From: Lichenicola cladoniae
GTDB lineage: Bacteria > Pseudomonadota > Alphaproteobacteria > Acetobacterales > Acetobacteraceae
Direction: 5' to 3'
Assembly: GCF_013201075.1 (NCBI RefSeq)
Contig: NZ_CP053708.1
Span: 2,423,501-2,487,500 of the forward strand
DNA length: 64,000 nt
The notes under the pieces are model-generated. The model saw only the letters and a program-made list of their open reading frames with translations, made no database searches and was not told the origin of the DNA. The translations under genes were made by a program, and so were the position numbers. Numbering within the stretch: the stretch's first letter is position 1; each line of letters starts with the position of its first letter. Below, piece after piece: positions 1 to 64,000 of the stretch.

Positions 1-167
1 TGCGCCCGCACCACCACGTTGACGCTGTCGATCTGGTGCAGTCCCAGCCGCTCGATCACGCGTCGCAAATGGCCCTGGTCGACCGGACCGGCCGGCCGGG
101 GTTGGGCGAACCCCTGCGCTGCCAGAGCAATCCGCCTCGCCTCCGACGAGGAGAGCGTGTCCTTCAG
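1..167 (-). CDS. Winged-helix DNA-binding protein, YcaQ-like, 5' part only
   Basis: Only about the first 55 codons lie in the window; the gene continues past base 1. Read on the minus strand, the frame gives a segment containing [14 protein letters not shown] and, further on, [19 protein letters not shown]. Both match the opening of the YcaQ/DUF1006 winged-helix family, whose E. coli member is a DNA glycosylase acting on interstrand crosslinks. It lies 39 bases downstream of sufA on the same strand and could be the last gene of the suf transcript. The start is a problem. The frame is closed by the TGA that also ends sufA (207-209), and no ATG, GTG or TTG occurs before the conserved N-terminal motif. 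CTG at 167-165 is the best candidate. An ATG at 184-182 is in another frame and reaches a stop within six codons. Family call fairly secure, start not. Confidence 0.6.
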
Positions 168-206
168 GAAGCGCCCGCCATATCGGCCGAATTCACCGGA
201 AAAGGA

Positions 207-590
207 TCAGATGTGGAAGCTCTCGCCGCAGCCGCAGCGGCCCTTCTCGTTCGGATTGACGAACACGAACCCGGCGGAAAGGTCCTTGACCTCGTAATCC
301 ATGATCGTGCCGATCAGGAACAGCGATGCCTTGCGATCGACCAGCACAGTCTGGCCACGGTCGGTCACCACCTCGTCGCTTGGTCCGGCGGCCGGGACCC
401 AGTTCATGTCATAGGACAGGCCCGAGCAACCCTTGGTCCCGACGCTGATGCGCAGAAGCTCCCCGGCATGCCCGGTTTCATAAAGGTTCTGCAGCCGCTC
501 CGCGGCGCGATCCGACAGGGACATCAATGGCGGCAATGCGCGCCGCTTCGGCGCGGCGGTTGCGGCCTGGTCGATCTGGATGCTGTTCAT
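207..590 (-). CDS. sufA: Fe-S cluster assembly A-type carrier (SufA/IscA family)
   Basis: 127 aa, close to the usual 105-130 for A-type carriers. The three ligand cysteines are visible: Cys55 in GTKGCSGLSY, and Cys119 and Cys121 in the C-terminal GRCGCGESF. A-type proteins receive clusters from the SufBCD scaffold and pass them to apo-targets in the cytoplasm. The first 25 residues (MNSIQIDQAATAAPKRR...) are a non-conserved extension. The gene follows sufT by 18 bases and closes the recognisable suf operon. SufA and ErpA cannot be told apart from sequence alone; position in the suf operon favours SufA. Confidence 0.93.
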   Translation of the reverse strand: MNSIQIDQAATAAPKRRALPPLMSLSDRAAERLQNLYETGHAGELLRISVGTKGCSGLSYDMNWVPAAGPSDEVVTDRGQTVLVDRKASLFLIGTIMDYEVKDLSAGFVFVNPNEKGRCGCGESFHI

Positions 591-608
591 GGCTCTAACC
601 TTTTCCGC

Positions 609-1061
609 TCAGAACATGTTCAGCGACAGGCGAGCGTCGTCGCTCATCCGGCTCGGATCCCACGGCGGATCCCACACGGTCTCGACATCACATGCCGTCA
701 CGCCGGGAATGGTCATGACCGCTTCGCGAACCTGCACCGGGAGTTCCTGCGCGCTCGGACATCCCGGCGCGGTCAGGGTCATCTCGACCTTGATGCGCCC
801 GTCCTCGTGCAGGTCGATCGCATAGATCAGGCCGAGCTCGTAGATGTTCACCGGGATTTCCGGATCATAGACCGTCGCGATTGCGCTGATCACGTCATCC
901 TCGCTCACCGCCCCGGCGACTTCGCCATCCGGCGTCCAGGCCGAGACGACACTCTTCGTCTCGACATCGTCCGCCGGACGCGACGCCAGATTGAAGTTCG
1001 GCAGCTTCCGTTCGACCGACTCGTCCCCGTCAGGGTTCTGGTTGACCATCATGTCCATCAT
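609..1061 (-). CDS. sufT: SUF system maturation protein SufT (MIP18/DUF59 family)
   Basis: 150 aa. The MIP18/DUF59 domain fills the C-terminal two thirds: VYDPEIPVNIYELGLIY, then the LTAPGCPSAQELP segment with the conserved Cys, and a WDPPWDPSRMSDDAR ending typical of SufT. SufT is an auxiliary factor in maturation of Fe-S proteins. The start at 1061 was chosen because this ATG overlaps the sufU stop as ATGA and follows a strong GGAGGAACC ribosome site; the open frame extends to 1118 without a comparable site. Its place between sufU and sufA matches suf operons in alphaproteobacteria. Family assignment is secure; the biochemical role is known only from related bacteria. Confidence 0.92.
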   Translation of the reverse strand: MMDMMVNQNPDGDESVERKLPNFNLASRPADDVETKSVVSAWTPDGEVAGAVSEDDVISAIATVYDPEIPVNIYELGLIYAIDLHEDGRIKVEMTLTAPGCPSAQELPVQVREAVMTIPGVTACDVETVWDPPWDPSRMSDDARLSLNMF

Positions 1062-1528
1062 GGTTCCTCCGCCGACTTGAACGCCGCGCGTAGCGCGGAC
1101 CACGGCAACGTCGCGCACTTCCTGCGTGACCTGTAGTCATGTAGGTCGGAGAACGCGAGAAGCAAACCAAGCTGCTCCCGCCCGTCCGCTCCGACCGCAT
1201 CCGCGCCCTGCTGCATGAGATGATCGAGCCGTCCGTACAGTGCTTCGACCCGAAGCTCGTCCAGGCCCACGACGCTATCCGCCATCAGGTCCGCCGAAGC
1301 CGCGCAGATCGCGCAACCCCTCGTTCGATGCGCGATCTCGGCAACCTGGCGATGGGCGTCGAGCCGCACCGACACGCGCACCTTGTCGCCGCAGAGCGGG
1401 TTGCTGCCGTCACCGGCGCCGTCGGCCGGGTCGAGGTCGCCCGCATGCAGCGGCCGCCTTGCCCGCTCGACGACGAGCTCCTGGTAAAGCGATGCTGCCG
1501 TCCGGAACGAGGTCGCTGCCTCAGACAA
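1058..1528 (-). CDS. sufU: Fe-S assembly sulfurtransferase SufU (IscU/NifU N-terminal fold)
   Basis: 156 aa with the IscU-like fold. NPLCGDKV gives the first Cys and conserved Asp, CAICAAS the second conserved Cys, and RRKCATLPW the third. The 20-odd residues between the GCAIC segment and the last Cys form the longer insert that separates zinc-binding SufU from scaffold IscU. SufU accepts persulfide sulfur from SufS and hands it to SufBCD, replacing SufE. No sufE lies in the operon, which agrees. The start overlaps the end of sufS by 8 bases and the stop overlaps sufT by 4, so translation is probably coupled. IscU-type scaffolding cannot be excluded from sequence alone. Confidence 0.88.
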   Translation of the reverse strand: MSEAATSFRTAASLYQELVVERARRPLHAGDLDPADGAGDGSNPLCGDKVRVSVRLDAHRQVAEIAHRTRGCAICAASADLMADSVVGLDELRVEALYGRLDHLMQQGADAVGADGREQLGLLLAFSDLHDYRSRRKCATLPWSALRAAFKSAEEP

Positions 1529-2780
1529 GGAAGCGCCTCACCCGGTCCAGCGTGTCCGCCAGGACGTCGATCTCGCCCATGGTGGTGTAGATCCCGAAGC
1601 TTGCCCGCGCGGTGCTGCTGACGCCCATCCGGCGCATCAGCGGCTCCGCGCAATGATTTCCGGCCCGCACCGCGATGCCGTTCTGGTCCAGCAACGTCGC
1701 AATGTCATGCGCATGCGCACCCTGCATGGTGAACGAGATAACCCCGCCGCGCTCGGGCGCCTGCCCGATCACCCGGAGACCCTCGATCCCCGCCAGCCGT
1801 GCCAGCGCATGCCGGGTCAGTGCCGCCTCGTGCGCCTGCATGACATCGAGCCCGATCGCTTCGACATAGTCGATCGCCGCACCGAGCCCGATCCCCTCGA
1901 TAATCGCCGGGGTGCCGGCCTCGAACTTGTGCGGCACCTCCGCCCAGGTGGTGTGCTCGAAACTGACCGAGCCGATCATGTCGCCGCCACCCAGGAATGG
2001 CGGCATCGCCTCCAGCAACTCGCGCCGGGCCCAAAGCACGCCGATCCCGGTCGGGCCATACAGCTTGTGGCCGGTGAACAAATAGAAATCGGCGCCGAGT
2101 GCCTGCACGTCGACCGGGCGATGAACCACCGCCTGCGATCCATCCAGCAACAGCTTCGCGCCGGCCGCATGGGTCATCTCGGCGATCCGTGCCGCCGGCG
2201 TGACCGTGCCAAGCACGTTCGACATGTGCGTGACGGCAACCAGCCCGACCTTGCGGTCCGCCAGCAACGCCTCGAACGCCACGAGATCGAGTTCGCCCGC
2301 ATCGGTCACCGGGATCACCCGCAGCTCGATCCCGGACCGGTCACGCAGCATCTGCCAGGGCACGATGTTGGCATGGTGTTCCATTTCCGAAATCACCACC
2401 GCCTGCCCCGGCCGCAATAGCGATCCGTAGCTGTGCGCGACCAGGTTGATCGCGTTGGTGGAGCTTCCGGTGAACACGATCTCTTCGCGGGACGCGGCGT
2501 TCAGCAGCCGTGCCACCTTGTCGCGCGTGCCCTCGTAGGCGTCCGTCGTACGCTCGCTCATCCAGTGCAGGCCACGATGCACGTTCGCATACTGGGTCCG
2601 CATGGCATGCGACATCGCATCGATGACCACGTTCGGCTTCTGTGCCGATGCAGCGCTGTCGAGGAACACGAACGGCTTCCCCCGGATCGTCTCGGACAGG
2701 ATCGGGAAATCCGCACGCAGATAGGAGAGGTCCGGCCCCTCGGCGTGCAAGATCGGGATCGTGCGCGACAGCTCGTTCAT
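1521..2780 (-). CDS. sufS: Cysteine desulfurase SufS (class V aminotransferase fold)
   Basis: 419 aa PLP enzyme that removes sulfur from L-cysteine as an enzyme-bound persulfide. The PLP lysine is Lys239 in TGHKLYGPTG, and the catalytic cysteine is Cys377 in RAGNHCAEPLM, on the short loop typical of group II (SufS/CsdA) desulfurases. EMEHHANIVPW and DGSQAVVH form the cofactor pocket. The start at 2780 is the ATG overlapping the sufD stop (ATGA); the longer open frame upstream only mirrors sufD in another frame. It is the sulfur donor for SufU and the SufBCD scaffold encoded alongside. Confidence 0.95.
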   Translation of the reverse strand: MNELSRTIPILHAEGPDLSYLRADFPILSETIRGKPFVFLDSAASAQKPNVVIDAMSHAMRTQYANVHRGLHWMSERTTDAYEGTRDKVARLLNAASREEIVFTGSSTNAINLVAHSYGSLLRPGQAVVISEMEHHANIVPWQMLRDRSGIELRVIPVTDAGELDLVAFEALLADRKVGLVAVTHMSNVLGTVTPAARIAEMTHAAGAKLLLDGSQAVVHRPVDVQALGADFYLFTGHKLYGPTGIGVLWARRELLEAMPPFLGGGDMIGSVSFEHTTWAEVPHKFEAGTPAIIEGIGLGAAIDYVEAIGLDVMQAHEAALTRHALARLAGIEGLRVIGQAPERGGVISFTMQGAHAHDIATLLDQNGIAVRAGNHCAEPLMRRMGVSSTARASFGIYTTMGEIDVLADTLDRVRRFLV

Positions 2781-4063
2781 GTAATCCTCCCGACCCACCA
2801 GTGCTCGACCGCACGGTCCAGCACGCCACGAACCAGCTCGTCCTCGACCAGTGCCAGCGCATCGTCGAGGAATGCACGCACCAGGATCGACCGCGCTTCC
2901 GTTTCCGGAACGCCACGGCTGCGCATGTAGAAAAGCTGCTCCTCGTCGAGCGCGCCGGCGGTGGCGCCGTGGCTGCACTTCACGTCGTCGGCGTAGATCT
3001 CGAGTTCAGGCTTGCAGTCGATCTCGGCATTCTCCGAGAGCAGCAGCGCCTGGTTCATCTGGTAGCCATCGGTCTTCTGGGCGATCCGGGCGACGAAGAT
3101 CTTGCCCTGGAACACGCCGCGCGAGCGCTCGGTCAGGACGTTCTTGACGGTCTGGCGCGAGATGCAGTCCGGCGCCTCGTGGGAAATGACGCTGGTCAGG
3201 TCGGCCACCTGCTGCCCACCCAGCAGCTGCGCGCCATTCACATGAACCGCACCGTGCGGACCGCTCAGCGTCGCATGCACTTCATGCCGCGCCAGCGAAG
3301 CGCCCAGGGCCAGGTTGAACCCGTCATAGGCGCCCCGTTCGGCCACGGCCGCACGAATGGTCGAGAATGAGAATGCATCCGGTGCATCCTGCTGCAGTCG
3401 GACATGTCGCGCATGGGCGCCGAGCGCCACGCTGAAATCGGAAACGGTCTCGTGCAGGTAAGTGCCTTCGCCCGATGCGATCTCGAACAATGAAAGCGAT
3501 GCGCCCTGCTCGAGCACAATGCGGTGCCGCAGATGGAAGGCGGCCGCTCCGCCCGTGCCGAGTCCGAGCGTCACGATCAGCAGGCGCCCGCCATCGACCC
3601 CGGCAGGGACATGGATCGTCGCCCCGTCCGTGGCCAGCATCGTGTTCAGGGCCACCATCGGATGCCGCAGCGGCTCACCAAGCTCGGGACCCGTGAACAG
3701 CGCGCGCGATGCCGTTGTCAATGCAGTCGACAGGACGCCATTGACGAACACCAGGCGCTTCAAGGCCGCCTCGCCATCGACGTCGAGCCCGGCGTTCGTC
3801 ATCACCGCGCGGAACAACCGCTCGGCCGCCGCGCCGTCGACGGACTGCTGCTCGAATGCAGTGTCCCAGACCGGACGCAGGCTGGTGTAGCGCCACGCCT
3901 CTTCACGCCGGCTGGGGAAGCCATGACGGCGCAGCCAGTTCGCCGCCTCGTCCCGCGCCGAGACATCACCGGCAAGCCGGTCGCGTGTTGCTTCGTAATG
4001 CGCCAGGAACCCGACCGCATTGGCAGCCGGCTCGGCTGACCCCAGGGGCAGGATCGCGTTCAT
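2777..4063 (-). CDS. sufD: Fe-S scaffold subunit SufD
   Basis: 428 aa beta-helical scaffold partner. The C-terminal core carries KCSHGATAGALDEEQLF, in which the Cys and His correspond to the cluster-related pair of E. coli SufD (Cys358/His360), followed by RSRGVPETEA. The N-terminal part has the RREEAWRYTSL segment common to SufD. SufD forms the SufBC2D complex that assembles clusters and helps deliver iron. Start and stop each overlap neighbours (sufC, sufS) by four bases. Low similarity in the middle of the chain is normal for SufD. Confidence 0.93.
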   Translation of the reverse strand: MNAILPLGSAEPAANAVGFLAHYEATRDRLAGDVSARDEAANWLRRHGFPSRREEAWRYTSLRPVWDTAFEQQSVDGAAAERLFRAVMTNAGLDVDGEAALKRLVFVNGVLSTALTTASRALFTGPELGEPLRHPMVALNTMLATDGATIHVPAGVDGGRLLIVTLGLGTGGAAAFHLRHRIVLEQGASLSLFEIASGEGTYLHETVSDFSVALGAHARHVRLQQDAPDAFSFSTIRAAVAERGAYDGFNLALGASLARHEVHATLSGPHGAVHVNGAQLLGGQQVADLTSVISHEAPDCISRQTVKNVLTERSRGVFQGKIFVARIAQKTDGYQMNQALLLSENAEIDCKPELEIYADDVKCSHGATAGALDEEQLFYMRSRGVPETEARSILVRAFLDDALALVEDELVRGVLDRAVEHWWVGRIT

Positions 4064-4826
4064 GCGGCCTCTGCGAGGAAGCCGGCGTAACCCTGCGCCT
4101 CGAGCTGATGGGCGAGCTCGGGTCCGCCGCTGCGGATGATGCGGCCGTTCGCCATCACGTGCACACGATCCGGCACCAGATAGTCCAGCAGGCGCTGGTG
4201 ATGCGTGATGACCAGTGCCGAGAAATCCGGCGCGCGCAGCGCCTTCACGCCCTCGGCCACGATCCGCAACGCATCGATGTCGAGGCCGCTATCGGTCTCG
4301 TCGAGGATCGCGAAGCTGGGCTTCAGCATCGCCATCTGCAGCACCTCGTTGCGCTTCTTCTCGCCGCCGGAAAATCCGACATTGACGTTCCGCTTGAGCA
4401 GGTCCTCGGGCATCGACAGCAGCTTCGCCTGTGCCCGTGCCGCCTTCAGGAACTGCATCGAGTCCAGCTCGGGCTCGCCACGTGCGCGCCTGACCGCATT
4501 GACCGCGGTACGCAGGAAGTTGGCGTTGTTGACGCCCGGGAGCTCGACCGGCGCCTGGAACGCCAGGAACACACCGGCCGCCGCACGCTCCTCCGGCTCC
4601 ATCGCCAGCAGATCCTGCCCGCGAAAGGAGACCGAACCGCCGGTCACGGTGTAATCCTCGCGGCCGGCCAGCACGTACGACAGCGTCGACTTGCCCGAGC
4701 CGTTCGGCCCCATGATCGCGTGGATCTCGCCGGTCGGGATCTCGAGATCGAGGCCGTTCAGGATATGCTTCGGCGTACCCTGGTCGTCGATGGTCGCGGA
4801 CAGGCCTTCGATCTTGACGAACGCAC

Positions 4827-4830
<4 letters not shown>
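4060..4830 (-). CDS. sufC: SUF ATPase subunit SufC
   Basis: 256 aa ABC-type ATPase. Walker A is GPNGSGKST at residues 41-49, the signature is [13 protein letters not shown], Walker B is [14 protein letters not shown], and the switch histidine lies in VITHHQRLL. SufC lacks membrane domains and drives conformational change in the soluble SufBCD scaffold. The start at 4830 gives [10 protein letters not shown] and overlaps the sufB stop as ATGA; the upstream open frame is the complement of sufB coding sequence. Length matches the 245-260 aa norm. Confidence 0.96.
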
Positions 4831-6320
<1,490 letters not shown>

Positions 6321-6327
6321 CAGGGCC

Positions 6328-6807
6328 TCACTCGGCAGCATTCATGGCAGGACCGGATGCAACATCCGGATAGCGTCTCGAAAAATCAGGCATGGACTTG
6401 GCGCAGCAGGACACGTCCATCTGTGCCAGCGTAATATTGGTCAGAGCCGATCGTATGGCGTCGTTGACCGGGTCCCATCGACCTTGGATCGGACAGGTTC
6501 CCTGCGCCTCGCACCCACCGGTCGCGCCATCAACGCATGCGGTCAGCGAGATCGGGCCATCTATCGCGGTGATGACAGACGCGACCGGGATCGACGCCAG
6601 CGGTTTCGCAAGGCGGTATCCGCCACGCGCCCCTCGCTGCGATGCGACCAGCCCGGAGGCGCAGAGCGCTTTCAGCACCTTCGCCACCGTCGGCTCGGGA
6701 ACACCGGTCGAGAGCGCCAACGCAGGTGATGTGGCGACCCCGTCATGATGCGACAGGCGCACCAATACGACGACCGCGTAATCCGTCAGCTTTGACAACC
6801 TCAACAT
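6328..6807 (-). CDS. Rrf2-family SUF operon regulator
   Basis: 159 aa. The N-terminus [18 protein letters not shown] and the recognition-helix segment [19 protein letters not shown] are typical Rrf2 winged-helix. GARGGYRLA forms the wing. Three cysteines follow in [15 protein letters not shown] (spacing C-x7-C-x5-C), the probable Fe-S ligand set that lets IscR-like proteins sense cluster status. A further Cys pair (SCC) lies near the C-terminus. It leads the suf operon, so it probably represses sufBCDSUTA when clusters are plentiful. Start 6807 chosen at the conserved MLRLS; an ATG at 6828 is in frame but precedes the family's usual N-terminus. The name SufR or IscR is not assigned because the subfamily cannot be settled here. 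Confidence 0.9.
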
Positions 6808-6862
6808 GGCACCATGACCCGAATTCAACTCATCCAGGACCGGTGTTGTCCTGTATCGAGGA

Positions 6863-6889
6863 GATGAGCCCGATCCATCTCATCGTCAA
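6863..6889 (-). promoter_or_regulatory. Candidate suf promoter/operator: -35-like TTGACG and inverted repeat
   Basis: In the 100 bases before rrf2, the minus strand has TTGACG (6889-6884) running directly into an inverted repeat GATGAG-N10-CTCATC (6884-6863). A repeat placed at a -35 element just upstream of an autoregulated Rrf2 gene is a reasonable operator, but no convincing -10 at 17 bases is visible. It is not a clear match to a known IscR site. Low confidence. Confidence 0.3.
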
Positions 6890-6907
6890 GGAGCAACTGC
6901 CTGTTAT

Positions 6908-8218
6908 TTAACCTGTCTGGCCGCCGAACAGTGCATGCAGCAAGACATACAGCAGCCCTCCGACAAGCGATCCGACCAGCGTGCCGTTGATCCGGACGAA
7001 TTGGAGATCCGGCCCGACCCGCAGCTCCAGCTTCTCGGTGATCGACCGCGTATCCCAGTTTCCGACCACCTGCGCGATAAAACCGGACATCCGGTCACGC
7101 ACCGTCGGCAGCATCTGCGTCGTGATCGCCAGCACGGCCCGGTCGATCCCGGCCCGCACCGCCTGGTCCGTCTCGAGCGCCTGCCCGAGCCGGGCCACGG
7201 CGTCCGACACCAGGCGTCGGACCCAGCTCTCGTCCTGGTCGAGATCGCCCTCGATCACGCCGCGGGTCCGCGCCCATACATCGAGCACCCACAGGCGGAT
7301 GCTCTCATGCGTCACCAGGCCGCGCAGCATCTCGCCGAGATCCCGGCCCCGCTGCGGATCGGTCTCGATCAGGTCGATCTCGTCGCGGATCCAGGCCGTC
7401 ACCGCCTCGCGCAGCTCTGAGTCCCGTGGATCGGTTCGCTCCAGTTCGGTGTTGATGGCGGACAGCACCCGGCTGGCGATCGAGCCGCCGATCGCCCAGC
7501 CCATCAGCCGGCCACCCTGTTCGCGCACCCTGTCCTCGATCAGCTGGTGCAGGTGCGCCTCGCGGCTCTTCAGCAGCAGCCTGATCTGGTCGAGCAGGAA
7601 CGACAGCACCTCCTGATGGCGGTCACCGTCCACCAGTGCCCGCAGCGCACGCGCCACCACCGGCGCCAGCGCGCCGCCGCTCAGCAGTCTCGGCACCAGG
7701 CGCGCGATCAGTTCCTGGGCGCGCCCAGCCTCGAGCCCATCCAGCAGATGCGGCAGGATCTTGGTGGACGCTCCCGAAATGAGGCTCGCCGTGCGCGGGT
7801 CCATCAGCATCCCACGCAGCAGCAGCGGCATGTCCAGCCGGCCCAAGGCGCGCTCGATTTCCGCTTCGGTGAAGACGTGGCTGGCGATGAAGCTCCCGAG
7901 CGCCCGCCCCAACCGTTCCTTCTGGGCCGGCACGATGGCGGTGTGCGGGATCGGCAGCCCGAGCGGATGGCGGAACAAGGCGGTCACCGCGAACCAGTCG
8001 GCCAGACCGCCGACCAGCCCGGCCTTGGCGCTCGCCTGGAGCAGGCCGATCCAGTAGCCATGCCCGAACGCGTAGCTGCCCAGGGTGAAACCCGCCATGA
8101 CCACGAGCAGCCCGGTCGCATGCCGCTTCTGCCGGGCAAGCCCGCGCCTTGCCGCAATATCGGCGTCGCCGGTGATGTTCGGGGAGATTTCCGGAACCGT
8201 GTCCGGCCGTGCAGTCAT
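6908..8218 (-). CDS. DUF445 family membrane protein
   Basis: 436 aa. An N-terminal hydrophobic segment (roughly residues 36-60, GLLVVMAGFTLGSYAFGHGY) is followed by AKAGLVGGLADWFAVTALFRHPLGLPIPHT, the hallmark of the DUF445/YjiN family. A long helical, charged middle region probably lies outside the bilayer, and a second hydrophobic segment ends the protein (GTLVGSLVGGLLYVLLHALF). Function of the family is not established. It sits 100 bases upstream of the suf promoter on the same strand and diverges from the ppc-like gene, so it is likely its own transcription unit. Confidence 0.85.
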   Translation of the reverse strand: MTARPDTVPEISPNITGDADIAARRGLARQKRHATGLLVVMAGFTLGSYAFGHGYWIGLLQASAKAGLVGGLADWFAVTALFRHPLGLPIPHTAIVPAQKERLGRALGSFIASHVFTEAEIERALGRLDMPLLLRGMLMDPRTASLISGASTKILPHLLDGLEAGRAQELIARLVPRLLSGGALAPVVARALRALVDGDRHQEVLSFLLDQIRLLLKSREAHLHQLIEDRVREQGGRLMGWAIGGSIASRVLSAINTELERTDPRDSELREAVTAWIRDEIDLIETDPQRGRDLGEMLRGLVTHESIRLWVLDVWARTRGVIEGDLDQDESWVRRLVSDAVARLGQALETDQAVRAGIDRAVLAITTQMLPTVRDRMSGFIAQVVGNWDTRSITEKLELRVGPDLQFVRINGTLVGSLVGGLLYVLLHALFGGQTG

Positions 8219-8410
8219 GACGTTTCGATATCACCAACCTGCCGTCGTACCCAACCAGGACCTCGTAACACACTTGCCACGACCGCGACCAAGCCGTGCC
8301 GATATTGCCGTTCCGTGTCAGACATGGAACGGTGGAACGGGTCGTCTCACACGGCTATCGCCCTCCCACCCCCCTTCATCAGGCCTGCCGCACGGAGCGT
8401 GACACGCATC

Positions 8411-11233
8411 ATGAACGATCTGCAGCCGCCTCCGGCCGATCCCGTCCACATCCGGCCGCCCGACCAGCGGCTGGACCAGTTGATCGCTCTCGCCGGGCAA
8501 CTCGTGGAGCGCCAGGAGGAAGACCCGTTCGGTAATCCGGTGCTGGCGATCGCGCTGCAGCTGTCGCGCCGCCTGGACGAAGGCAGCCTGAGCATCGAGG
8601 ACATCACCAACCTGGTCTGCCGGCTGCGCGACGATGCCTTCGAGGAGCGCGCTGCCCGCCTCGCCCGCTATGTCGGCCTGGGCGAAGAGCAGGACATGGC
8701 CAACCGCCTTCGCCAGATCGCCGCCCGCCTGATCCGCCCGGACCCGAACGACAGCCCGATCCCGCTCGCCCAGTTCCGGGCCGCGATCCACCGGACCCGG
8801 TTTTCGGCGGTGTTCACCGCACATCCCACATTCGCACTGGCAACCCCGGTCTATGCAGCGTTGGCCGAGACCGCGAGTGGTACCCGCACCCTGCCGGAGG
8901 TGGCTTCTCAGCGCCCCACCACGCCGACCCTGACCGACGAGTTCGATCTTGCCGTCGAGGCGATCCTGCGTGGCCGCAATGCCATCGACAAGCTGAACGC
9001 CGCCCTGCTCGAGGAAGCCGCCGGCTATTGGCCGCAAGCCTGGACCAGCTTGGTGCCACGCCCGCTGACCCTGGCCAGCTGGGTCGGCTACGACACCGAC
9101 GGCCGCACCGATATCGGCTGGTGGGACACGCTGCGGCTGCGGCTGCGCATGAAGCTGCTCCAGCTGCAGCGCCTGCACGATCAGCTCGGACAGGCCGATC
9201 AGCCGCCGGCTCCGATACTCGACCGGGTCGCCGCTGCGATGGTCGCCGTCGAAGCCCAGATCGAGGCAGCGCCCGACCGCGCCGATCCCGAACAGGTCGC
9301 GGCGTTTTCCCGGGTCCTGATCGACCGTCGCGACGAGGCGATCCTGAGCCCGTCCGAACTGGACGATGCCTTCGGCGCTGCGATCGGCAGTGCTTCCGAA
9401 CCCGACCGGCTCACCCTGGCGGTTGCCCGCGCCGGCTTCGTCTCGCATGGCATGGGTGCTGCCCATACCCATGTCCGGTTGAACGCCACCCAGATCCACA
9501 ATGTCGCCCGCCAGCGGCTCGGCATCGAAGATAGCCCCGAGAATCCGGCCCAGCGGCGCGCCCTGCTCACCCAGATCAACGACGTCCTGTCCGAGGTTCA
9601 GCGCATCCCGGTCGATTTCGGCGCCTTGCTGACCGAGCAGGCATCGGCGGCCCGCCTGATGATGACCGTCACCCAGATCATCAAGCACATCGACAGCTCG
9701 AGCCCGATCCGCTTCCTGATCGCCGAGACCGAGAGCGGCTACACACTGCTGGTGGCGCTCTGGCTCGCACGCCTGTTCGGCATCGAGGACAAGATCGAGA
9801 TCTCGCCGCTGTTCGAGACCCGCGATGCTCTCATGCAGGGCTCGCGCATCATCGAGGAGGCGCTGCATTCGCGGCACTATCGTGACTATCTCCGCCGCAC
9901 CGGCAAGCTGTCGCTGCAGTTCGGCTACTCGGATTCCGGCCGCTATGTCGGCCAGCTGGCGGCCACCTACCTGGTCGAGCGCCTCCGCCTGAAGATCGCC
10001 GACCTGCTCGCCAAGCGCGGCATGACCGACGTCGAGATCATCCTGTTCGACACGCACGGCGAAAGCATCGGCCGCGGCGCGCATCCGTTCGCCCTTGCCG
10101 ACCGGCTGGATTATCTGTCGCCATCGCACTCCCGGCAGGCCTTCGGCGAGGCCGGCATCGCCTACCGCGAGGAAGCGGCGTTTCAGGGCGGCGACGGCTA
10201 CTTGCTGTTCGGCACCCAGAAGCTGGCGGACGCGGTCATCAGCACCATCGCCACCCATGCGTTCGCGGTGGTGAAGCCCGAGCGCGATCCGATCTACGAC
10301 GAGCCCGACTTCTCCGCCGACTTCTTCGCAGCCATCGGCCTCGGCATGACCGAGCTGGTCGAGGACCCGGGCTATGCGGGCCTGCTCGGCGCCTTCGGTC
10401 CCGCGTTGATCGACCGTACCGGCTCGCGCCCGGCCGCACGCCAGAGCGACTCCGCCGGCGGACCGGCACGGATACGCCATCCGCGCGAACTGCGCGCGAT
10501 CCCCAACAACGCGATCCTGCAGCAGCTCGGCTGGTGCGCCAACACGCTGCAGGGCCTGGGCCTGGCCGCCGCCCGGCACCCCGAGACGTTCGAGGAGTTC
10601 CTGCTGAAGAGCCCGCGTTTCCGCCGGGCACTCGACTTCGCGTCGCACGCCCTTGCCCATTCCGACCGCGACGTCCTGCGCGCCATCGTGCTGACGCTCG
10701 ATCCCGGGGTTTGGCTCGATCGCGCCGCGCACGAGAATGATCCGGCTCGCCGCAATGCCCTGGTCACCCTGTCAGAAGGGCTGGAACGCCTCGATCTCTG
10801 GGCGATCACCCAGTCGATGTTCCGTCGCATCCAGGCGGATCATCTGGCCCTTCGCGCCGCTTGGCCCGACGCGCCCCGGATGCGCCTGCCGGAGGTGCTG
10901 CTGCACGCGATCCGCCTGACCCTGATCGAGCGGATCTGGCTTCTCTCGACCCGGATTCCCTACTTTTCGCCACGCAACGGCTTCACCAGGGAAGCGCTCG
11001 ACGACCAAGTGCTCCGGCTCGAGATCCCGAACGTGCTGAAGCAGCTCGCCGAGATCTTTCCGCAGGCCTCGGACCAGTCGGTGTTGCTGGACTTCCGCGA
11101 GCAGCCTGGACCACGGTCCGAAAACGCCTACACGCGGGAGAACGCGGAAATTTTCCAGCCGATGCGCCGGCTGTTCGAGCTTGTCCGCGAGGTGAGCGTC
11201 GGCGTCATGCACAATGTCGGTGCATTCGGATAA
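8411..11233 (+). CDS. Divergent phosphoenolpyruvate carboxylase-like protein
   Basis: 940 aa, the length of PEP carboxylases (880-960), which convert PEP and bicarbonate to oxaloacetate. Family marks: FTAHPTFALATPVY, equivalent to the VLTAHPTE block with catalytic His; ISPLFETRDAL, equivalent to PLFETIDDL; GYSDSGRYVG at the place of GYSDSNKDGG; THGESIGRGAHP at the place of FHGRGGSxGRGG; LRAIPNNAILQQLGW at the place of LRAIPWxFxWTQ. The catalytic His and the second Arg of the GRGG loop are kept, but the Lys of GYSDSNKD and the first Arg of the HGRGG loop are not, and the TEQGE block is not recognisable. Start 8411 gives MNDLQPPPADP; the open frame before it is antisense to DUF445. It may be a distinct anaplerotic subfamily or a related protein of other function. 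Confidence 0.75.
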   Translation: MNDLQPPPADPVHIRPPDQRLDQLIALAGQLVERQEEDPFGNPVLAIALQLSRRLDEGSLSIEDITNLVCRLRDDAFEERAARLARYVGLGEEQDMANRLRQIAARLIRPDPNDSPIPLAQFRAAIHRTRFSAVFTAHPTFALATPVYAALAETASGTRTLPEVASQRPTTPTLTDEFDLAVEAILRGRNAIDKLNAALLEEAAGYWPQAWTSLVPRPLTLASWVGYDTDGRTDIGWWDTLRLRLRMKLLQLQRLHDQLGQADQPPAPILDRVAAAMVAVEAQIEAAPDRADPEQVAAFSRVLIDRRDEAILSPSELDDAFGAAIGSASEPDRLTLAVARAGFVSHGMGAAHTHVRLNATQIHNVARQRLGIEDSPENPAQRRALLTQINDVLSEVQRIPVDFGALLTEQASAARLMMTVTQIIKHIDSSSPIRFLIAETESGYTLLVALWLARLFGIEDKIEISPLFETRDALMQGSRIIEEALHSRHYRDYLRRTGKLSLQFGYSDSGRYVGQLAATYLVERLRLKIADLLAKRGMTDVEIILFDTHGESIGRGAHPFALADRLDYLSPSHSRQAFGEAGIAYREEAAFQGGDGYLLFGTQKLADAVISTIATHAFAVVKPERDPIYDEPDFSADFFAAIGLGMTELVEDPGYAGLLGAFGPALIDRTGSRPAARQSDSAGGPARIRHPRELRAIPNNAILQQLGWCANTLQGLGLAAARHPETFEEFLLKSPRFRRALDFASHALAHSDRDVLRAIVLTLDPGVWLDRAAHENDPARRNALVTLSEGLERLDLWAITQSMFRRIQADHLALRAAWPDAPRMRLPEVLLHAIRLTLIERIWLLSTRIPYFSPRNGFTREALDDQVLRLEIPNVLKQLAEIFPQASDQSVLLDFREQPGPRSENAYTRENAEIFQPMRRLFELVREVSVGVMHNVGAFG

Positions 11234-11247
11234 CGCGTTCGCCGCCC

Positions 11248-12087
11248 ATGGCCAGACGACGCGCATGGCGCCTGACCGAACCGCCCCCACCCACGGCGAC
11301 GCCCCTGGTCATACGCCCCGGGATCAGGCGGATCGTCGCCGCGAACCCGGGGCCGATGACCTATCACGGCACCAACACCTGGCTGGTGGACTGGGACGGC
11401 GGCGTCGCGGTGATCGATCCGGGCAGTGACGACGAGAGCCATCTCGACGCCATCATTGCCGAGGCCGGGCCCAGGCTGTCGCATATCCTGCTGACCCATA
11501 CCCACCGCGACCATCTCACCGGCGCCGACACGCTCAGCCGGCGCAGCGGCGCGCCGATCGCTGGCTTCACCCTCAGCGCTGACCCCAATTTCGCGCCTGC
11601 CGTTGCGCTTGCGGACAACACCCGTATCGCCGGGCTGACCGCGCTGCATACGCCCGGGCACGCCATGGATCATCTCTGTTTCGCGCGCGATGACGGGGTG
11701 CTGTTCAGCGGCGACCATGTCATGCCCTGGTCGACCTCGGTGGTGCCGCCGCCGCCGCATGGCGACCTGATCCGCTTCATCGGCAACCTGGAACGGGTCC
11801 GCGATCGCGACGACCGGCTGATGCTGTCCGCGCACGGTCCGGCGATCGAGAATCCGCGTGACCTGGTACAGAGCTTGCTGGATCATCGCACCGCGCGCGA
11901 GGCATCGATCGAAGCCGTGCTTTCGCCGGTGCCGATGCCGTTCGAGGCGGTACTGGCGCGATCCTACATCAACCTGCGCCCCGAACTGCTCTCGCCCGCC
12001 CGTGCGAACCTGCTTTCACATCTCGGAAAGCTCGAGATCGAGGGGCGCGCCGCACTGACCCCGGACGGCTGGCGGGCGACAGGCTGA
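11248..12087 (+). CDS. MBL-fold metallo-hydrolase, LACTB2-like
   Basis: 279 aa. The metallo-beta-lactamase zinc motif THTHRDHLTGA is complete (His84, His86, Asp88, His89), with further ligands in LHTPGHAMDH and LFSGDHVM and the final His in LSAHGPAIENP. NPGPMTYHGTNTWLV near the start and a C-terminal helical/winged part (about residues 210-279) match the LACTB2/RNase-Z-like hydrolase family. Substrate cannot be read from sequence; eukaryotic LACTB2 is an endoribonuclease, while many bacterial members are uncharacterised. The start ATG at 11248 follows the ppc-like stop by 14 bases, suggesting co-transcription. Confidence 0.85.
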   Translation: MARRRAWRLTEPPPPTATPLVIRPGIRRIVAANPGPMTYHGTNTWLVDWDGGVAVIDPGSDDESHLDAIIAEAGPRLSHILLTHTHRDHLTGADTLSRRSGAPIAGFTLSADPNFAPAVALADNTRIAGLTALHTPGHAMDHLCFARDDGVLFSGDHVMPWSTSVVPPPPHGDLIRFIGNLERVRDRDDRLMLSAHGPAIENPRDLVQSLLDHRTAREASIEAVLSPVPMPFEAVLARSYINLRPELLSPARANLLSHLGKLEIEGRAALTPDGWRATG

Positions 12088-12117
12088 TACCAATTCCGTT
12101 TTGCAGGAGCCTTCACG

Positions 12118-13785
12118 TTGAAACGAGCTTCCCTATTTCTCACGGCAGCGCTGCTTGCGTCGCCGATCGGCCTCGCTCGCCCACACCTTGCCCGCGCGGA
12201 CGACGCAACCATCAAGATCACCAGGTCCGACAAGGACAAGGCGCGGCCGCATCTGACCGCCGACGAGAAAACCAGTGACGGCAGCGTCGATGCCGGTGGC
12301 CAGCACGTCGACTACGAGGCCGTTGCCGGCACGCTGATCGTCCACCCGAAAGGCTGGGACGATGCCGCCAAACTGGACGGCGATTCCGACAAGGCTGGCG
12401 ACAAGGCTGCGGACGACACCAACCCGACTGCGGAAGCGGCGATGTTCTACGTCGCCTACTTCAAGAAGGGAGCCCGCGCCGAGAATCGTCCGATCACCTT
12501 CCTCTATAATGGCGGTCCCGGCTCGGCGACGGTGTGGCTGCACATGGGGGCGTTCGGCCCGCGCCGCGTGGTGACGCTCGATGACAGCCACGGCCCGGCA
12601 GCGCCCTACCGGTTCATCAACAACGACCAGAGCCTGCTCGACGTGAGCGACCTGGTGTTCATCGACGCGCCGGGCACGGGATTCTCCCGCATCGCCGGCA
12701 AGGACAAGGAAAAGGACTTCTACGGCATCGACCAGGACGGCCATGCCTTCGCCGACTTCATCGCCTCGTTCCTGTCCAAGTACGGGCGCTGGAACTCGCC
12801 GAAGTACCTGTTCGGCGAGAGCTACGGCACTACCCGATCCGCGGTGCTGATCAACCAGCTGGAACAGGACAAGTCAGTCGATTTCAACGGCGTCATCCTG
12901 CTGTCGCAGATCCTGAGCTTCGATGCGAGCGTGGATGGCCCGGAGATGAACCCCGGCGTCGATCTGCCTTACATCGTGGCGTTGCCGACCTATGCCGCCA
13001 CTGCCTGGTATCACCACAAGCTGCCCGGCACGCCAGGCGACCTGCATGCGCTGCTGACCCAGGTCGAGACCTTCGCCAGCACCGACTACGCCGCTGCCTT
13101 GCAGCAGGGCTCGATGCTCGATCCCGCGAAGCGCGACGCGATCGCCGAGAAGCTGCACGACTATACCGGCCTGCCGGTCGACTACATCAAGAAGGCCAAC
13201 CTGCGGGTCGACGGCGGCGAGTTCGAGAAGACCCTGCAGGGCGACGAGACCACCACCGGCCGACTGGACACGCGCTTCTCCGGCCCGACCATGGATCCGC
13301 TCAGCAAGGAGAGCGATTACGATCCGCAATCGGCCGCGATCGGGTCGGCCTACGTCTCGGTCTTCAACGACTATGTTCGCAAGGTTCTCGGGTATGGCGA
13401 CAACAAATACTACAAGCCGGAAATCGAGATCGACAACTGGGACATGAAGCACCAGCCGCCGGGTGCGACGTCGCCGGTCTCCGGATCGGCCAACGTGATG
13501 CCCGACCTCGCGACGGCGATGAAGTACAACCCGAACCTCAAGATCCAGCTCAACGCCGGCTATTTCGACCTGGCAACGCCCTACTACGAGGGTATCTACG
13601 AGATGCACCACCTGCCGATACCGCAGGCGCTGCAGGCCAACATCGAATATCACCAGTACGAGTCAGGCCACATGGTCTACGCGCACCAGGCGGCACTGCA
13701 GCAGCTGCACGACAACGTCGCGGACTTCATCCGCCGCACCGACGCCCAGGGTCCGGGATCGGCGCCGCCCGCAGCCAAGCACTAA
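12118..13785 (+). CDS. Secreted S10 family serine peptidase (carboxypeptidase-like)
   Basis: 555 aa. A signal peptide (positive MKR, hydrophobic core, cleavage near ARA-DD at about residue 28) precedes the alpha/beta-hydrolase domain. S10 motifs: YNGGPGSATVW (oxyanion loop), FGESYGTTRSA with nucleophile Ser235, GYFDLATPY with Asp484, ESGHMVYAHQ with His518. S10 carboxypeptidases work best at acid pH, fitting an acid-tolerant host and a periplasmic or extracellular site. The start codon is TTG at 12118, eight bases after AGGAG; no nearby in-frame ATG gives a signal peptide. It follows the MBL gene by 30 bases on the same strand and ends before a strong terminator. Confidence 0.9.
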   Translation: MKRASLFLTAALLASPIGLARPHLARADDATIKITRSDKDKARPHLTADEKTSDGSVDAGGQHVDYEAVAGTLIVHPKGWDDAAKLDGDSDKAGDKAADDTNPTAEAAMFYVAYFKKGARAENRPITFLYNGGPGSATVWLHMGAFGPRRVVTLDDSHGPAAPYRFINNDQSLLDVSDLVFIDAPGTGFSRIAGKDKEKDFYGIDQDGHAFADFIASFLSKYGRWNSPKYLFGESYGTTRSAVLINQLEQDKSVDFNGVILLSQILSFDASVDGPEMNPGVDLPYIVALPTYAATAWYHHKLPGTPGDLHALLTQVETFASTDYAAALQQGSMLDPAKRDAIAEKLHDYTGLPVDYIKKANLRVDGGEFEKTLQGDETTTGRLDTRFSGPTMDPLSKESDYDPQSAAIGSAYVSVFNDYVRKVLGYGDNKYYKPEIEIDNWDMKHQPPGATSPVSGSANVMPDLATAMKYNPNLKIQLNAGYFDLATPYYEGIYEMHHLPIPQALQANIEYHQYESGHMVYAHQAALQQLHDNVADFIRRTDAQGPGSAPPAAKH

Positions 13786-13817
13786 GGCTTACCGGCGCAC
13801 CATTGCGGCGCGTAACG

Positions 13818-13852
13818 AAAAAGGGCCGGCCCGTTTCCGGGCCGGCCCTTTC
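13818..13852. terminator. Bidirectional Rho-independent terminator
   Basis: A perfect 13-bp stem, AAAGGGCCGGCCC and its complement, encloses a short GTTTCC loop. A-rich and T-rich flanks on both sides let it serve the S10 peptidase gene (plus) and fusA (minus), which converge here. Confidence 0.9.
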
Positions 13853-13873
13853 ATCGTTGATCCTGAACTCGGT

Positions 13874-15955
13874 TCAGGCGGACTTCGCCATGATCTCGTC
13901 GGCGATGTTGCGTGGCACCGGATCGTAGTGATGGAACTGCATGGTGAACGAGGCGCGACCCTTGGTCATCGAACGCAGGTGCGAGATGTAGCCGAACATC
14001 TCCTTCAGCGGCACCTGGGCCCGGACCGTGACCGTCGAACCGGCACTCTCCTGGTTCTGGATCTGGCCACGGCGACGATTGAGATCGCCCACCACGTCGC
14101 CGACGTGATCCTGCGGCGTCGTGCACTCGACATCCATGATCGGCTCGAGAATGACCGGAGCCGCCTGCTTCATACCCTCGCGGAAGCACGCCTTGGCCGC
14201 GATCTCGAATGCCAGCGCCGAGGAGTCGACGTCATGGTACTTGCCGTCGAGCAGCGTGTACTTGAAGTCGACAGTCGGGAAGCCAGCCAGCACGCCGGTC
14301 GTGGACTGAACGCGGATGCCCTTCTCGACCGCCGGGATGTATTCCTTCGGCACGGTGCCGCCGACCACCTTGTTCTCGAACAGGATGCCGGCGTTCCGCT
14401 CCTGCGGTGAGAACTCGATCTTCACCTCTGCATACTGACCCGAACCGCCCGACTGCTTCTTGTGGGTGTAGGTCTCGATATGCGACTTGCTGATGGTCTC
14501 GCGATACGCCACCTGCGGCGCGCCGATGTCCGCCTCGACGCCATACTCGCGGCGAAGACGGTCGATGATGATCTCGAGATGCAACTCGCCCATGCCGGAG
14601 AGGATGGTCTGGCCGGTTTCCTGGTCGGTCTTGAGGCGCAGGCTCGGATCTTCGCCGGCCAGCTTCTGCAGCGCCAGCGTCATCTTCTCGACCGCTTCCT
14701 TGGTCTTCGGCTCGACCGAGATGTCGATGACCGGAACCGGGAATGCCATGCGCTCGAGGATGACCGGGTCATCAGCGGACGCCAGCGTGTCCCCGGTGCT
14801 GGTATCCTTCAGCCCCACGAACGCCGCGATGTCGCCAGCCTGCACTTCCTTGATTTCCGCACGCTTGTCGGCGTGCATCTGGAACATGCGGCCGATCCGC
14901 TCCTTGTGGTCCTTGGTCGTGTTCATGACCTGGTCGCCGGACTTCAGCGAACCCGAATACACGCGGACGAAGGTCAGGGTGCCGTACTTGTCGTTGATAA
15001 TCTTGAAGGCAAGGCCCGAAAAGTTGCCCTTCGGGTCGACCTTGATCAGGCGACGCAGCTTGGGGTCCTCGTCCTCGTGGCCTTCTTCGGCCGCAACGCG
15101 GATGCCTTCGCGATCGTCAGGCGCCGGCAGGTAGTCGAGCACCGCATCGAGCAGCGGCTGGACGCCCTTATTCTTGAACGCCGTGCCGCACAGCACCGGA
15201 CGGAATACGCCGGAGATGGCGCCCGCCTTGATGCAGCGCTTCAGGGTGTCGACGTCGACGTCGCCCTTCTCGAAATACTCTTCCATCGCCTCGTTATCGA
15301 CCGAGAGCGCGGTATCGAGCAGCAGCTGGCGAGCCTCGGTGGCGCGCTCGAGCAGATCGGCGGGGATTTCCTCGTCATGGAACTTCGCGCCGAGCTCGCC
15401 GCCTTCCCAGATGATCGCCTTCATCTCGACCAGATCGACGACGCCGATGAAGGTGTCCTCGATGCCGATCGGCAGCTGCAGCGGCAGCGCCACGATGTCG
15501 AGCTTCTCCTTCAGCGTGTCGAACGCGCGGTAGAAGTCGGCGCCGGTACGATCAAGCTTGTTGATGAAGATGATGCGCGGGACATTGTAGCGGTCGGCGA
15601 GACGCCAATTGGTCTCGGACTGCGGCTGCACGCCGGCCACGCCCTCGATGATGAATATCGCGCCATCCAGCACGCGAAGCGAACGGTTCACTTCGATGTT
15701 GAAATCGATATGGCCGGGCGTGTCGATGATGTTGATGCGGTGTTCCTTCCACTCGCACGTCACCGCCGCGGAGGTGATGGTGATCCCCCGCTCGCGCTCC
15801 TGCTCCATGTAGTCGGTCGTGGTGTTGCCCTCATGGACCTCACCGATCCGATGCGACACGCCGGTATAGTAGAGAATCCGCTCGGTGGTGGTCGTCTTGC
15901 CGGCATCGATGTGCGCGGTAATGCCGATATTGCGGATCTTCGAGAGCTCGGACAC
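13874..15955 (-). CDS. fusA: Translation elongation factor G
   Basis: 693 aa, the normal length of EF-G, the GTPase that moves tRNAs and mRNA after peptide transfer. The G domain begins with [21 protein letters not shown]; switch and G motifs DTPGHIDF and [10 protein letters not shown] are intact. Domain IV carries the tip loop [20 protein letters not shown]-like segment (here [20 protein letters not shown]) and domain [19 protein letters not shown]. The start codon is GTG at 15955, preceded by GAGGAGAATCC. Unusually, it is not beside rpsL-rpsG-tuf; the upstream same-strand neighbour is rpmB, 182 bases away. Confidence 0.97.
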
Positions 15956-16110
15956 GCTGGATTCTCCTCAAACCAAGAAGGCGCGACGAGAGCAAGGCTC
16001 CGCGCGCCTTCCAGGGCCGCGGCTGAGCCTGGCGGCCGAAAGACTGATGGGCCCTCACATGCGCGAGATGCCCTTGATTTGCAAGGCCGAAGACCGGTTT
16101 CGCAGGCGCT

Positions 16111-16138
16111 AGGCCCCCGATCCGGCCGGATCGGGCCT
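16111..16138 (-). terminator. Hairpin at the end of rpmB
   Basis: Right after the rpmB TGA the minus strand reads GGCCCGATCC-GGCC-GGATCGGGGGCC, an almost perfect stem of about ten pairs. No T-run follows, so it may be an inefficient terminator that separates rpmB from fusA, or an mRNA-stabilising end. Confidence 0.5.
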
Positions 16139-16443
16139 CAGGCCGAGAGAGCGGCCTGCTTCTTCGCCTGGGCGCGCAGGATGCGGCGCTTCAGGGACTG
16201 CGCCTCTTCCGGCAGGCGACGGTTCGGGGTCGTCAGCAGGAACGCGTCGAGGCCGCCATTATGCTCGATCGTGCGGATACCGTGCGTGGTCACGCGCATG
16301 CGGATCGAGGTGCCCAGCACGTCGGACAAAAGCGACGTCTCCTGCAGGTTGGGCAGGTAGCGGCGGCGGGACTTGTTGTTGGCGTGGCTGACGTTGTTAC
16401 CTGTCAGCACACCCTTGCCGGTTATCTCGCAGCGGCGCGACAT
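16138..16443 (-). CDS. rpmB: 50S ribosomal protein L28
   Basis: 101 aa. [32 protein letters not shown] is the standard L28 opening, followed by [22 protein letters not shown] and the longer C-terminus usual in alphaproteobacteria. Start at 16443 is the conserved MSRRC, with AAGGATGAG before it; the in-frame upstream stretch to 16527 is not L28. It has its own promoter and a leader hairpin upstream. (Motif positions: conserved segment is residues 1-32.). Confidence 0.96.
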
Positions 16444-16467
16444 CGTCTCATCCTTAACTAACGAACG

Positions 16468-16486
16468 CTCCGGCCCGGGGCCGGAG
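16468..16486 (-). promoter_or_regulatory. GC-rich hairpin in the rpmB leader
   Basis: CTCCGGCCC and GGGCCGGAG form a nine-pair palindrome about 25 bases before the rpmB start and about 60 bases after its proposed promoter. It would be in the 5' untranslated RNA. Possible control element for L28 synthesis; nothing else supports this. Confidence 0.35.
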
Positions 16487-16545
16487 ACGAAACACCGAAC
16501 GACCGGCACAGCGAGGCCCGGCGTCATCTGATCGTGGAGGCGCGG

Positions 16546-16574
16546 CTTATCGCCAAGTGGCAGGGATTCGTCAA
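16546..16574 (-). promoter_or_regulatory. Sigma-70-type promoter for rpmB
   Basis: On the minus strand TTGACG (16574-16569) and GATAAG (16551-16546) are separated by exactly 17 bases. Five of six and four of six bases match the -35 and -10 consensus. The predicted transcript starts about 100 bases before rpmB and carries the leader hairpin. Confidence 0.6.
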
Positions 16575-16602
16575 GCTCTTCCTTGACCCATCAGCCGGCA
16601 GG

Positions 16603-16911
16603 TCAGCCGCGCCCAGGATCGCGTCCCGTCTCACGGTCGTTCGCCGGATGCAGCTCGCCCGCCTGCACGCTTGCGATCGCGTTCTCCAGCATGCGGGTCA
16701 TCACGGTCTGATCCATGGTCCGGGCCAGCAGTCCCAGCGACCCGCCGAGCAGCGCAGATGCGACCGCCAGCGGTGGCAGCCCCTCGCCCAGCATGTACTC
16801 GATCGCCTTGTCGACGACCGCTCCCGCATGGCTCAGCTCGGCCGGAACCGAGCCATCCTGCCCCAGCTTCTGCTCGCCCCGCTGGCCTTCCTGACCCGGA
16901 TCGAAGCTCAT
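16603..16911 (-). CDS. Small protein of unknown function
   Basis: 102 aa, not recognised. The protein starts MSFDPGQEGQRGEQK, has an acidic-neutral first half, a central helix-prone stretch VVDKAIEYMLGEGLPPLAVASA, and a hydrophobic stretch SALLGGSLGLLA that is too short to be sure of as a membrane span. It ends in a polar tail. The start at 16911 has GGGAGAACG upstream; the in-frame ATG at 16941 lacks such a site. It lies 79 bases downstream of the Atm1-type exporter on the same strand and may share its transcript. Coding is supported by length, ribosome site and codon use, not by family. Confidence 0.6.
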   Translation of the reverse strand: MSFDPGQEGQRGEQKLGQDGSVPAELSHAGAVVDKAIEYMLGEGLPPLAVASALLGGSLGLLARTMDQTVMTRMLENAIASVQAGELHPANDRETGRDPGRG

Positions 16912-16990
16912 GTCGTTCTCCCTGTACCGCCATGCGGCCATCGTGAAATGTGGAACGCGGTCCCGGCCGGGCCAAGGGCACGCAGCGCTG

Positions 16991-18883
16991 TCACTGCGCC
17001 TTTATCAGCTCGGCCCGCCCTGCCGACGCCAGGGATCTCGGACCCTCGGCCGCCTCGACATGACCCTGGGCCGCTTCCTCCTCGGACTGCGCCGCCCACA
17101 TCCGCGCATACACGCCGCCGGTTGCCAGCAGGTCGCGATGCGTGCCGCGTTCGGCGACCAGCCCATCCACCAGCACCAGGATCTCGTCCGCATCCACCAC
17201 CGTCGAGAGGCGATGCGCGATCACCAGCGTGGTCCGGTCGGTCGCCACGGTCCGCAGCGCCGACTGGATCTCCTGTTCGGTATGGGTATCGAGCGCGCTG
17301 GTCGCCTCGTCCAGGATCAGCACCCGCGGGTTCTTCAGGATCGTACGGGCGATCGCCACCCGCTGCTTCTCGCCGCCGGACAGCTTCAGGCCGCGCTCCC
17401 CGACCCGGGTGTCGTATCCCTCCGGCAGTCGCATGACGAAGTCGTGCACCTGCGCCAGCTGGGCCGCATGCTCGACCTCCGCCTGGGTGGCGCCGATCCG
17501 GCCATAGGCGATGTTGTAGCGAATGGTGTCGTTGAACAGCACCGTATCCTGCGGCACCACCCCGATCGCCGCCCGCAGGCTTTCCTGGCTGTAGTCGCGC
17601 ACGTCCCTGCCATCGAGCAGCACGCGGCCGTCATTCACGTCATAGAAGCGGAACAGCAGCCGGCTGATGGTCGACTTGCCGGCCCCGGTCGGCCCGACGA
17701 TCGCCGTGCGCCCACCGGGCTGCACCGAGAAGCTGACCCCATGCAGGATCTCGCGGTTCGACTGATAGCCGAACTTCACGCCGTCGAACCTGACCTCCGC
17801 CGGCGGCGCGTCCTCGAGCCGTGCGGGCAGCAGGATGGGGATCGCCGGGTCTTCGACCTCCTCGGCCTCGCCCAGCAAGCGGAACATCTGCTCCAGGTCG
17901 ACCAGCGACTGCCGGAGCGACGAGTAGACGAAGCCCAGCAGGTTCAGCGGCTGGTACAGCTGCATCAGGTAGGTGTTCACCAGCACGAACTTGCCGACCG
18001 ACAGCTTGCCCGACGCCACCCCCTGGGCCGCCATCAGCATGATCGCCGCCAGGGCCACCGCGATGATGGTCGACTGGCCGATATTGAGCATGTTGAGCGA
18101 TACCTGGGTGCGCACCGCCGCCCGCTCGTAGCGCGCCTGGGTCTCGTCGTAGCGCCTGGCCTCGTGGCCCTCGTTGCCGAAATACTTGACCGTCTCGTAG
18201 TTCAGCAGGCTGTCGAGCGCCTTGGTGCTGGCCTCGCTCTCCACCTCGTTCATCTTGCGCCGGATGCCGATCCGCCAGCCGGTGAAGGCGATGGTGAAGC
18301 CGACATACACCACCACCGTGGTCAGCGTGGCTGCGGCGAAGCGCCAGTCGAACAGCGTCCAGATCACCGCGGTGACCATCAGCGTCTCGATCAGGGTCGG
18401 CACGATGTTGAAGATGCCGAGCCGCAGGATCAGCTCGATCGCCTGGGTGCCGCGCTCCACCGCGCGCGTGACCCCGCCGGTCTGCCGGTCGAGATGAAAC
18501 CGCAGCGACAGGCGGTGCAGATGGCGGAAGGTCTGCATCGCCGCGACCCGGATCACCCTCTGCTTCACCGGCGAGAACACCGCGTCGCGCAGCTCGCCGA
18601 ACGCACCGGTGGCGATCCGCAACAGTCCGTAGCCGACGATCAGACCGACCGGCACCGCCAGCATATGGGTCGGATCGTTATGCGACAGCCGGTCGACCGC
18701 CCGTGCGTACACCAAGGGCACGCAGATGGTGGCCACCTTGGCGGCGATCAGCAGCAGGATGGCGCCGACCACATGCAGGCGGGTGCGGATGTCGCCCCGC
18801 GGCCAGAGATAGGGCAGCAGGCCACTGACCGTCTCCAGCGCCGTACGCCGGGAGGTGGAACCGGGTGAGTTGGGAGGAATCAT
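16991..18883 (-). CDS. ABC exporter of the Atm1/ABCB7 type (fused membrane and ATPase domains)
   Basis: 630 aa half-transporter. Residues about 40-330 hold six membrane helices, including TALETVSGLLPYLWPRGD before helix 1 and the SLLNYETVKYFGNEGHEARR coupling segment that is strongly characteristic of Atm1-like proteins. The ATPase has GPTGAGKSTISRLLFRFYD (Walker A), LKLSGGEKQRVAIARTILK (signature) and VLILDEATSALD (Walker B). Homologues in Novosphingobium and mitochondria export glutathione-linked metals or sulfur species and relate to Fe-S homeostasis. It starts at 18883 with MIPPNSPGS; a longer open frame upstream opposes the Nudix gene. Confidence 0.9.
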   Translation of the reverse strand: MIPPNSPGSTSRRTALETVSGLLPYLWPRGDIRTRLHVVGAILLLIAAKVATICVPLVYARAVDRLSHNDPTHMLAVPVGLIVGYGLLRIATGAFGELRDAVFSPVKQRVIRVAAMQTFRHLHRLSLRFHLDRQTGGVTRAVERGTQAIELILRLGIFNIVPTLIETLMVTAVIWTLFDWRFAAATLTTVVVYVGFTIAFTGWRIGIRRKMNEVESEASTKALDSLLNYETVKYFGNEGHEARRYDETQARYERAAVRTQVSLNMLNIGQSTIIAVALAAIMLMAAQGVASGKLSVGKFVLVNTYLMQLYQPLNLLGFVYSSLRQSLVDLEQMFRLLGEAEEVEDPAIPILLPARLEDAPPAEVRFDGVKFGYQSNREILHGVSFSVQPGGRTAIVGPTGAGKSTISRLLFRFYDVNDGRVLLDGRDVRDYSQESLRAAIGVVPQDTVLFNDTIRYNIAYGRIGATQAEVEHAAQLAQVHDFVMRLPEGYDTRVGERGLKLSGGEKQRVAIARTILKNPRVLILDEATSALDTHTEQEIQSALRTVATDRTTLVIAHRLSTVVDADEILVLVDGLVAERGTHRDLLATGGVYARMWAAQSEEEAAQGHVEAAEGPRSLASAGRAELIKAQ

Positions 18884-18963
18884 TTCCCGGATGTGGCATT
18901 CCACCCCCCTGATTGCAAAGGAGTTCCGTTGCAATCGCCACGTCCGCTGCGGCAGGCTGCGGC

Positions 18964-19809
18964 ATGACCAGCCCGATCGCGCCGTTCCTCCGCCACCTCG
19001 ATGCCTGCAACAATGCCCGCCTGCCCGGCGGCCGGTTCCCGTTCCTGCTGGGAGGAATCCAGGTCGGCTGGATACCGCCGCATATGGCGCAGGAGCTCGA
19101 GCGCCGTGACGTTCGCAACGAGGCGGGCCGGCTGATCCTGGACGATCCGTTGCTGCTGGAACCGCTGGGCCGGGAGCTATCCCAGGCCGGCCTGTTCCGG
19201 TTCCGCGCCGAACCGTTCGATGTGCGCGGCGAACCGGACGGTCCGGTGCTGGCACGGCTCGACCGCGGCGCCCTGCCGAGTTTCGGGGTGCTCGCCAACG
19301 GCGTTCACCTGAACGGGCTGGTCGAGCGTGCGGACGGCACGCATCTGTGGGTCGGACGGCGGGCGGCGAACAAGCAGCTGGATCCGAACAAGCTCGACCA
19401 TCTGGTCGCCGGCGGCGTGTCCGCTGGCTACGACATCTGGACCACCCTGGCCAAGGAAGGCGAGGAGGAGTGCAGCCTGCCGCCCGAGCTGGCCCGGGAA
19501 GCGGTTTCGGTCGGCACCATCGATTACGCCATGGCGCGGCCAGAGGGGCTGCGACGCGACCGGCTGCACTGCTTCGACCTAATCCTGCCGGACAGCTTCC
19601 GGCCGGTGCCGAATGACGACGAGGTTGCGGAGTTCATGCTGATCCCGATCGAGGAAGCCTTCCGCCTGGTCCGCGACACCGACGAGTTCAAGTTCAACGT
19701 CACCCTGGTGCTGATCGACCTGTTCCTGCGTCGCGGACTGATCGACCCCGCGACTGCGGATGGAAAGCTCCTCCGAAACTACCTGAATGGGTCCGCACCA
19801 TCGGCGTAA
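18964..19809 (+). CDS. DUF4743/Nudix hydrolase
   Basis: 281 aa. The N-terminal half (MTSPIAPFLRHLDACNNARL, then VGWIPPHMAQEL) is the DUF4743 domain seen before Nudix domains of the fungal Tnr3/YJR142W type. The Nudix domain starts near GVLANGVHLNGLVERADGTHLWVGRR; its box is GGVSAGYDIW... KEGEEECSL, keeping the catalytic glutamates but with Tyr and Ser where the generic box has Glu and Gly, a pattern common in this subfamily. Yeast relatives hydrolyse damaged thiamine diphosphates; substrate here is inferred only. Start at 18964; a TTG at 18913 is also in frame. It diverges from the Atm1-type gene with 80 bases between. Confidence 0.85.
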   Translation: MTSPIAPFLRHLDACNNARLPGGRFPFLLGGIQVGWIPPHMAQELERRDVRNEAGRLILDDPLLLEPLGRELSQAGLFRFRAEPFDVRGEPDGPVLARLDRGALPSFGVLANGVHLNGLVERADGTHLWVGRRAANKQLDPNKLDHLVAGGVSAGYDIWTTLAKEGEEECSLPPELAREAVSVGTIDYAMARPEGLRRDRLHCFDLILPDSFRPVPNDDEVAEFMLIPIEEAFRLVRDTDEFKFNVTLVLIDLFLRRGLIDPATADGKLLRNYLNGSAPSA

Positions 19810-19830
19810 ACCGCCACCACGGCCCGCCGA

Positions 19831-20733
19831 TCATCCGGGGGACGTCGGCGGTGCCCCGTTGAACATGCCGCTGCGTCGGAAGTCTCTCGGTGTGATGCCG
19901 AAGAAACGCCGGAACACCTTGGTGAAATAGTTGGCGTCCACGAAGCCGCAGCGCTGGGCGACTGCCTTGATCGACCCTTCCTCGAGGCGAAGCAGTCTCG
20001 ACGCCTCCTCCATGCGCAAGCGCAACAGGAACCGCGCCGGCGAGATCCCCTCATGCTGCTCGAACAACCGCGAGAAATGATAGCGGCTATAGCCGGACGC
20101 GCGTGCAAGCCGTTCGACATCGAGGAACTCGGCCGGATTGCCGTGGATCAGCGAGATCGCGCGTTCGATCGCCGCCGGCCGCTTGGAAGCCGTCCGTACC
20201 GCACCCCAGGCGAGCAGATCGTCGGCCAGTTGCATCGCCATCGAATAGGCTAGCACGGACGCCTGCGCCGGCGTCGTAACAGTTCCGTCCAGCACCGCCA
20301 GGCATGTTTCGACCAACCGGTGGAGACTGGTTTCCGGCAGCTCCACCACCGGCCCCACTGCCTTCAGTTCCTGCCACATTCGCAGGACTTCCCGACCATT
20401 CAGGCAGATCCAGAGAAATTCCCAGCTTTTATTCCGCTCCAGCCAGTAGCGGTTGTCATGCGGAAAGTTCAGCAACATGGTCTGGCCGGGCCGCAGCGTG
20501 AATTGACGGTTCTCGTAACGAAGCCGGCCAGTCCCGGCAATCGTGTGCTGCAACAGCACGAACGGCACCTCGCCCCGCTTCAATCCGTCCCAATCGTAGG
20601 AACGGCCGGAACACTCGTCATAGCCGGCGCTGGTCACCATTGCATGCAAACGGTAGCGGCCCTTCGGGTAAGCGAGCGACACTGCGCCGGGACCACGCTC
20701 GGACAGGGCTTGCAGCACGGAAGTCACCGACAA
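19831..20733 (-). CDS. AraC-family transcriptional regulator
   Basis: 300 aa. The N-terminal half is a cupin-like effector domain (PFVLLQHTIAGTGRLRYENR, FTLRPGQTMLLNFPHDNRYW). The C-terminal 100 residues carry two helix-turn-helix units: FLDVERLARASGYSRYHFSRLF and IKAVAQRCGFVDANYFTKVF, followed by GITPRDFRRS. It diverges from a GH4 glycosidase and sugar ABC genes, so it most likely activates them in response to the sugar. The start is taken as TTG at 20733 after AGAGGAAA; GTG at 20727 is the alternative. No ATG lies near. The longer open frame upstream covers the intergenic region and the GH4 gene and is not coding. Confidence 0.88.
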   Translation of the reverse strand: MSVTSVLQALSERGPGAVSLAYPKGRYRLHAMVTSAGYDECSGRSYDWDGLKRGEVPFVLLQHTIAGTGRLRYENRQFTLRPGQTMLLNFPHDNRYWLERNKSWEFLWICLNGREVLRMWQELKAVGPVVELPETSLHRLVETCLAVLDGTVTTPAQASVLAYSMAMQLADDLLAWGAVRTASKRPAAIERAISLIHGNPAEFLDVERLARASGYSRYHFSRLFEQHEGISPARFLLRLRMEEASRLLRLEEGSIKAVAQRCGFVDANYFTKVFRRFFGITPRDFRRSGMFNGAPPTSPG

Positions 20734-20788
20734 AGCACGAATTTCCTCTTTTTGGCTCTCTGGCCGGCGTTCATGATAGCACGAACTT
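20734..20788. promoter_or_regulatory. Direct repeats AGCACGAAyTT between araC-type gene and GH4 gene
   Basis: The 103-base divergent region holds AGCACGAATTT (20734-20744) and AGCACGAACTT (20778-20788), 10 of 11 bases the same, 44 bases start to start, about four helical turns. The first copy falls between the ribosome site and start of the regulator gene; the second abuts a -10-like TATCAT on the minus strand (20778-20773). The arrangement suits an AraC-family dimer acting on both divergent promoters. A GATAAT at 20818 is too near the GH4 start to be its -10. Confidence 0.4.
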
Positions 20789-20836
20789 GCTTGCTGGATG
20801 AAAAGCTCCAGCGCCCGGATAATCCCAGGAGATAAA

Positions 20837-22324
20837 ATGAAGGTCGCCGTTATCGGAGCCGGCAGCGTTGGCTTCACCCGCAAGCTGGTCCGCGACATCC
20901 TCAAGGTGCCGGCGCTGGCGGAAACCGAATTTGCCCTGCACGATATCAATGCCGAGAATCTCGACATGGTGGCGCAACTCGTCACCAAGGATATTTCGGT
21001 AAACGAACTGCCCGCGCGTGTCACCACGTCCACCGATCGACGCCGCGCCCTGGAAGGTGCACGCTACATCATCTGTTGCGTACGGATCGGCGGTCTCGAA
21101 GCCTTCCACCACGATATCGAGGTGCCATTGCGCTTCGGCGTCGACCAGTGCGTCGGCGACACGATCTGTGCAGGCGGCCTGATGTACGGCATGCGCACGG
21201 TGCCCGAGATCCTGGCCTTCTGCAAAGACATCCGCGACGTCGCCGAGCCCGGTGCCTGGTTCCTGAACTACGCCAACCCGATGGCGATGAACACCTGGGC
21301 GGCTATCGAGCATGGCGGGATCGCCAACACGATCGGCCTGTGCCATGGCGTACAGCATGGCTGGCGACAGATCGCCGAGGTGCTCGGAGCCAAGGATGCG
21401 AACGAGATCGAGTATGTCTGCTCCGGCATCAACCACCAGACCTGGTACGTCGACCTTCGCTGGAAAGGGCGCCGCATCGGTCGCGACGAGCTGCTGTCCG
21501 CGTTCGAGCGCCATCCGGTCATTTCGCAGGAAGAAAAAGTCAGGATCGACGTGCTGCGTCGCTTCGGCGTCTACTCGACCGAAAGCAACGGCCACCTGAG
21601 CGAATACCTGCCCTGGTACCGCAAGCGTCCGGACGAGATCATCGACTGGATCGACATGTCGAACTGGATCAATGGCGAGACCGGCGGCTACCTGCGCTAC
21701 TGCACCGAGCAGCGCAACTGGTTCGAGACCGACTTCCCGCGCTGGCTCGCGGAGGCCGGTTCACCGCTTTCGCAGTATGAGCGATCCGACGAGCATTGCT
21801 CGCACATCATCGAGGCGATGGAGACCGGAAGCGTCTATCGCGGGCACTTCAACGTGCGCAACGACGGGCTCATCACCAATCTCGCACCGGACTGCATCGT
21901 CGAGACCCCGGGCTTTGTCGACCGGTTCGGGCTGAACATGGTGGCCGGCATCGAATTGCCGATGGGCTGCGCCGCCACATGCTCCGTCTCGGTCAACGTG
22001 CAGCGGATGGCGCTGAAGGCGGCGGTCGAGGGCGATCTCGACCTGCTTCGGCTGGCGATGCTGCACGATCCGCTGGTGGGCGCAGTCTGCAATCCGGAAG
22101 AAGTCTGGCAGATGGTGGACCAGCTGCTGGTGGCGGAAGCACAGTGGCTCCCGCAGTTCGCCTGGGCGATCGACGGGGCGAAGCAGCGGATCGGCAAGGC
22201 GGGGCCGAACATGTCCCGGGCATCGAGCGGCGCCGCCCGGCTGTCGGTGCGCAGCGTCGAGGAGCTCCGGGCCGCGCAACCTGCCCACAATGCCGCGGAA
22301 TCACCGTCGGCACTGACGTCCTGA
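20837..22324 (+). CDS. GH4 alpha-galactosidase/alpha-glucosidase (MelA-like)
   Basis: 495 aa. The Rossmann opening MKVAVIGAGSVGFTRKLVRD binds NAD+, which GH4 enzymes need for their redox-elimination mechanism. Metal ligands Cys169 in GLCHGVQHG and His200 in GINHQTWY are in their usual places; FLNYANPMAMNTWA is another family block. The C-terminus (CSVSVNVQRMALKAAVEGD) matches alpha-galactosidase/galacturonidase members. GH4 includes alpha-galactosidase, alpha-glucosidase and alpha-glucuronidase; the CxG/H pattern and neighbours fit MelA-like alpha-galactosidase best but do not prove it. It lacks a signal peptide, so acts on sugar taken up by the ABC system that follows 62 bases downstream. 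ATG at 20837 follows CCAGGAGA. Confidence 0.85.
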   Translation: MKVAVIGAGSVGFTRKLVRDILKVPALAETEFALHDINAENLDMVAQLVTKDISVNELPARVTTSTDRRRALEGARYIICCVRIGGLEAFHHDIEVPLRFGVDQCVGDTICAGGLMYGMRTVPEILAFCKDIRDVAEPGAWFLNYANPMAMNTWAAIEHGGIANTIGLCHGVQHGWRQIAEVLGAKDANEIEYVCSGINHQTWYVDLRWKGRRIGRDELLSAFERHPVISQEEKVRIDVLRRFGVYSTESNGHLSEYLPWYRKRPDEIIDWIDMSNWINGETGGYLRYCTEQRNWFETDFPRWLAEAGSPLSQYERSDEHCSHIIEAMETGSVYRGHFNVRNDGLITNLAPDCIVETPGFVDRFGLNMVAGIELPMGCAATCSVSVNVQRMALKAAVEGDLDLLRLAMLHDPLVGAVCNPEEVWQMVDQLLVAEAQWLPQFAWAIDGAKQRIGKAGPNMSRASSGAARLSVRSVEELRAAQPAHNAAESPSALTS

Positions 22325-22386
22325 CATCGCACGAGCAGGACCATCGTGCGCCGATCATAATCAAGAAACAAACGGGAAACCCCATC

Positions 22387-23643
22387 ATGAAGCTATCCGG
22401 ACTGGCGCTCGGGGTCGGGCTGCTGCTCGGCGGAACTGGACTGGCGCAAGCCGCGGACCCGGTCACGCTGCATTTCTGGGTCGCGTGGGATCCGGCGCTG
22501 CCGGACGCGAAGATCGCACAGGACGGTATCGCCAGGTTCGAGAAGCTGCATCCCGACATCAAGATCGATGTGCAGGACATGAGCTTCGGCGCGATGCACG
22601 ACAAGCTCATCACCGCGATCGCCGGCGGGCAGCCCCCCGACGTGAGCTGGGGCCTGTCCGAGTGGCTCGGCGAGATGGACCGCATGGGCGCACTCGCCGA
22701 CCTCACCGACGCCGCCAGTACGTGGCCCGACCGGAGCGCCATCTATCCGAGCGTACTTGCCGGCCTCACCATCAACGGTCGCCTCAAGGCGTTGCCGCAT
22801 TATCTCGGCATCCGTGGCCTGCTGTATCATGCGGACATGCTGGCGAAAGCCGGCATCACGACACCGCCGACCACCTGGCAGGAGCTGGTGGACGACGCAC
22901 CGAAAATACACGCCGCCACCGGCAAGTATGCCTTCGGCGTCGCGAACGACAGCGTCCGGGCGCCGCAGGAACTGTTCACCCTCATGGCCCAGAACGACGT
23001 GACGCTTGCCGAGCCACGCACCGGCGGGCGCTTCCGCAACAACTGGGACACCGACACGGCGCAGCTGCAGCGGATGACCGAGGTGTTGACGCTCTACCAG
23101 ACCATGCTGGCCAAGGGCGTGATCGCTCCCAATGCGACAAGCTGGGGATGGGAAGAAGAGGACAATAATTTCGCGCTTGGCCAATATGCGATGGTCATGG
23201 ATGGCTCGTGGATGCACCTGCACGAGGCGCAGTATCCGGACAGCATGCGCGACGTGCAGATCGCACCGCCGCCGAAATTGGCACATGCCGCGACCTACTT
23301 CGAGATCAACCCGATCTATGTGTTCAAGGCCAGCCCACACCCCAAGGAAGCGTTCGAGTTCGCATCCTATCTCGACAGCAAGGAATACCAGAGCCTTGCC
23401 CGGCCCACCGACTCTCCGCGAGAGGATGTGAGAGGCACGGATAAATGGGCCACCGGATTCGCCAAGCTGACGCCGATCGGAAAAACCTTTCCGCCGATTG
23501 CGCTGGGGCAGGTTTCACGTGACATGCAGGAGGCCATCGGCCGGGTGCTGCTGCGACATCAGGATCCCGCCACCGTCGCCGCCTGGCTCGGCCGTGCGAT
23601 CAACAAGGATCTCCGCAAATCCGGCGAACTGGCTGCAAGCTGA
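22387..23643 (+). CDS. Sugar ABC transporter substrate-binding protein
   Basis: 418 aa. A signal peptide MKLSGLALGVGLLLGGTGLA ends at AQA-AD near residue 24, so the protein is periplasmic. VTLHFWVAWDP, FEKLHPDIKIDVQDM and QPPDVSWGLSEWLGEMD are typical of the family 1 (carbohydrate) extracellular binding proteins, as are EEEDNNFALGQYAMVMDGSW and IYVFKASPHPKEAFEF. It hands sugar to the two permeases that follow. The start at 22387 is the only one giving a signal peptide. Likely alpha-galactosides by context; no specificity residue can be claimed. Confidence 0.9.
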   Translation: MKLSGLALGVGLLLGGTGLAQAADPVTLHFWVAWDPALPDAKIAQDGIARFEKLHPDIKIDVQDMSFGAMHDKLITAIAGGQPPDVSWGLSEWLGEMDRMGALADLTDAASTWPDRSAIYPSVLAGLTINGRLKALPHYLGIRGLLYHADMLAKAGITTPPTTWQELVDDAPKIHAATGKYAFGVANDSVRAPQELFTLMAQNDVTLAEPRTGGRFRNNWDTDTAQLQRMTEVLTLYQTMLAKGVIAPNATSWGWEEEDNNFALGQYAMVMDGSWMHLHEAQYPDSMRDVQIAPPPKLAHAATYFEINPIYVFKASPHPKEAFEFASYLDSKEYQSLARPTDSPREDVRGTDKWATGFAKLTPIGKTFPPIALGQVSRDMQEAIGRVLLRHQDPATVAAWLGRAINKDLRKSGELAAS

Positions 23644-23661
23644 CATGAGAAGCCGTCTCTC

Positions 23662-24639
23662 ATGAAGCAGTCGCGGGCCTATCCGGGAACCTGCGCCGAC
23701 AAGGGAACGCGTGCGAAGGTTCGCACGCCTCCCCGGCAGCTGACGCGGGCCGCCCAGACACGGCGCACAGCGCTTTGGTTCGTGTTGCCGGCCGTCCTGT
23801 TCTTCCTGCTGCTGTCGGCGTACCCGTTGCTGCGGGTCCTGTGGCAGAGCGTCCGCTACGCAAATCTCGTCAACCCATCGATCAGCGGTTTCGCCGGCCT
23901 CGATAATTTCCGGACCGTGCTGGACGATGACGATTTCCTCCCGGCACTCGGCAACACCGCGCTCTGGACTGCCTTGTCGGTGACCGGTGAATACGCCCTG
24001 GGCCTGATCTCGGCGCTGGCGTTGAACGCCAACGTGCGCGGCCGGGCGTTCTTCAGGGCGGCGATCATCGTGCCCTGGGTCATTCCGATCGTGGTGGCCG
24101 GCCTGACCTGGACCTGGATGCTCACGCCCGAATATGGCGTGCTCAATCTCTGGTTGGTCCAGGCGGGCCTGATCCACGCGCCGATCGCCTGGCTGGGCCA
24201 GACCGGCACCGCCCTGCTTGCAGTCACCCTGGTCAATATCTGGCGCTCGTTCCCCTTCTACACGATCAGCCTCCTGGCCGCTCTGCAGGCGATCCCGGCC
24301 GACCTGCATGAGGCCGCGGTCATCGATGGCGCCGGATCCTGGATGCGCTTCCGGGTCATCACCCTGCCACATCTGCGCGTCGTTTCGATGACCCTGATCG
24401 TCATCCACATCGTCTGGACCGCGGTCAATTTCGACTTCATCTGGGTGATGACACAGGGCGGCCCGCTGAACAGCTCGGAAACGCTGCCGATCATGATCTA
24501 TCGCTACGCACTGCAGAACTTCGATGTCGGGGCCGGATGCGCACTGGCCACCATGATGATGGGCTTCATGGCGAGCGTGTTCTTCATGCAATATTACGGC
24601 ATGCGCCGTATCGCATCGAGCCAGGCGGGGACAGCCTGA
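23662..24639 (+). CDS. Sugar ABC transporter permease (MalF-type)
   Basis: 325 aa. Six predicted membrane helices, beginning with ALWFVLPAVLFFLLLSAYPLL, after a basic 35-residue cytoplasmic lead. The EAA loop that docks the ATPase is EAAVIDGAGSWMRFRVITLP. This is the first of the paired binding-protein-dependent permeases of the CUT1 sugar family. It follows the binding protein by 18 bases and its stop shares a base with the start of the second permease (TGATG), so translation of the pair is probably coupled. Confidence 0.9.
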   Translation: MKQSRAYPGTCADKGTRAKVRTPPRQLTRAAQTRRTALWFVLPAVLFFLLLSAYPLLRVLWQSVRYANLVNPSISGFAGLDNFRTVLDDDDFLPALGNTALWTALSVTGEYALGLISALALNANVRGRAFFRAAIIVPWVIPIVVAGLTWTWMLTPEYGVLNLWLVQAGLIHAPIAWLGQTGTALLAVTLVNIWRSFPFYTISLLAALQAIPADLHEAAVIDGAGSWMRFRVITLPHLRVVSMTLIVIHIVWTAVNFDFIWVMTQGGPLNSSETLPIMIYRYALQNFDVGAGCALATMMMGFMASVFFMQYYGMRRIASSQAGTA

Positions 24640-25484
24640 TGGTTATCGGAAAAAGCGCGCAACGCATCAACAGCGTGGTCGCCTATACCGTACTCGTCGG
24701 CTTCACGATCTTCTGCCTGTTTCCCTTTGTCTGGATGCTCGACACCGCGCTCAAGCCGCTGCATGAGGTGCAGAGCCTGCATCCGAGCCTGTTGATCCTG
24801 CGTCCGACACTGGATAATTTCCGGCGCGTCCTGTTCGAGACCAGCTTCCCGATCTACTTCCGGAACAGCCTGATCGTCGCGGGCAGTGCCACGATACTGA
24901 CCCTGATGATCGCGGTGTTCTGCGGCTACGTGCTGAGCCGCTGGCCGCATACCGGGATCGCGCGCACAGTGGGCTCGGCGCTGCTGCTGTCGCAGATGAT
25001 CCCGGGCGTGCTGCTGCTGGTGCCGCTCTACATGCTGATGCGTCAGTTCGGGCTGCTCAGCAGCTACACCGGCCTCATCATCGTCTACTGCACCTTCACG
25101 GTGCCGCTCTGCGTCTTCATGCTGAAAAGCTTCTTCGACGCGGTTCCGGGCGAGATCGAGCAGGCAGCCGAGATGGATGGCTGCTCCCGGACCGGTTTCA
25201 TCTACCGGATCCTGCTGCCACTCTCCGCCCCGGGGATCCTGGCCGCCGGAGCCTTCGCCTTCATCAATGCCTGGAACGAGTTCATGTTCGGCTACGTGTT
25301 CATCAATGATGACGCGCACAGGACGCTGACCCCCGGCATCATGATGTTCAAGAGCGCGCACGTCACCGACTGGGGGGGACTGATGGCAGCCTCCGTACTG
25401 ACCGTGGTCCCCGTTGCGGCCTGCTTCCTCTATCTGCAGCGCTTCCTGATCGAAGGGCTGGCATCCGGGGCAGTCAAGGGATGA
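24639..25484 (+). CDS. Sugar ABC transporter permease (MalG-type)
   Basis: 281 aa. Membrane helices begin at VVAYTVLVGFTIFCLFPFVW; PLHEVQSLHPSLL and YFRNSLIVAGSATILTLMIA are typical of the MalG/UgpE group. The EAA loop is EQAAEMDGCSRTGFIYRILL. The start ATG at 24639 overlaps the preceding stop. No ATP-binding subunit gene follows; in CUT1 systems a shared MsmK/MalK-type ATPase encoded elsewhere often serves several transporters, which is the likely arrangement here. Confidence 0.9.
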   Translation: MVIGKSAQRINSVVAYTVLVGFTIFCLFPFVWMLDTALKPLHEVQSLHPSLLILRPTLDNFRRVLFETSFPIYFRNSLIVAGSATILTLMIAVFCGYVLSRWPHTGIARTVGSALLLSQMIPGVLLLVPLYMLMRQFGLLSSYTGLIIVYCTFTVPLCVFMLKSFFDAVPGEIEQAAEMDGCSRTGFIYRILLPLSAPGILAAGAFAFINAWNEFMFGYVFINDDAHRTLTPGIMMFKSAHVTDWGGLMAASVLTVVPVAACFLYLQRFLIEGLASGAVKG

Positions 25485-25648
25485 TGCTACGGCGCTGGAT
25501 TGTTCACGTCGGCGATACGCGCAAACGCTCCTGCCACCACGGGTTGAGCAGCTTCTGACGATCTGCAACGACTTACCGAGGGACCTCATGGGACGTTCGC
25601 CCACTGTCAAGCAGCCTGAAGGACGGCGCAGAGCGTGTTGAAATTACA

Positions 25649-25668
25649 GCACTCCTGTTAAAGAGTGC
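25649..25668. terminator. Weak hairpin between convergent sugar and racemase genes
   Basis: GCACTC and GAGTGC form a six-pair stem with an eight-base loop immediately beside the end of the racemase-family gene and 165 bases after the permease operon. It has no T-run. It could help end transcription of either gene. Confidence 0.3.
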
Positions 25669-25669
25669 G

Positions 25670-26386
25670 TCAGGTTCCGACAATGGCAAGATCGACCGCC
25701 GCCTCGGCATGGAGAGCAGTCGTGTCGAAAAGTGGCACTGTGCTATCTTCGGGCCGCACCAGCAGCATGATCTCGGTGCAGCCCAGAATGACGGCCTCCG
25801 CTCCATGTTCCACCAGTCGGGCGATCACCTCGCGAAAAGCCTGGCGCGAGGACGGTTCTACCCGGCCCTGTACCAACTCCTCGTAGATCACCCTGTGCAC
25901 CCGGGCGCGGTCCTCGTCGCCCGGCACCAGCACTTCCAGTCCATGCCGATGCATGAGCCGTCCCTTGTAGAAATCGTGCTCCATGGTGAAGGCGGTCCCC
26001 AGCAAGCCGACCTTTCTCAGTCCGGCACTCCTGATCCGCTTCGCAGTCGGATCGGCGATATGCAGAAGCGGCAGGCCTATGGCTGCCTGAACCTGGTCGG
26101 CCATCCGATGCATCGTGTTGGTGCAGATCACTATGAAGTCCGCACCACCGCGTTCCAGACGTTGTGCAGCCGCAACCATCTCGGCTGTGGCTTCGTCCCA
26201 GCGACCGGCATGCTGGAGCGCTTCGATTTCTCCGAAGTCGAACGACCACATCAAGCATCGGGCCGAGCGTAAGCCCCCAAGACGAGCCCTGACAGTCTGG
26301 TTTATGATCCGGTAATATTCGGCAGAGCTTTCCCAGCTCAATCCGCCGATCAAGCCGATGACCTTCTGGGACACGCCACTCTCCAT
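25670..26386 (-). CDS. Aspartate/glutamate racemase family protein
   Basis: 238 aa. The family's paired catalytic cysteines are present: Cys88 in VICTNTMHRMAD and Cys203 in VILGCTEIMLL. The N-terminus VIGLIGGLSWESSAEYY is typical of cofactor-independent aspartate racemases (YgeA-like), which interconvert L- and D-amino acids. Some members are hydantoin or maleate isomerases, so the substrate is open. It lies convergent to the sugar operon and upstream of, but opposite in logic to, the TonB receptor gene; no functional tie to sugars is evident. Confidence 0.85.
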   Translation of the reverse strand: MESGVSQKVIGLIGGLSWESSAEYYRIINQTVRARLGGLRSARCLMWSFDFGEIEALQHAGRWDEATAEMVAAAQRLERGGADFIVICTNTMHRMADQVQAAIGLPLLHIADPTAKRIRSAGLRKVGLLGTAFTMEHDFYKGRLMHRHGLEVLVPGDEDRARVHRVIYEELVQGRVEPSSRQAFREVIARLVEHGAEAVILGCTEIMLLVRPEDSTVPLFDTTALHAEAAVDLAIVGT

Positions 26387-26796
26387 TCCGCAACGGGCAT
26401 GAAGAACAAGTCATGGCGGGGAGGCAAGGCCCCTATGTCAACGACAGCCATGCCGGTCGATCTGCAGTAGCGGCCAGGAAAAGGCTACAGGCGCGCCACC
26501 TTGCGAAAGCGTCGTTCCAGATACAGCGAGACGTCCTGCTCGAATGCCAGGCTGCAAACGCTCCGAATGCTACCCCGCCCGACGAAGGGGCCGAACAAGG
26601 TCACAGCCTGGAAGGCATCGGTATAGGCTCCAGTTGGTCTCCATTCCGAATCTCGTCAACAACGCGCTGGTCTGACTCTACCGCCGATCCTCGTGGCCTT
26701 CCTGCTCGCGCATACGCCAGTGAGCAGTCATCGCGTTGGTGCCGTCTCCCGGCTGACCGCGATAAAGCGCGATCAGCCGAATCTCCACCACGAAGA
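26387..26796. other. Gene-free interval, 410 bases
   Basis: Upstream region of the racemase-family gene and downstream of the TonB receptor. Short open frames occur on both strands but none has a ribosome site or recognisable product, and no terminator-like hairpin was found. It probably holds the racemase promoter. Confidence 0.5.
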
Positions 26797-29700
26797 TCAG
26801 AACGTCCCGTGCACGCCGAACTGGAAGTTGCGCTGCACGATGCCGTTTTGTGACCAGGCCGGGTTGTAGAGATAGCCACCGTAGGTTCCGAAATCGTACG
26901 GGGAGCGGAAGCCCAGCACGTTGTAGACGTTGAGGTAGGCAGTCAGTCGCGGGGTGACGTCGTAGCTCAGGGTCAGGTCCACGTCCCAAAATGCCTTCAC
27001 GTGGCACTGTGCGGGAGAGAACGAGTTCCCCGACAGTGCATTGGCGCAATCGCCGCCTGTGCCAGGACCAGTCTGATCCTCCGCGGTCGTGCGATACCCG
27101 CTAATGTAATAGACCGTCGGCGTGACCGAGAGTTTCTTGTAGATGATCGTGTTCGACCAGTTGGCACGCCAGCGCGGCGTGCCGGACGCGGAGACCGCGC
27201 CATACGGCCCGAGCGTCCCGGCGAAATGCTCGGTGCCGCCGCCATCCGGTAGAGTCAGGTTGAGGCTGCGCACATAGGTGGCACGACCTTGGCTGATCCA
27301 CATCACATCATGGAAAATGCCCGGAAGGTGTGTGTGCGACTGCAGCGCCAGGTCGAAACCATCCGTGGTTTCCTTGTTGGCGTTCACGTAGCCGACGTCG
27401 ATCTCCGCAGGACGAAGCAATGCGCCGGGTGCCGCCGCCGTATCCGGAATATCGGGACGAACGCTGATCGGCAGGCCCGTCGCGGGATACGCGGCGTGGT
27501 TGGCGATCCACGCACCTGCGACGTCGGAGACCGAAACCGGGTTCGGCGTGATATAGTTGTTCTTGCGGATATAGTAATATTCTGCGGTCAGGCTAAGCCA
27601 ATTGGTCGGACGGAATACCGGGCCGCCCGTGAAGTTGGTCGAGGTCTCCGGCTTAAGGCTGGGATTGCCGATGCTGCGATTGCCGATCGAGTATGCCTGC
27701 GCGTAGGTGTCGGGTTGCCCGCTCGGCGCCGTATGCTGGGCGAGGAAGGCCGGATCTGTCGGTTGGTAAGTCGTGTAGCCGACCGTAGTGCCGCCCGTCT
27801 CAGCAAAGCTCGGTACGCGAAAGCCCTCCGAGAACGTGCCGCGGAGCCATAGTTTCTCGAACGGCTTGAAGGTCAGGCCGACCTTCGGCGAAAAGTGGCT
27901 GAATCCCTCGGAGTAGTGGTCGAACCGACCAGAACCGTCGATATCCACCATCTTGATGACAGGCAAATCGACTTCGAAGAAGCCGGACTCGACCCAGCGA
28001 TGGCCGACCGCGCTGACAGGATTGATCAGGCCGGTGTACTGGTCCGGGTCGCCGAGCTCGAAGCTGTTCGCGCTCGGATCGTTGAGCGCCTCGTAACGGA
28101 TATTGCTACCGATCGCGAGCTTGGCCGTTCCACCAGGCAGTTGGAACAGGCCTTTGCTCAACGTTGCCTGGAGCGAATACTCCTGGGACGTCGCACGGAT
28201 ATGGTTCCGCGGCGCAATCGAGTTCAGCTCAGCTTGTGAATTCTGCGACGGGTTGACGAAGTTGTAGGAACCGCTGTTGATCGCGTTTTCGATGCCGGCA
28301 ATGGTCGGTACGCCAGTGATCGTCTGGTCAAGAACGCTGTTCATGCCAACGAAATTGGCGTCGTAGTTCCATTCCGAGCCCCACTTCGATGGGACGTAGC
28401 CGCTATAGTCGACCGAACCGCGATAATTTTGCGACAACTCGCGAGTTGTTGGAATCAGATTGCCGAATTGGTAGTCGATCTCCGCTGGCAAACCCTGGGC
28501 GGCGAATGGATTGTTTGGATTAAGCTGTCCGTTGGGCAAAGTGACCGGGAGCGGAGTACTTTGCGTATTGATCGAGCGATCCTGGCTCTGCACGCGAGCG
28601 AAGCTGGGATTAATTCCCTGGGAGACCGACTGCACCTGGCCATAGTTGAACATGGCGACCAGCTGAGATTCGTCCGTGACGTTCGCCGTGAAGTGTGCTG
28701 TCGCGTTGATCCGGCGGAGCGACGGGGCAATCTGCTTGTATTGCTGGCTGTTCTGCTCGCATGTCTGGGTGCGACCGTTGTCTCCAGTCACTGCGGCGCC
28801 AGTCACCACACCGCCGATACCGCTGCCGCCACAACCTGCCTGCGGATTAAGCAGTTGCCACGCCCCCACACCACTCGTCGAGCCATCGCTCGGACGCACG
28901 ACAGGTACGGTGGTCGAGGCGAAGTTATTGATCCCACCATTGCCGTCCGAAACGTTCGTGTTGCCGTTTATTCCTCCAACACTGGTCTCGTCGCCGGTGT
29001 TGTATGGCCGGCCGGCCTGGCGATAGTAGTAGGGATCGTCCTGCTGATACTCGCCGTTGACGTAGAAATTGTAGCCATCGTGGCGGAGGTCGCCATGGCC
29101 ATAGGTGAGATAGAGACGCTGGTGGCCGGAATCTCCGTTCTGTGCAACACCGCCCTCGGCAAGACCTTCCCACCCCTTGATCTCCTTGCGCGTGATCAGG
29201 TTGACCACGCCCGCCACGGCGTCGGCGCCGTAGGTCGCGGAACCGCCATCTTCCTGGACGTCGACATTCTGCATGATCGACATCGGGATCCAGTTGGTAT
29301 CGACGAAATTGCGTTCGCCATCGTCGGCCAGTGGGTAGTAGGAGAGCCGCTGCCCATCCATCAGGACCAGCGTCGAGTCGGTGCTCAGGCCACGAAGCGA
29401 TGGCGCAGACGCGCCCGCCGCGAAACCGCCGCCGGCGGACCAGGCGTTCGTCAGGGTGCCGGCGCCATTGGACGACAGCGTCTGCAGCGCGTCGCTGACC
29501 GACTTGATGCCTCGACGCTGCAGATCCTGCCTTGTCAGATGCGTGATCGGCGTCGCACTGGTCAGGTTCGGGTCACGAAATAGCGTACCGGTGACGACCA
29601 CGCTCTCGGTGTTGTTCTGCGCAACAGGTGCCGACGCGGGAAGGATGCCAGGCGCAGTCACTGCGGCGGCACCGCCACCGGCAGCTATGGGTGCTGCGGG

Positions 29701-29892
29701 TGGGGTTGCCGCGACTGCTGCGTGACGCGCAACGTGAGCATGCTTTGTCGTGATGCAGGTGCCTTTGTGGTTGTGTACCTTTCCAACCGGGCATGGAGCC
29801 GCATGGGCTCCGCCGATCGATAATATCAGGTAGCCTGCCAACGTGGTCGAGGAGACCAGATACCTTCGGGACATGGAAACGCGGCGCATCAT
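26797..29892 (-). CDS. TonB-dependent outer membrane receptor
   Basis: 1031 aa. A signal peptide ends near AHA-AP at residue 31. The plug domain begins around residue 93 (ESVVVTGTLF, ITHLTRQDLQRRGIKSVSDAL, APSLRGLSTDSTLVLMDGQR) and contains GGSATYGADAVAGVVNLITR. The long barrel ends in NFQFGVHGTF with terminal Phe, as needed for outer membrane assembly. Between signal peptide and plug is an odd Cys/His-rich stretch (Cys34, His40, His42, Cys46, His51, His53, His57) and an Ala/Pro-rich linker. Such receptors import siderophores, cobalamin or glycans using TonB energy; the closeness to sugar genes hints at a glycan. Start 29892 follows GAGGAGGAG. Confidence 0.92.
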   Translation of the reverse strand: MMRRVSMSRRYLVSSTTLAGYLILSIGGAHAAPCPVGKVHNHKGTCITTKHAHVARHAAVAATPPAAPIAAGGGAAAVTAPGILPASAPVAQNNTESVVVTGTLFRDPNLTSATPITHLTRQDLQRRGIKSVSDALQTLSSNGAGTLTNAWSAGGGFAAGASAPSLRGLSTDSTLVLMDGQRLSYYPLADDGERNFVDTNWIPMSIMQNVDVQEDGGSATYGADAVAGVVNLITRKEIKGWEGLAEGGVAQNGDSGHQRLYLTYGHGDLRHDGYNFYVNGEYQQDDPYYYRQAGRPYNTGDETSVGGINGNTNVSDGNGGINNFASTTVPVVRPSDGSTSGVGAWQLLNPQAGCGGSGIGGVVTGAAVTGDNGRTQTCEQNSQQYKQIAPSLRRINATAHFTANVTDESQLVAMFNYGQVQSVSQGINPSFARVQSQDRSINTQSTPLPVTLPNGQLNPNNPFAAQGLPAEIDYQFGNLIPTTRELSQNYRGSVDYSGYVPSKWGSEWNYDANFVGMNSVLDQTITGVPTIAGIENAINSGSYNFVNPSQNSQAELNSIAPRNHIRATSQEYSLQATLSKGLFQLPGGTAKLAIGSNIRYEALNDPSANSFELGDPDQYTGLINPVSAVGHRWVESGFFEVDLPVIKMVDIDGSGRFDHYSEGFSHFSPKVGLTFKPFEKLWLRGTFSEGFRVPSFAETGGTTVGYTTYQPTDPAFLAQHTAPSGQPDTYAQAYSIGNRSIGNPSLKPETSTNFTGGPVFRPTNWLSLTAEYYYIRKNNYITPNPVSVSDVAGAWIANHAAYPATGLPISVRPDIPDTAAAPGALLRPAEIDVGYVNANKETTDGFDLALQSHTHLPGIFHDVMWISQGRATYVRSLNLTLPDGGGTEHFAGTLGPYGAVSASGTPRWRANWSNTIIYKKLSVTPTVYYISGYRTTAEDQTGPGTGGDCANALSGNSFSPAQCHVKAFWDVDLTLSYDVTPRLTAYLNVYNVLGFRSPYDFGTYGGYLYNPAWSQNGIVQRNFQFGVHGTF

Positions 29893-30545
29893 GTTCTGAA
29901 CTCCTCCTCGCAGCGCGACGACGGGGCGACGACGATGCCAACCATCCACTTAAAGAAAACGTAACGCCACGGTCATAACGTCGCAATGATCCACGGGCTT
30001 TTCTAAGTCGTTCCCTCACTGCGTTGCCGTTTTGCAACAGAGGCTGGATTGCCGGCACTGCAGTTGCAGCCTCCTCGAGTTTTCAACTATTCGTAACTAC
30101 GTGTCTGGACATGATGAATATCAGCCTGGGGTCGATGACGCGCCGCCGCCATGGGAGCCGGATTTACGTGAGTTCCGAGCACTGCACACGATCTTTGCTC
30201 ACGGAGAAGTGGGTGACGAATACGGCATGTCAGATCCTCGTTGCCCATGGACGCGGCGTTCGCCGAGGCGATCAAAGCTTCGGATGCAGGCGGCAACGGC
30301 ACGAAGGCTCACACAATTCCAGATTGAGAAGATCGCCTCGTTTTGGCGAGGAAGGCCAACCCGGTCGCCATGACGCCGACCAACAGTTGACAAAGCCAGG
30401 ACGGGAGCCCGTCCGCATGGTCGGCCCGCCAATTGGATTAGGGTGGAAACTCTCGGCGGTTGCAATTTCCGCGGTGGCTCGAGCAGGCCGCAGGAAATTG
30501 AAGAGCGTTTATCTGCTCCCACACGCATAGCAATCACCGGCGCCA
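29893..30545. other. Gene-free interval, 650 bases
   Basis: Region upstream of the TonB receptor and downstream of the MFS gene. It contains the receptor's presumed promoter and an inverted repeat. Open frames up to 168 codons occur on the plus strand (30024-30530) but the product is rich in Arg/Ser with no recognisable domain. Base composition is slightly less GC-rich than the flanking genes up to about 30200. Confidence 0.5.
30023..30038. promoter_or_regulatory. Inverted repeat GTTGC-N6-GCAAC upstream of TonB receptor
   Basis: A perfect five-base inverted repeat with six-base spacer, about 130 bases before the receptor start, resembles the half-site layout of a dimeric repressor operator. 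No regulator gene lies beside it, and the repeat is short enough to be chance. Confidence 0.25.
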
Positions 30546-31778
30546 TCAGGTGACGCGTGATGCGCTCACTGCGAGCAGCAACGCCGTCAACAGCCCTGCT
30601 CCAAGCAGCACCGCCGCGAACCCCGCCACCCCGTTCCACCCACCGACGCTCCAGACCCAGCCGCCCGCCGATCCCATGAAGCTCGAGCCCAGGTAGTACG
30701 CGAGCAGATACAGCGACGCCGCATGACCCTTGTCGACAGCAGCGCGATGGCCGACCCAGCCGCTGGCGATCGAGTGCGAGACAAAGAACCCGATCGTGAT
30801 CAGGGCGAGCCCGCACAAGGTCGCCCCGAGCAAGCCGGACACCGTGAGCGCCAGACCGGCCAGTCCCATGACCGGCCCGGCGATCAGCACGGGCCCACGT
30901 CCGAACCGAGCCGAGAGCCGGCCCGCCAAAGGCGAGGCAACGATACCGAACAAATAGACCATGAACACCGCGCCGGACTCGCCCTGGGTCAGCGAGAATG
31001 GCGGCTGCAGCAGTCGGAAGCCGAGATAATTATAGACCGTGACGAACGCGCTCATCGCCAGGAAGCCGGTCAGGAACAGGCCGCCCATGCCCGGGTCGCG
31101 CAGATGCAGCCCCCACGCACGCAGATTGCCATGCAGCGTCGACGCAGTGGCTGCACCAGGCCGTTGTGGCGTCGAGCGCACGGCGGGTAGCAGCACCAGG
31201 AACAACACCCCTGCGAGCAGGCAAGACATTCCCGCCGCCAGCATGCCGGATCGCCAGCCGACATGCTCGGTGACGAAAGCTGTCCCGACCCGCCCGGCCA
31301 TGCCGCCGAACGCCGTGCCGCCGACATACAGTCCCATCGTGGCACCCAGGTCGGAGGGATGGATCTCGTCGGCCAGGTGAGCCATCGCCACGGCCGGCAC
31401 GCCGCCGAGCAGCAGCCCCTCGACCGCCCGCAGGACCAGCAGCGTGTGCCAGCCGGGCGCGAACGTCACCGCGATGTTGCACAATGCCGCCAGGATCATC
31501 GACGCACCCATGATCCGCTTCCGTCCCAGCCACGTCGCCAGCGGCGTAGTGCACAGGATCGAGATTGCGAGGAAGCCGGTGCTCAGCGACAGGGCCAGCG
31601 ACGCGCCGGCCGGGCTGACGTGGAAATCGTTCCCGAACACGGTCAGCAGCGGCTGCACGCAATAGAGCAGCGAGAACGTCGCGAACCCTGCCAGGAAGAG
31701 TGCAATGCGCAGCCGCCGGTAGTCAGGGGTTCCGCGCGTTATCTTGTCAGTGCCGTCCCGGGTGGATGAATCCGCCAT
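30546..31778 (-). CDS. MFS transporter, YnfM-like
   Basis: 410 aa with twelve predicted membrane helices. It begins RIALFLAGFATFSLLYCVQPLL and has the cytoplasmic loop 2-3 motif TPLATWLGRKRIMG, the MFS signature between helices 2 and 3, and a related ARFGRGPVLIAG in the second half. The CVQPLL-F start and overall layout match YnfM/AraJ-like drug or arabinose efflux permeases. Substrate unknown. It diverges from the DUF488 gene with 160 bases between. Confidence 0.88.
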   Translation of the reverse strand: MADSSTRDGTDKITRGTPDYRRLRIALFLAGFATFSLLYCVQPLLTVFGNDFHVSPAGASLALSLSTGFLAISILCTTPLATWLGRKRIMGASMILAALCNIAVTFAPGWHTLLVLRAVEGLLLGGVPAVAMAHLADEIHPSDLGATMGLYVGGTAFGGMAGRVGTAFVTEHVGWRSGMLAAGMSCLLAGVLFLVLLPAVRSTPQRPGAATASTLHGNLRAWGLHLRDPGMGGLFLTGFLAMSAFVTVYNYLGFRLLQPPFSLTQGESGAVFMVYLFGIVASPLAGRLSARFGRGPVLIAGPVMGLAGLALTVSGLLGATLCGLALITIGFFVSHSIASGWVGHRAAVDKGHAASLYLLAYYLGSSFMGSAGGWVWSVGGWNGVAGFAAVLLGAGLLTALLLAVSASRVT

Positions 31779-31938
31779 GCCTCTGCAATGGCAGCAAGCA
31801 CCGGCGGAGCCAATGGACCGGCACGTATGCGCGCCGGTGAAACCCCGAAACCATACGCCTTGTACGGACCTTACGTCAGGCGATACCGATCCTGCCGTTC
31901 ATCGCCCGCCCTGCCATTCCAACCGATTGGGGATCGCC

Positions 31939-32454
31939 ATGACCGACCTGCCAGCACACCCGACTCCCCTCCTGACCATCGGATACGAGAGCGCCCGCTT
32001 CGAACAGGTCCGCGACGCACTGACCGGAGCCGGCACCCGCCTGCTGGTCGACGTCCGCGCCATCGCCTCGTCGCGCCGGGCCGGCTTCTCGAAACGTATC
32101 CTGGCCGGGGGCCTGGCCGAGGCCGGGATCGAGTATGTCCATCTGCAGCCGCTGGGAACGCCCAAGGATGGCCGCGACGCCGTGCGACGCGGCGATGTCG
32201 GCACCATGGTACGCATCTTCCAGGCCCACATGGAGGGCGACCGCTCGCAGGCGGCACTGCAGGAGGCACGGGCCCTGGCGACCGAGCGCCGGGCCTGCCT
32301 GCTCTGCTTCGAACGCGACCACACCCATTGCCATCGCAGCCTGGTGGCCGACATGATCGTCGGCCAGACCGGACAACCGGTCCATCACCTGCTCGCCTCG
32401 ATCGACACCCCCGAGCCGGTTCGAACCAAGCGCATCCGAAAGACCCTGACATGA
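31939..32454 (+). CDS. DUF488 family protein
   Basis: 171 aa. The DUF488 pattern is clear: LLTIGYESARFEQVRDAL at the N-terminus, LVDVRAIASSRRAGFSKRIL in the middle, and the C-terminal LLCFERDHTHCHRSLVAD with conserved Cys and His residues. Members are small, widespread and of unproven function. ATG at 31939 was chosen as the family start; the open frame before it has no support. Its stop overlaps the next start as ATGA, so it is coupled to oligopeptidase B. Confidence 0.88.
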   Translation: MTDLPAHPTPLLTIGYESARFEQVRDALTGAGTRLLVDVRAIASSRRAGFSKRILAGGLAEAGIEYVHLQPLGTPKDGRDAVRRGDVGTMVRIFQAHMEGDRSQAALQEARALATERRACLLCFERDHTHCHRSLVADMIVGQTGQPVHHLLASIDTPEPVRTKRIRKTLT

Positions 32455-34577
32455 CCGACCAGCCGACCCCGCCCGTTGCGCGCAAAGAACCACGATCGAT
32501 CGACCAGCTCGGCCGCGTGCGGGTCGACCCTTATGCCTGGATGAAGGACGAGAACTGGCAGGCGGTGCTGCGCGATCCGTCGGCGCTGCGGGGCGATATC
32601 GCCACCCATCTCCGCCAGGAGAACCTCTATGCCGAGACGCTGCTGGCCCCCACGAAACCCCTGCAGGCAACCATCCTGGAGGAAATGAAGGGCCGGCTGA
32701 AGCAGGATGAGACGTCGCTGGCGGTGCCGGACGGCGCCTGGTCCTACTACGCCCGCTACGAACCCGGTGCGCAGCACGCGATCCGTGCCCGACGGCCACG
32801 CGACGCCGAAACCGGTCCAGCCTCACACGAGGAAATCCTGCTCGACGTGCAGGCCCTGTCGCTCGGCCACGACTATTATGTCGTGGCTGCCGCCCATCAT
32901 TCTCCCGATCACCGGCTCTATGCCTACGCCGAGGATGCACAGGGCTCGGAAGTCTACCGCATCCAGGTCAAGGACCTGTCGACCGGCGAGACCCTGACCG
33001 GTCCGGTCGAGAGCTCGACCGGCGATTTCACCTTCTCGCCCGATAGCGCCTGGCTGTTCTGGACCTATCGCGACGAGCATGGCCGTCCGACCCGCATCTA
33101 TCGCCGTCCGTCCCGCGGCGGCGAGGATGTGCTGGTCTACGAGGAGACCGATCCGGGCTTCTTCATCGGCGTACAAGTGAGCGAGTCGCGCGCCTGGATC
33201 ATGATCACCTGCGGCGACCAGGAAACCACCGAAACGCTGCTGATCCCCGGCGACGACCCGACCGCCACCCCACGGGTCGCTGCACCGCGCCGCAAAGGCG
33301 AACGCTATAGCCTCACCCACTGGCACGACCGCTTCATCGTCCATACCAATGCCGGCGACGCGATCGACTTCAAGCTCATGCAGACACCGGTGAATGATCC
33401 TGGCCGCGAGGCATGGCGTGACTGGGTTCCGCAACGGCCCGGTCACTTCATCATCGGCGCCAGTGCGTTCGCCGGGCACCTAGCCTGGATCGAGCGCAGG
33501 GACGTCAACAACCGCATCCTGATCGTGCCGATCACGCACGCGTCCGACCCCGACATCCGGTCCGTGGCCACCGAGATCAAGGTCGACGAGGATGCCTACC
33601 TGCTGGCGCTGGACGGCTCCTACGAGTTCGATACCAAGACGCTGCGCACCAGCTACCAGTCGCCGACCACTCCGCGCCACTGGTACGATAACGACATGGA
33701 AACCGGCACGCGCACGCTTCGCAAGGTGCAGGAAATTCCCTCCGGCCATGACAGCCAGCTCTATGTCACCAGGCGTCTGCAGGCGATCGCTCCGGACGGC
33801 GCCAGCGTGCCGATCACCGTGCTGATGCGGCGCGACACCCCGGTCGACGGCACCGCCCCGCTGCTGCTCTACGGCTACGGCTCGTACGGCCATGCGATCG
33901 AGGCCGGGTTCTCCACCCGCACCCTGAGCCTAGTCGACCGTGGCTGGATCTACGCCATCGCCCATGTGCGCGGCGGGTCCGAGAAAGGCTGGGGCTGGTT
34001 CCTGGACGGACGCGGCCGGACCAAGCCGAACAGCTTCACCGATTTCGTCGCGGTCGCGCGCCACCTCGCCGCCGAGGGCTACGGGTCGGAAGGCGGCATC
34101 GTCGCGCACGGCGCCTCCGCCGGCGGCTTGCTGATGGGCGCGGTCGCCAACCTGGCGCCGGAGTTGTTCGCCGGGATCGTCGCCCAGGTCCCGTTCGTCG
34201 ACATGCTGAACACGATGTCCGACACCAGCCTGCCTCTGACCCCGCCCGAATGGCCGGAATGGGGCAACCCGATCGAGGACGAGGCTGCATACGACCTGAT
34301 CGCCAGCTACTCGCCATACGACAATCTCCATGCCGTCGCCTACCCGACGATCCTGGCGATGGGCGGCCTGTCCGACCCGCGCGTGACCTACTGGGAGCCG
34401 GCCAAGTGGGCCGCCGCCCTGCGCGACGCCAGCACCGGCACCAACCCGATCCTGTGCCGTATCAACATGGAATCCGGCCATGGCGGTGCCTCCGGCCGCT
34501 TCGACAGCCTCAAGGAAGCGGCCCTGGTCCAGGCGTTCGCGATCTGGGCCTGGGAGCGGCGCGGCGCATCTACCTGA
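32451..34577 (+). CDS. ptrB: Oligopeptidase B (S9 family prolyl-oligopeptidase fold)
   Basis: 708 aa, the usual length. The N-terminal beta-propeller begins after RVRVDPYAWMKDENW, and the catalytic alpha/beta-hydrolase domain starts near residue 430. The triad is Ser556 in HGASAGGLLMG, Asp642 in LSDPRVTYWEP and His677 in ESGHGGASGRF; YGYGSYGH is the oxyanion region. The enzyme cleaves peptides after Arg or Lys in the cytoplasm. ATG at 32451 overlaps the DUF488 stop. Its 3' end overlaps the convergent AsmA gene by 8 bases. The start MTDQPTPP is the only sensible one. Confidence 0.93.
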   Translation: MTDQPTPPVARKEPRSIDQLGRVRVDPYAWMKDENWQAVLRDPSALRGDIATHLRQENLYAETLLAPTKPLQATILEEMKGRLKQDETSLAVPDGAWSYYARYEPGAQHAIRARRPRDAETGPASHEEILLDVQALSLGHDYYVVAAAHHSPDHRLYAYAEDAQGSEVYRIQVKDLSTGETLTGPVESSTGDFTFSPDSAWLFWTYRDEHGRPTRIYRRPSRGGEDVLVYEETDPGFFIGVQVSESRAWIMITCGDQETTETLLIPGDDPTATPRVAAPRRKGERYSLTHWHDRFIVHTNAGDAIDFKLMQTPVNDPGREAWRDWVPQRPGHFIIGASAFAGHLAWIERRDVNNRILIVPITHASDPDIRSVATEIKVDEDAYLLALDGSYEFDTKTLRTSYQSPTTPRHWYDNDMETGTRTLRKVQEIPSGHDSQLYVTRRLQAIAPDGASVPITVLMRRDTPVDGTAPLLLYGYGSYGHAIEAGFSTRTLSLVDRGWIYAIAHVRGGSEKGWGWFLDGRGRTKPNSFTDFVAVARHLAAEGYGSEGGIVAHGASAGGLLMGAVANLAPELFAGIVAQVPFVDMLNTMSDTSLPLTPPEWPEWGNPIEDEAAYDLIASYSPYDNLHAVAYPTILAMGGLSDPRVTYWEPAKWAAALRDASTGTNPILCRINMESGHGGASGRFDSLKEAALVQAFAIWAWERRGAST

Positions 34578-36900
34578 CCGGCACCAGTCCGGCGGCCAGG
34601 CAGGTTTTCGGCTTGTCGCCGCCGAACAACGCGTCGATCAACAGTCCCACCTTATCGAACCCGTTGGCATCCAGCCCGCTCTGGATGTTCCGGAACGGCC
34701 CGGTGACCAGCACAGGCACCACCACCTTCGAACCGGCCAGCCGGGCGAGCGGGTGCAGCTTCAGCGCTACCGTCTCCGCTCCGAGATCCACCTGTCCGCT
34801 GCCGGAGAGTTGCAGGTAGCCTGTGTCGACGGCGATGGTGTCGAACCGGCCGACACCCTTGCTGAACGAGCCGACCAGGCCGAAACACCGGACCGCGGTG
34901 TCGCCCTGCGCCGGCACCTTGATGCTCAACGCCTTCAGCGAGGCGCCCGCCAGCTCAGTCAAGGCGGAGTTGCTCATCCGCCCACCGATCATCGTTACCG
35001 CCAAGGGCCCGTCCAGGGACGCTGCCATGCCGTGCAGCGAGCTGCCCGTCGCGTGCAGGTCGGTGGTGATGCTCAGCGATCCCTCCGCCGGCCCGGGCAG
35101 CCCCGCCTCACGCTCGACCAGCGCGAGCGGAATGCCGGTCGCATGCAGAGCCAGGCTGACCGGACCATGATTGGTCGATCCATCCACCGTCAGCGACCCG
35201 TCCACCTGCCCGGCCGGTAGCCGGGCCTGCATCTTCCCGACCACCAGCTTGCCGCCCTTCAGGGTCAGCGCCAGGCTGGCATCCTGCCATGCCTGCCGGC
35301 GCAGGGTCAGAACGTCGACGGCGACCGCCATGTCGATCGTCGGGCCGCGCAGGCTGGCCAGGGGTAGCGGCACGTCCGGAATGACCGACCCGGTCGCGGC
35401 ACTCCCGGCACCTGCCTGCGCGGCCTTGCCGGGCGCCGCGCCCGTGGCCGCCGGCAACAACGCGTCGAGATCGAGCCGCGCGCCATGCAGGCGCGCCGTC
35501 ACCGAGCGGGCCGTGCCCAGGCCCACCGTCGCGTCGCCGGCGAGCTGGGCCTCGGTTGCGGCCAGGTTGGCGCCGGTCACGCTGAACGACCCGATGCTTG
35601 CCGGTATCGCCAGCCGCCCGGTCACCGAGACCTTGGTCAGCGCCGGCAGCATGGGCGTCATGAGAGACCGCAACCCGGAGAGCGCCGGAGTATGCGCGAT
35701 GAACGCCGCATCCAGCCCGGCGAATGCAAGCGCATCGAGCGCCGTCTTTCCCTTGATTCCGATATCCTGCCCGGCAACGCCGGGCGTCCGCAGCACGAGA
35801 TCCAGCGGCACCTCGACTTTTCGGTCCGGATATTTCGGCACGCCGACCGAGCCATCCACGGCGAAACCCAGCTTTGCGAGCTTTCCCACGCCCGAAACCT
35901 TGGCCAGGCCGCCGGCCTCGGCAAGCGAGACGTCGAAGGTGCCGAGCGTCAGGCCGGACGACAGCGCCTGCAGATCGGCACTGCCGACATGCAGCTTCGT
36001 CTGCCCGACGACCGGCAGGTCGCCATGCGCCGGACCGTTCATGAGATGCGTCGCGACCGTCATCCGGTGCAGCGGCGGCAGGTTCATCTGCGGCAACAGC
36101 GCATTCAGCTTTTCGAGCGCCGGCACATTGGCGGAGATCTGCAGGTCGTATGCCCCGGCGAGATCCATCGTGCCCTTCGCCGACGCCGTCGTGTCATAGG
36201 CCGCGAAGTCCAGCCGGGTCTTCCACGGATCGCGCAGGCCGCCGGTCGGCAATGCCGCCACCTTCAGGCTGAACGGCTGGTAGTCCGAGTAGACCAGCAC
36301 GCTCGAGAACGACAGCGGCCCGTTATTGGTCGGCTTGCGGAAATTCAGGGTGCGTATGCCGACAACCTTGGTCCGCGCCGGAAATCGGAACGTGATCATC
36401 CCGTTCTGGACAATGACATGTCGGAATCGCAACGTCGGTCCCGGATCGGATGTGGGGGGCACCGTTGGAGCGGCTGGGTTTCCGGACGTCGCTTTCGGGG
36501 CCGCGCTGGACTGAAATATCCAGTTCGGCTGATCTCCCACCTGCTCGAACAGGATATTAGGACCGACCAGCGTGAGCTTCACGACCTCCAGCTGATGCCT
36601 CAGCAATGCGGGCAGCGAGATCTGCGCCTCGATCCGTTCCGCCCGCGCCATGTCCGGGCGTGACCCGCCCGGCAGGTTGGCCAGCGTCACGTCGTTGACC
36701 TGGAGGGTCGGCCAGAACGACCAGCCGATGCGAAGTGGTCCATTCAGGCTCAATGTCCGCCCGGTCTGGCGAAGCACGATCGCAGCGAGCCGGAGCTTGA
36801 TCGCATCGGGGTCGAGCATCGCCAAACCGACGCCCAGACCAGCCAGGGGGAGTACGATGAGCGCCGCCGCCACGGCTAGCCACCAGCCCCTCACCCTCAT
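34570..36900 (-). CDS. AsmA family protein
   Basis: 776 aa. One N-terminal membrane anchor (WWLAVAAALIVLPLAGLGVGL), then the AsmA domain: QTGRTLSLNGPLRIGWSFWP and PALLRHQLEVVKLTLVGPNI. The C-terminal AsmA-like repeat ends with GSGQVDLGAETVALKLHP and a short Cys-containing tail. AsmA proteins are bridge-like periplasmic lipid-transfer or outer membrane biogenesis factors. Most of the chain faces the periplasm. It converges on ptrB with an 8-base overlap and no room for a separate terminator. Confidence 0.9.
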   Translation of the reverse strand: MRVRGWWLAVAAALIVLPLAGLGVGLAMLDPDAIKLRLAAIVLRQTGRTLSLNGPLRIGWSFWPTLQVNDVTLANLPGGSRPDMARAERIEAQISLPALLRHQLEVVKLTLVGPNILFEQVGDQPNWIFQSSAAPKATSGNPAAPTVPPTSDPGPTLRFRHVIVQNGMITFRFPARTKVVGIRTLNFRKPTNNGPLSFSSVLVYSDYQPFSLKVAALPTGGLRDPWKTRLDFAAYDTTASAKGTMDLAGAYDLQISANVPALEKLNALLPQMNLPPLHRMTVATHLMNGPAHGDLPVVGQTKLHVGSADLQALSSGLTLGTFDVSLAEAGGLAKVSGVGKLAKLGFAVDGSVGVPKYPDRKVEVPLDLVLRTPGVAGQDIGIKGKTALDALAFAGLDAAFIAHTPALSGLRSLMTPMLPALTKVSVTGRLAIPASIGSFSVTGANLAATEAQLAGDATVGLGTARSVTARLHGARLDLDALLPAATGAAPGKAAQAGAGSAATGSVIPDVPLPLASLRGPTIDMAVAVDVLTLRRQAWQDASLALTLKGGKLVVGKMQARLPAGQVDGSLTVDGSTNHGPVSLALHATGIPLALVEREAGLPGPAEGSLSITTDLHATGSSLHGMAASLDGPLAVTMIGGRMSNSALTELAGASLKALSIKVPAQGDTAVRCFGLVGSFSKGVGRFDTIAVDTGYLQLSGSGQVDLGAETVALKLHPLARLAGSKVVVPVLVTGPFRNIQSGLDANGFDKVGLLIDALFGGDKPKTCLAAGLVPVR

Positions 36901-37315
36901 CCTGCCTCCTTCCCTAAGCTCAGATGAGCATCACCGGGACAACGCATATCGCCCTGACCCTGTTACCGGAAGTTATAAAACCCTGGCGATGACCGATCCG
37001 TGCGGACTTTATCGCTCATCAAGGCCGAGGATCCGGGCCTCGCGGGTGTGGTTCGTTTCCCCCTGCGATTGCTTGGCTCGCGCCTGCATGACTGCGCGAC
37101 GCCAAGCGAAACGTATCCTGACGACCTGAAGCTGCGCTCGTCGAGGATCTCGTTCGCTGCCGCAAGCACCAGCGAACCGCTGTCCGCGGCGCATTCATCC
37201 CCTGTCGGCGGCATGGCGGGTCAGGCGACCATAACCGGCTGGCCGCCCAAGATCCGAAACTCCGCCCCAATCCGCGTCCGGACGAGGAGAACTGCCGGTC
37301 TAAGGCCCGGCCTGC
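36901..37315. other. Gene-free interval, 415 bases
   Basis: Lies between the AsmA gene start and the end of the M1 aminopeptidase, both on the minus strand, and should hold the AsmA promoter. Short open frames on both strands have no recognisable product or ribosome site. GCCGG-N8-CCGGC near 37300 could form a small hairpin after the aminopeptidase. Confidence 0.45.
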
Positions 37316-39958
37316 TTATCCCCGGCCGTTGCGTTGTACAGCCAGCCAGGCGCTGATCGCGGGCTGCGTGCGATCGCGCAGCACGATATCACCGGCGATC
37401 GCGTCGGACGCTTTCGCAGCCTCGATTTTCGCGCCGCTGGACGCGCTGCTGGCGGGATCGGCCAGCAATGCCCGGGCGACCGCCGGGTTTGTGGTGGAGC
37501 GGGAAGCAGCCGGCAGCAACTGGGTCTGCGGCCCGGGCGCCAGGCGTGCGCGGATCGGCGCCTGGTTCGGCAGCACCGCCGCCCACACCGCGTCCGGATT
37601 GTCGCTGTCCGTCGCAACGAGCCCGATCGCCTGCACGACGCGTCCGTTCGGGATCACGCCCGAGTAGGCGAGGCGCACCGTGTTCGCGATCCGGGCCGGA
37701 TCCCGCGAACCGGCGAGTGCCGTGAAGTAGCGGATCTTCTCTTCGGTATCCGGTGCCGAGCGGAGCCGGTGCTCCAGGATTTTCGTGGTGGCATCGTCGG
37801 CATGCATTCCGACCAGCAGCATGACCGGGTCGAGCAGGCTCGGCGGCAGCGAGGACGCATCCTTGAGGTAAGCGCTGAAACGATGCTGTGCTTCCATGAC
37901 GACCGCCGGATCGTCGAGCCGCCCGAGGGCGGCGATCAGGGTGGGGCGAAGCAGCGTGTCGAGGAAGCTTTCGCCTGCACGCGGCTCCCAGCCGAGCCGG
38001 GCAAATTGCGGCGCGAGCAGGCTGCGGGCGAACGCGCGGAAGGTGGGCCGCGACGGGCTGCCGCGCATCAGCACATCGAGACGCTGCAGATGCGCGATCG
38101 TGTCCTGCCAGACGGCGACGCTCTGGTCCTTGCCGTCGGACAGGGTCGCGGCAATGTCGAGATACGCGGCGAGCGGGCTGGTGCCGGTCTCGAACAACGC
38201 GAACTGGTCGCCCAGCAGGTTGACCCGGTCGGTGGCAGACAAGGTGGGAAACGCACCCTTCAAAGCCGACAACGACGCATCGTCGTAATGGGTGCGGTAG
38301 TAACCCGCTTCGCCAAGGTTGGCTTTCAGCGCCGCGCCGCAGCCGGCGAAATGCAACGTGACCGGAGCGGTGGTCAGCAGCACCGTCTGCGTGACAACGC
38401 CCGGTCCGCCCACAGTGACCGGGATCTGCCAGGTAAGCGGTTTGGGATCGGGATCGTGGATGGTGAAGCGCGACTGGCTCAGCGTGAGCGTGGTCGCGCC
38501 GCCGGTGCAACTCCGGGCAACACTGACCAGGGGAATGCCCGGCTGTTCCGTAAAGCTGGTCGCGACCGGCGCCACGTCCTTGTGCGAGACCTGGGACAGG
38601 GCGGCCCAGAGATCGGCGCTCGTGGTATTTCCATAGGCGTGCGCCTTCATATATACGCGCATGCCGTCGCGGAAAACGTCCGGGCCGAGCCAGTCCTCGA
38701 CCATCCGGATGACCTGCTCGCCCTTCTGGTAGCTGATCAGGTCGAAGGCGGCGTTGGCGGCGCTGACATCGGCAATCGTCTGCTGGATCGGGTGGGTGGT
38801 CGGCAGTGCGTCCACCGCCATCGCCAGTTCCCGGTCGGCGTGCGCGCGCGGCCACATCTGCCAGGTCGGATTGAAATGGTCGGTGGCCTTGGTTTCCATC
38901 CAGGTGGCGAAACCTTCATTCAGCCAGATGTTGTCCCACCAGCCCATGGTGACGAGGTCACCCGACCACTGGTGCGCCATCTCGTGCGCGACATCGAGAT
39001 AGATAGTTTCGCGCGTACGCGGCCCGCTGGTTTTCGCATCGAACAGCAAGGCGTTGTCGATGAAGGTGATATCGCCCCAGTTCTCCATAGCGCCGGCTTC
39101 GTAATTACCGGGAATGGCGACCAGATCAAGCTTAGGCAGCGGGTAGGGCACGCCGAAATACTCGTTGTAGAACGGCAGGATCTCGGTCGCGGCGTGCAGT
39201 GCGTAGGCGCCGTTGGCCTGCTCGCCGGTCGGGGCATAGGCGTTGATCGGGATGCCGCCGCCGGTGCCGTGCAGAGCCGACATGTCGCCCGCCACCAGCG
39301 CCAGCAGATAGGTCGACATGCGTGGCGTGGCTGCAAACACCACACGCTTGGCATTCGCGCCGGCCGGGGTGGTGGACACGACCGGCATGTTGCCGACGGG
39401 CACATAATCCTTCGGCAGGGTGACGCCGAGCCGGAATGTCGCCTTGAACGCAGGCTCGTCCCAGCCAGGGAACATGCGTCTTGCGTCGGCGACTTCGAAC
39501 TGCGTCACCAGCATGCGTTTCCTGGCACCGGACCGGCTGCGATAATCGTCGTAATAGATGCCGTTCGGCGTGGCCGGAATGGGACCGCGGTAATCGATGA
39601 CCAGCGTGTGAGGGCCGTCCGCGATCGGATGACGCAGTCGCAGCGTCGCGGTCTCGGCCTTGTCGTCCTGCGTGATCGTGGCGGCGACTCCGTCGATTGT
39701 CGCGCGCACGAGCTTTAGTCCGGCCTGGTTGAGGGTGATGCTGCCGCCCGCGCCGGCGGCGACGACCGCGATGCTCTCATGCCCGGTCAGCGCCAGCTTC
39801 GTCATGTCGGTGACGATGTCGATGGTGTAGGCGGAGGGCACCACCGTCTTCGGCAGTTGCCCCGGCGCGCGGGCGAAATCGAACGGCGCCTCGGCTACAG
39901 CTGGCCGGCAATTCCCAACCAAGGTAAGCGCGGTCGCGAGAAGCAAGGCATGACGCAT
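37316..39958 (-). CDS. Secreted M1 family zinc aminopeptidase
   Basis: 880 aa. A signal peptide (MRHALLLATALTLVGNCRPA) suggests export to the periplasm. The exopeptidase motif is GAMENWGDITF and the zinc site is HEMAHQWSGDLVT (His325, Glu326, His329) with the third ligand Glu348 in NEGFATWMETKA. The C-terminal ERAP1-like domain runs from about residue 530 (FAGCGAALKANLGEAGYYR). It trims N-terminal residues from peptides. The start at 39958 gives the signal peptide directly; ATG 39994 would place extra residues ahead of it. No gene is close enough on this strand to be co-transcribed for certain. Confidence 0.92.
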   Translation of the reverse strand: MRHALLLATALTLVGNCRPAVAEAPFDFARAPGQLPKTVVPSAYTIDIVTDMTKLALTGHESIAVVAAGAGGSITLNQAGLKLVRATIDGVAATITQDDKAETATLRLRHPIADGPHTLVIDYRGPIPATPNGIYYDDYRSRSGARKRMLVTQFEVADARRMFPGWDEPAFKATFRLGVTLPKDYVPVGNMPVVSTTPAGANAKRVVFAATPRMSTYLLALVAGDMSALHGTGGGIPINAYAPTGEQANGAYALHAATEILPFYNEYFGVPYPLPKLDLVAIPGNYEAGAMENWGDITFIDNALLFDAKTSGPRTRETIYLDVAHEMAHQWSGDLVTMGWWDNIWLNEGFATWMETKATDHFNPTWQMWPRAHADRELAMAVDALPTTHPIQQTIADVSAANAAFDLISYQKGEQVIRMVEDWLGPDVFRDGMRVYMKAHAYGNTTSADLWAALSQVSHKDVAPVATSFTEQPGIPLVSVARSCTGGATTLTLSQSRFTIHDPDPKPLTWQIPVTVGGPGVVTQTVLLTTAPVTLHFAGCGAALKANLGEAGYYRTHYDDASLSALKGAFPTLSATDRVNLLGDQFALFETGTSPLAAYLDIAATLSDGKDQSVAVWQDTIAHLQRLDVLMRGSPSRPTFRAFARSLLAPQFARLGWEPRAGESFLDTLLRPTLIAALGRLDDPAVVMEAQHRFSAYLKDASSLPPSLLDPVMLLVGMHADDATTKILEHRLRSAPDTEEKIRYFTALAGSRDPARIANTVRLAYSGVIPNGRVVQAIGLVATDSDNPDAVWAAVLPNQAPIRARLAPGPQTQLLPAASRSTTNPAVARALLADPASSASSGAKIEAAKASDAIAGDIVLRDRTQPAISAWLAVQRNGRG

Positions 39959-40274
39959 GGACAAGATCCGCAGCAAGGGCGCGGCGTCAGCCACGATCGC
40001 ACATAGTATGTAATGATGTTTGGGATGCCGCCAGATGTGGCTGATCGAAACGTCGCCCGCGTGATCTGTTTGACCGGACCTCCGACGGTGTCACCTCGAT
40101 CCGGATAGCCTGCCCGGCACCAATCGTGACGGCAAGGTATAGGTGCTCCTGCAAACGCGCTGGCCAGCATATTAATGCAGAGGACGATGGGGGACGCTCG
40201 ATCCGTGATTGCGCATCGTGACGCCGCCCCCACGCCCTCGTGATCAGTCTCCTGCCGCCGGTTAGGCGATAATG
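39959..40274. other. Gene-free interval, 316 bases
   Basis: Should contain the promoter of the M1 aminopeptidase gene. On the minus strand a TACTAT lies about 45 bases before the start without a good -35 at the right spacing. No coding frame or strong hairpin is supported. Confidence 0.4.
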
Positions 40275-41231
40275 CTAGAACAGCAATCCCTTGCGCAGCA
40301 TCCCGTGTATTCCCTTTTCACCGTTTACCGTCTGCGTGACCCGGAAATCCACGGCCAGCGAACAGGTCTGGTACGCCTGCTCCCGCGACAGGCTCGTACG
40401 CACGCAGATAAACGCGATCATCTCGCGCAGGGCTTGCTTCATCGCCTGGTCCAGATCCTCGTTCATGCCCATGCTGATCCAGTGCGTCGGCGTTTCCGCA
40501 CGCGGATAGCGCAGCAGCGGCGCCGCGGCACCACCGCCCTTGTGCAGCACCAAAGTAAACTGCCCATTCAGCGACATCTCGAGCGCATTGACGCACACCT
40601 CGCCGTCGCCCTGCAGCCCGTGACCGTCGCCGGCACAGAAATTCGCCCCCTCGACCAGCACCGGCAGGTAAAGCGTTGTGCCTGCAACCAACTCCTTGTT
40701 GTCGAGGTTGCCGCCGAACTCGCGCGGCTCCTTGCTGGACAGCCGGCCGTAGCCGGCGGGCGGCGCCACGCCCATGATCCCGAAGAACGGCGACAAGGCG
40801 AGCTCAGGTCCCCATGGCAAACGGCATGTGCGGCGCTCGCGATCGACCGGGATATGGCTGATGAACCGGCTCGGGAAATCCTCCGGAATGGTCCCGGAAA
40901 GAGGACGGAAACCGCAATATCCCCAGTCCGACCCTGGTTCGACCGCCTCGATCCTGATTTCCAGCATGTCGCCCGGCATCGCACCGCGCACCGCCACCGG
41001 TCCGGTGATCATGTGCGTGCCCAGGCGGGCGAGCCCGGCTTCGTGGATTGCCTGCAACGCCGGTGCGATCGGAAACCTGTCCATATCGAGCGGCATCACC
41101 TCCAACCCACCCGACAGGCACTGCATCGTGACAGTATCGCCGGATTCTATCGTCAACACCGGCGCGATGGCCGCGTCGAAGATACCGAACTGGATCGTCT
41201 GCGGGTTTGCCGCAACATGATGTATGGTCAT
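40275..41231 (-). CDS. Acetamidase/formamidase family protein
   Basis: 318 aa with the FmdA_AmdA fold: HMITGPVAVRGAMPGDML, LPWGPELALSPFFGIMGVAP, and GGNLDNKELVAGTTLYLPV, then NFCAGDGHGLQGDGEV. These contain the conserved Asp, His and Gly residues of the zinc-dependent formamidase/acetamidase family, which release ammonia from formamide or acetamide. Many members act on other amides. Its ATG overlaps the stop of the FAD-oxidase gene (ATGA), so the two are made together. Confidence 0.88.
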   Translation of the reverse strand: MTIHHVAANPQTIQFGIFDAAIAPVLTIESGDTVTMQCLSGGLEVMPLDMDRFPIAPALQAIHEAGLARLGTHMITGPVAVRGAMPGDMLEIRIEAVEPGSDWGYCGFRPLSGTIPEDFPSRFISHIPVDRERRTCRLPWGPELALSPFFGIMGVAPPAGYGRLSSKEPREFGGNLDNKELVAGTTLYLPVLVEGANFCAGDGHGLQGDGEVCVNALEMSLNGQFTLVLHKGGGAAAPLLRYPRAETPTHWISMGMNEDLDQAMKQALREMIAFICVRTSLSREQAYQTCSLAVDFRVTQTVNGEKGIHGMLRKGLLF

Positions 41232-42607
41232 TCCGCATTCTCCGCCGGCGCACGTACAGGGACAAAGTCCCGCATCTTGCCGGGATTCAGAATACCAAGC
41301 GGATCCACCTCGTGCTTGAACCCCATTTGATTAACCGGCAGCCGCTTGTGTCCACTGCCATTCTCGATCGTATAGACATGCGGGTTTGAGATCGACACGC
41401 CGTTCTGCTCATGGATGCTGATGATCTCGGCGAGACGGTCCTCGGTGGTGAACCGCACTATCTGCAAACCTGCGCAGGTCAGTGCACCGCCAACCCGCAG
41501 GAATTCCAGGTGCATCGGCAACTCGTCGCCGAACAAGGTCCGCATCCGTTCTACCAGAGCGAGCGGATCCGCAGCCGGGAACAGGCTCCGTAGATACGTC
41601 ACCGTCCGATCCTGCGTCAGCATCTGCAGCGTCGTGTGGTTCCAGGTAAATTCGTAGAGCGGCACCGATCCCGATGTGATCTCCGATTTCAGGGTATCCG
41701 CATCCAGCACGATCTGGCCGCCATGCGCACTGACCAGTTCCGCCAACGTGGTCATCCCGGACGGCGCCACCATCAGCAGCGCCAGGCTTTCGCCAACTGC
41801 CACCAGTTCTCGAAGTACCTCAAGGGATGGCACGATGGTGCTGTCGATCGTGGTGACGAGCTTGAGGTCGATACCCGGACAGGCTGCCAGCACCAGGCAG
41901 AAACGGGCTGCCTGCATGAAATCCGGAAACGCCACGACGATATCCCGCCACTGCATCGCCGGCGCCAGGGGCAATTCCAGCTCGGTGACGATTCCTGTGG
42001 TGCCGTAGGCATGGTTTATGAGATCGGTTTCGCTGCCCCGCAGTTCCAGCACCCGTGGCGGCGCTTCCGCAGTAACGACTTGCGCCGCAATCACGTTGCC
42101 CGCGTCGCGTAATCCGCCCCATGTGATCGAGCCGATCCCATCTGACCCGCCCGCCACGAACCCGCCGATCGTCGCGGTCCGCTTGGTCGACGGAAACATG
42201 CGTAACTCCCAGCCACGTTCGCGTAGGATTTTGTCCAGGTCGATCAACTTCGCGCCCGCCTCGACCCGCATCATGCCATCCCGCACCCACACGATCCGGT
42301 CAAGACGGGAGAGATCGAGCACTGCACCGCCTCGCAGGGGGACCGCCTGCCCATGATTTCCGGTACCGCCTCCGCGCGGCGTGACGTTGATGCCGCACCG
42401 CCACGCGGCCGCCATTGTATGCGTGACCTCGTCGCGCGTACGCGGGCAGACCACCAATTCGGCGGTCATGTCGTTCAACTGACGTTTCAGTACGGGACTG
42501 AACCAGAAAAAGTCCTGGCTCCGCTGCTTGACGAGGGCCGGGTCGAGCAGCACCGGAATATCTCCCAACGCTTCGACAAAGGCGGCGAGCGCGTCTGGAT
42601 CGGTCAT
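41228..42607 (-). CDS. FAD-binding oxidoreductase, GlcD/VAO type
   Basis: 459 aa. The FAD-binding domain has NVTPRGGGTGNHGQAVPL (pyrophosphate loop), FVAGGSDGIGSITWGGLRD and HAYGTTGIVTELELPL, as in glycolate oxidase subunit GlcD and D-lactate dehydrogenases. The C-terminal substrate domain ends at EVDPLGILNPGKMRDF, the usual LDP-xGxxNPGK close. No Fe-S or cytochrome domain is fused. Start at 42607 gives MTDPDALAAF; the frame stays open to 42760 and that extension encodes a hydrophobic stretch, so a longer membrane-anchored form cannot be excluded. No clear ribosome site precedes either. Substrate unknown. Confidence 0.85.
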   Translation of the reverse strand: MTDPDALAAFVEALGDIPVLLDPALVKQRSQDFFWFSPVLKRQLNDMTAELVVCPRTRDEVTHTMAAAWRCGINVTPRGGGTGNHGQAVPLRGGAVLDLSRLDRIVWVRDGMMRVEAGAKLIDLDKILRERGWELRMFPSTKRTATIGGFVAGGSDGIGSITWGGLRDAGNVIAAQVVTAEAPPRVLELRGSETDLINHAYGTTGIVTELELPLAPAMQWRDIVVAFPDFMQAARFCLVLAACPGIDLKLVTTIDSTIVPSLEVLRELVAVGESLALLMVAPSGMTTLAELVSAHGGQIVLDADTLKSEITSGSVPLYEFTWNHTTLQMLTQDRTVTYLRSLFPAADPLALVERMRTLFGDELPMHLEFLRVGGALTCAGLQIVRFTTEDRLAEIISIHEQNGVSISNPHVYTIENGSGHKRLPVNQMGFKHEVDPLGILNPGKMRDFVPVRAPAENAE

Positions 42608-43715
42608 GGGGGGTCCCGGGAAGATGTAACCGACGCGTTGCAACAGCCATGCCATCGCCACCGCGAAAGCCCCGACCTTAACCGCCGCCGGCATCTGGCC
42701 AGTTACTGGAACAACCTGGGTGCCTGCCGACCGATTGGTTCCAGCCGCCCGCGACGCCAACCGGCGGACGGCACGACGGCGATATCAATCTCGTGCGCCT
42801 GCGTGACACTCGGTTGGCTCGGGCCCGTGTATGTAACGCAGACCTTTGGCGGGGCATGTGAATGTAGCAGCTCGTTGCCGCGGTCACGCGCCCAGAGCCC
42901 TGTCTGGTCAGGAACGGTGCGAATGGCCGTTACCCTCCAGCCGATACCCATCCGCCGAGCCGAACGCTGTCGGCACCCCTGCGCGGATTGAATGTCCCGA
43001 TCAGGGCGTTGCCGGCGTTGGATGGGCCAGAGGATCGGACCGCTCCTGCATCGCCGCCTTCAGGAGCGCGTGCACCACGTTCGGGCTGTTCTGTTCCCAG
43101 CCATCATCATCGTCGTCCTGCGACGCCTACGCTGCCCGTATCCCATAGGATAAGTCGCGCCTTGAACGGCTCGGACGCCTTCAGGACCACGTGGCGACGT
43201 TACGATCCAGGAAGATCGGCCGCAGATTGGCGTCACAGAGCGCAGCCTGACCCGAGGTCAGACCCTAAGAGCACCGCCGCTTGGTCCAGCCCCTTGCGCA
43301 GCCGTGCCTGGGCAATCGCGATGCGGGCCAGATCTTTCAAGCCCCCATGCGCCATTACCCCGATCGGGCGCCGACCCGTTGGTCGGGAAGCGTATCGTTC
43401 CACCGTCAGCTGCTACCCCGCCGGTGTGAGAGCGACCATCCTCACCAAGGCAGCATTCGACTGGCCAATCGCACGGACCCTGCCCCGGACATGCGCGTCC
43501 CGCCGTGCATGACCCGCAACCGAGCCGATCATGGCCACCAGGCCGGCAGCCAAGGTATGTGACGCCACCGAGAAATCCGGGGCCGTTGCCGAGCCGGACC
43601 GTATCAGGCCATTGCTGCCCCACATGGAGCATGCGCAAATCCCCGCGCCCTGCTCGGGCGTTAGATGTATCCCGACATCCGGATTTCCGGAGTCTCGGCC
43701 AGGAGATGCTGCTCG
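42608..43715. other. Gene-poor island, 1.1 kb
   Basis: The longest stretch without a supported gene. Open frames exist on both strands, the best on the minus strand at 42703-42951 (82 codons, ATG start) and a broken pair around 43260-43630 where two frames with protein-like composition are separated by a stop near 43413. None is recognised. A six-pair hairpin (CTGACC-CGA-GGTCAG, 43247-43261) lies between them. It may be a decayed gene, or leader and promoter DNA for the genes on both sides. Confidence 0.4.
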
Positions 43716-44822
43716 ATGCCCGAGGCAATCAGCCAGGACGCGCCACTGGATTGCCAGGATGTGCGGCGTACCCGGTCCCAGCAGATCGCCCGCGGCGTGC
43801 TCGGTGGGGTCCTGGTGCTGCTGGGCATCTTCACCCTGCACGATTTCCTGCCGGCCCTGGTCTGGGCGGTCATATTCGCCATCGCATCCTGGCCGCTCTA
43901 CCGCCGCGCGACGCGTCGCTGGCCGCCCGGCCGGCACAACCTGGCACTGCCGTTGCTGTTCACCGCGGGTATCGCCCTGGTGTTCCTGGTGCCGCTTTCG
44001 CTGATCGCATTCGAGGCTGCCAATGAGGCGCAAGGCGTCCTCGTCTGGATGGAGCATGCCCGTCACACGGGCGTGCCGGTTCCTGCCTGGGTGCATCGGC
44101 TACCCGCCGGATCGGCAGCTGCCTCCACATGGTGGACCCAGCATCTGAGCAATCCGGACGATGCGACCGACCTGTTCGCGAACATTAGATCGGGCCGTGG
44201 CCTGCGCATGACCCGCCAGCTTGGCAGCCAGGTGGCCCACCGCAGCACGCTGTTTGCCTTCAGCATCATCACGCTGTTCTTCCTGTTTCGCGAGGGCGCG
44301 ACAGTTACCGCGCAGATGCTGACCGTCAGCCGCCGGGCATTCGGCACACGCGGGGAGCGGATCGGTCGCCAGATGGTCGCCTCGGTGCACGGCACGGTCG
44401 ACGGGCTGGTGCTGGTCGGCCTTGGCGAGGGCGTGATCCTTGGTATTGCCTACGCGATCGCCGGCGCACCCCACCCGACCCTGTTCGGCGTAGTCACGGC
44501 GGTGGCGGCGATGATCCCGTTCTGCGCCGTGATCGCGATCGGACTGGCATCCCTGCTGGTGCTCGCCCAGGGCTCGACGATCGCCGGTATCATCCTGTTC
44601 GTGTTCGGCATGATCGTAGTGTTCTGCTCGGACCATTTCATCCGCCCGATCCTGATCGGCGGCGCCACCAAGCTGCCATTCCTATGGGTGCTTCTAGGAA
44701 TTCTGGGCGGTGTCGAAGTCTGGGGATTGCTGGGTCTGTTCCTGGGACCGGCCATCATGGCCGCCCTGATCCTGCTCTGGCGCGAGTGGACCGACCCGAC
44801 CGAAGACGCTCTCGACACGTAA
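43716..44822 (+). CDS. AI-2E family transporter (YdiK/PerM-like)
   Basis: 368 aa, about eight membrane helices in the pattern of the family: two near the start (LGGVLVLLGIFTLHDFLPALVWAVIFAIA and ALPLLFTAGIALVFLVPLSL), a soluble segment, then five or more helices in the second half including HGTVDGLVLVGLGEGVILG and PFCAVIAIGLASLLVL. The C-terminal FLWVLLGILGGVEVWGLLGLFLGP is diagnostic. Members export autoinducer-2 or act as Na+/H+ antiporters; substrate not known here. ATG at 43716 follows AGGAG; an upstream in-frame ATG at 43665 has none. Confidence 0.85.
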   Translation: MPEAISQDAPLDCQDVRRTRSQQIARGVLGGVLVLLGIFTLHDFLPALVWAVIFAIASWPLYRRATRRWPPGRHNLALPLLFTAGIALVFLVPLSLIAFEAANEAQGVLVWMEHARHTGVPVPAWVHRLPAGSAAASTWWTQHLSNPDDATDLFANIRSGRGLRMTRQLGSQVAHRSTLFAFSIITLFFLFREGATVTAQMLTVSRRAFGTRGERIGRQMVASVHGTVDGLVLVGLGEGVILGIAYAIAGAPHPTLFGVVTAVAAMIPFCAVIAIGLASLLVLAQGSTIAGIILFVFGMIVVFCSDHFIRPILIGGATKLPFLWVLLGILGGVEVWGLLGLFLGPAIMAALILLWREWTDPTEDALDT

Positions 44823-44844
44823 TGAACACGATCGGCATCGTTCC

Positions 44845-44869
44845 GCACAGGTCTGAAAAGACCGTGTGC
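44845..44869. terminator. Hairpin between AI-2E gene and tRNA-Pro
   Basis: GCACAGGTC and GACCGTGTGC pair with one bulged base around a TGAAAA loop. The AI-2E gene (plus) and tRNA-Pro (minus) converge here, so it may end both. T-runs are poor on either side. Confidence 0.45.
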
Positions 44870-44897
44870 CATATCGTCAGATTGTATCGGGGCGTTT

Positions 44898-44974
44898 TGG
44901 TCGGGCAGGCGGGATTCGAACCCACGACCCCCAGTCCCCCAGACTGATGCGCTACCAGGCTGCGCTACTGCCCG
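44898..44974 (-). tRNA. tRNA-Pro, anticodon GGG
   Basis: Minus-strand cloverleaf of 77 bases. Acceptor CGGGCAG pairs with CTGCCCG; the D arm includes AGCGCAGCCTGGTAGCGC; the anticodon stem TCAGT/ACTGG encloses loop CTGGGGG, giving GGG at positions 34-36, which reads CCC (and CCU by wobble); the T arm is GTGGGTTCGAATCCCGC. The discriminator is A and the 3' CCA is encoded (44900-44898). It follows merR by 82 bases on the same strand. Confidence 0.95.
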
Positions 44975-45003
44975 TTACCATTCGGGTGCCTTTCGGCAGC
45001 CGG

Positions 45004-45032
45004 GGTGTAGCAGGACCCTAGGCGAGCCGCAA
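45004..45032 (-). promoter_or_regulatory. Candidate promoter for tRNA-Pro
   Basis: TTGCGG (45032-45027) and TACACC (45009-45004) are spaced by 17 bases on the minus strand, with the predicted start about 25 bases before the tRNA. Each box keeps only the most conserved bases of the consensus. Confidence 0.4.
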
Positions 45033-45056
45033 TGGACACCACGCCAGTCCTGAAAG

Positions 45057-45686
45057 TTAGGACGGCAGGCTCCGCCGTAGATCGACGAGGCCGCCGAGCA
45101 CGAGGTCGAGCACCTCCTGCAGCCGCCGGATCTCGGCCTTCAAGGCATCCACTTCCGCATAGACGGCAAGCGGCGGAGCCAGCGGGATCCATGGCTCGGC
45201 AGCATCCGATATTGTGTCGTCCTCCTGTGTCGCGAGGTCGACGGACTCATGAGGATGCGCGGTCAGTTCGTGGTCGTCGCCACGGTCGGCGACGTCCGGA
45301 GGCGGCAGTTCGCCCGACAACGTGCCGTCGCCTTCACGGAGCAGGCGCTGCACCCCCTTGATGGTGTAGCCCTGGATGTAGAGCAGATCAGAAATCCGCC
45401 GCAGAAGGCCAATATCGTCAGGCCGGTAATAGCGCCGGCCACCGCCTCGCTTGAGCGGCTTGACCTGCGGAAACCTGGTCTCCCAGAACCGTAGAACATG
45501 CTGGGGAATATGAAGATCGTCCGCCACCTCGCTGATGGTGCGAAATGCCGACGGGCTTTTCTTCAGACGCGCGGCACGATCCTGGCCGACATCACGGGCG
45601 TCGCCGTCATCGCGATCGAAGTCAAGATCGAGTGCCGGATCCGCCTCGGAACCTGCCCCTGGCGTCCAATCTCCGGGTCGGGTCAT
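45057..45686 (-). CDS. MerR-family transcriptional regulator
   Basis: 209 aa. The DNA-binding part is residues about 45-115: [22 protein letters not shown], then [23 protein letters not shown] and [19 protein letters not shown]. An acidic N-terminal lead precedes it, and an acidic linker plus a coiled-coil-like C-terminus ([19 protein letters not shown]) follows. This is the uncharacterised MerR type found directly after ihfA in alphaproteobacteria. ATG at 45686 overlaps the ihfA stop by four bases, so the two are translationally coupled. No effector cysteines of the metal-sensing kind are present. Confidence 0.9.
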
Positions 45687-45997
45687 GCTGCATCATCCTC
45701 GCCGGTCGGTTCCTGACCGTTGACCCGGGCCTTCAACACTTGGCTCGGACGGAACACCAGCACCGAACGAGGCAGGATCGGCACCTCCAGCCCGGTTTTC
45801 GGATTTCGGCCGACCCGACGACCCTTCTGCCTGACCGAAAACGTACCGAACCCGCTGATCTTGACCGGGCTGCCCGCCTGCAACGTGGCTGCGACCGATT
45901 CCAGGACCGCCTCCAGCAAAGACGCGGATTCATTCCGGGACAGACCGACCTGGGTGTAGATGTGCTCTGCCAGGCTGGCTCTTGTCACAGTGCTCAT
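45683..45997 (-). CDS. ihfA: Integration host factor subunit alpha
   Basis: 104 aa. HU/IHF fold with [17 protein letters not shown], the beta-arm [12 protein letters not shown] that inserts a proline into bent DNA, and [14 protein letters not shown]. The longer N-terminus and these sequences match IhfA rather than HU. IHF bends DNA at promoters and in recombination. ATG at 45997 gives [14 protein letters not shown]; the frame is open to 46033 but with no better site. It lies 97 bases after fabH on the same strand. Confidence 0.93.
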
Positions 45998-46094
45998 GAA
46001 ATAGACCGTAGGCATGGTGCCAAGTGCCGTCAAACCAACGTTCTAGCTCTTGACGATGATCGGATACGGCAACGCGCGGGGTGTCTCCCGAACG

Positions 46095-47057
46095 CTACAT
46101 TCGCAGCAGCGCCGACCCCCAGGTCAGACCGCCGCCGAGCGCTTCCATCAGCACCAGGTCGCCCGGCTTGATCCGCCCGTCTCCGACCGCCTCGGCAAAA
46201 GCCAGCGGGATCGAGGCGGCGGAGGTGTTGGCATGGCGATCGACCGTCACCACTACCCGTTCCGGCGGCAGTCCGAGTTTCTTGCCCATGGCGTCGATGA
46301 TGCGCTTGTTGGCCTGATGCGGCACCAGCCAGTCGATGTCGGCATAGGACAGCCCGTTCGCAGCCAGCGCCTCATCGACCGCACCCGCCAGCTTCGAGAC
46401 CGCATGGCGGAATATCTCGCGCCCGTTCATCCGCAGGAAACCGGAACATTCCCGGCGCCCGACGGCGCCATCGACATACAGAAGGTCGCCGGTGCTGCCA
46501 TCCGAGTGCAAGTGAGTAGACAGGAGGCCGGGACCATCGACCGCGCCCGCCTGCATGACGACCGCGCCGGCGCCGTCCCCGAACAGCACGCAGGTGCTGC
46601 GATCGCTCCAGTCGACGATGCGCGAGTACACTTCGCTGCCGATCACCAGCACCGTCCTGACCTGCCCGGTCCGGATCAACGCATCGGCCACCGAGAGCGC
46701 GTAGATGAAGCCGCTGCAGGCCGCCGCCAGATCAAAGGCAAAACCGTGCGAGATACCCAGGGCGGCCTGCACCCGGACCGCGGTCGCCGGAAACGCCTGA
46801 TCCGGGGTGCTGGTGGCGAGCAGGATCGCATCGACCACGCCGGCCTCGATGCCGGCATGAGCAAGCGCGCCGCGGGCCGCTTCCGTTGCCATGAACGCCG
46901 CGGTCTCATGAGGTGCTGCAAGATGCCGCTGCACGATGCCGGTGCGCTCGCGGATCCAGGCGTCCGACGTGTCGACGCGCTTTTCCAGATCGGCGTTGGT
47001 GACCACCTGTTCCGGAAGATAGGTGCCGACGCCGATAAGCTTGGAACGAGACGACAT
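46095..47057 (-). CDS. fabH: Beta-ketoacyl-ACP synthase III (FabH)
   Basis: 320 aa. Catalytic triad: Cys114 in DLAAACSGFIYAL, His247 in VPHQANKRI and Asn277 in HANTSAASIPLA. GVGTYLPEQVVTN at the start is standard. FabH joins acetyl-CoA (or another primer) to malonyl-ACP to begin fatty acid synthesis. The gene follows plsX, with 63 bases between, in the usual rpmF-plsX-fabH order, linking lipid synthesis to growth. Confidence 0.96.
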   Translation of the reverse strand: MSSRSKLIGVGTYLPEQVVTNADLEKRVDTSDAWIRERTGIVQRHLAAPHETAAFMATEAARGALAHAGIEAGVVDAILLATSTPDQAFPATAVRVQAALGISHGFAFDLAAACSGFIYALSVADALIRTGQVRTVLVIGSEVYSRIVDWSDRSTCVLFGDGAGAVVMQAGAVDGPGLLSTHLHSDGSTGDLLYVDGAVGRRECSGFLRMNGREIFRHAVSKLAGAVDEALAANGLSYADIDWLVPHQANKRIIDAMGKKLGLPPERVVVTVDRHANTSAASIPLAFAEAVGDGRIKPGDLVLMEALGGGLTWGSALLRM

Positions 47058-47120
47058 GCGGGTCCGTGATCAGTTTCGCGTACGATGTTCCCGGCGGGCA
47101 ACGACCGCCCGGTAGTTCGA

Positions 47121-48302
47121 TCAGCCGGTGGTCGCCAGGCGATTAGTTGTCCTGTCGGCCGCGTCGCCGGGCACAGCCGGATTGGTGTCCGGTGCTGCCG
47201 CAACCGGTCGCGTCGATGCCAGCGCGTTGCCCAGCTGTGCCACGCCGATGCGGATCCGCTCGTTGAAGTTATGGGTTACCATGTCCATTGCGACATCGAC
47301 CGCGTGGGCAAACCCCTCCGCGTCCGTGCCACCATGCGACTTCACCACCACGCCGTTCAAGCCGACCAGCACGGCGCCATTGTAGCGGCGTGGATCGAGC
47401 CACTCGCGCATCCGGTCCAGGCCTGGACGCGCCAGGACGTAGCCCAGCCGCGACATCACGTTGGCGTTGAACACCTGCTTCATGAGGCTGCCGGCAAGCT
47501 TAAGCGCGCCCTCGCCGGTCTTGAGTGCCACGTTGCCGGTGAACCCGTCGGTCACCACCACATCGGTCGTCCCGGCCGTGATGTCATGGCCTTCGACGAA
47601 GCCGTGGAACTGGCTTGCCAGTGCGCTGGCACGTAGCACGTCCGCCGCCTGCCTGATCCGGTCGTCGCCCTTCATCTGCTCGGAGCCGACATTCAGCAGG
47701 CCTATGGTCGGCGCCGGCAATCCGAGCACGACGCGCGCAAACGCCTCGCCCATGACCGCGAACTCGACCAGGTTGCGACTGTCGCAGGCAACGTTCGCCC
47801 CCAGGTCGAGCATGACGACATCGCCGCAGGCCGAGGGGCTGATCGCCGCAAGGGCCGGCCGATCTATCCCGGGCATGGTCTTGATAACGATCTTGGCGAG
47901 AGCCAGCAGTGCACCGGAGTTTCCCGCCGAAACCACGCCTTGCGCCTCGTGACGCGCAACCGCATCCATGGCCAGCCGCATCGAGGAATCGCGCTGGCGA
48001 AGGGCAGCAGTGCCCTTCATCTCGTTGGTGATCGCGGTTGGGGCGTGCCGGATCGTGCAGATCGAACGCGCCGCCTTCGACCTGGCCAGCAACGGCGCCA
48101 GCCTGGCCTCATCACCGATCAGAAGAATCCGCGCTGCGGGATGGCGTTCAGCCGCGATCGCCAGCCCGTCGACTACGATACCGGGCGCACCGTCGCCGCC
48201 CATGGCATCGACCGCTAGCGAATACATCGCTGCATCCGACACACCGGTCGCCGAGTCCGCTCCGGAAGGACCTGCGCTAGCCGCGAGATCGCGCTCACTC
48301 AT
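47121..48302 (-). CDS. plsX: Phosphate acyltransferase PlsX
   Basis: 393 aa. LAVDAMGGDGAP opens the PlsX fold; SAGNSGALLALAKIV, LDLGANVACDSRNLVEFA, and DGFTGNVALKTGEGALKL are family blocks. PlsX makes acyl-phosphate from acyl-ACP for phospholipid synthesis. The start at 48302 (MSERDL) gives a 28-residue lead before the conserved MYSLAVDAMGG; a start at that second Met is equally possible, as neither has a strong ribosome site. A TTG at 48311 is also in frame. The C-terminal tail of about 30 residues (RPVAAAPDTNPA...) is unusual for PlsX. Confidence 0.94.
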   Translation of the reverse strand: MSERDLAASAGPSGADSATGVSDAAMYSLAVDAMGGDGAPGIVVDGLAIAAERHPAARILLIGDEARLAPLLARSKAARSICTIRHAPTAITNEMKGTAALRQRDSSMRLAMDAVARHEAQGVVSAGNSGALLALAKIVIKTMPGIDRPALAAISPSACGDVVMLDLGANVACDSRNLVEFAVMGEAFARVVLGLPAPTIGLLNVGSEQMKGDDRIRQAADVLRASALASQFHGFVEGHDITAGTTDVVVTDGFTGNVALKTGEGALKLAGSLMKQVFNANVMSRLGYVLARPGLDRMREWLDPRRYNGAVLVGLNGVVVKSHGGTDAEGFAHAVDVAMDMVTHNFNERIRIGVAQLGNALASTRPVAAAPDTNPAVPGDAADRTTNRLATTG

Positions 48303-48357
48303 CGACGCCAACCGAACGGCGTATCCGAACGAACGCTCATCGCGACAAAGCCTCCGG

Positions 48358-48561
48358 TCAGACCCGGACTGCGGCCTTCAGGGCCTTGCCGGCCTGGGCG
48401 ACTTCACGTCCATCATAATGACCGCACTGGCCACAGACATGATGCGGACGCTTCAGCTCACCGCAGTTCGAGCACTCGTTGTGCGCCTCGACGGGCAGGG
48501 CCTGGTGGCTCCGACGCATACCGGCACGCGAAGGCGAGGTCTTTCTTTTAGGAACAGCCAT
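48358..48561 (-). CDS. rpmF: 50S ribosomal protein L32
   Basis: 67 aa. [20 protein letters not shown] is the standard start. A four-cysteine zinc ribbon is intact (Cys30, Cys33, Cys43, Cys46), so this is the zinc-binding form. It lies between yceD and plsX, with 55 bases to plsX. Confidence 0.97.
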
Positions 48562-48730
48562 GGGCCTGAGCCCCTCCAGTTTCGATACACGACAGGCGGA
48601 TACAGCCCGCGAGACGATTCACCCGGAAAGGCGAATGCCAAAGCGGGTGCGCGTCAGATGAGCGGCGGCGTCTACCAGACGTGTCTACAGTTCGCAAGCA
48701 AACCCTTGCCGAAAGCCCGGCCCGGCATGG

Positions 48731-49396
48731 TCAATCCGGTTCCCGACGCAGGCGGGCCAGGGCGGCGAACGGGTGCGGCCGTGCCGTTTCCTCACCGGCA
48801 TCCTCGTTAGTGGCCTCGGTGTCGGCATCCTCGGCCCAGTGATCGGCGCCGTCCGCGCTCGGCGGGTCGCCGCGAATCACGCCGGGCGGACGCTCAGCAC
48901 CCGGCTTTCGGGGATAGGGGTCGAGCACCAGCGCCAGCTGCTCGATCGCGGCTTCGCCGACGTCGATCGTGGTTCCGTCATAGGGGACATCGTCGTCAGC
49001 ATCGAGGTCGAGCTCGACATCGGCCTGTTCGTCGCTCGTTTCGACCGGCACGAACCGCACCGTGAACTGCTCGGCCACCACCACCGGAAACTCCTCCAGC
49101 GTCACCACGCAGGTGCGGGTCAGCCTTGCGGCCAGCAGGCCATCCGCCGTCACCCGGCCCTTCTTGTCGGCTTCCGACAACCTGAACCGGCAGGTGAAGC
49201 TCTCGATGGCCGGTTCGTTCAGCCGACGCGCGATCGCGACGCGCTCGGAGGCGTCGGCCTCGACCACCATCTCGAGCGCCACGTCGTCGGCGCCGCTGGC
49301 CTGTGCGCCGCCGGCAAGCGTGCGGCTCGCGGTGGAGCCCTTGATCCCGAGGCTGCGCACGGTGATGCGCCGCGACAGTTCCGATCTGGAACTCAT
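48731..49396 (-). CDS. DUF177/YceD family protein (23S rRNA accumulation)
   Basis: 221 aa. The family core includes GLLAARLTRTCVVTLEEFPVVVAEQFTV-type sequence, here RLTRTCVVTLEEFPVVVAE, with the conserved Cys, and DDVPYDGTTIDVGEAAIEQLALVLDPYPRKPGA, whose IDVGEAAIEQLAL and DPYPRKPG parts are diagnostic. YceD is needed for normal 23S rRNA levels and is nearly always upstream of rpmF, as here (169 bases). Start 49396 gives MSSRSELSRRI after GAGGAAGC. The acidic tail (DTEATNEDAGEE) is variable. Confidence 0.88.
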   Translation of the reverse strand: MSSRSELSRRITVRSLGIKGSTASRTLAGGAQASGADDVALEMVVEADASERVAIARRLNEPAIESFTCRFRLSEADKKGRVTADGLLAARLTRTCVVTLEEFPVVVAEQFTVRFVPVETSDEQADVELDLDADDDVPYDGTTIDVGEAAIEQLALVLDPYPRKPGAERPPGVIRGDPPSADGADHWAEDADTEATNEDAGEETARPHPFAALARLRREPD

Positions 49397-49554
49397 GGCT
49401 TCTGCTTCCTCTGTGGTGCCGCTCGGATGCGGGAATGATTGACACCGGTTGATCGATCGGGCACCGGACGCTGATGCTCGGGTGAACATTCGACTAGAGC
49501 ATGTCGGCGCGACCGAGCAACGGCCGCGATCAACGAGAAGGTAGTCGCCAGGTC

Positions 49555-50118
49555 ATGCGGTCCGTCGCCAAAGCCAGCGCCCGTCTTCCCCTCGCCCGCT
49601 TCGCCGGTGCCTTCCTGCTGCTCGCCCCGGTCGGCCTGACCGGCTGCAGCATCTTTACGCCGATCCCGACCCCCCGCGGCCAGATGGTCGAGAAGCAGGA
49701 TTACGATACGCTGGTTCCCGGAACCACGACACGCGCCGACGTAACCGCGCTGCTGGGGTCTCCGACGTCGCGCGCCACGTTCGACGACAACACGTGGTTC
49801 TATATCGGCGAGGTCACCGCACCGGTGCCCCTGTCCCGTCCGAGGGTCAACCAGCAGCAGGTGCTGGTGCTGAATTTCGACCAGGGCGGCGTGCTGCGTC
49901 AGCTTCGACGCCTCGATAAGAGCCAGGCCCATAACGTCGCGATGGTTGGCCGGGTGACCCCGTCGCCGGGTAGCGATGCGTCGTTCATGCAGCAGCTGAT
50001 CGGGAATGTCGGGCGCTACAACCCGATGGGTCTCGGTGGCGATACGCTCGGAGGCTCGTCGGGCCTCGGCAGCAACAACGGCTACGGCCATGGCGGCGCC
50101 GGCAACACCCTTCCGTAA
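49555..50118 (+). CDS. bamE: Outer membrane assembly lipoprotein BamE (SmpA/OmlA)
   Basis: 187 aa lipoprotein. A basic lead and hydrophobic stretch end in the lipobox LTGC near residue 30. The BamE domain follows: GTTTRADVTALLGSPTSRATFDDNTWFYIG and, later, VLNFDQGGVLRQLRRLD. A Gly/Asn-rich tail (GGSSGLGSNNGYGHGGAG) is unusual. BamE stabilises the Bam complex that inserts outer membrane proteins. Divergent from yceD, an arrangement common in alphaproteobacteria. Start 49555 was chosen because it leaves a normal signal peptide; an ATG at 49501 is also in frame. Confidence 0.9.
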   Translation: MRSVAKASARLPLARFAGAFLLLAPVGLTGCSIFTPIPTPRGQMVEKQDYDTLVPGTTTRADVTALLGSPTSRATFDDNTWFYIGEVTAPVPLSRPRVNQQQVLVLNFDQGGVLRQLRRLDKSQAHNVAMVGRVTPSPGSDASFMQQLIGNVGRYNPMGLGGDTLGGSSGLGSNNGYGHGGAGNTLP

Positions 50119-50138
50119 CCAGGGTCCGGCCGCCGGAC

Positions 50139-51599
50139 CTAGAACGGCAGCCTGATCCGCACACGCAGGCCCCCGAGCGGGCTTCGTTCCAGCCGGATGT
50201 CGCCTCCATGCGCGTGGATGATGTCCCGCGCGATGGTCAGCCCGAGTCCGGTACCGCCACCCTCGCCGCTCTCGAACGCACGGAAGACCTGTTCACGTCG
50301 GTCATCCGCCACGCCTGGCCCGTCATCATCGACCAGCAGCACGACCGCGCGTGCGTCCGCCACCGCCGTCAGCATCGCCCGCCCGCCATGCCGGCGTGCA
50401 TTCTCCAGCAGATTGGCCAGGACGCGCCTGATCGCGCCGGGCCGCAGCATGACGTCGCGCATCGGCGGCGCCGATACCGCCAGGATCTCGGCTCCCGCCC
50501 GCCGTGCGGAAGCCGCGACTTCCTCCAGCATGACCGGCAGGTTGACCGCCTCCGCCTGCTCGGCCCCTTCGCCACGGGCGAACGACAGATAGCCCTCGAT
50601 CATCCGGTCCATTTCGTCGACGTCGGAGACCATTCCGCCGATGTCGGGGACCAGCAATGCGGCATCGACCTGGCCGGCCTGTGGCAGCATCGCCAGCGTC
50701 AGCCGCATCCGGGTCAAGGGCGTTCGCAGATCGTGCGACACGCCCGCCAGCATCGCGGTCCGTTGCGCGACGAAGCGGAGAATACGCTCCTGCATGCGGT
50801 TGAAGGCGCTGGCAGCCTTGCGCACCTCCTGGGCGCCCTCCGGCCTGATCGGCCCGGGGTCCCTGCCCATGCCGAAAGCCTCTGCCGCGCGGGCAAGCCG
50901 CCGGATCGCCCTGACCTGGTTGCGCATGAACAAGGCGGCGATGATGAACAGCAGCAGGGCGCTTCCGGCGACCCATGCCACGAACAGCCAGATCGGCCCG
51001 ACATCCAGCCGCTTGCGCGGCGCCGAGATGTCGAGGATGCCGTCCTCCATCTGGATATGGATGTTCACCGTGTGCGGATCGGAGATCCAGTCTACGCTGA
51101 ACGGCCGGCCGATCTGTTTGAGCGCCGCGGCAAGGTCCTCGTCCATCGGACCGAGCACGTTGGTCGATCCCAGGTGAAGCAGCCGCATGTGCGGGCGTAT
51201 CGTCATACCGAGCTGGAACTGCGAGGCCGCGATCTGCATGATCCAGTCGCGATCGGACTTCTTGTGCATCCGGTCCATCAGCAGCAGCGTCTGGGTGATC
51301 TCGCTGGCGACCGCTCCCGAGAGCCTGCGCGACACCACGTTCAGATGACTGCCGTAGAACAGCTCCAGCGAAATCGCCTGGGTGACCAGGAGCGGGATCA
51401 GCAGGATCAGCAGCGAGCGTCCGAGCAGGGAGCGAGGCAGCATCCGCCTGATCGGCCGATCGAGCCGCACCCCGAGCCCCGGCCTGATCCAAAAGCGCCT
51501 GCCCCAGCCTTGTTGCCGCTTCACCACCGGTTCCGGAGGTAGCAGCCGGTCGCTGACTACCAGGACGACCGGCGGGACGGGCCTGTCGTCCGGCTGCAT
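50139..51599 (-). CDS. Sensor histidine kinase, EnvZ-like
   Basis: 486 aa. Two membrane helices (about 60-80 and 203-225) bracket a periplasmic sensor region. HAMP follows (LARAAEAFGMGRDPGPI), then the phosphoacceptor His289 in VSHDLRTPLTRMRLTLAML, and the ATPase boxes LLENARRHGG (N), LLVDDDGPGVADD (G1) and GGGTGLGLTIARDIIHAHGGD (G2). It follows the response regulator by 5 bases on the same strand and is its probable partner. The sensory domain resembles EnvZ/osmolarity kinases in length. A proline-rich basic cytoplasmic lead of about 55 residues is unusual. Confidence 0.9.
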   Translation of the reverse strand: MQPDDRPVPPVVLVVSDRLLPPEPVVKRQQGWGRRFWIRPGLGVRLDRPIRRMLPRSLLGRSLLILLIPLLVTQAISLELFYGSHLNVVSRRLSGAVASEITQTLLLMDRMHKKSDRDWIMQIAASQFQLGMTIRPHMRLLHLGSTNVLGPMDEDLAAALKQIGRPFSVDWISDPHTVNIHIQMEDGILDISAPRKRLDVGPIWLFVAWVAGSALLLFIIAALFMRNQVRAIRRLARAAEAFGMGRDPGPIRPEGAQEVRKAASAFNRMQERILRFVAQRTAMLAGVSHDLRTPLTRMRLTLAMLPQAGQVDAALLVPDIGGMVSDVDEMDRMIEGYLSFARGEGAEQAEAVNLPVMLEEVAASARRAGAEILAVSAPPMRDVMLRPGAIRRVLANLLENARRHGGRAMLTAVADARAVVLLVDDDGPGVADDRREQVFRAFESGEGGGTGLGLTIARDIIHAHGGDIRLERSPLGGLRVRIRLPF

Positions 51600-51604
51600 C
51601 GCGG

Positions 51605-52306
51605 TCAGAGACCGGGCTTGAGTACGTAGCCGCGACCGCGCACCGTATGCAGGAAGCGCGGCTCGCGTGGGTCGGCCTCGATCCGTCGCCGCAGGCGCGT
51701 CACCTGGACGTCGATCGCCCGCTCACCCGCCTCGTCCATCTCGAGCGTACGGGCAATGATCTCGCGCGACATGACCTCGTTGGGATGGCGCGCCAGTACG
51801 GTCAGCAGCGCCGACTCGCCGCCGGTCAGATGAACCGGACCCTGCGGGCTCTCCAGCAGCCCGCGAACCGGATCGAACTCCATCATCCCGAGCCTGACCG
51901 GTCGTGCATTCTCGGTCGGTGCCGGCGGGCCGATCCGGCGCAGCAACGCGCGCAGCCGCAGCAACAATTCGCGCGGCTCGAACGGCTTGCCGAGATAGTC
52001 GTCCGAGCCTGCTTCCAGACCGGCGATCCGGTCCTCCGGCTCGCCGCGCGCGGTCAATAACAGGATCGGCATGTCATGGCCGTCCTCGCGCAGTGCACGG
52101 GTCAGATCGAGCCCGTTCTCGCCCGGCATGGTCACGTCCAGCACCATTGCGTCGGGACGCATCGAGCCAAGTAGCCGGCGCGCGTCGGCGGCGTTGGCAG
52201 CGGTCGAGATCCGAAAGCCCTGTTCGGCCAGATAGCGCTGCAGCAGGCTGCGCAGCCGCGCATCGTCGTCGACAACCAGCACATGGGCCGCCTCGGCGGC
52301 GTTCAT
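51605..52306 (-). CDS. OmpR-family response regulator
   Basis: 233 aa. The receiver domain has acidic pocket VVDDDARLR and phosphoacceptor Asp57 in VLDVTMPGENG, Lys in LGKPFEPREL. The C-terminal winged helix has VHLTGGESALLTVLARHPNEVMSRE and RAIDVQVTRLRRRIE, ending RTVRGRGYVLKPG. It probably controls envelope genes with the neighbouring kinase. Start 52306 (MNAAEAAH) follows GGAG at good spacing; an in-frame ATG at 52321 overlaps the MarR stop (TGATG) and is an alternative, both coupling it to the MarR gene. Confidence 0.92.
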   Translation of the reverse strand: MNAAEAAHVLVVDDDARLRSLLQRYLAEQGFRISTAANAADARRLLGSMRPDAMVLDVTMPGENGLDLTRALREDGHDMPILLLTARGEPEDRIAGLEAGSDDYLGKPFEPRELLLRLRALLRRIGPPAPTENARPVRLGMMEFDPVRGLLESPQGPVHLTGGESALLTVLARHPNEVMSREIIARTLEMDEAGERAIDVQVTRLRRRIEADPREPRFLHTVRGRGYVLKPGL

Positions 52307-52320
52307 CGCGCTCTCCACCA

Positions 52321-52935
52321 TCAGCCGACCGTCCGTCGCAGCGCCGGCGGGGCCGCCGCGTCGCGTGGTTCCAGCAGGCTGCGCGTCTGCTCGTCCATGA
52401 CCCCGCGCATGACCCGCCTGAAGCCCTCCACGGCAGCACCGCCCGCCTCGCGATAGGCAGCGACCATCCGTTCGCGCTGCCGTTCGAACAGCCGCCGCTC
52501 GAGCGCCCGTCCGGCATCGGTCAGGCTCAGCAGGCGCTGCCGGCGATCGCGTGGACCCTGGGTCGGCTGTACGTAGCCGCGGGACACCAGTTCGCCGAGG
52601 ACCCGCGCCAGGCTTTGCTTGGTGATGCGCAGCAACGCCAGCAGCTCGCTCACCGCGATACCCGGCCGGCGCCCGATGAAGTGCAGCGCCCGGTGATGCG
52701 CGCGACCGAGACCGAGTTCTTCGAGGATGACATCGGCCGAGGCGGTCAGGTCCCGGTAGGCGAAGAAGAACAGGTCCTGCGCCAGCCGCATCTGTTCCTC
52801 GCGAAGGAACAGCAAGGCGCTACCGGCGCCGCCTCCATCAGGATGATTGCCGCTTCCCGGCAGACCCGAGGATGACCCTGCGGCTCCCGCCACAAGGCTG
52901 GTCGACAGGTTGTGCGCGATGTTCTTCTGCTCCAT
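52321..52935 (-). CDS. MarR-family transcriptional regulator
   Basis: 204 aa. The winged helix lies at about residues 90-160: GRRPGIAVSELLALLRITKQSLARVL, then LVSRGYVQPTQGPRDRRQRLLSLTDAGRA with the DxR wing. A glycine-rich lead of about 45 residues (AGAAGSSSGLPGSGNHPDGGGAG) is not conserved. It begins the MarR-RR-HK set, an order known in alphaproteobacteria beside ilvE. Start 52935 (MEQKN) follows GAGG; ATG 52956 is also in frame. It diverges from the BCAT gene, which it may regulate. Confidence 0.88.
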   Translation of the reverse strand: MEQKNIAHNLSTSLVAGAAGSSSGLPGSGNHPDGGGAGSALLFLREEQMRLAQDLFFFAYRDLTASADVILEELGLGRAHHRALHFIGRRPGIAVSELLALLRITKQSLARVLGELVSRGYVQPTQGPRDRRQRLLSLTDAGRALERRLFERQRERMVAAYREAGGAAVEGFRRVMRGVMDEQTRSLLEPRDAAAPPALRRTVG

Positions 52936-53054
52936 CCGGCCTCGTCCGCGCAGCATCCATGCGCTCGCTGCACGTCACGAATTAAGACAGCTTCATTGAC
53001 TTAATGATAGACGCCTTATAGCAACCGGGACATGCAGCCCAAAGGATCCGGCCA

Positions 53055-53957
53055 ATGACACTCATTCCGTTCGACGACAGGGATGGGCTGATCTGGTGGG
53101 ACGGCGAGCTGATCCCTTGGCGCGATGCCCGGCTGCACGTCCTGTCGCATGGCCTGCATTACGCCAGCGCCGTGTTCGAGGGCGAGCGTGCCTATGAGGG
53201 CCACATCTTCAAGCTGCGCGAGCATACCGAGCGGCTGATCGAGAGCGGCCGCATCCTCGGCTTCGAGATCCCCTTTACTGCCGAAGCGATCGACGCCGCC
53301 TGCAAGCAGGCGCTCGCCGCCAACGACATGACCAATGCCTATGTCCGGCCGCTCGCCTGGCGCGGGTCGGAACAGCTCTCGGTGTCGGCCCAGGCGACCA
53401 AGATCCACCTCATGATCGCCGTCTGGAGCTGGCCCAACCTGTTCGGGTCGGACCGCATGGCAGGCGTCAAGCTCGGCATGGCGCCCTGGAAGCGCCCGCA
53501 CCCCGAAACCGCTCCCACTAGGTCGAAGGCCGCGGGCCTCTACATGACCGGCACCATGTCCAAGCACGCCGTGGAGCTCGATGGGTTCAACGACGCGCTC
53601 ATGCTCGATTGGCGTGGACGGGTCGCGGAAGCCACCGGCGCCAACATCTTCTTCGTGATCGACGGCAAGCTGCACACACCGATCCCGGACTGCTTCCTGG
53701 ACGGCATCACCCGCCGAACAGTCATGGCGCTCGCGGCCAAGCGCAACCTCGACGTTGTCGAGCGGATCATCATGCCAGAGGAAATGGCGCAGGCGACCGA
53801 GGTGTTCCTCGCCGGCACCGCCGCCGAGGTCACCCCGGTTCGCCAGATCGGCGAGCTGATGTTCGCTCCCGGCCCGATCACCCAGATGCTGCTGACCGAC
53901 TACGAGGCGTTGGTCCGTACGTCGCCCGAGCAGGTGCAGGCGACGCTCGCTGCCTGA
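53055..53957 (+). CDS. ilvE: Branched-chain amino acid aminotransferase
   Basis: 300 aa, fold-type IV PLP enzyme. The PLP lysine is Lys158 in TRSKAAGLYMTG, and downstream RVAEATGANIFFV and VMALAAKRNLDV are the usual cofactor contacts. HGLHYASAVFEGERAY with Phe-Glu-Gly is the N-terminal family block. It performs the last step of leucine, isoleucine and valine synthesis, fitting leuBCD 3 kb away. A D-amino-acid transaminase cannot be fully excluded but is less likely. Start follows AAAGGATCC. Confidence 0.92.
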   Translation: MTLIPFDDRDGLIWWDGELIPWRDARLHVLSHGLHYASAVFEGERAYEGHIFKLREHTERLIESGRILGFEIPFTAEAIDAACKQALAANDMTNAYVRPLAWRGSEQLSVSAQATKIHLMIAVWSWPNLFGSDRMAGVKLGMAPWKRPHPETAPTRSKAAGLYMTGTMSKHAVELDGFNDALMLDWRGRVAEATGANIFFVIDGKLHTPIPDCFLDGITRRTVMALAAKRNLDVVERIIMPEEMAQATEVFLAGTAAEVTPVRQIGELMFAPGPITQMLLTDYEALVRTSPEQVQATLAA

Positions 53958-53993
53958 CGTGACGCATCACATTACGAAGGCGATCGTCAGTCC

Positions 53994-54027
53994 GTAGCAT
54001 CACGAGGCCATCGCCTCGTGATGCTAC
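53994..54027. terminator. Perfect 15-bp hairpin ending ilvE and COQ9 genes
   Basis: GTAGCATCACGAGGC and its exact complement enclose a CATC loop. It sits between convergent genes and includes the TAG stop of the COQ9-family gene (54026-54024), so each transcript would end in it. No long T-run follows on either strand. Confidence 0.75.
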
Positions 54028-54734
54028 GTGTGTCCGGCCCCGGTCCCGGCAACTCCCGGGTCCGTCGAAGTGACAGCGGATCCGGGCAGCTTGCGGCTGC
54101 GGCTTGCCACGCGCCCGAGTTTCGCCACCGCAGCAAGCTGGCGATCCAGAAACGCTTCCGTCTCCGCACACGATCCGCGCTTCAACCAATAGAGCAGCGT
54201 CGAGCTGTAGACCCCGGCGAGCAGAGCCCGCTTGCTGTACCAGCTCATGTCGGCGGACTGATCGCCTGCAGCATGCCAGATCGTATCCACGGTGCGTGCC
54301 AGGCTGCGCAAACCGGCGCCGCGGCTTCCTGGCATCGCCAGCAACGAAAGCCCATGCCGCACCGCGTCGCGATCCGGCTCGGCCTGCCGGAGCCGCAGCA
54401 GGATCAACGCTCGAACCCGCCGACTGACGCGCGTCTCGGCGATCGAGCGGCCGGTCTCCTCCATCATCCGGTCACCGAGGTCGCTGTGGGCCTCCACCAT
54501 CTCGGCCGGACCACCCGGGAAGAGGAGATCGGCATTTTCCCCGGCGGCTGCCCTAAGTGTCAGCCTGGTCCAACCTGTATCCGGAACCAGCGGGACCATG
54601 GCCCGAATCGCCGCGTCACGCGCTGGATCATGCGCGAGCGGAGGTGCAAAGCCGCCTCCCATGCCGTCGAGCAGATTGGAAAGACCGCTAAGGGCCGACC
54701 AGAATGGCATCACGAGACCAACCATCCGGTTCAC
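54024..54734 (-). CDS. COQ9 family protein
   Basis: 236 aa. COQ9 marks are VPDTGWTRLTLRAA and LLFPGGPAEMVEAHSDLGDRMM near the start of the domain, and a C-terminal WHAAGDQSADMSWYSKRALLAGVYSSTLLYWL, which forms the lipid-binding helix bundle. COQ9 presents quinone intermediates to COQ7 in ubiquinone synthesis. The start is GTG at 54734, overlapping the peptide deformylase stop as GTGA. COQ9 genes divergent from rpsU are characteristic of alphaproteobacteria; here the deformylase gene lies between. The N-terminal region before VPDTG is not conserved. Confidence 0.88.
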   Translation of the reverse strand: MNRMVGLVMPFWSALSGLSNLLDGMGGGFAPPLAHDPARDAAIRAMVPLVPDTGWTRLTLRAAAGENADLLFPGGPAEMVEAHSDLGDRMMEETGRSIAETRVSRRVRALILLRLRQAEPDRDAVRHGLSLLAMPGSRGAGLRSLARTVDTIWHAAGDQSADMSWYSKRALLAGVYSSTLLYWLKRGSCAETEAFLDRQLAAVAKLGRVASRSRKLPGSAVTSTDPGVAGTGAGHT

Positions 54735-55264
54735 GATCCGACACCCAAGCCGTAACGCGCCATCTCCTGCTCGAAGCCCAGCAGGCGCAAATCAGTCATG
54801 CGCATCGGGTATAATATCCCGTCCAGATGATCGTTTTCATGCTGAAGCACGAGTGCCAGGAAACCGGTCGCCTCACCCGACACCGGTTCGCCGTGCCGGT
54901 CCAAACCCTCGTATCGGACCCTGGCGTGACGCGGCACTGCGCCGCGCCAGCCAGGAATCGACAAGCATCCTTCCGTCCGCACGGCGATCTCGTCGCCGAT
55001 CGGGGTCAGCACCGGATTGATCAGCGCATCCGCCGCACGGGGTGGATCACCCTCGCTGCTGCGTGCCTCCGGTACCGTATAGATGAACAACCTCAACGGG
55101 ATATGGACCTGAGGTGCCGCCAGGCCGGCACCGCTGGCATCCTCCATCGTCTCGATCATGTCCTCGATGAGCTGACGGATCGCCGGCGATGTCGGGTCCT
55201 GCACCGGCGTGGCACGGCCGAGCAATACCGGGTGGCCCATTCGGGCAATCTTCAGCAAGGCCAT
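54731..55264 (-). CDS. def: Peptide deformylase
   Basis: 177 aa. All three motifs are present: GAGLAAPQV (residues 45-53), EGCLSIPG with metal ligand Cys100, and QHENDHLDG with His142, catalytic Glu143 and His146. It removes the formyl group from new proteins. A short insert (about residues 66-79, [13 protein letters not shown]) follows the first motif. It is coupled to the COQ9 gene by overlap and diverges from rpsU with about 200 bases between. It is probably not the only deformylase in the genome, since the usual partner fmt is absent here. Confidence 0.92.
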
Positions 55265-55471
55265 GCAGCGTCCTCGAACATCGGCTTGAATTTGAATTCG
55301 GTAGGCCGGATCGGCCTGCGTGGGAATGGCGGTGCGAATGAATTGTGCATGTGCATGCCGTCATGCTATAGCCCGCGCCTCTTCGGGAATCGCGCTTGTG
55401 GTTCCCGACATCAAGCCACGTCGACGCCCCCCAATGCGGCGCCTGACGTCCGACCAGGAGATGACGGCCCA

Positions 55472-55675
55472 GTGCAGGTTCTTGTCCGTGACAACAATGT
55501 CGATCAGGCGCTCAAGGCGCTCAAGAAGAAGATGCAGCGCGAGGGCATCTTCCGCGAGATGAAGCTGCGCCGGCATTACGAGAAGCCGTCCGAGCGACGT
55601 GCTCGTGAAGCTGCTGAGGCCGTTCGCCGCGCCCGCAAGATGGAGCGCAAGCGCCTGGAGCGCGAAGGCTTCTAG
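55472..55675 (+). CDS. rpsU: 30S ribosomal protein S21
   Basis: 67 aa. [20 protein letters not shown] and the basic [18 protein letters not shown]-like region (here [19 protein letters not shown]) are typical of alphaproteobacterial S21. The start is GTG at 55472 with AGGAG eleven bases before. Long open frame upstream is not coding. A strong terminator follows. Confidence 0.95.
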
Positions 55676-55711
55676 CAACGCCCGAGCCCGTCCAGGCTCG
55701 TCCAGTTCATG

Positions 55712-55756
55712 CAAGGGCTGCAGTCACCTCAGGTGGCTGCGGCCCTTGTCTGTTTT
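55712..55756 (+). terminator. Rho-independent terminator after rpsU
   Basis: A long stem pairs CAAGGGC-GCAG-CACC with GGTG-CTGC-GCCCTTG around a three-base loop, with two mismatches, followed by TCTGTTTT. It separates rpsU from uraD. Confidence 0.85.
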
Positions 55757-55767
55757 AGGCCATTCAC

Positions 55768-56280
55768 ATGACCGGTGATCCGCTCGTTACCGAACTCGAT
55801 GGCGCTGACCAGGATGCCTTCACCGGCCGTCTCGGTGCACTGTACGAGCATTCGCCCTGGATTGCCGCCGCGGCCTGGCAGCGGGGCCCGTTTACGGATC
55901 GGCGATCCATTCATGATGCGATGCAAGCCGTCGTGCTTGGCACATCCCTCGACCGCCAGTTCGCGCTCATCCATGCCCATCCAGACCTTGCCGGCAGGCT
56001 TGCACGCTCCGGGACGCTGGAAAACCATTCGACCGGCGAGCAGTCCGGGCTTGGCCTCGATCGGCTATCGGATGCCGAATACGAGCGCTTCGATCAGTTC
56101 AACACGGCCTATCGGGCCAGGTTCGGGTTCCCGTTCATCATCGCGGCGCGGGCGCATACGCGCGAATCGGTGCTTGCCGCCTTCGTGCAGCGGCTGGGCA
56201 ATAGCCTGGAGCAGGAGCGCGGCACTGCCTTGAACGAGATCGGCAAGATCGCCTGGTTCAGGCTCCAGGACCTTGCCTGA
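55768..56280 (+). CDS. uraD: OHCU decarboxylase (uric acid degradation)
   Basis: 170 aa. His71 in LIHAHPDLAGRL is the catalytic histidine, with SGLGLDRLSDAE and FGFPFIIAARAHTRESVLAAF as the other family blocks. The enzyme converts 2-oxo-4-hydroxy-4-carboxy-5-ureidoimidazoline to S-allantoin in urate breakdown. Usual partners (hydroxyisourate hydrolase, urate oxidase, allantoinase) are not in the window. It converges on leuB with 7 bases between. Confidence 0.9.
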   Translation: MTGDPLVTELDGADQDAFTGRLGALYEHSPWIAAAAWQRGPFTDRRSIHDAMQAVVLGTSLDRQFALIHAHPDLAGRLARSGTLENHSTGEQSGLGLDRLSDAEYERFDQFNTAYRARFGFPFIIAARAHTRESVLAAFVQRLGNSLEQERGTALNEIGKIAWFRLQDLA

Positions 56281-56287
56281 GCGGCCT

Positions 56288-57403
56288 CTAGCCGCCTAGC
56301 TTATCTAGTTCCCGCAACACCGCCTCGCCCATGACACCGGTGCCGACCTTGGCCTTGCCCGCGCTCATGATGTCGGCTGTGCGCAGGCCGCTGGCCAGCA
56401 CGTTGGTGCAGGCGCGCTCGATCAGGTCGGCTTCCGCGTCCATCGAGAAGGAATAGCGCAGCAGCATCGCGAGGCTCAGGATCTGGGCCAGAGGATTGGC
56501 CTGCCCGGTACCGGCGATATCCGGCGCACTGCCATGGATCGGCTCGTACAGGGCCGGCCGCCTGCCCTGCGCGTCCCGCGTACCCAGCGTGGCCGATGGC
56601 AGCATCCCGAGGCTGCCGGTGAGCATCGCGGACAGATCGGACAGCATGTCGCCGAACAGGTTCCCGGTGACGATCACGTCGAACTGGCGCGGGTTGCGAA
56701 CGAGCTGCATTGCGCAATTATCCGCCAGCATGTGGCTGAGCTGGACGTCGCGGTACTCGCGGGCCTGAAGCTCGGTCACCACCTGCCGCCACAACAGCCC
56801 GCTCTCCATCACGTTCGACTTCTCGACCGAGCAGACCCGGCCCTCACGCTTCCGGGCCAGGTCGAAGGCGACACGGGCGACGCGCTCGATCTCGAAGGTC
56901 GTGTAGATTTCGGTGTTCACGCCGCGACGGCCGCCATCGGGCATGTCCTCGATGCCACGCGGCTCGCCGAAGTAGATGCCGCCGACGGTCTCGCGCACGA
57001 TCATGATATCGAGGCCGCGCACGATATCCGCCTTGAGCGTGCTCGAATCGATCAGCGGATCCAGCACGATCGCCGGACGCAAGTTGGCGAACAGGCCTAG
57101 TTCCTGGCGCAGGCGCAGGATCGCCACTTCCGGCCGCACATCGAACCCGACCCCTGCCCATTTCGGGCCGCCGACAGCGCCGAACAGCACCGCATCGGCT
57201 TCGCGCGCCTGGGCGATCACCTCGTCGCGGATCGGCACGCCATGCACGTCGATGGAGGCGCCGCCGACCAGGTCCTCGCTGATGTCGAAACTGATGCCGC
57301 GACGCCTGGACAGCCAGCCGACGATCCGGCCCGCCTCCCTCATGACCTCGGGGCCGATACCGTCACCCGGCAGGACGAGAAGCTTCTTGTTCGGTGCCAT
57401 CAT
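56288..57403 (-). CDS. leuB: 3-isopropylmalate dehydrogenase
   Basis: 371 aa. [46 protein letters not shown] and [18 protein letters not shown] are the classic LeuB blocks. It oxidises 3-isopropylmalate using NAD+ in leucine synthesis. Two adjacent ATG codons (57403, 57400) could serve as start; the ribosome site is weak for both. It follows leuD by 39 bases on the same strand. Confidence 0.96.
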
Positions 57404-57442
57404 GCAATCTTTCGAACAGCCGAACGCGTCGGGCCCGAACGA

Positions 57443-58066
57443 TCAGGCAAGGACGATATCCGGCAACCAGGGCTTCGTTTCGTATCGGTCCTGCTCGAAC
57501 CGATCGATCGCCGTCACACGCTGCATTGTCTGGCCGATGTCGTCGAGGCCTTCCAGCAGCAGATGACGTCGCAACTCATCCACCTCGAACGGTATTTCCT
57601 CGCCATCGGGCCTTATGACGACCTGACGAGCAAGATCCACCGTCAGGCGGCTGTTCGCGCCGTGCGTCGCATCCTGCATGAGCAGATCACAGATCTCGCG
57701 CGGCAGCCGGATCGGCAGGATACCGTTCTTGAAGCAGTTATTGTGGAAAATATCGGCGAACGACGGCGCAATGACGCAGCGGAAACCGAAGTCGAGCAAT
57801 GCCCACGGCGCATGCTCGCGAGACGAACCGCAACCGAAGTTTTCATAGGAGATCAGGATCTGTGCATGCCGATAGGGTTCGCGGTTCAGCACGAAATCCG
57901 GTTTCTCAGAACCGTCTTCGTTATAACGCATCGGATCGAACGCGTTCTTGCCGAGCCCTGTGCGCTCGATGGTCTTCAGGAACCGCGCCGGGATGATCTT
58001 GTCGGTGTCGATGTTGGCCTCCGGCAACGATGCCGCGATCGCCGTCAGAACTGCGAACTTCTCCAT
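57443..58066 (-). CDS. leuD: 3-isopropylmalate dehydratase small subunit
   Basis: 207 aa. [13 protein letters not shown] at the start and [19 protein letters not shown] are the LeuD signatures. With LeuC it isomerises 2- to 3-isopropylmalate. Its ATG shares one base with the leuC stop (TGATG), so the subunits are coupled. The open frame upstream to 58279 lies in leuC. Confidence 0.96.
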
Positions 58067-59478
58067 CAGACCGATACCCGTGCAACCAGTTCGCGAACGT
58101 CGGTCAGATGCCCGGTCACCGCGGCCGCGGCGGCCATCGCTGGCGACAGCAGGTGAGTCCGGCCACCCGGGCCCTGCCTGCCCTCGAAATTGCGGTTCGA
58201 GGTGGACGCGCAGCGCTGGCCCGGCAGCAGTCTGTCGGGGTTCATCCCGAGACACATCGAGCAACCGGCCTCCCGCCACTCGAAGCCCGCATCGAGAAAG
58301 ATCCGGTCCAGCCCTTCCTGCTCGGCCTGGGCTTTCACCAGGCCCGAACCCGGCACCACCATGGCCCGCACCCCGGGAGCCACATGCCGGCCATCGACGA
58401 CCATCGCGGCAGCCCGCATGTCCTCGATGCGGCCATTGGTGCAGGAGCCGATGAACACCGTGTCCACCACCACCTCGGACAGCTTCTGGCCGGCGGTCAG
58501 GCCCATATAGTCGAGCATGCGCTGCATCTGCACGCGCCGCGCCTCGTCCGTCGCCGTCGCCGGGTCGGGAACGGTGCCGGTGATCTCGACCACGTCTTCC
58601 GGGCTGGTGCCCCAGGTCACCAGCGGAACGATGGTTTCGGCGCGCATCTCGACGACGGTGTCGTAGACCGCATCCGGATCCGACGGCAGGGTCCGCCAGT
58701 AGGCGACCGCCCGGTCGAACGCCTCGCCCTTCGGCGCGAACGGACGGCCTTCGACATAGGCGTAGGTGGTGTCGTCCGGCGCCACCAGGCCAGCCCGTGC
58801 GCCGGCCTCGATCGACATGTTGCAGATCGTCATGCGCCCGGCCATGTCGAGCCCACGGATCGCGGAGCCGGCAAACTCGATGACGTGGCCGGTCCCGCCG
58901 GCGGTACCGATCCGGCCGATGATAGCCAGCATCACGTCCTTGGCGGTGACGCCCGGCGACAGCGTGCCCTCGACGGAGACCTTCATGTTCTTGGCCGGCT
59001 TCTGCAGCACGGTCTGGGTCGCCAGCACGTGCTCGACCTCGGAGGTGCCGATGCCGAATGCAAGCGCGCCCATCGCACCATGCGTCGAGGTGTGACTGTC
59101 GCCGCAGACGATCGTCATGCCGGGGAGGCTGATCCCCTGCTCCGGGCCGATGATATGGACGATGCCCTGGTTTCGCGACAGCAACGGAAAGTAGGGAATG
59201 CCGAATTCCGCGACGTTGCGTTCCAGCGTCTCGACCTGCAGCCGGCTCTGCGGTTCGGCGATCGGCAAGGTGCGGTCGCTGGTCGGAACGTTGTGATCCA
59301 CGACCGCGATGGTCGCATCCGGCCGGCGAACGCGGCGGCCCGAGAGACGCAGTCCCTCGAACGCCTGCGGGCTGGTCACCTCATGGACGAGGTGGCGGTC
59401 TATGTAGAGGATTGCCGTGCCATCCTCGAGACGATCCACGACGTGAGCGTCCCAGATCTTGTCAAACAAGGTCGGCAT
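58066..59478 (-). CDS. leuC: 3-isopropylmalate dehydratase large subunit
   Basis: 470 aa aconitase-family enzyme. The three [4Fe-4S] ligands are Cys in [13 protein letters not shown] and the two in [30 protein letters not shown] and the substrate-binding [12 protein letters not shown] are intact. The cluster links it to the suf operon in this window. Start 59478 ([12 protein letters not shown]) follows GGGGGAACGG. It is 67 bases after rplS, separated by a hairpin. Confidence 0.96.
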
Positions 59479-59497
59479 GACCGTTCCCCCAACCTGG

Positions 59498-59535
59498 AAC
59501 CCGAAGCCAGAGGGGAGACGTCCCTCCGGCGGGTT
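59498..59535 (-). terminator. Hairpin between rplS and leuC
   Basis: AACCCG...CGGGTT at the base and GGAGGG...CCCTCT inside form about a dozen pairs with one small internal loop. It begins 10 bases after the rplS stop and ends 20 before the leuC start. With no T-run it may only weaken read-through, or act as an attenuator of leuC. Confidence 0.5.
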
Positions 59536-59545
59536 ACGAGGCTTG

Positions 59546-59938
59546 TTAAGCTGCCGAAGTCGCGACCGGTGCCACGATCTCGCGTGCCTTCTCGGCGATA
59601 CGTGCGGACTTGCCGCGACGACCGCGCAGGTAATAGAGCTTCGCACGACGCACGTCGCCGCGACGAACCACGAAGATCTCCGAGATGGTCGGCGCATAGA
59701 GCGGGAACACGCGCTCGACGCCCTCGCCGTAGGAGATCTTGCGGACGGTGAAGTTGCTGCCGAGACCCTTGTTCGAGCGCGCGATCACGACGCCTTCGTA
59801 GGCCTGCACACGGGTGCGCTCGCCCTCGACAACCTTGACCGACACGCGGACGGTGTCGCCGGGAGCGAATTTCGGGACCGCACGGGCTGCGGTGAGGCGG
59901 GCGATCTGCTCGGCCTCGTACTGCTGGATGATGTTCAT
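59546..59938 (-). CDS. rplS: 50S ribosomal protein L19
   Basis: 130 aa. [37 protein letters not shown] and [22 protein letters not shown] are the L19 core, followed by [23 protein letters not shown]. Start 59938 follows AGAGGACC. It ends the ffh-rpsP-rimM-trmD-rplS run. Confidence 0.97.
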
Positions 59939-59960
59939 GGTGGTGGTCCTCTTCGGATGA

Positions 59961-60713
59961 TCAGTTACGGCTACCGGAGCGGGCCGGCAATCCATGTTGC
60001 TGCTGAAACGGGATGCTGCTGGAACGGGAGGTATGTGCCGCCCACAGGTCGGGACGCCGGTTGCGGGTCGCGTCCTCCGACTGCGTGCGGCGCCAGGCGG
60101 CAATGGAAGCATGGTGACCGGAGAGCAGGATCGGCGGCACCGGCCGCCCCTGCCATTCGGCCGGTTTGGTGTAATGCGGATATTCGAGCAGCCCGTCGGA
60201 AAAGCTTTCCTCCGTGGCGCTATCGTCCGAGCCCATGACGCCGGGCAGCAGGCGTACGCAGGCATCGAGCAAAACCAACGCGGCGGGTTCGCCACCGGAA
60301 AGCACGTAGTCGCCGATGCTGAGTTGCTCGACCTGACGTGCTTCCAGCACCCGCTCGTCGACGCCTTCGTAGCGTCCGCACAGCAGCACGATGCCAGGCC
60401 CGGCCGCAAAACGGCGCGCATCCGACTGTTCAAGCCGTCGCCCTCGCGGGGTCAGATAGACGACCGGAAGCACCACCTCGGCCGTCACCGCCTCGATCGC
60501 CGTATCGAGCACGTCCGGCCGCATCACCATGCCGGCGCCGCCACCGAACGGAGTATCGTCGACGGTGCGATGCCGGCCCAGCCCATGCTCGCGCAGATCG
60601 TGCGCCTGCATCGACCAGATACCGTCCTTCAGCGCGCGCCCTGCCAGGGACGAGCCGAGCGGCCCCGGGAACATGTCCGGGAACAGCGTCAATACCACCG
60701 CTTGCCAGCTCAT
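59961..60713 (-). CDS. trmD: tRNA (guanine37-N1)-methyltransferase
   Basis: 250 aa SPOUT enzyme. [17 protein letters not shown], the [26 protein letters not shown] block, and knot residues [13 protein letters not shown] and [19 protein letters not shown] are complete. It methylates G37 in tRNAs including tRNA-Pro(GGG), found 15 kb away, to prevent +1 frameshifts. ATG overlaps the rimM stop by four bases. Confidence 0.97.
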
Positions 60714-61273
60714 GGCGAAGCGGCTTCCGGAACGGCCGGTGCTTCCAGCGATGCCTCGTTCGGCACCTCGATCTCGTCCGGCATGACCACGACGATCCGG
60801 CCGAGCGCGATCTCCACGTCCGGAATGCAGGCGCGCGTGAACGGCAGCAGCACGCTGCGCTCCCGCGTGCCGATCTCGACGCTCGGACCGGCGCCATAGT
60901 CGTGCACCGCCAGCACCATACCGAGCGCACGCTCGCCGGCGCCGGTCCGTTCGACCGCCGCCAGCCCGATCAGGTCGGCGAGGTAGAACTCGTCCTCGTC
61001 GGGCTCGGGCAACCGGTCGCGCTCGACATAGAGCCGGCGATTGGCAAGCTTCGCCGCCTGGTCACGATCCTTCATGACCCCGCCGGACGCGTCGACCAGT
61101 TCGGCGATGCCCTGGCCACGCCAGCGCAAGGTCCAGGCCGCGCCCAACTCGTCGGTCAGCACACCATAGCGCGCGAGGTCGGCCGGCACCGCGGCGTAGC
61201 TGTGCACATGCACCAGCCCACGCACGCCATGCGGCTTACCGACTACGCCCATCAGGATACGCTGCTCGCTCAT
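60710..61273 (-). CDS. rimM: Ribosome maturation factor RimM
   Basis: 187 aa. [20 protein letters not shown] begins the RimM domain; the C-terminal PRC barrel has [14 protein letters not shown] and [21 protein letters not shown]. It assists 30S head assembly with S19. It lies 34 bases after rpsP and overlaps trmD by four. Confidence 0.95.
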
Positions 61274-61307
61274 CGCCCGCTTCGGATGCCTCGTACTCTA
61301 CCGTGGA

Positions 61308-61652
61308 TCAGACCGCAGGTGCGGTCGCGGCTGCGGCGGCGCGCTCCTGCGCCTTCTTCTTCGGCAGCGACTGCTTCGGCTGCTCGCGATAGGTCGGCAT
61401 CGCGGTCAGGCCGGCCTGGCCGAGGAAGCGCGCAACGCGATCGGTCGGCAGTGCGCCCTGCGACATCCAGTGCAGGATGCGCTCGCCGGACAAATGCACG
61501 CGGTCATCGTGCTCGGACGGCAGCATCGGGTTGTAGCTGCCGACGCGCTCGATGAAGCGGCCGTCGCGCGGGCTGCGGCTGTCGGCCACGACGATGTGGT
61601 AGTACGGACGCTTCTTTGCACCGGCACGGGCCAGACGGATCTTAAGGCTCAT
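61308..61652 (-). CDS. rpsP: 30S ribosomal protein S16
   Basis: 114 aa. [38 protein letters not shown] and [17 protein letters not shown] are typical. An Ala/Lys-rich tail follows, as in other alphaproteobacteria. It is 33 bases after ffh. Confidence 0.97.
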
Positions 61653-61685
61653 CTCAAACTCTCCAGACTTTATCTTCGAAAAACT

Positions 61686-63065
61686 TCAGCGTGGTCGCCC
61701 CGGAGGCGCCCCGCCATTCGGCATGAGTGCGGACATGCCCTGGCGCATCAGACCTTTGACGCCGAGCTTGCTGATCCGCTTCATCATCGTCGACATGTCG
61801 TCGAACTGCTTCAGGAGGCGATTCACCTCCTGCACCGTCGAGCCGGATCCCGCAGCGATCCGCTTCTTGCGGGATGCCTTGATGATGTCCGGCGTGCGCC
61901 GCTCCGCCTTCGTCATCGACGAGATGATCGCGCCATGCCGGGTCAGGATCGACGTATCGATTTCCTTGTTGCCAAGCTGGTCCTTCAGCTTGCCCATGCC
62001 CGGCAGCATGTCGAGAATGCCGCCGATCGAGCCCATCTTGGCGATCTGCTTGATCTGCGACGCATAATCGTCGAGATCGAACTTGCCGCGCATCATCTTG
62101 AGCGCGAGCTTCTCGGTTTCCTCCTGGTCGAGCGTCTCGGACGCCTTCTCGACCAGGCCGGCAAGGTCGCCGAGCCCGAGGATGCGTCCGGCGACGCGCT
62201 CGGGATGGAAATCCTCCAGCGCCTCGAGCTTCTCGCCCGACCCGGTCAGTTTGATCGGCGCACCGGTAATTTGGCGCATCGACAAGGCCGCACCGCCGCG
62301 TGCATCGCCGTCCATCCGGGTCATCACGATGCCGGTCACGCCGACCGCATCGTTGAACGCCTTGGCCGTGTTGACCGCGTCCTGGCCGGTCATCGCATCG
62401 ACGACCAGCAGGGTCTCGGCCGGATTGGTCTCGGCGCGGATCTCCCGCACCTCGGCCATCAGCGCCTCGTCGATCGACAGCCGGCCGGCGGTGTCGAGGA
62501 TGACGACGTCGAACCCCTCGCGGCGACCGGTCTCCATGGCGCGCCGGGCAATCTGCACCGGCGTCTGCCCGGGCACGATCGGCAGCGAGGAAACCCGCGC
62601 CTTCTCGGCCAGCTGCTGCAACTGCAGCTGCGCGGCGGGACGCTGTGTATCCAGGCTGGCCAGCAGCACCCGGCGGCGCTCGCGGGTGTGCAGCCGGAGC
62701 GCGATCTTGCCGGACGTGGTGGTCTTGCCGGAGCCCTGCAGCCCGACCATCAGGATCGCGACCGGTGCGGCGGCGGCAAGGTTCAGCGGAACGGCGCCGG
62801 CGCCACCGAGCGCCTCGATCAGCACGTCGTTGACGATCTTGGCGACGGCCTGGCCCGGCGAGATGCTGTCCATCACCTCGCGGCCGATGGCACGTTCACG
62901 AACCTTGGTGGTGAAGTCCTTCACCACGGGCAGCGCGACGTCGGCATCCAGCATGGCCAGACGCACTTCGCGCATGGCTTCCGTGACGTCGGCTTCCGAC
63001 AACGCGCCGCGCTGGCGAAGCTTGTCGAACACCCCGGTAAGCTTGCCTGACAGCGCGTCGAACAA
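61686..63065 (-). CDS. ffh: Signal recognition particle protein Ffh
   Basis: 459 aa. N domain from FDALSGKLTGVF; G domain with GLQGSGKTTTSGK (G1), DTAGRLSIDEALM (G3), TRMDGDARGGAAL (G4) and GSGEKLEALEDFHPER; M domain with SRKKRIAAGSGSTVQEVNRLLKQF, then a Met-rich stretch (KRISKLGVKGLMRQGMSALMPN). It targets membrane proteins to the translocon with 4.5S RNA. The start is TTG at 63065, giving the usual M-FDALSGKL; another TTG at 63086 is in frame. No ATG is available. Confidence 0.95.
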   Translation of the reverse strand: MFDALSGKLTGVFDKLRQRGALSEADVTEAMREVRLAMLDADVALPVVKDFTTKVRERAIGREVMDSISPGQAVAKIVNDVLIEALGGAGAVPLNLAAAAPVAILMVGLQGSGKTTTSGKIALRLHTRERRRVLLASLDTQRPAAQLQLQQLAEKARVSSLPIVPGQTPVQIARRAMETGRREGFDVVILDTAGRLSIDEALMAEVREIRAETNPAETLLVVDAMTGQDAVNTAKAFNDAVGVTGIVMTRMDGDARGGAALSMRQITGAPIKLTGSGEKLEALEDFHPERVAGRILGLGDLAGLVEKASETLDQEETEKLALKMMRGKFDLDDYASQIKQIAKMGSIGGILDMLPGMGKLKDQLGNKEIDTSILTRHGAIISSMTKAERRTPDIIKASRKKRIAAGSGSTVQEVNRLLKQFDDMSTMMKRISKLGVKGLMRQGMSALMPNGGAPPGRPR

Positions 63066-63136
63066 GATGAGACTACCCCAATACAACAGGCGCCGCTGCG
63101 CGAGCCTTCGCGGAGCGACGTGTCTGATTGTCGCGG

Positions 63137-63165
63137 TGCCTAAACAAGCCCGCCTCTCCTGTCAA
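63137..63165 (-). promoter_or_regulatory. Promoter for the ffh operon
   Basis: A perfect -35 TTGACA (63165-63160) and a weak -10 TAGGCA (63142-63137), 17 bases apart on the minus strand. A transcript would start about 65 bases before ffh and probably covers rpsP, rimM, trmD and rplS. It lies in the 200-base divergent region shared with kup. Confidence 0.5.
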
Positions 63166-63267
63166 ACCCGAAGACGCCTGCAGCCGTTACCGGCCACCCT
63201 CGCCTGTCCGTCCGGAAGGCGGGATGATCCATCTCCGGCCGCCCCGGCCGAATCCGAGGAAGCATCT

Positions 63268-64000
63268 ATGCAGCCTGAGACCAGGCCGGCTGCGCGCCCG
63301 ACGACGCAGGGGAAATCCCAGCCGGAGGGAAAGCCAAAGCCGCCGGCACTGCCTGTCTCGATGCTGGCAGCGCTTGGGATCGTGTATGGCGACCTCGGCA
63401 CCAGCCCGCTCTACACGATGCAGACGGTGCTCGAGACCACCGGCGGGACCCTGTCGGCCGACGCGGTGCTCGGGCTGCTGTCCCTGATCATCTGGGCGCT
63501 GATCATCGTGGTCGCCCTCAAATACTGCCTGTTCGTCATGGCGGCCGACAACCACGGCGAAGGCGGCATCCTGGCACTGACCGCACTGGTCACCGGCAGC
63601 AAGCCGGAAGCCGAACAGCCGGCGCCGCCCGCACCGGCCCGTCCCTCGGTGAGCATCAGGCTCCTGCTGACCTGCGGCCTTTTCGGAGGCGCGCTGCTCT
63701 ACGGCGACGGCATCCTGACGCCGTCGATCTCGGTGCTGAGCGCGGTGGAGGGAGTCGGCGTGGCGACGCCCGCCCTCGCCCATCTCGTGCTGCCCGTCGC
63801 CGTCGTCATCCTGCTTGCGCTGTTCGCGCTGCAGGCGGTCGGCACCGAGCGGATCGGCCGCCTGTTCGGACCGATCATGCTGCTGTGGTTCCTGGTGATC
63901 GGCACCTTCGGGGCGATCTCGCTGACGCGACACCCGGAGGTGCTGTGGGCGATCGATCCCCGGCACGGAATGCATTTCCTGATCGCGCACCACTGGCGGA
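63268..64000 (+). CDS. kup: Kup potassium uptake protein, 5' part
   Basis: 244 codons in the window; the gene runs off the end. The first 25 residues are polar, then LGIVYGDLGTSPLYTM is the KUP signature, with membrane helices including LLSLIIWALIIVVALKYCLFVM, then NHGEGGILALTAL and LYGDGILTPSISVLSAVEGV, the family's conserved helix. An insert of about 20 residues (KPEAEQPAPPAPARPS) replaces the usual cytosolic loop. Kup is a K+/H+ symporter important at low pH and low K+. Start 63268 follows GAGGAAG. Confidence 0.95.
   Translation, partial: MQPETRPAARPTTQGKSQPEGKPKPPALPVSMLAALGIVYGDLGTSPLYTMQTVLETTGGTLSADAVLGLLSLIIWALIIVVALKYCLFVMAADNHGEGGILALTALVTGSKPEAEQPAPPAPARPSVSIRLLLTCGLFGGALLYGDGILTPSISVLSAVEGVGVATPALAHLVLPVAVVILLALFALQAVGTERIGRLFGPIMLLWFLVIGTFGAISLTRHPEVLWAIDPRHGMHFLIAHHWR

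Follow-up and report, generated by a model that had tools for sequence, protein, structure and literature searches.

A divergent PEP carboxylase gene and its neighbours

In a 64,000-nucleotide stretch of the Lichenicola cladoniae genome (the window), we identified a gene for a divergent PEP carboxylase (PEPC), followed by a metallo-beta-lactamase (MBL)-fold hydrolase gene that is possibly co-transcribed with it (Table 1). The profile search proposed in the initial annotation confirmed the family assignment: the 940-residue product passes the PF00311 gathering cut-off (57.7 bits against 22.4; E = 7.5e-16), with the match covering residues 417–559 only. The protein falls below the cut-offs of the NCBIfam PEPC equivalog PRK00009 (68.6 against 815) and of the archaeal-type profile TIGR02751 (14.9 bits against 146.05). 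A second, canonical ppc, which the same annotation had suggested looking for, was not found: searching the source genome with PF00311 found no other match.

Values of dN/dS are 0.19–0.21 in three usable pairs including the window gene, which indicates purifying selection, and 0.25–0.33 for L003–L004, L003–L006 and L004–L006, for which the local alignments may extend beyond the gene start. Four L005 pairs (37 to 185 aligned codons; wrong frame) were left out. An unbroken reading frame, its conservation and the purifying selection on it led us to reject a pseudogene or sequencing artefact.

Table 1 Features of the PEPC-like gene and the adjoining gene. Residue counts refer to 103 representatives of the subfamily, including the window protein; motif counts refer to 155 distinct collected sequences, fragments included.
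Feature	Coordinates	Strand	Details
Divergent PEPC gene	8411..11233	+	ATG start at 8411, stop codon ending at 11233 and within coordinates; 940 aa; structural match to E. coli PEPC over residues 6–939 and to maize PEPC over residues 12–940
TAHPTF motif with His138, numbered as E. coli catalytic His138	8816..8833	+	His 103/103; T[AG]HPTF 152/155
Arg356 (E. coli Arg396)	9476..9478	+	103/103
Glu469 in PLFET (E. coli Glu506)	9815..9817	+	103/103
GYSDSGR: Asp508 (Asp543), Arg511 for Lys546	9923..9943	+	Both 103/103
THGESIGRG loop: His549 for Arg581, Glu551 for Gly583, Arg555 (Arg587)	10052..10078	+	103, 102 and 103 of 103
FQGGDGY, subfamily segment near canonical TEQGE; register uncertain	10181..10201	+	QGGDGY 110/155
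GSR: Arg673 (Arg699)	10421..10429	+	103/103
RAIPNNAILQQ: Arg695 (Arg713); remainder of RAIPW.F.WTQ replaced	10493..10525	+	Arg 103/103
C-terminal GAFG: Ala938 for E. coli Asn881; C-terminal Gly kept	11219..11230	+	Ala 94/103; last Gly 103/103
MBL-fold hydrolase gene	11248..12087	+	Start taken as ATG 14 nt past the PEPC-like stop

Close relatives have in common a DUF445 gene and the MBL-fold gene, and fewer also an S10 peptidase gene. Clustering of flanking open reading frames gave no neighbourhood that is general to the subfamily, with frame calls that were noisy in GC-rich DNA and included shadow frames. Among distant members, some neighbours fit PEP/C4 metabolism: an enolase gene lies two genes upstream of the L064 copy, a glyoxylate/hydroxypyruvate reductase-like gene lies downstream in L062, L149 and L157, and CoA-ligase genes of the sucC/sucD type directly precede the L065 and L214 copies. 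Both CoA-ligase pairs exceed the succinate-CoA ligase cut-offs and, at 501.9 and 550.8, fall below the malate-CoA ligase cut-off of 604; they may encode plain succinate-CoA ligase.

A predicted full-length PEPC fold on a separate branch

The AlphaFold model of the protein (pLDDT 87.9, pTM 0.90) is best matched by maize PEPC 5vyj (VIA Z 28.4, 760 aligned) and E. coli PEPC 1jqn (VIA Z 27.9, 749 aligned, 15% identity across the structural alignment), followed by archaeal-type PEPC 3odm (VIA Z 15.9, 469 aligned); non-PEPC folds reach 12.4 or below. The likeness to PEPC along the entire protein, first proposed from alignment by eye, is thus borne out by a predicted full-length PEPC fold, the outcome of the comparison with E. 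coli Ppc that had been suggested alongside it.

In the tree, a single branch (SH-aLRT 100) divides the subfamily from 16 canonical PEPCs, against which it is monophyletic. It is apparently a deeply separate class of PEPC, unnamed and undescribed. We found no paper describing it in the titles and abstract openings of the matches listed, and the four PEPC types listed in an excerpt of a review (PMC8100219) do not include it.

Conserved and replaced active-site residues

Both motifs that drew attention to the gene are present as quoted: GYSDSGRYVG at residues 505–514, and THGESIGRGAHP, the altered form of FHGRGGSxGRGG, at residues 548–559. Across the subfamily these sites differ from canonical PEPC in a uniform way. 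At the Lys546 position, all 103 representatives have Arg, whereas all 16 canonical rows have Lys; at the Arg581 position they have His (103/103), whereas the canonical rows have Arg (16/16). His579, likewise present in 16/16 canonical rows, is replaced by Asp in 89 representatives (Asp547 in the window protein), Asn in 13 and Ser in 1, and Gly583 gives way to Glu in 102 of 103. The signature SD[SA]GR occurs in 155 of 155 distinct sequences and THGESxGRG in 153. The initial annotation was right that this is a PEPC subfamily whose active site departs from the canonical one, and the substitutions, invariant or nearly so in 103 representatives, are not peculiar to the window protein.

The loss of the Lys and of the first loop Arg, as originally described, needs qualification. 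Arg581 is indeed replaced (by His549), but the Lys is exchanged for Arg (Arg511) and the second loop Arg is kept (Arg587, as Arg555). Nor is the RAIPWxFxWTQ block replaced throughout: RAIP is retained, including the Arg713 equivalent, and only the downstream part has changed (RAIPNNAILQQLG). Seven positions are invariant in the 103 representatives, namely His138, Arg396, Glu506, Asp543, Arg587, Arg699 and Arg713; the alignment register at the E. coli Lys620 equivalent is ambiguous. We take Glu506 and Asp543, in E. coli numbering, to be the metal ligands, and Lys546 to correspond to Flaveria Lys600. The metal of PEPC is coordinated by one Glu and one Asp (PMC10176493, excerpt), and exchange of Flaveria Lys600 for Arg is reported to raise both Km values (PMC6363079, excerpt).

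An apparently changed inhibitor site

Lys773, Arg832 and Asn881 are the aspartate/malate inhibitor residues of bacterial-type PEPC. In line with the suggestion that the subfamily may be regulated differently, this site looks changed: Ala occupies the Asn881 position in 94 of 103 representatives, and the five most frequent residues at position 773 do not include Lys. Canonical rows are themselves variable here, keeping Lys773 in only 6 of 16 and Asn881 in only 6 of 16, with Ala at the latter position in 7 of 16; the register at Arg832 is uncertain. The apparent changes at the canonical inhibitor site (Ala for Asn881, no Lys773) would leave the enzyme with weak sensitivity to aspartate or none.

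Distribution and gene trade-off

We surveyed 150 genomes from the order of the source organism. The subfamily protein occurs in 132, all within its family (Acetobacteraceae). Of the four other enzymes that the survey covered, canonical PEPC is present in 6 of the 150 genomes, full-length pyruvate carboxylase over the cut-off in 4, isocitrate lyase over the cut-off in 50 and ATP-PEPCK in 68. Canonical PEPC or pyruvate carboxylase occurs in 4 of the 132 carriers of the subfamily protein, compared with 6 of 18 non-carriers (Fisher p = 2.0e-4, uncorrected for kinship), and 63 of 132 carriers against 1 of 18 non-carriers lack all of canonical PEPC, pyruvate carboxylase, isocitrate lyase and ATP-PEPCK (p = 5.7e-4, likewise ignoring relatedness). 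The trade-off is not significant for isocitrate lyase by itself (p = 0.12), and canonical PEPC, pyruvate carboxylase and isocitrate lyase are all absent over the cut-off in 6 of the 18 non-carriers. In genus g10, the sole sampled non-carrier (G034) is also the sole genome with canonical PEPC.

Canonical PEPC matches are missing from 129 of the 132 carriers. It is therefore highly improbable that the protein is a catalytically dead relative with a regulatory or structural role, since no canonical PEPC for it to regulate was found in these genomes; moreover, neither the remaining residues of the active site nor the replacements vary. The changes at the Lys546 and Arg581 equivalents would fit such a role, as would the bacterial-type PEPC subunit of plants, which joins plant-type PEPC to form a hetero-octamer (PMC8100219, excerpt).

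Copies of the subfamily gene in G025 and G144 look broken. In Acetobacter pasteurianus 386B, the PEPC gene is annotated as a frameshifted pseudogene, and a genome-scale model of an Acetobacter lists what may be this enzyme under the plain name PEPC (both PMC6915089, excerpt). The ppc of Gluconobacter oxydans is weakly expressed and was judged possibly unimportant (PMC6191907, excerpt).

We take the BcsD of PDB 3a8e and 7zzq to be the Komagataeibacter xylinus protein. Of eleven loci (7 + 4 gathered), six were compared with the PDB protein. The BcsD of G032 (genus g17) is identical to 7zzq at 105 of 110 positions and that of G136 (g35) at 85 of 110. A Komagataeibacter label for genera g15, g18 or g22 was dropped because the BcsD proteins of G030, G092, G033 and G051 are far more distant. 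G032 encodes the subfamily PEPC and lacks canonical PEPC, pyruvate carboxylase, isocitrate lyase and ATP-PEPCK. PEPC activity has been assayed in G. xylinus CGMCC 2955 (PMC4047042, excerpt).

Coexistence with canonical PEPC in Methylobacterium

All six Methylobacterium/Methylorubrum genomes searched (G435–G440) encode the subfamily protein together with a canonical PEPC, and these second PEPCs score 779–796 bits on PF00311. Judging by organism, we take L180 and L182–L186 (Methylobacterium/Methylorubrum) and L181 (Methylopila) to be serine-cycle enzymes. A serine-cycle identity for the subfamily, first suggested by the sucC/sucD-type genes at L065, was dropped, as Methylobacterium genomes hold both types. 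That the subfamily is the known unregulated serine-cycle PEPC class of methylotrophs is hardly credible: the presumed serine-cycle rows cluster with canonical PEPC and not with the subfamily (SH-aLRT 100), and the Methylobacterium second PEPCs retain Lys546, Arg581 and His579 as do all 16 canonical rows. A resemblance lies at the inhibitor site, where the Ala at Asn881 is common to 7 of 16 canonical-side rows and Methylosinus serine-cycle Ppc1 is reported to have lost two inhibitor residues (PMC3615186, excerpt).

Mutational analysis lists the Methylobacterium ppc as methylotrophy-specific (PMC2680597, excerpt), even though all six genomes also encode the subfamily protein, which thus does not seem to replace canonical PEPC there. 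This coexistence, together with class-specific active-site replacements that are invariant or nearly so, would fit a protein that keeps the PEPC fold and uses Arg511, His549 and Glu551 for a different reaction, such as one with a related enol-phosphate as substrate. We consider this unlikely. His138, four arginines and the metal site are unchanged, and the presence of the gene trades off against that of canonical PEPC and pyruvate carboxylase. Furthermore, the subfamily protein is the sole PEPC of G032, PEPC activity is reported for G. xylinus, and the L064 copy has an enolase gene nearby. It is quite unlikely, too, that the three replacement residues serve a non-canonical reaction or rate-limiting step, whether on another enol-phosphate or through a different making or use of carboxyphosphate.

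Functional interpretation

We consider it likely that the subfamily protein is an active PEPC, from a class that is deeply separate and apparently without a name, and that it serves most Acetobacteraceae as their main anaplerotic C3-to-C4 carboxylase. We favour this reading over the impaired chemistry expected in the initial annotation because no representative deviates at the metal site, at His138 or at four of the arginines, the gene is under purifying selection, it trades off with other carboxylase genes and 129 of 132 carriers show no canonical PEPC match. Indirectly, the PEPC activity of G. xylinus and the sole PEPC of the xylinus-like genome G032 point the same way, as do some of the neighbouring genes of distant members. 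Counter to this reading stand the changes at Lys546, Arg581 and His579, the Methylobacterium mutant data, the weak expression of G. oxydans ppc, the frameshifted A. pasteurianus gene, the broken-looking copies in G025 and G144, and the six non-carriers that lack three of the surveyed enzymes. The enzyme would convert PEP and bicarbonate to oxaloacetate and phosphate. At the bicarbonate site, Arg511 may take over the role of Lys546. Around the PEP phosphate, the loop with His549 and Glu551 may stand in for the one with Arg581, and the reaction would follow the same carboxyphosphate mechanism.

If the protein is active, three residues shared by all 16 canonical rows (Lys546, His579 and Arg581) are dispensable once the loop is rebuilt, and the subfamily provides a naturally occurring contrast for studies of PEPC catalysis. 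Activity would also point to the anaplerotic carboxylase of acetic-acid bacteria. The enzyme may lack feedback control by aspartate. A different reaction, if that proved true, would give the PEPC fold a new enzymatic function.

Comparison with known PEPC types

The subfamily resembles bacterial-type PEPC (E. coli Ppc, EC 4.1.1.31) in length, fold, metal ligands, His138, Arg396, Arg587, Arg699, Arg713 and the C-terminal Gly. It differs by the exchanges Lys546 to Arg, His579 to Asp or Asn, Arg581 to His and Gly583 to Glu, by the replaced block after RAIP, by apparently changed inhibitor-site residues and by its 15% identity with 1jqn. With serine-cycle Ppc1/PpcA it shares the predicted loss of aspartate/malate inhibitor residues, whereas the presumed serine-cycle rows retain the canonical residues of the active site and join E. 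coli Ppc in the tree. Archaeal-type PEPC, which lacks inhibitor-binding residues according to an excerpt of the review cited above (PMC8100219), shares part of the fold (3odm, Z 15.9, 469 aligned); its subunits are 55–60 kDa (PMC8100219, excerpt), in contrast to the 940 residues of the window protein, which scores below the TIGR02751 cut-off.

A divergent member of the PEPC family

The PEPC-like gene is intact and its product belongs to the PEPC homologous family. The profile check proposed in the initial annotation confirmed a match to PF00311 (E = 7.5e-16; 57.7 bits against a cut-off of 22.4) that covers residues 417–559 only, and the protein scores below the cut-off of the NCBIfam PEPC equivalog model (68.6 against 815). 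Among PDB sequences, 12 of 14 phmmer matches (E up to 1) are PEPCs, led by E. coli 1fiy (E = 6.9e-9); the remaining two are weak matches to proteases (E = 0.049). Structure prediction likewise gave a PEPC fold. The AlphaFold2 model, built with 39 sequences, has a mean pLDDT of 87.9 and a pTM of 0.90, with pLDDT below 50 in residues 1–14, 225–233, 676–683 and 938–940. All 50 of the 60 Foldseek matches that were listed (E up to 0.001) are PEPCs, and VIA-align superposed the model on maize PEPC 5vyj (Z = 28.4; 760 aligned, 4.1 Å) and E. coli PEPC 1jqn (Z = 27.9; 749 aligned, 4.6 Å) far better than on archaeal-type PEPC 3odm (Z = 15.9) or other barrels (Z = 12.4 and below). The gene is the sole PF00311 match that a profile search found in the 6.06-Mb genome, so the second canonical ppc that had been proposed as a check was not found.

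Features of the PEPC-like locus (window coordinates)
Feature	Position	Strand	Remark
DUF445 gene	6908-8218	-	divergent from PEPC-like gene
PEPC-like gene	8411-11233	+	940 codons
MBL-fold (metallo-beta-lactamase-fold) hydrolase gene	11248-12087	+	starts 14 nt past PEPC-like stop

Active-site and regulatory residues

The active-site difference from canonical PEPCs, described initially from the sequence, is genuine. We aligned 103 subfamily representatives, including the window protein, with 16 canonical PEPCs (MAFFT, E. coli Ppc numbering); the representatives were drawn from 189 collected proteins (155 distinct), leaving out near-duplicates and those shorter than 850 amino acids. The catalytic roles attached to the E. 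coli numbers are those we take to be established. His138, Arg396, Glu506, Asp543, Arg587, Arg699 and Arg713 are kept in all 103, as are the substitutions of Lys546 by Arg and Arg581 by His; Glu replaces Gly583 in 102, and position 579 has Asp (89), Asn (13) or Ser (1) in place of His. Lys546, His579 and Arg581 are present in 16/16 canonical rows. Across the 155 distinct sequences, fragments included, we counted T[AG]HPTF in 152, PLFET in 154, SD[SA]GR in 155, THGESxGRG in 153, GSR in 155 and RAIP in 151. Together, the residue and motif counts bear out the described difference with two corrections: the canonical lysine is gone, replaced uniformly by arginine, and the RAIPWxFxWTQ block does differ but retains RAIP with its Arg.

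Plant PEPC Lys600 presumably corresponds to E. coli Lys546. One study reports that Lys600 of a C4 plant PEPC is one of four bicarbonate-site residues, and that both Km values, for PEP and for bicarbonate, rose when it was exchanged for Arg or Thr (PMC6363079). The metal is held by one Glu and one Asp, according to a review (PMC10176493).

At the regulatory site, Asn881 is Ala in 94 of the 103 representatives and Lys is outside the five commonest residues at position 773. Two such losses in M. trichosporium Ppc1 were read by the authors of one paper as alternate inhibitors or aspartate/malate insensitivity (PMC3615186). Changed regulation of the subfamily is something we infer, because the register around Arg832 is unsure.

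Distribution and enzyme replacement

A rapidly built maximum-likelihood tree with 54 subfamily and 16 canonical rows, 70 in all, separates the subfamily from canonical PEPCs by a single, very long branch (SH-aLRT 100). Paraburkholderia and Burkholderia copies are nested among Acetobacteraceae sequences, which suggests that they were acquired by transfer. Loci labelled Solirubrobacterales (Actinomycetota; L146) and Nitrosovibrio (L134) also sit there, probably as mis-binned contigs or through recent transfer.

Strong matches (E = 7e-103 or better) occurred in 45/289 genomes of a class-wide sample; 22 further genomes had weak matches only, which we read as the kind that canonical PEPC gives. In a phylum-wide sample, all 17 matching genomes of 299 (E = 1e-30) belong to the window's class, so this sample did not capture the Burkholderiaceae copies, which are exceptions. 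A named scan yielded at least 586 relatives, and the 80 best of them include Methylobacterium, Methylorubrum, Bosea, Roseococcus and Paraburkholderia. Among the genomes of 20 of these loci, 11 have only the divergent type and nine a second, canonical-scoring PEPC (six Methylobacterium/Methylorubrum, 779–796 bits; one Methylopila, 795; two Paraburkholderia, 1085 and 1102).

Each enzyme was searched for in the same 150 genomes sampled from the order; they span 41 genera and belong without exception to the window's family. The PEPC-like protein is present in 132, a count in which the copies of G025, G144 and G013 are broken or incomplete. Any PF00311 match occurs in 133, canonical PEPC, scoring at least 779 bits, in 6, full-length pyruvate carboxylase over the cut-off in 4, isocitrate lyase over the cut-off in 50 and ATP-PEPCK in 68; the 14 control genomes gave over-cut-off matches for PEPC in 7, pyruvate carboxylase in 3, isocitrate lyase in 5 and PEPCK in 5. 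Canonical PEPC or pyruvate carboxylase occurs in 3 + 3 of the 18 genomes without the protein versus 4/132 with it (Fisher p = 2.0e-4), and none of these four alternatives is found in 63/132 with it versus 1/18 without (p = 5.7e-4), tests that count related genomes as independent. Isocitrate lyase alone did not differ significantly between the two groups (p = 0.12, 150 genomes). Canonical PEPC, pyruvate carboxylase and isocitrate lyase are all absent over the cut-off in 6 of the 18. Replacement recurs in three genera, by canonical PEPC in G034 (g10), G149 (g26) and G120 (g31) and by pyruvate carboxylase in G068 (g26) and in G087 and G110 (g31). The window's own genome has the PEPC-like protein and ATP-PEPCK; canonical PEPC is absent, and pyruvate carboxylase and isocitrate lyase are not over the cut-off.

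G069 is the single sampled genome with neither the protein nor any of the four alternatives (isocitrate lyase gives a partial match, not over the cut-off). The gene is seemingly interrupted into two pieces in G025 and G144, with internal stops in G025, reflecting repeated decay or assembly error; this parallels the frameshift reported for A. pasteurianus 386B.

Genomic neighbourhood

The pair with the MBL-fold gene and the divergent DUF445 gene are retained in close relatives, with DUF445 adjacency in many. Of loci L001 to L031, which include the window's own gene twice, MBL matches are confined to L001 to L020; the remaining ones, L021 to L031, gave none. Beyond close relatives the neighbours vary, some of them being consistent with C3/C4 metabolism. 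An enolase gene lies two genes upstream in L064, and sucC/sucD-type genes lie directly upstream in L065 and L214, the latter being the only second case among 24 loci outside L062, L064 and L065; neither ligase pair reaches the malate-CoA ligase cut-off. A hydroxyacid reductase gene lies downstream in L062, L149 and L157. These Burkholderiaceae loci share a cluster with 5-oxoprolinase subunit PxpA, SDR, hydroxyacid reductase, an amino-acid ABC transporter and gluconokinase, perhaps a horizontally moved catabolic island.

Possible link to measured activity, and assignment

The BcsD of genome G032 is identical to PDB 7zzq at 105/110 positions; given the source organism that we presume for that chain, we take G032 to be a xylinus-like Komagataeibacter. 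Of the five enzymes surveyed, it has the PEPC-like protein alone. A commercial NADH-coupled kit was used to assay PEPC activity in Gluconacetobacter xylinus CGMCC 2955 and a mutant of that strain (PMC4047042). This is a strong hint, short of proof because the assayed strain is not known to share its species with G032, that the activity may be attributed to the PEPC-like protein.

Other literature points the other way. The ppc of M. extorquens is listed as methylotrophy-specific on the basis of mutational analysis (PMC2680597), and the Methylobacterium paralogue seems not to cover for ppc, whether by expression, kinetics or function; the Methylobacterium genomes examined for both PEPCs are those of other species, M. 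populi and M. aminovorans among them. Among putative members of the class, the G. oxydans ppc has low expression and is perhaps unimportant to the wild type (PMC6191907), and the A. pasteurianus 386B PEPC gene is annotated as a frameshifted pseudogene (PMC6915089).

We consider the window protein most likely to be a PEPC that is active and belongs to a class apparently not yet described, and most likely the usual PEPC of Acetobacteraceae. It is not archaeal-type PEPC and, judging by the rows compared, not serine-cycle PEPC either, and it departs from the strict active-site definition of canonical PEPC at Lys546, His579 and Arg581: the chemistry of the subfamily is probably ordinary, and the residues that perform it are unusual.
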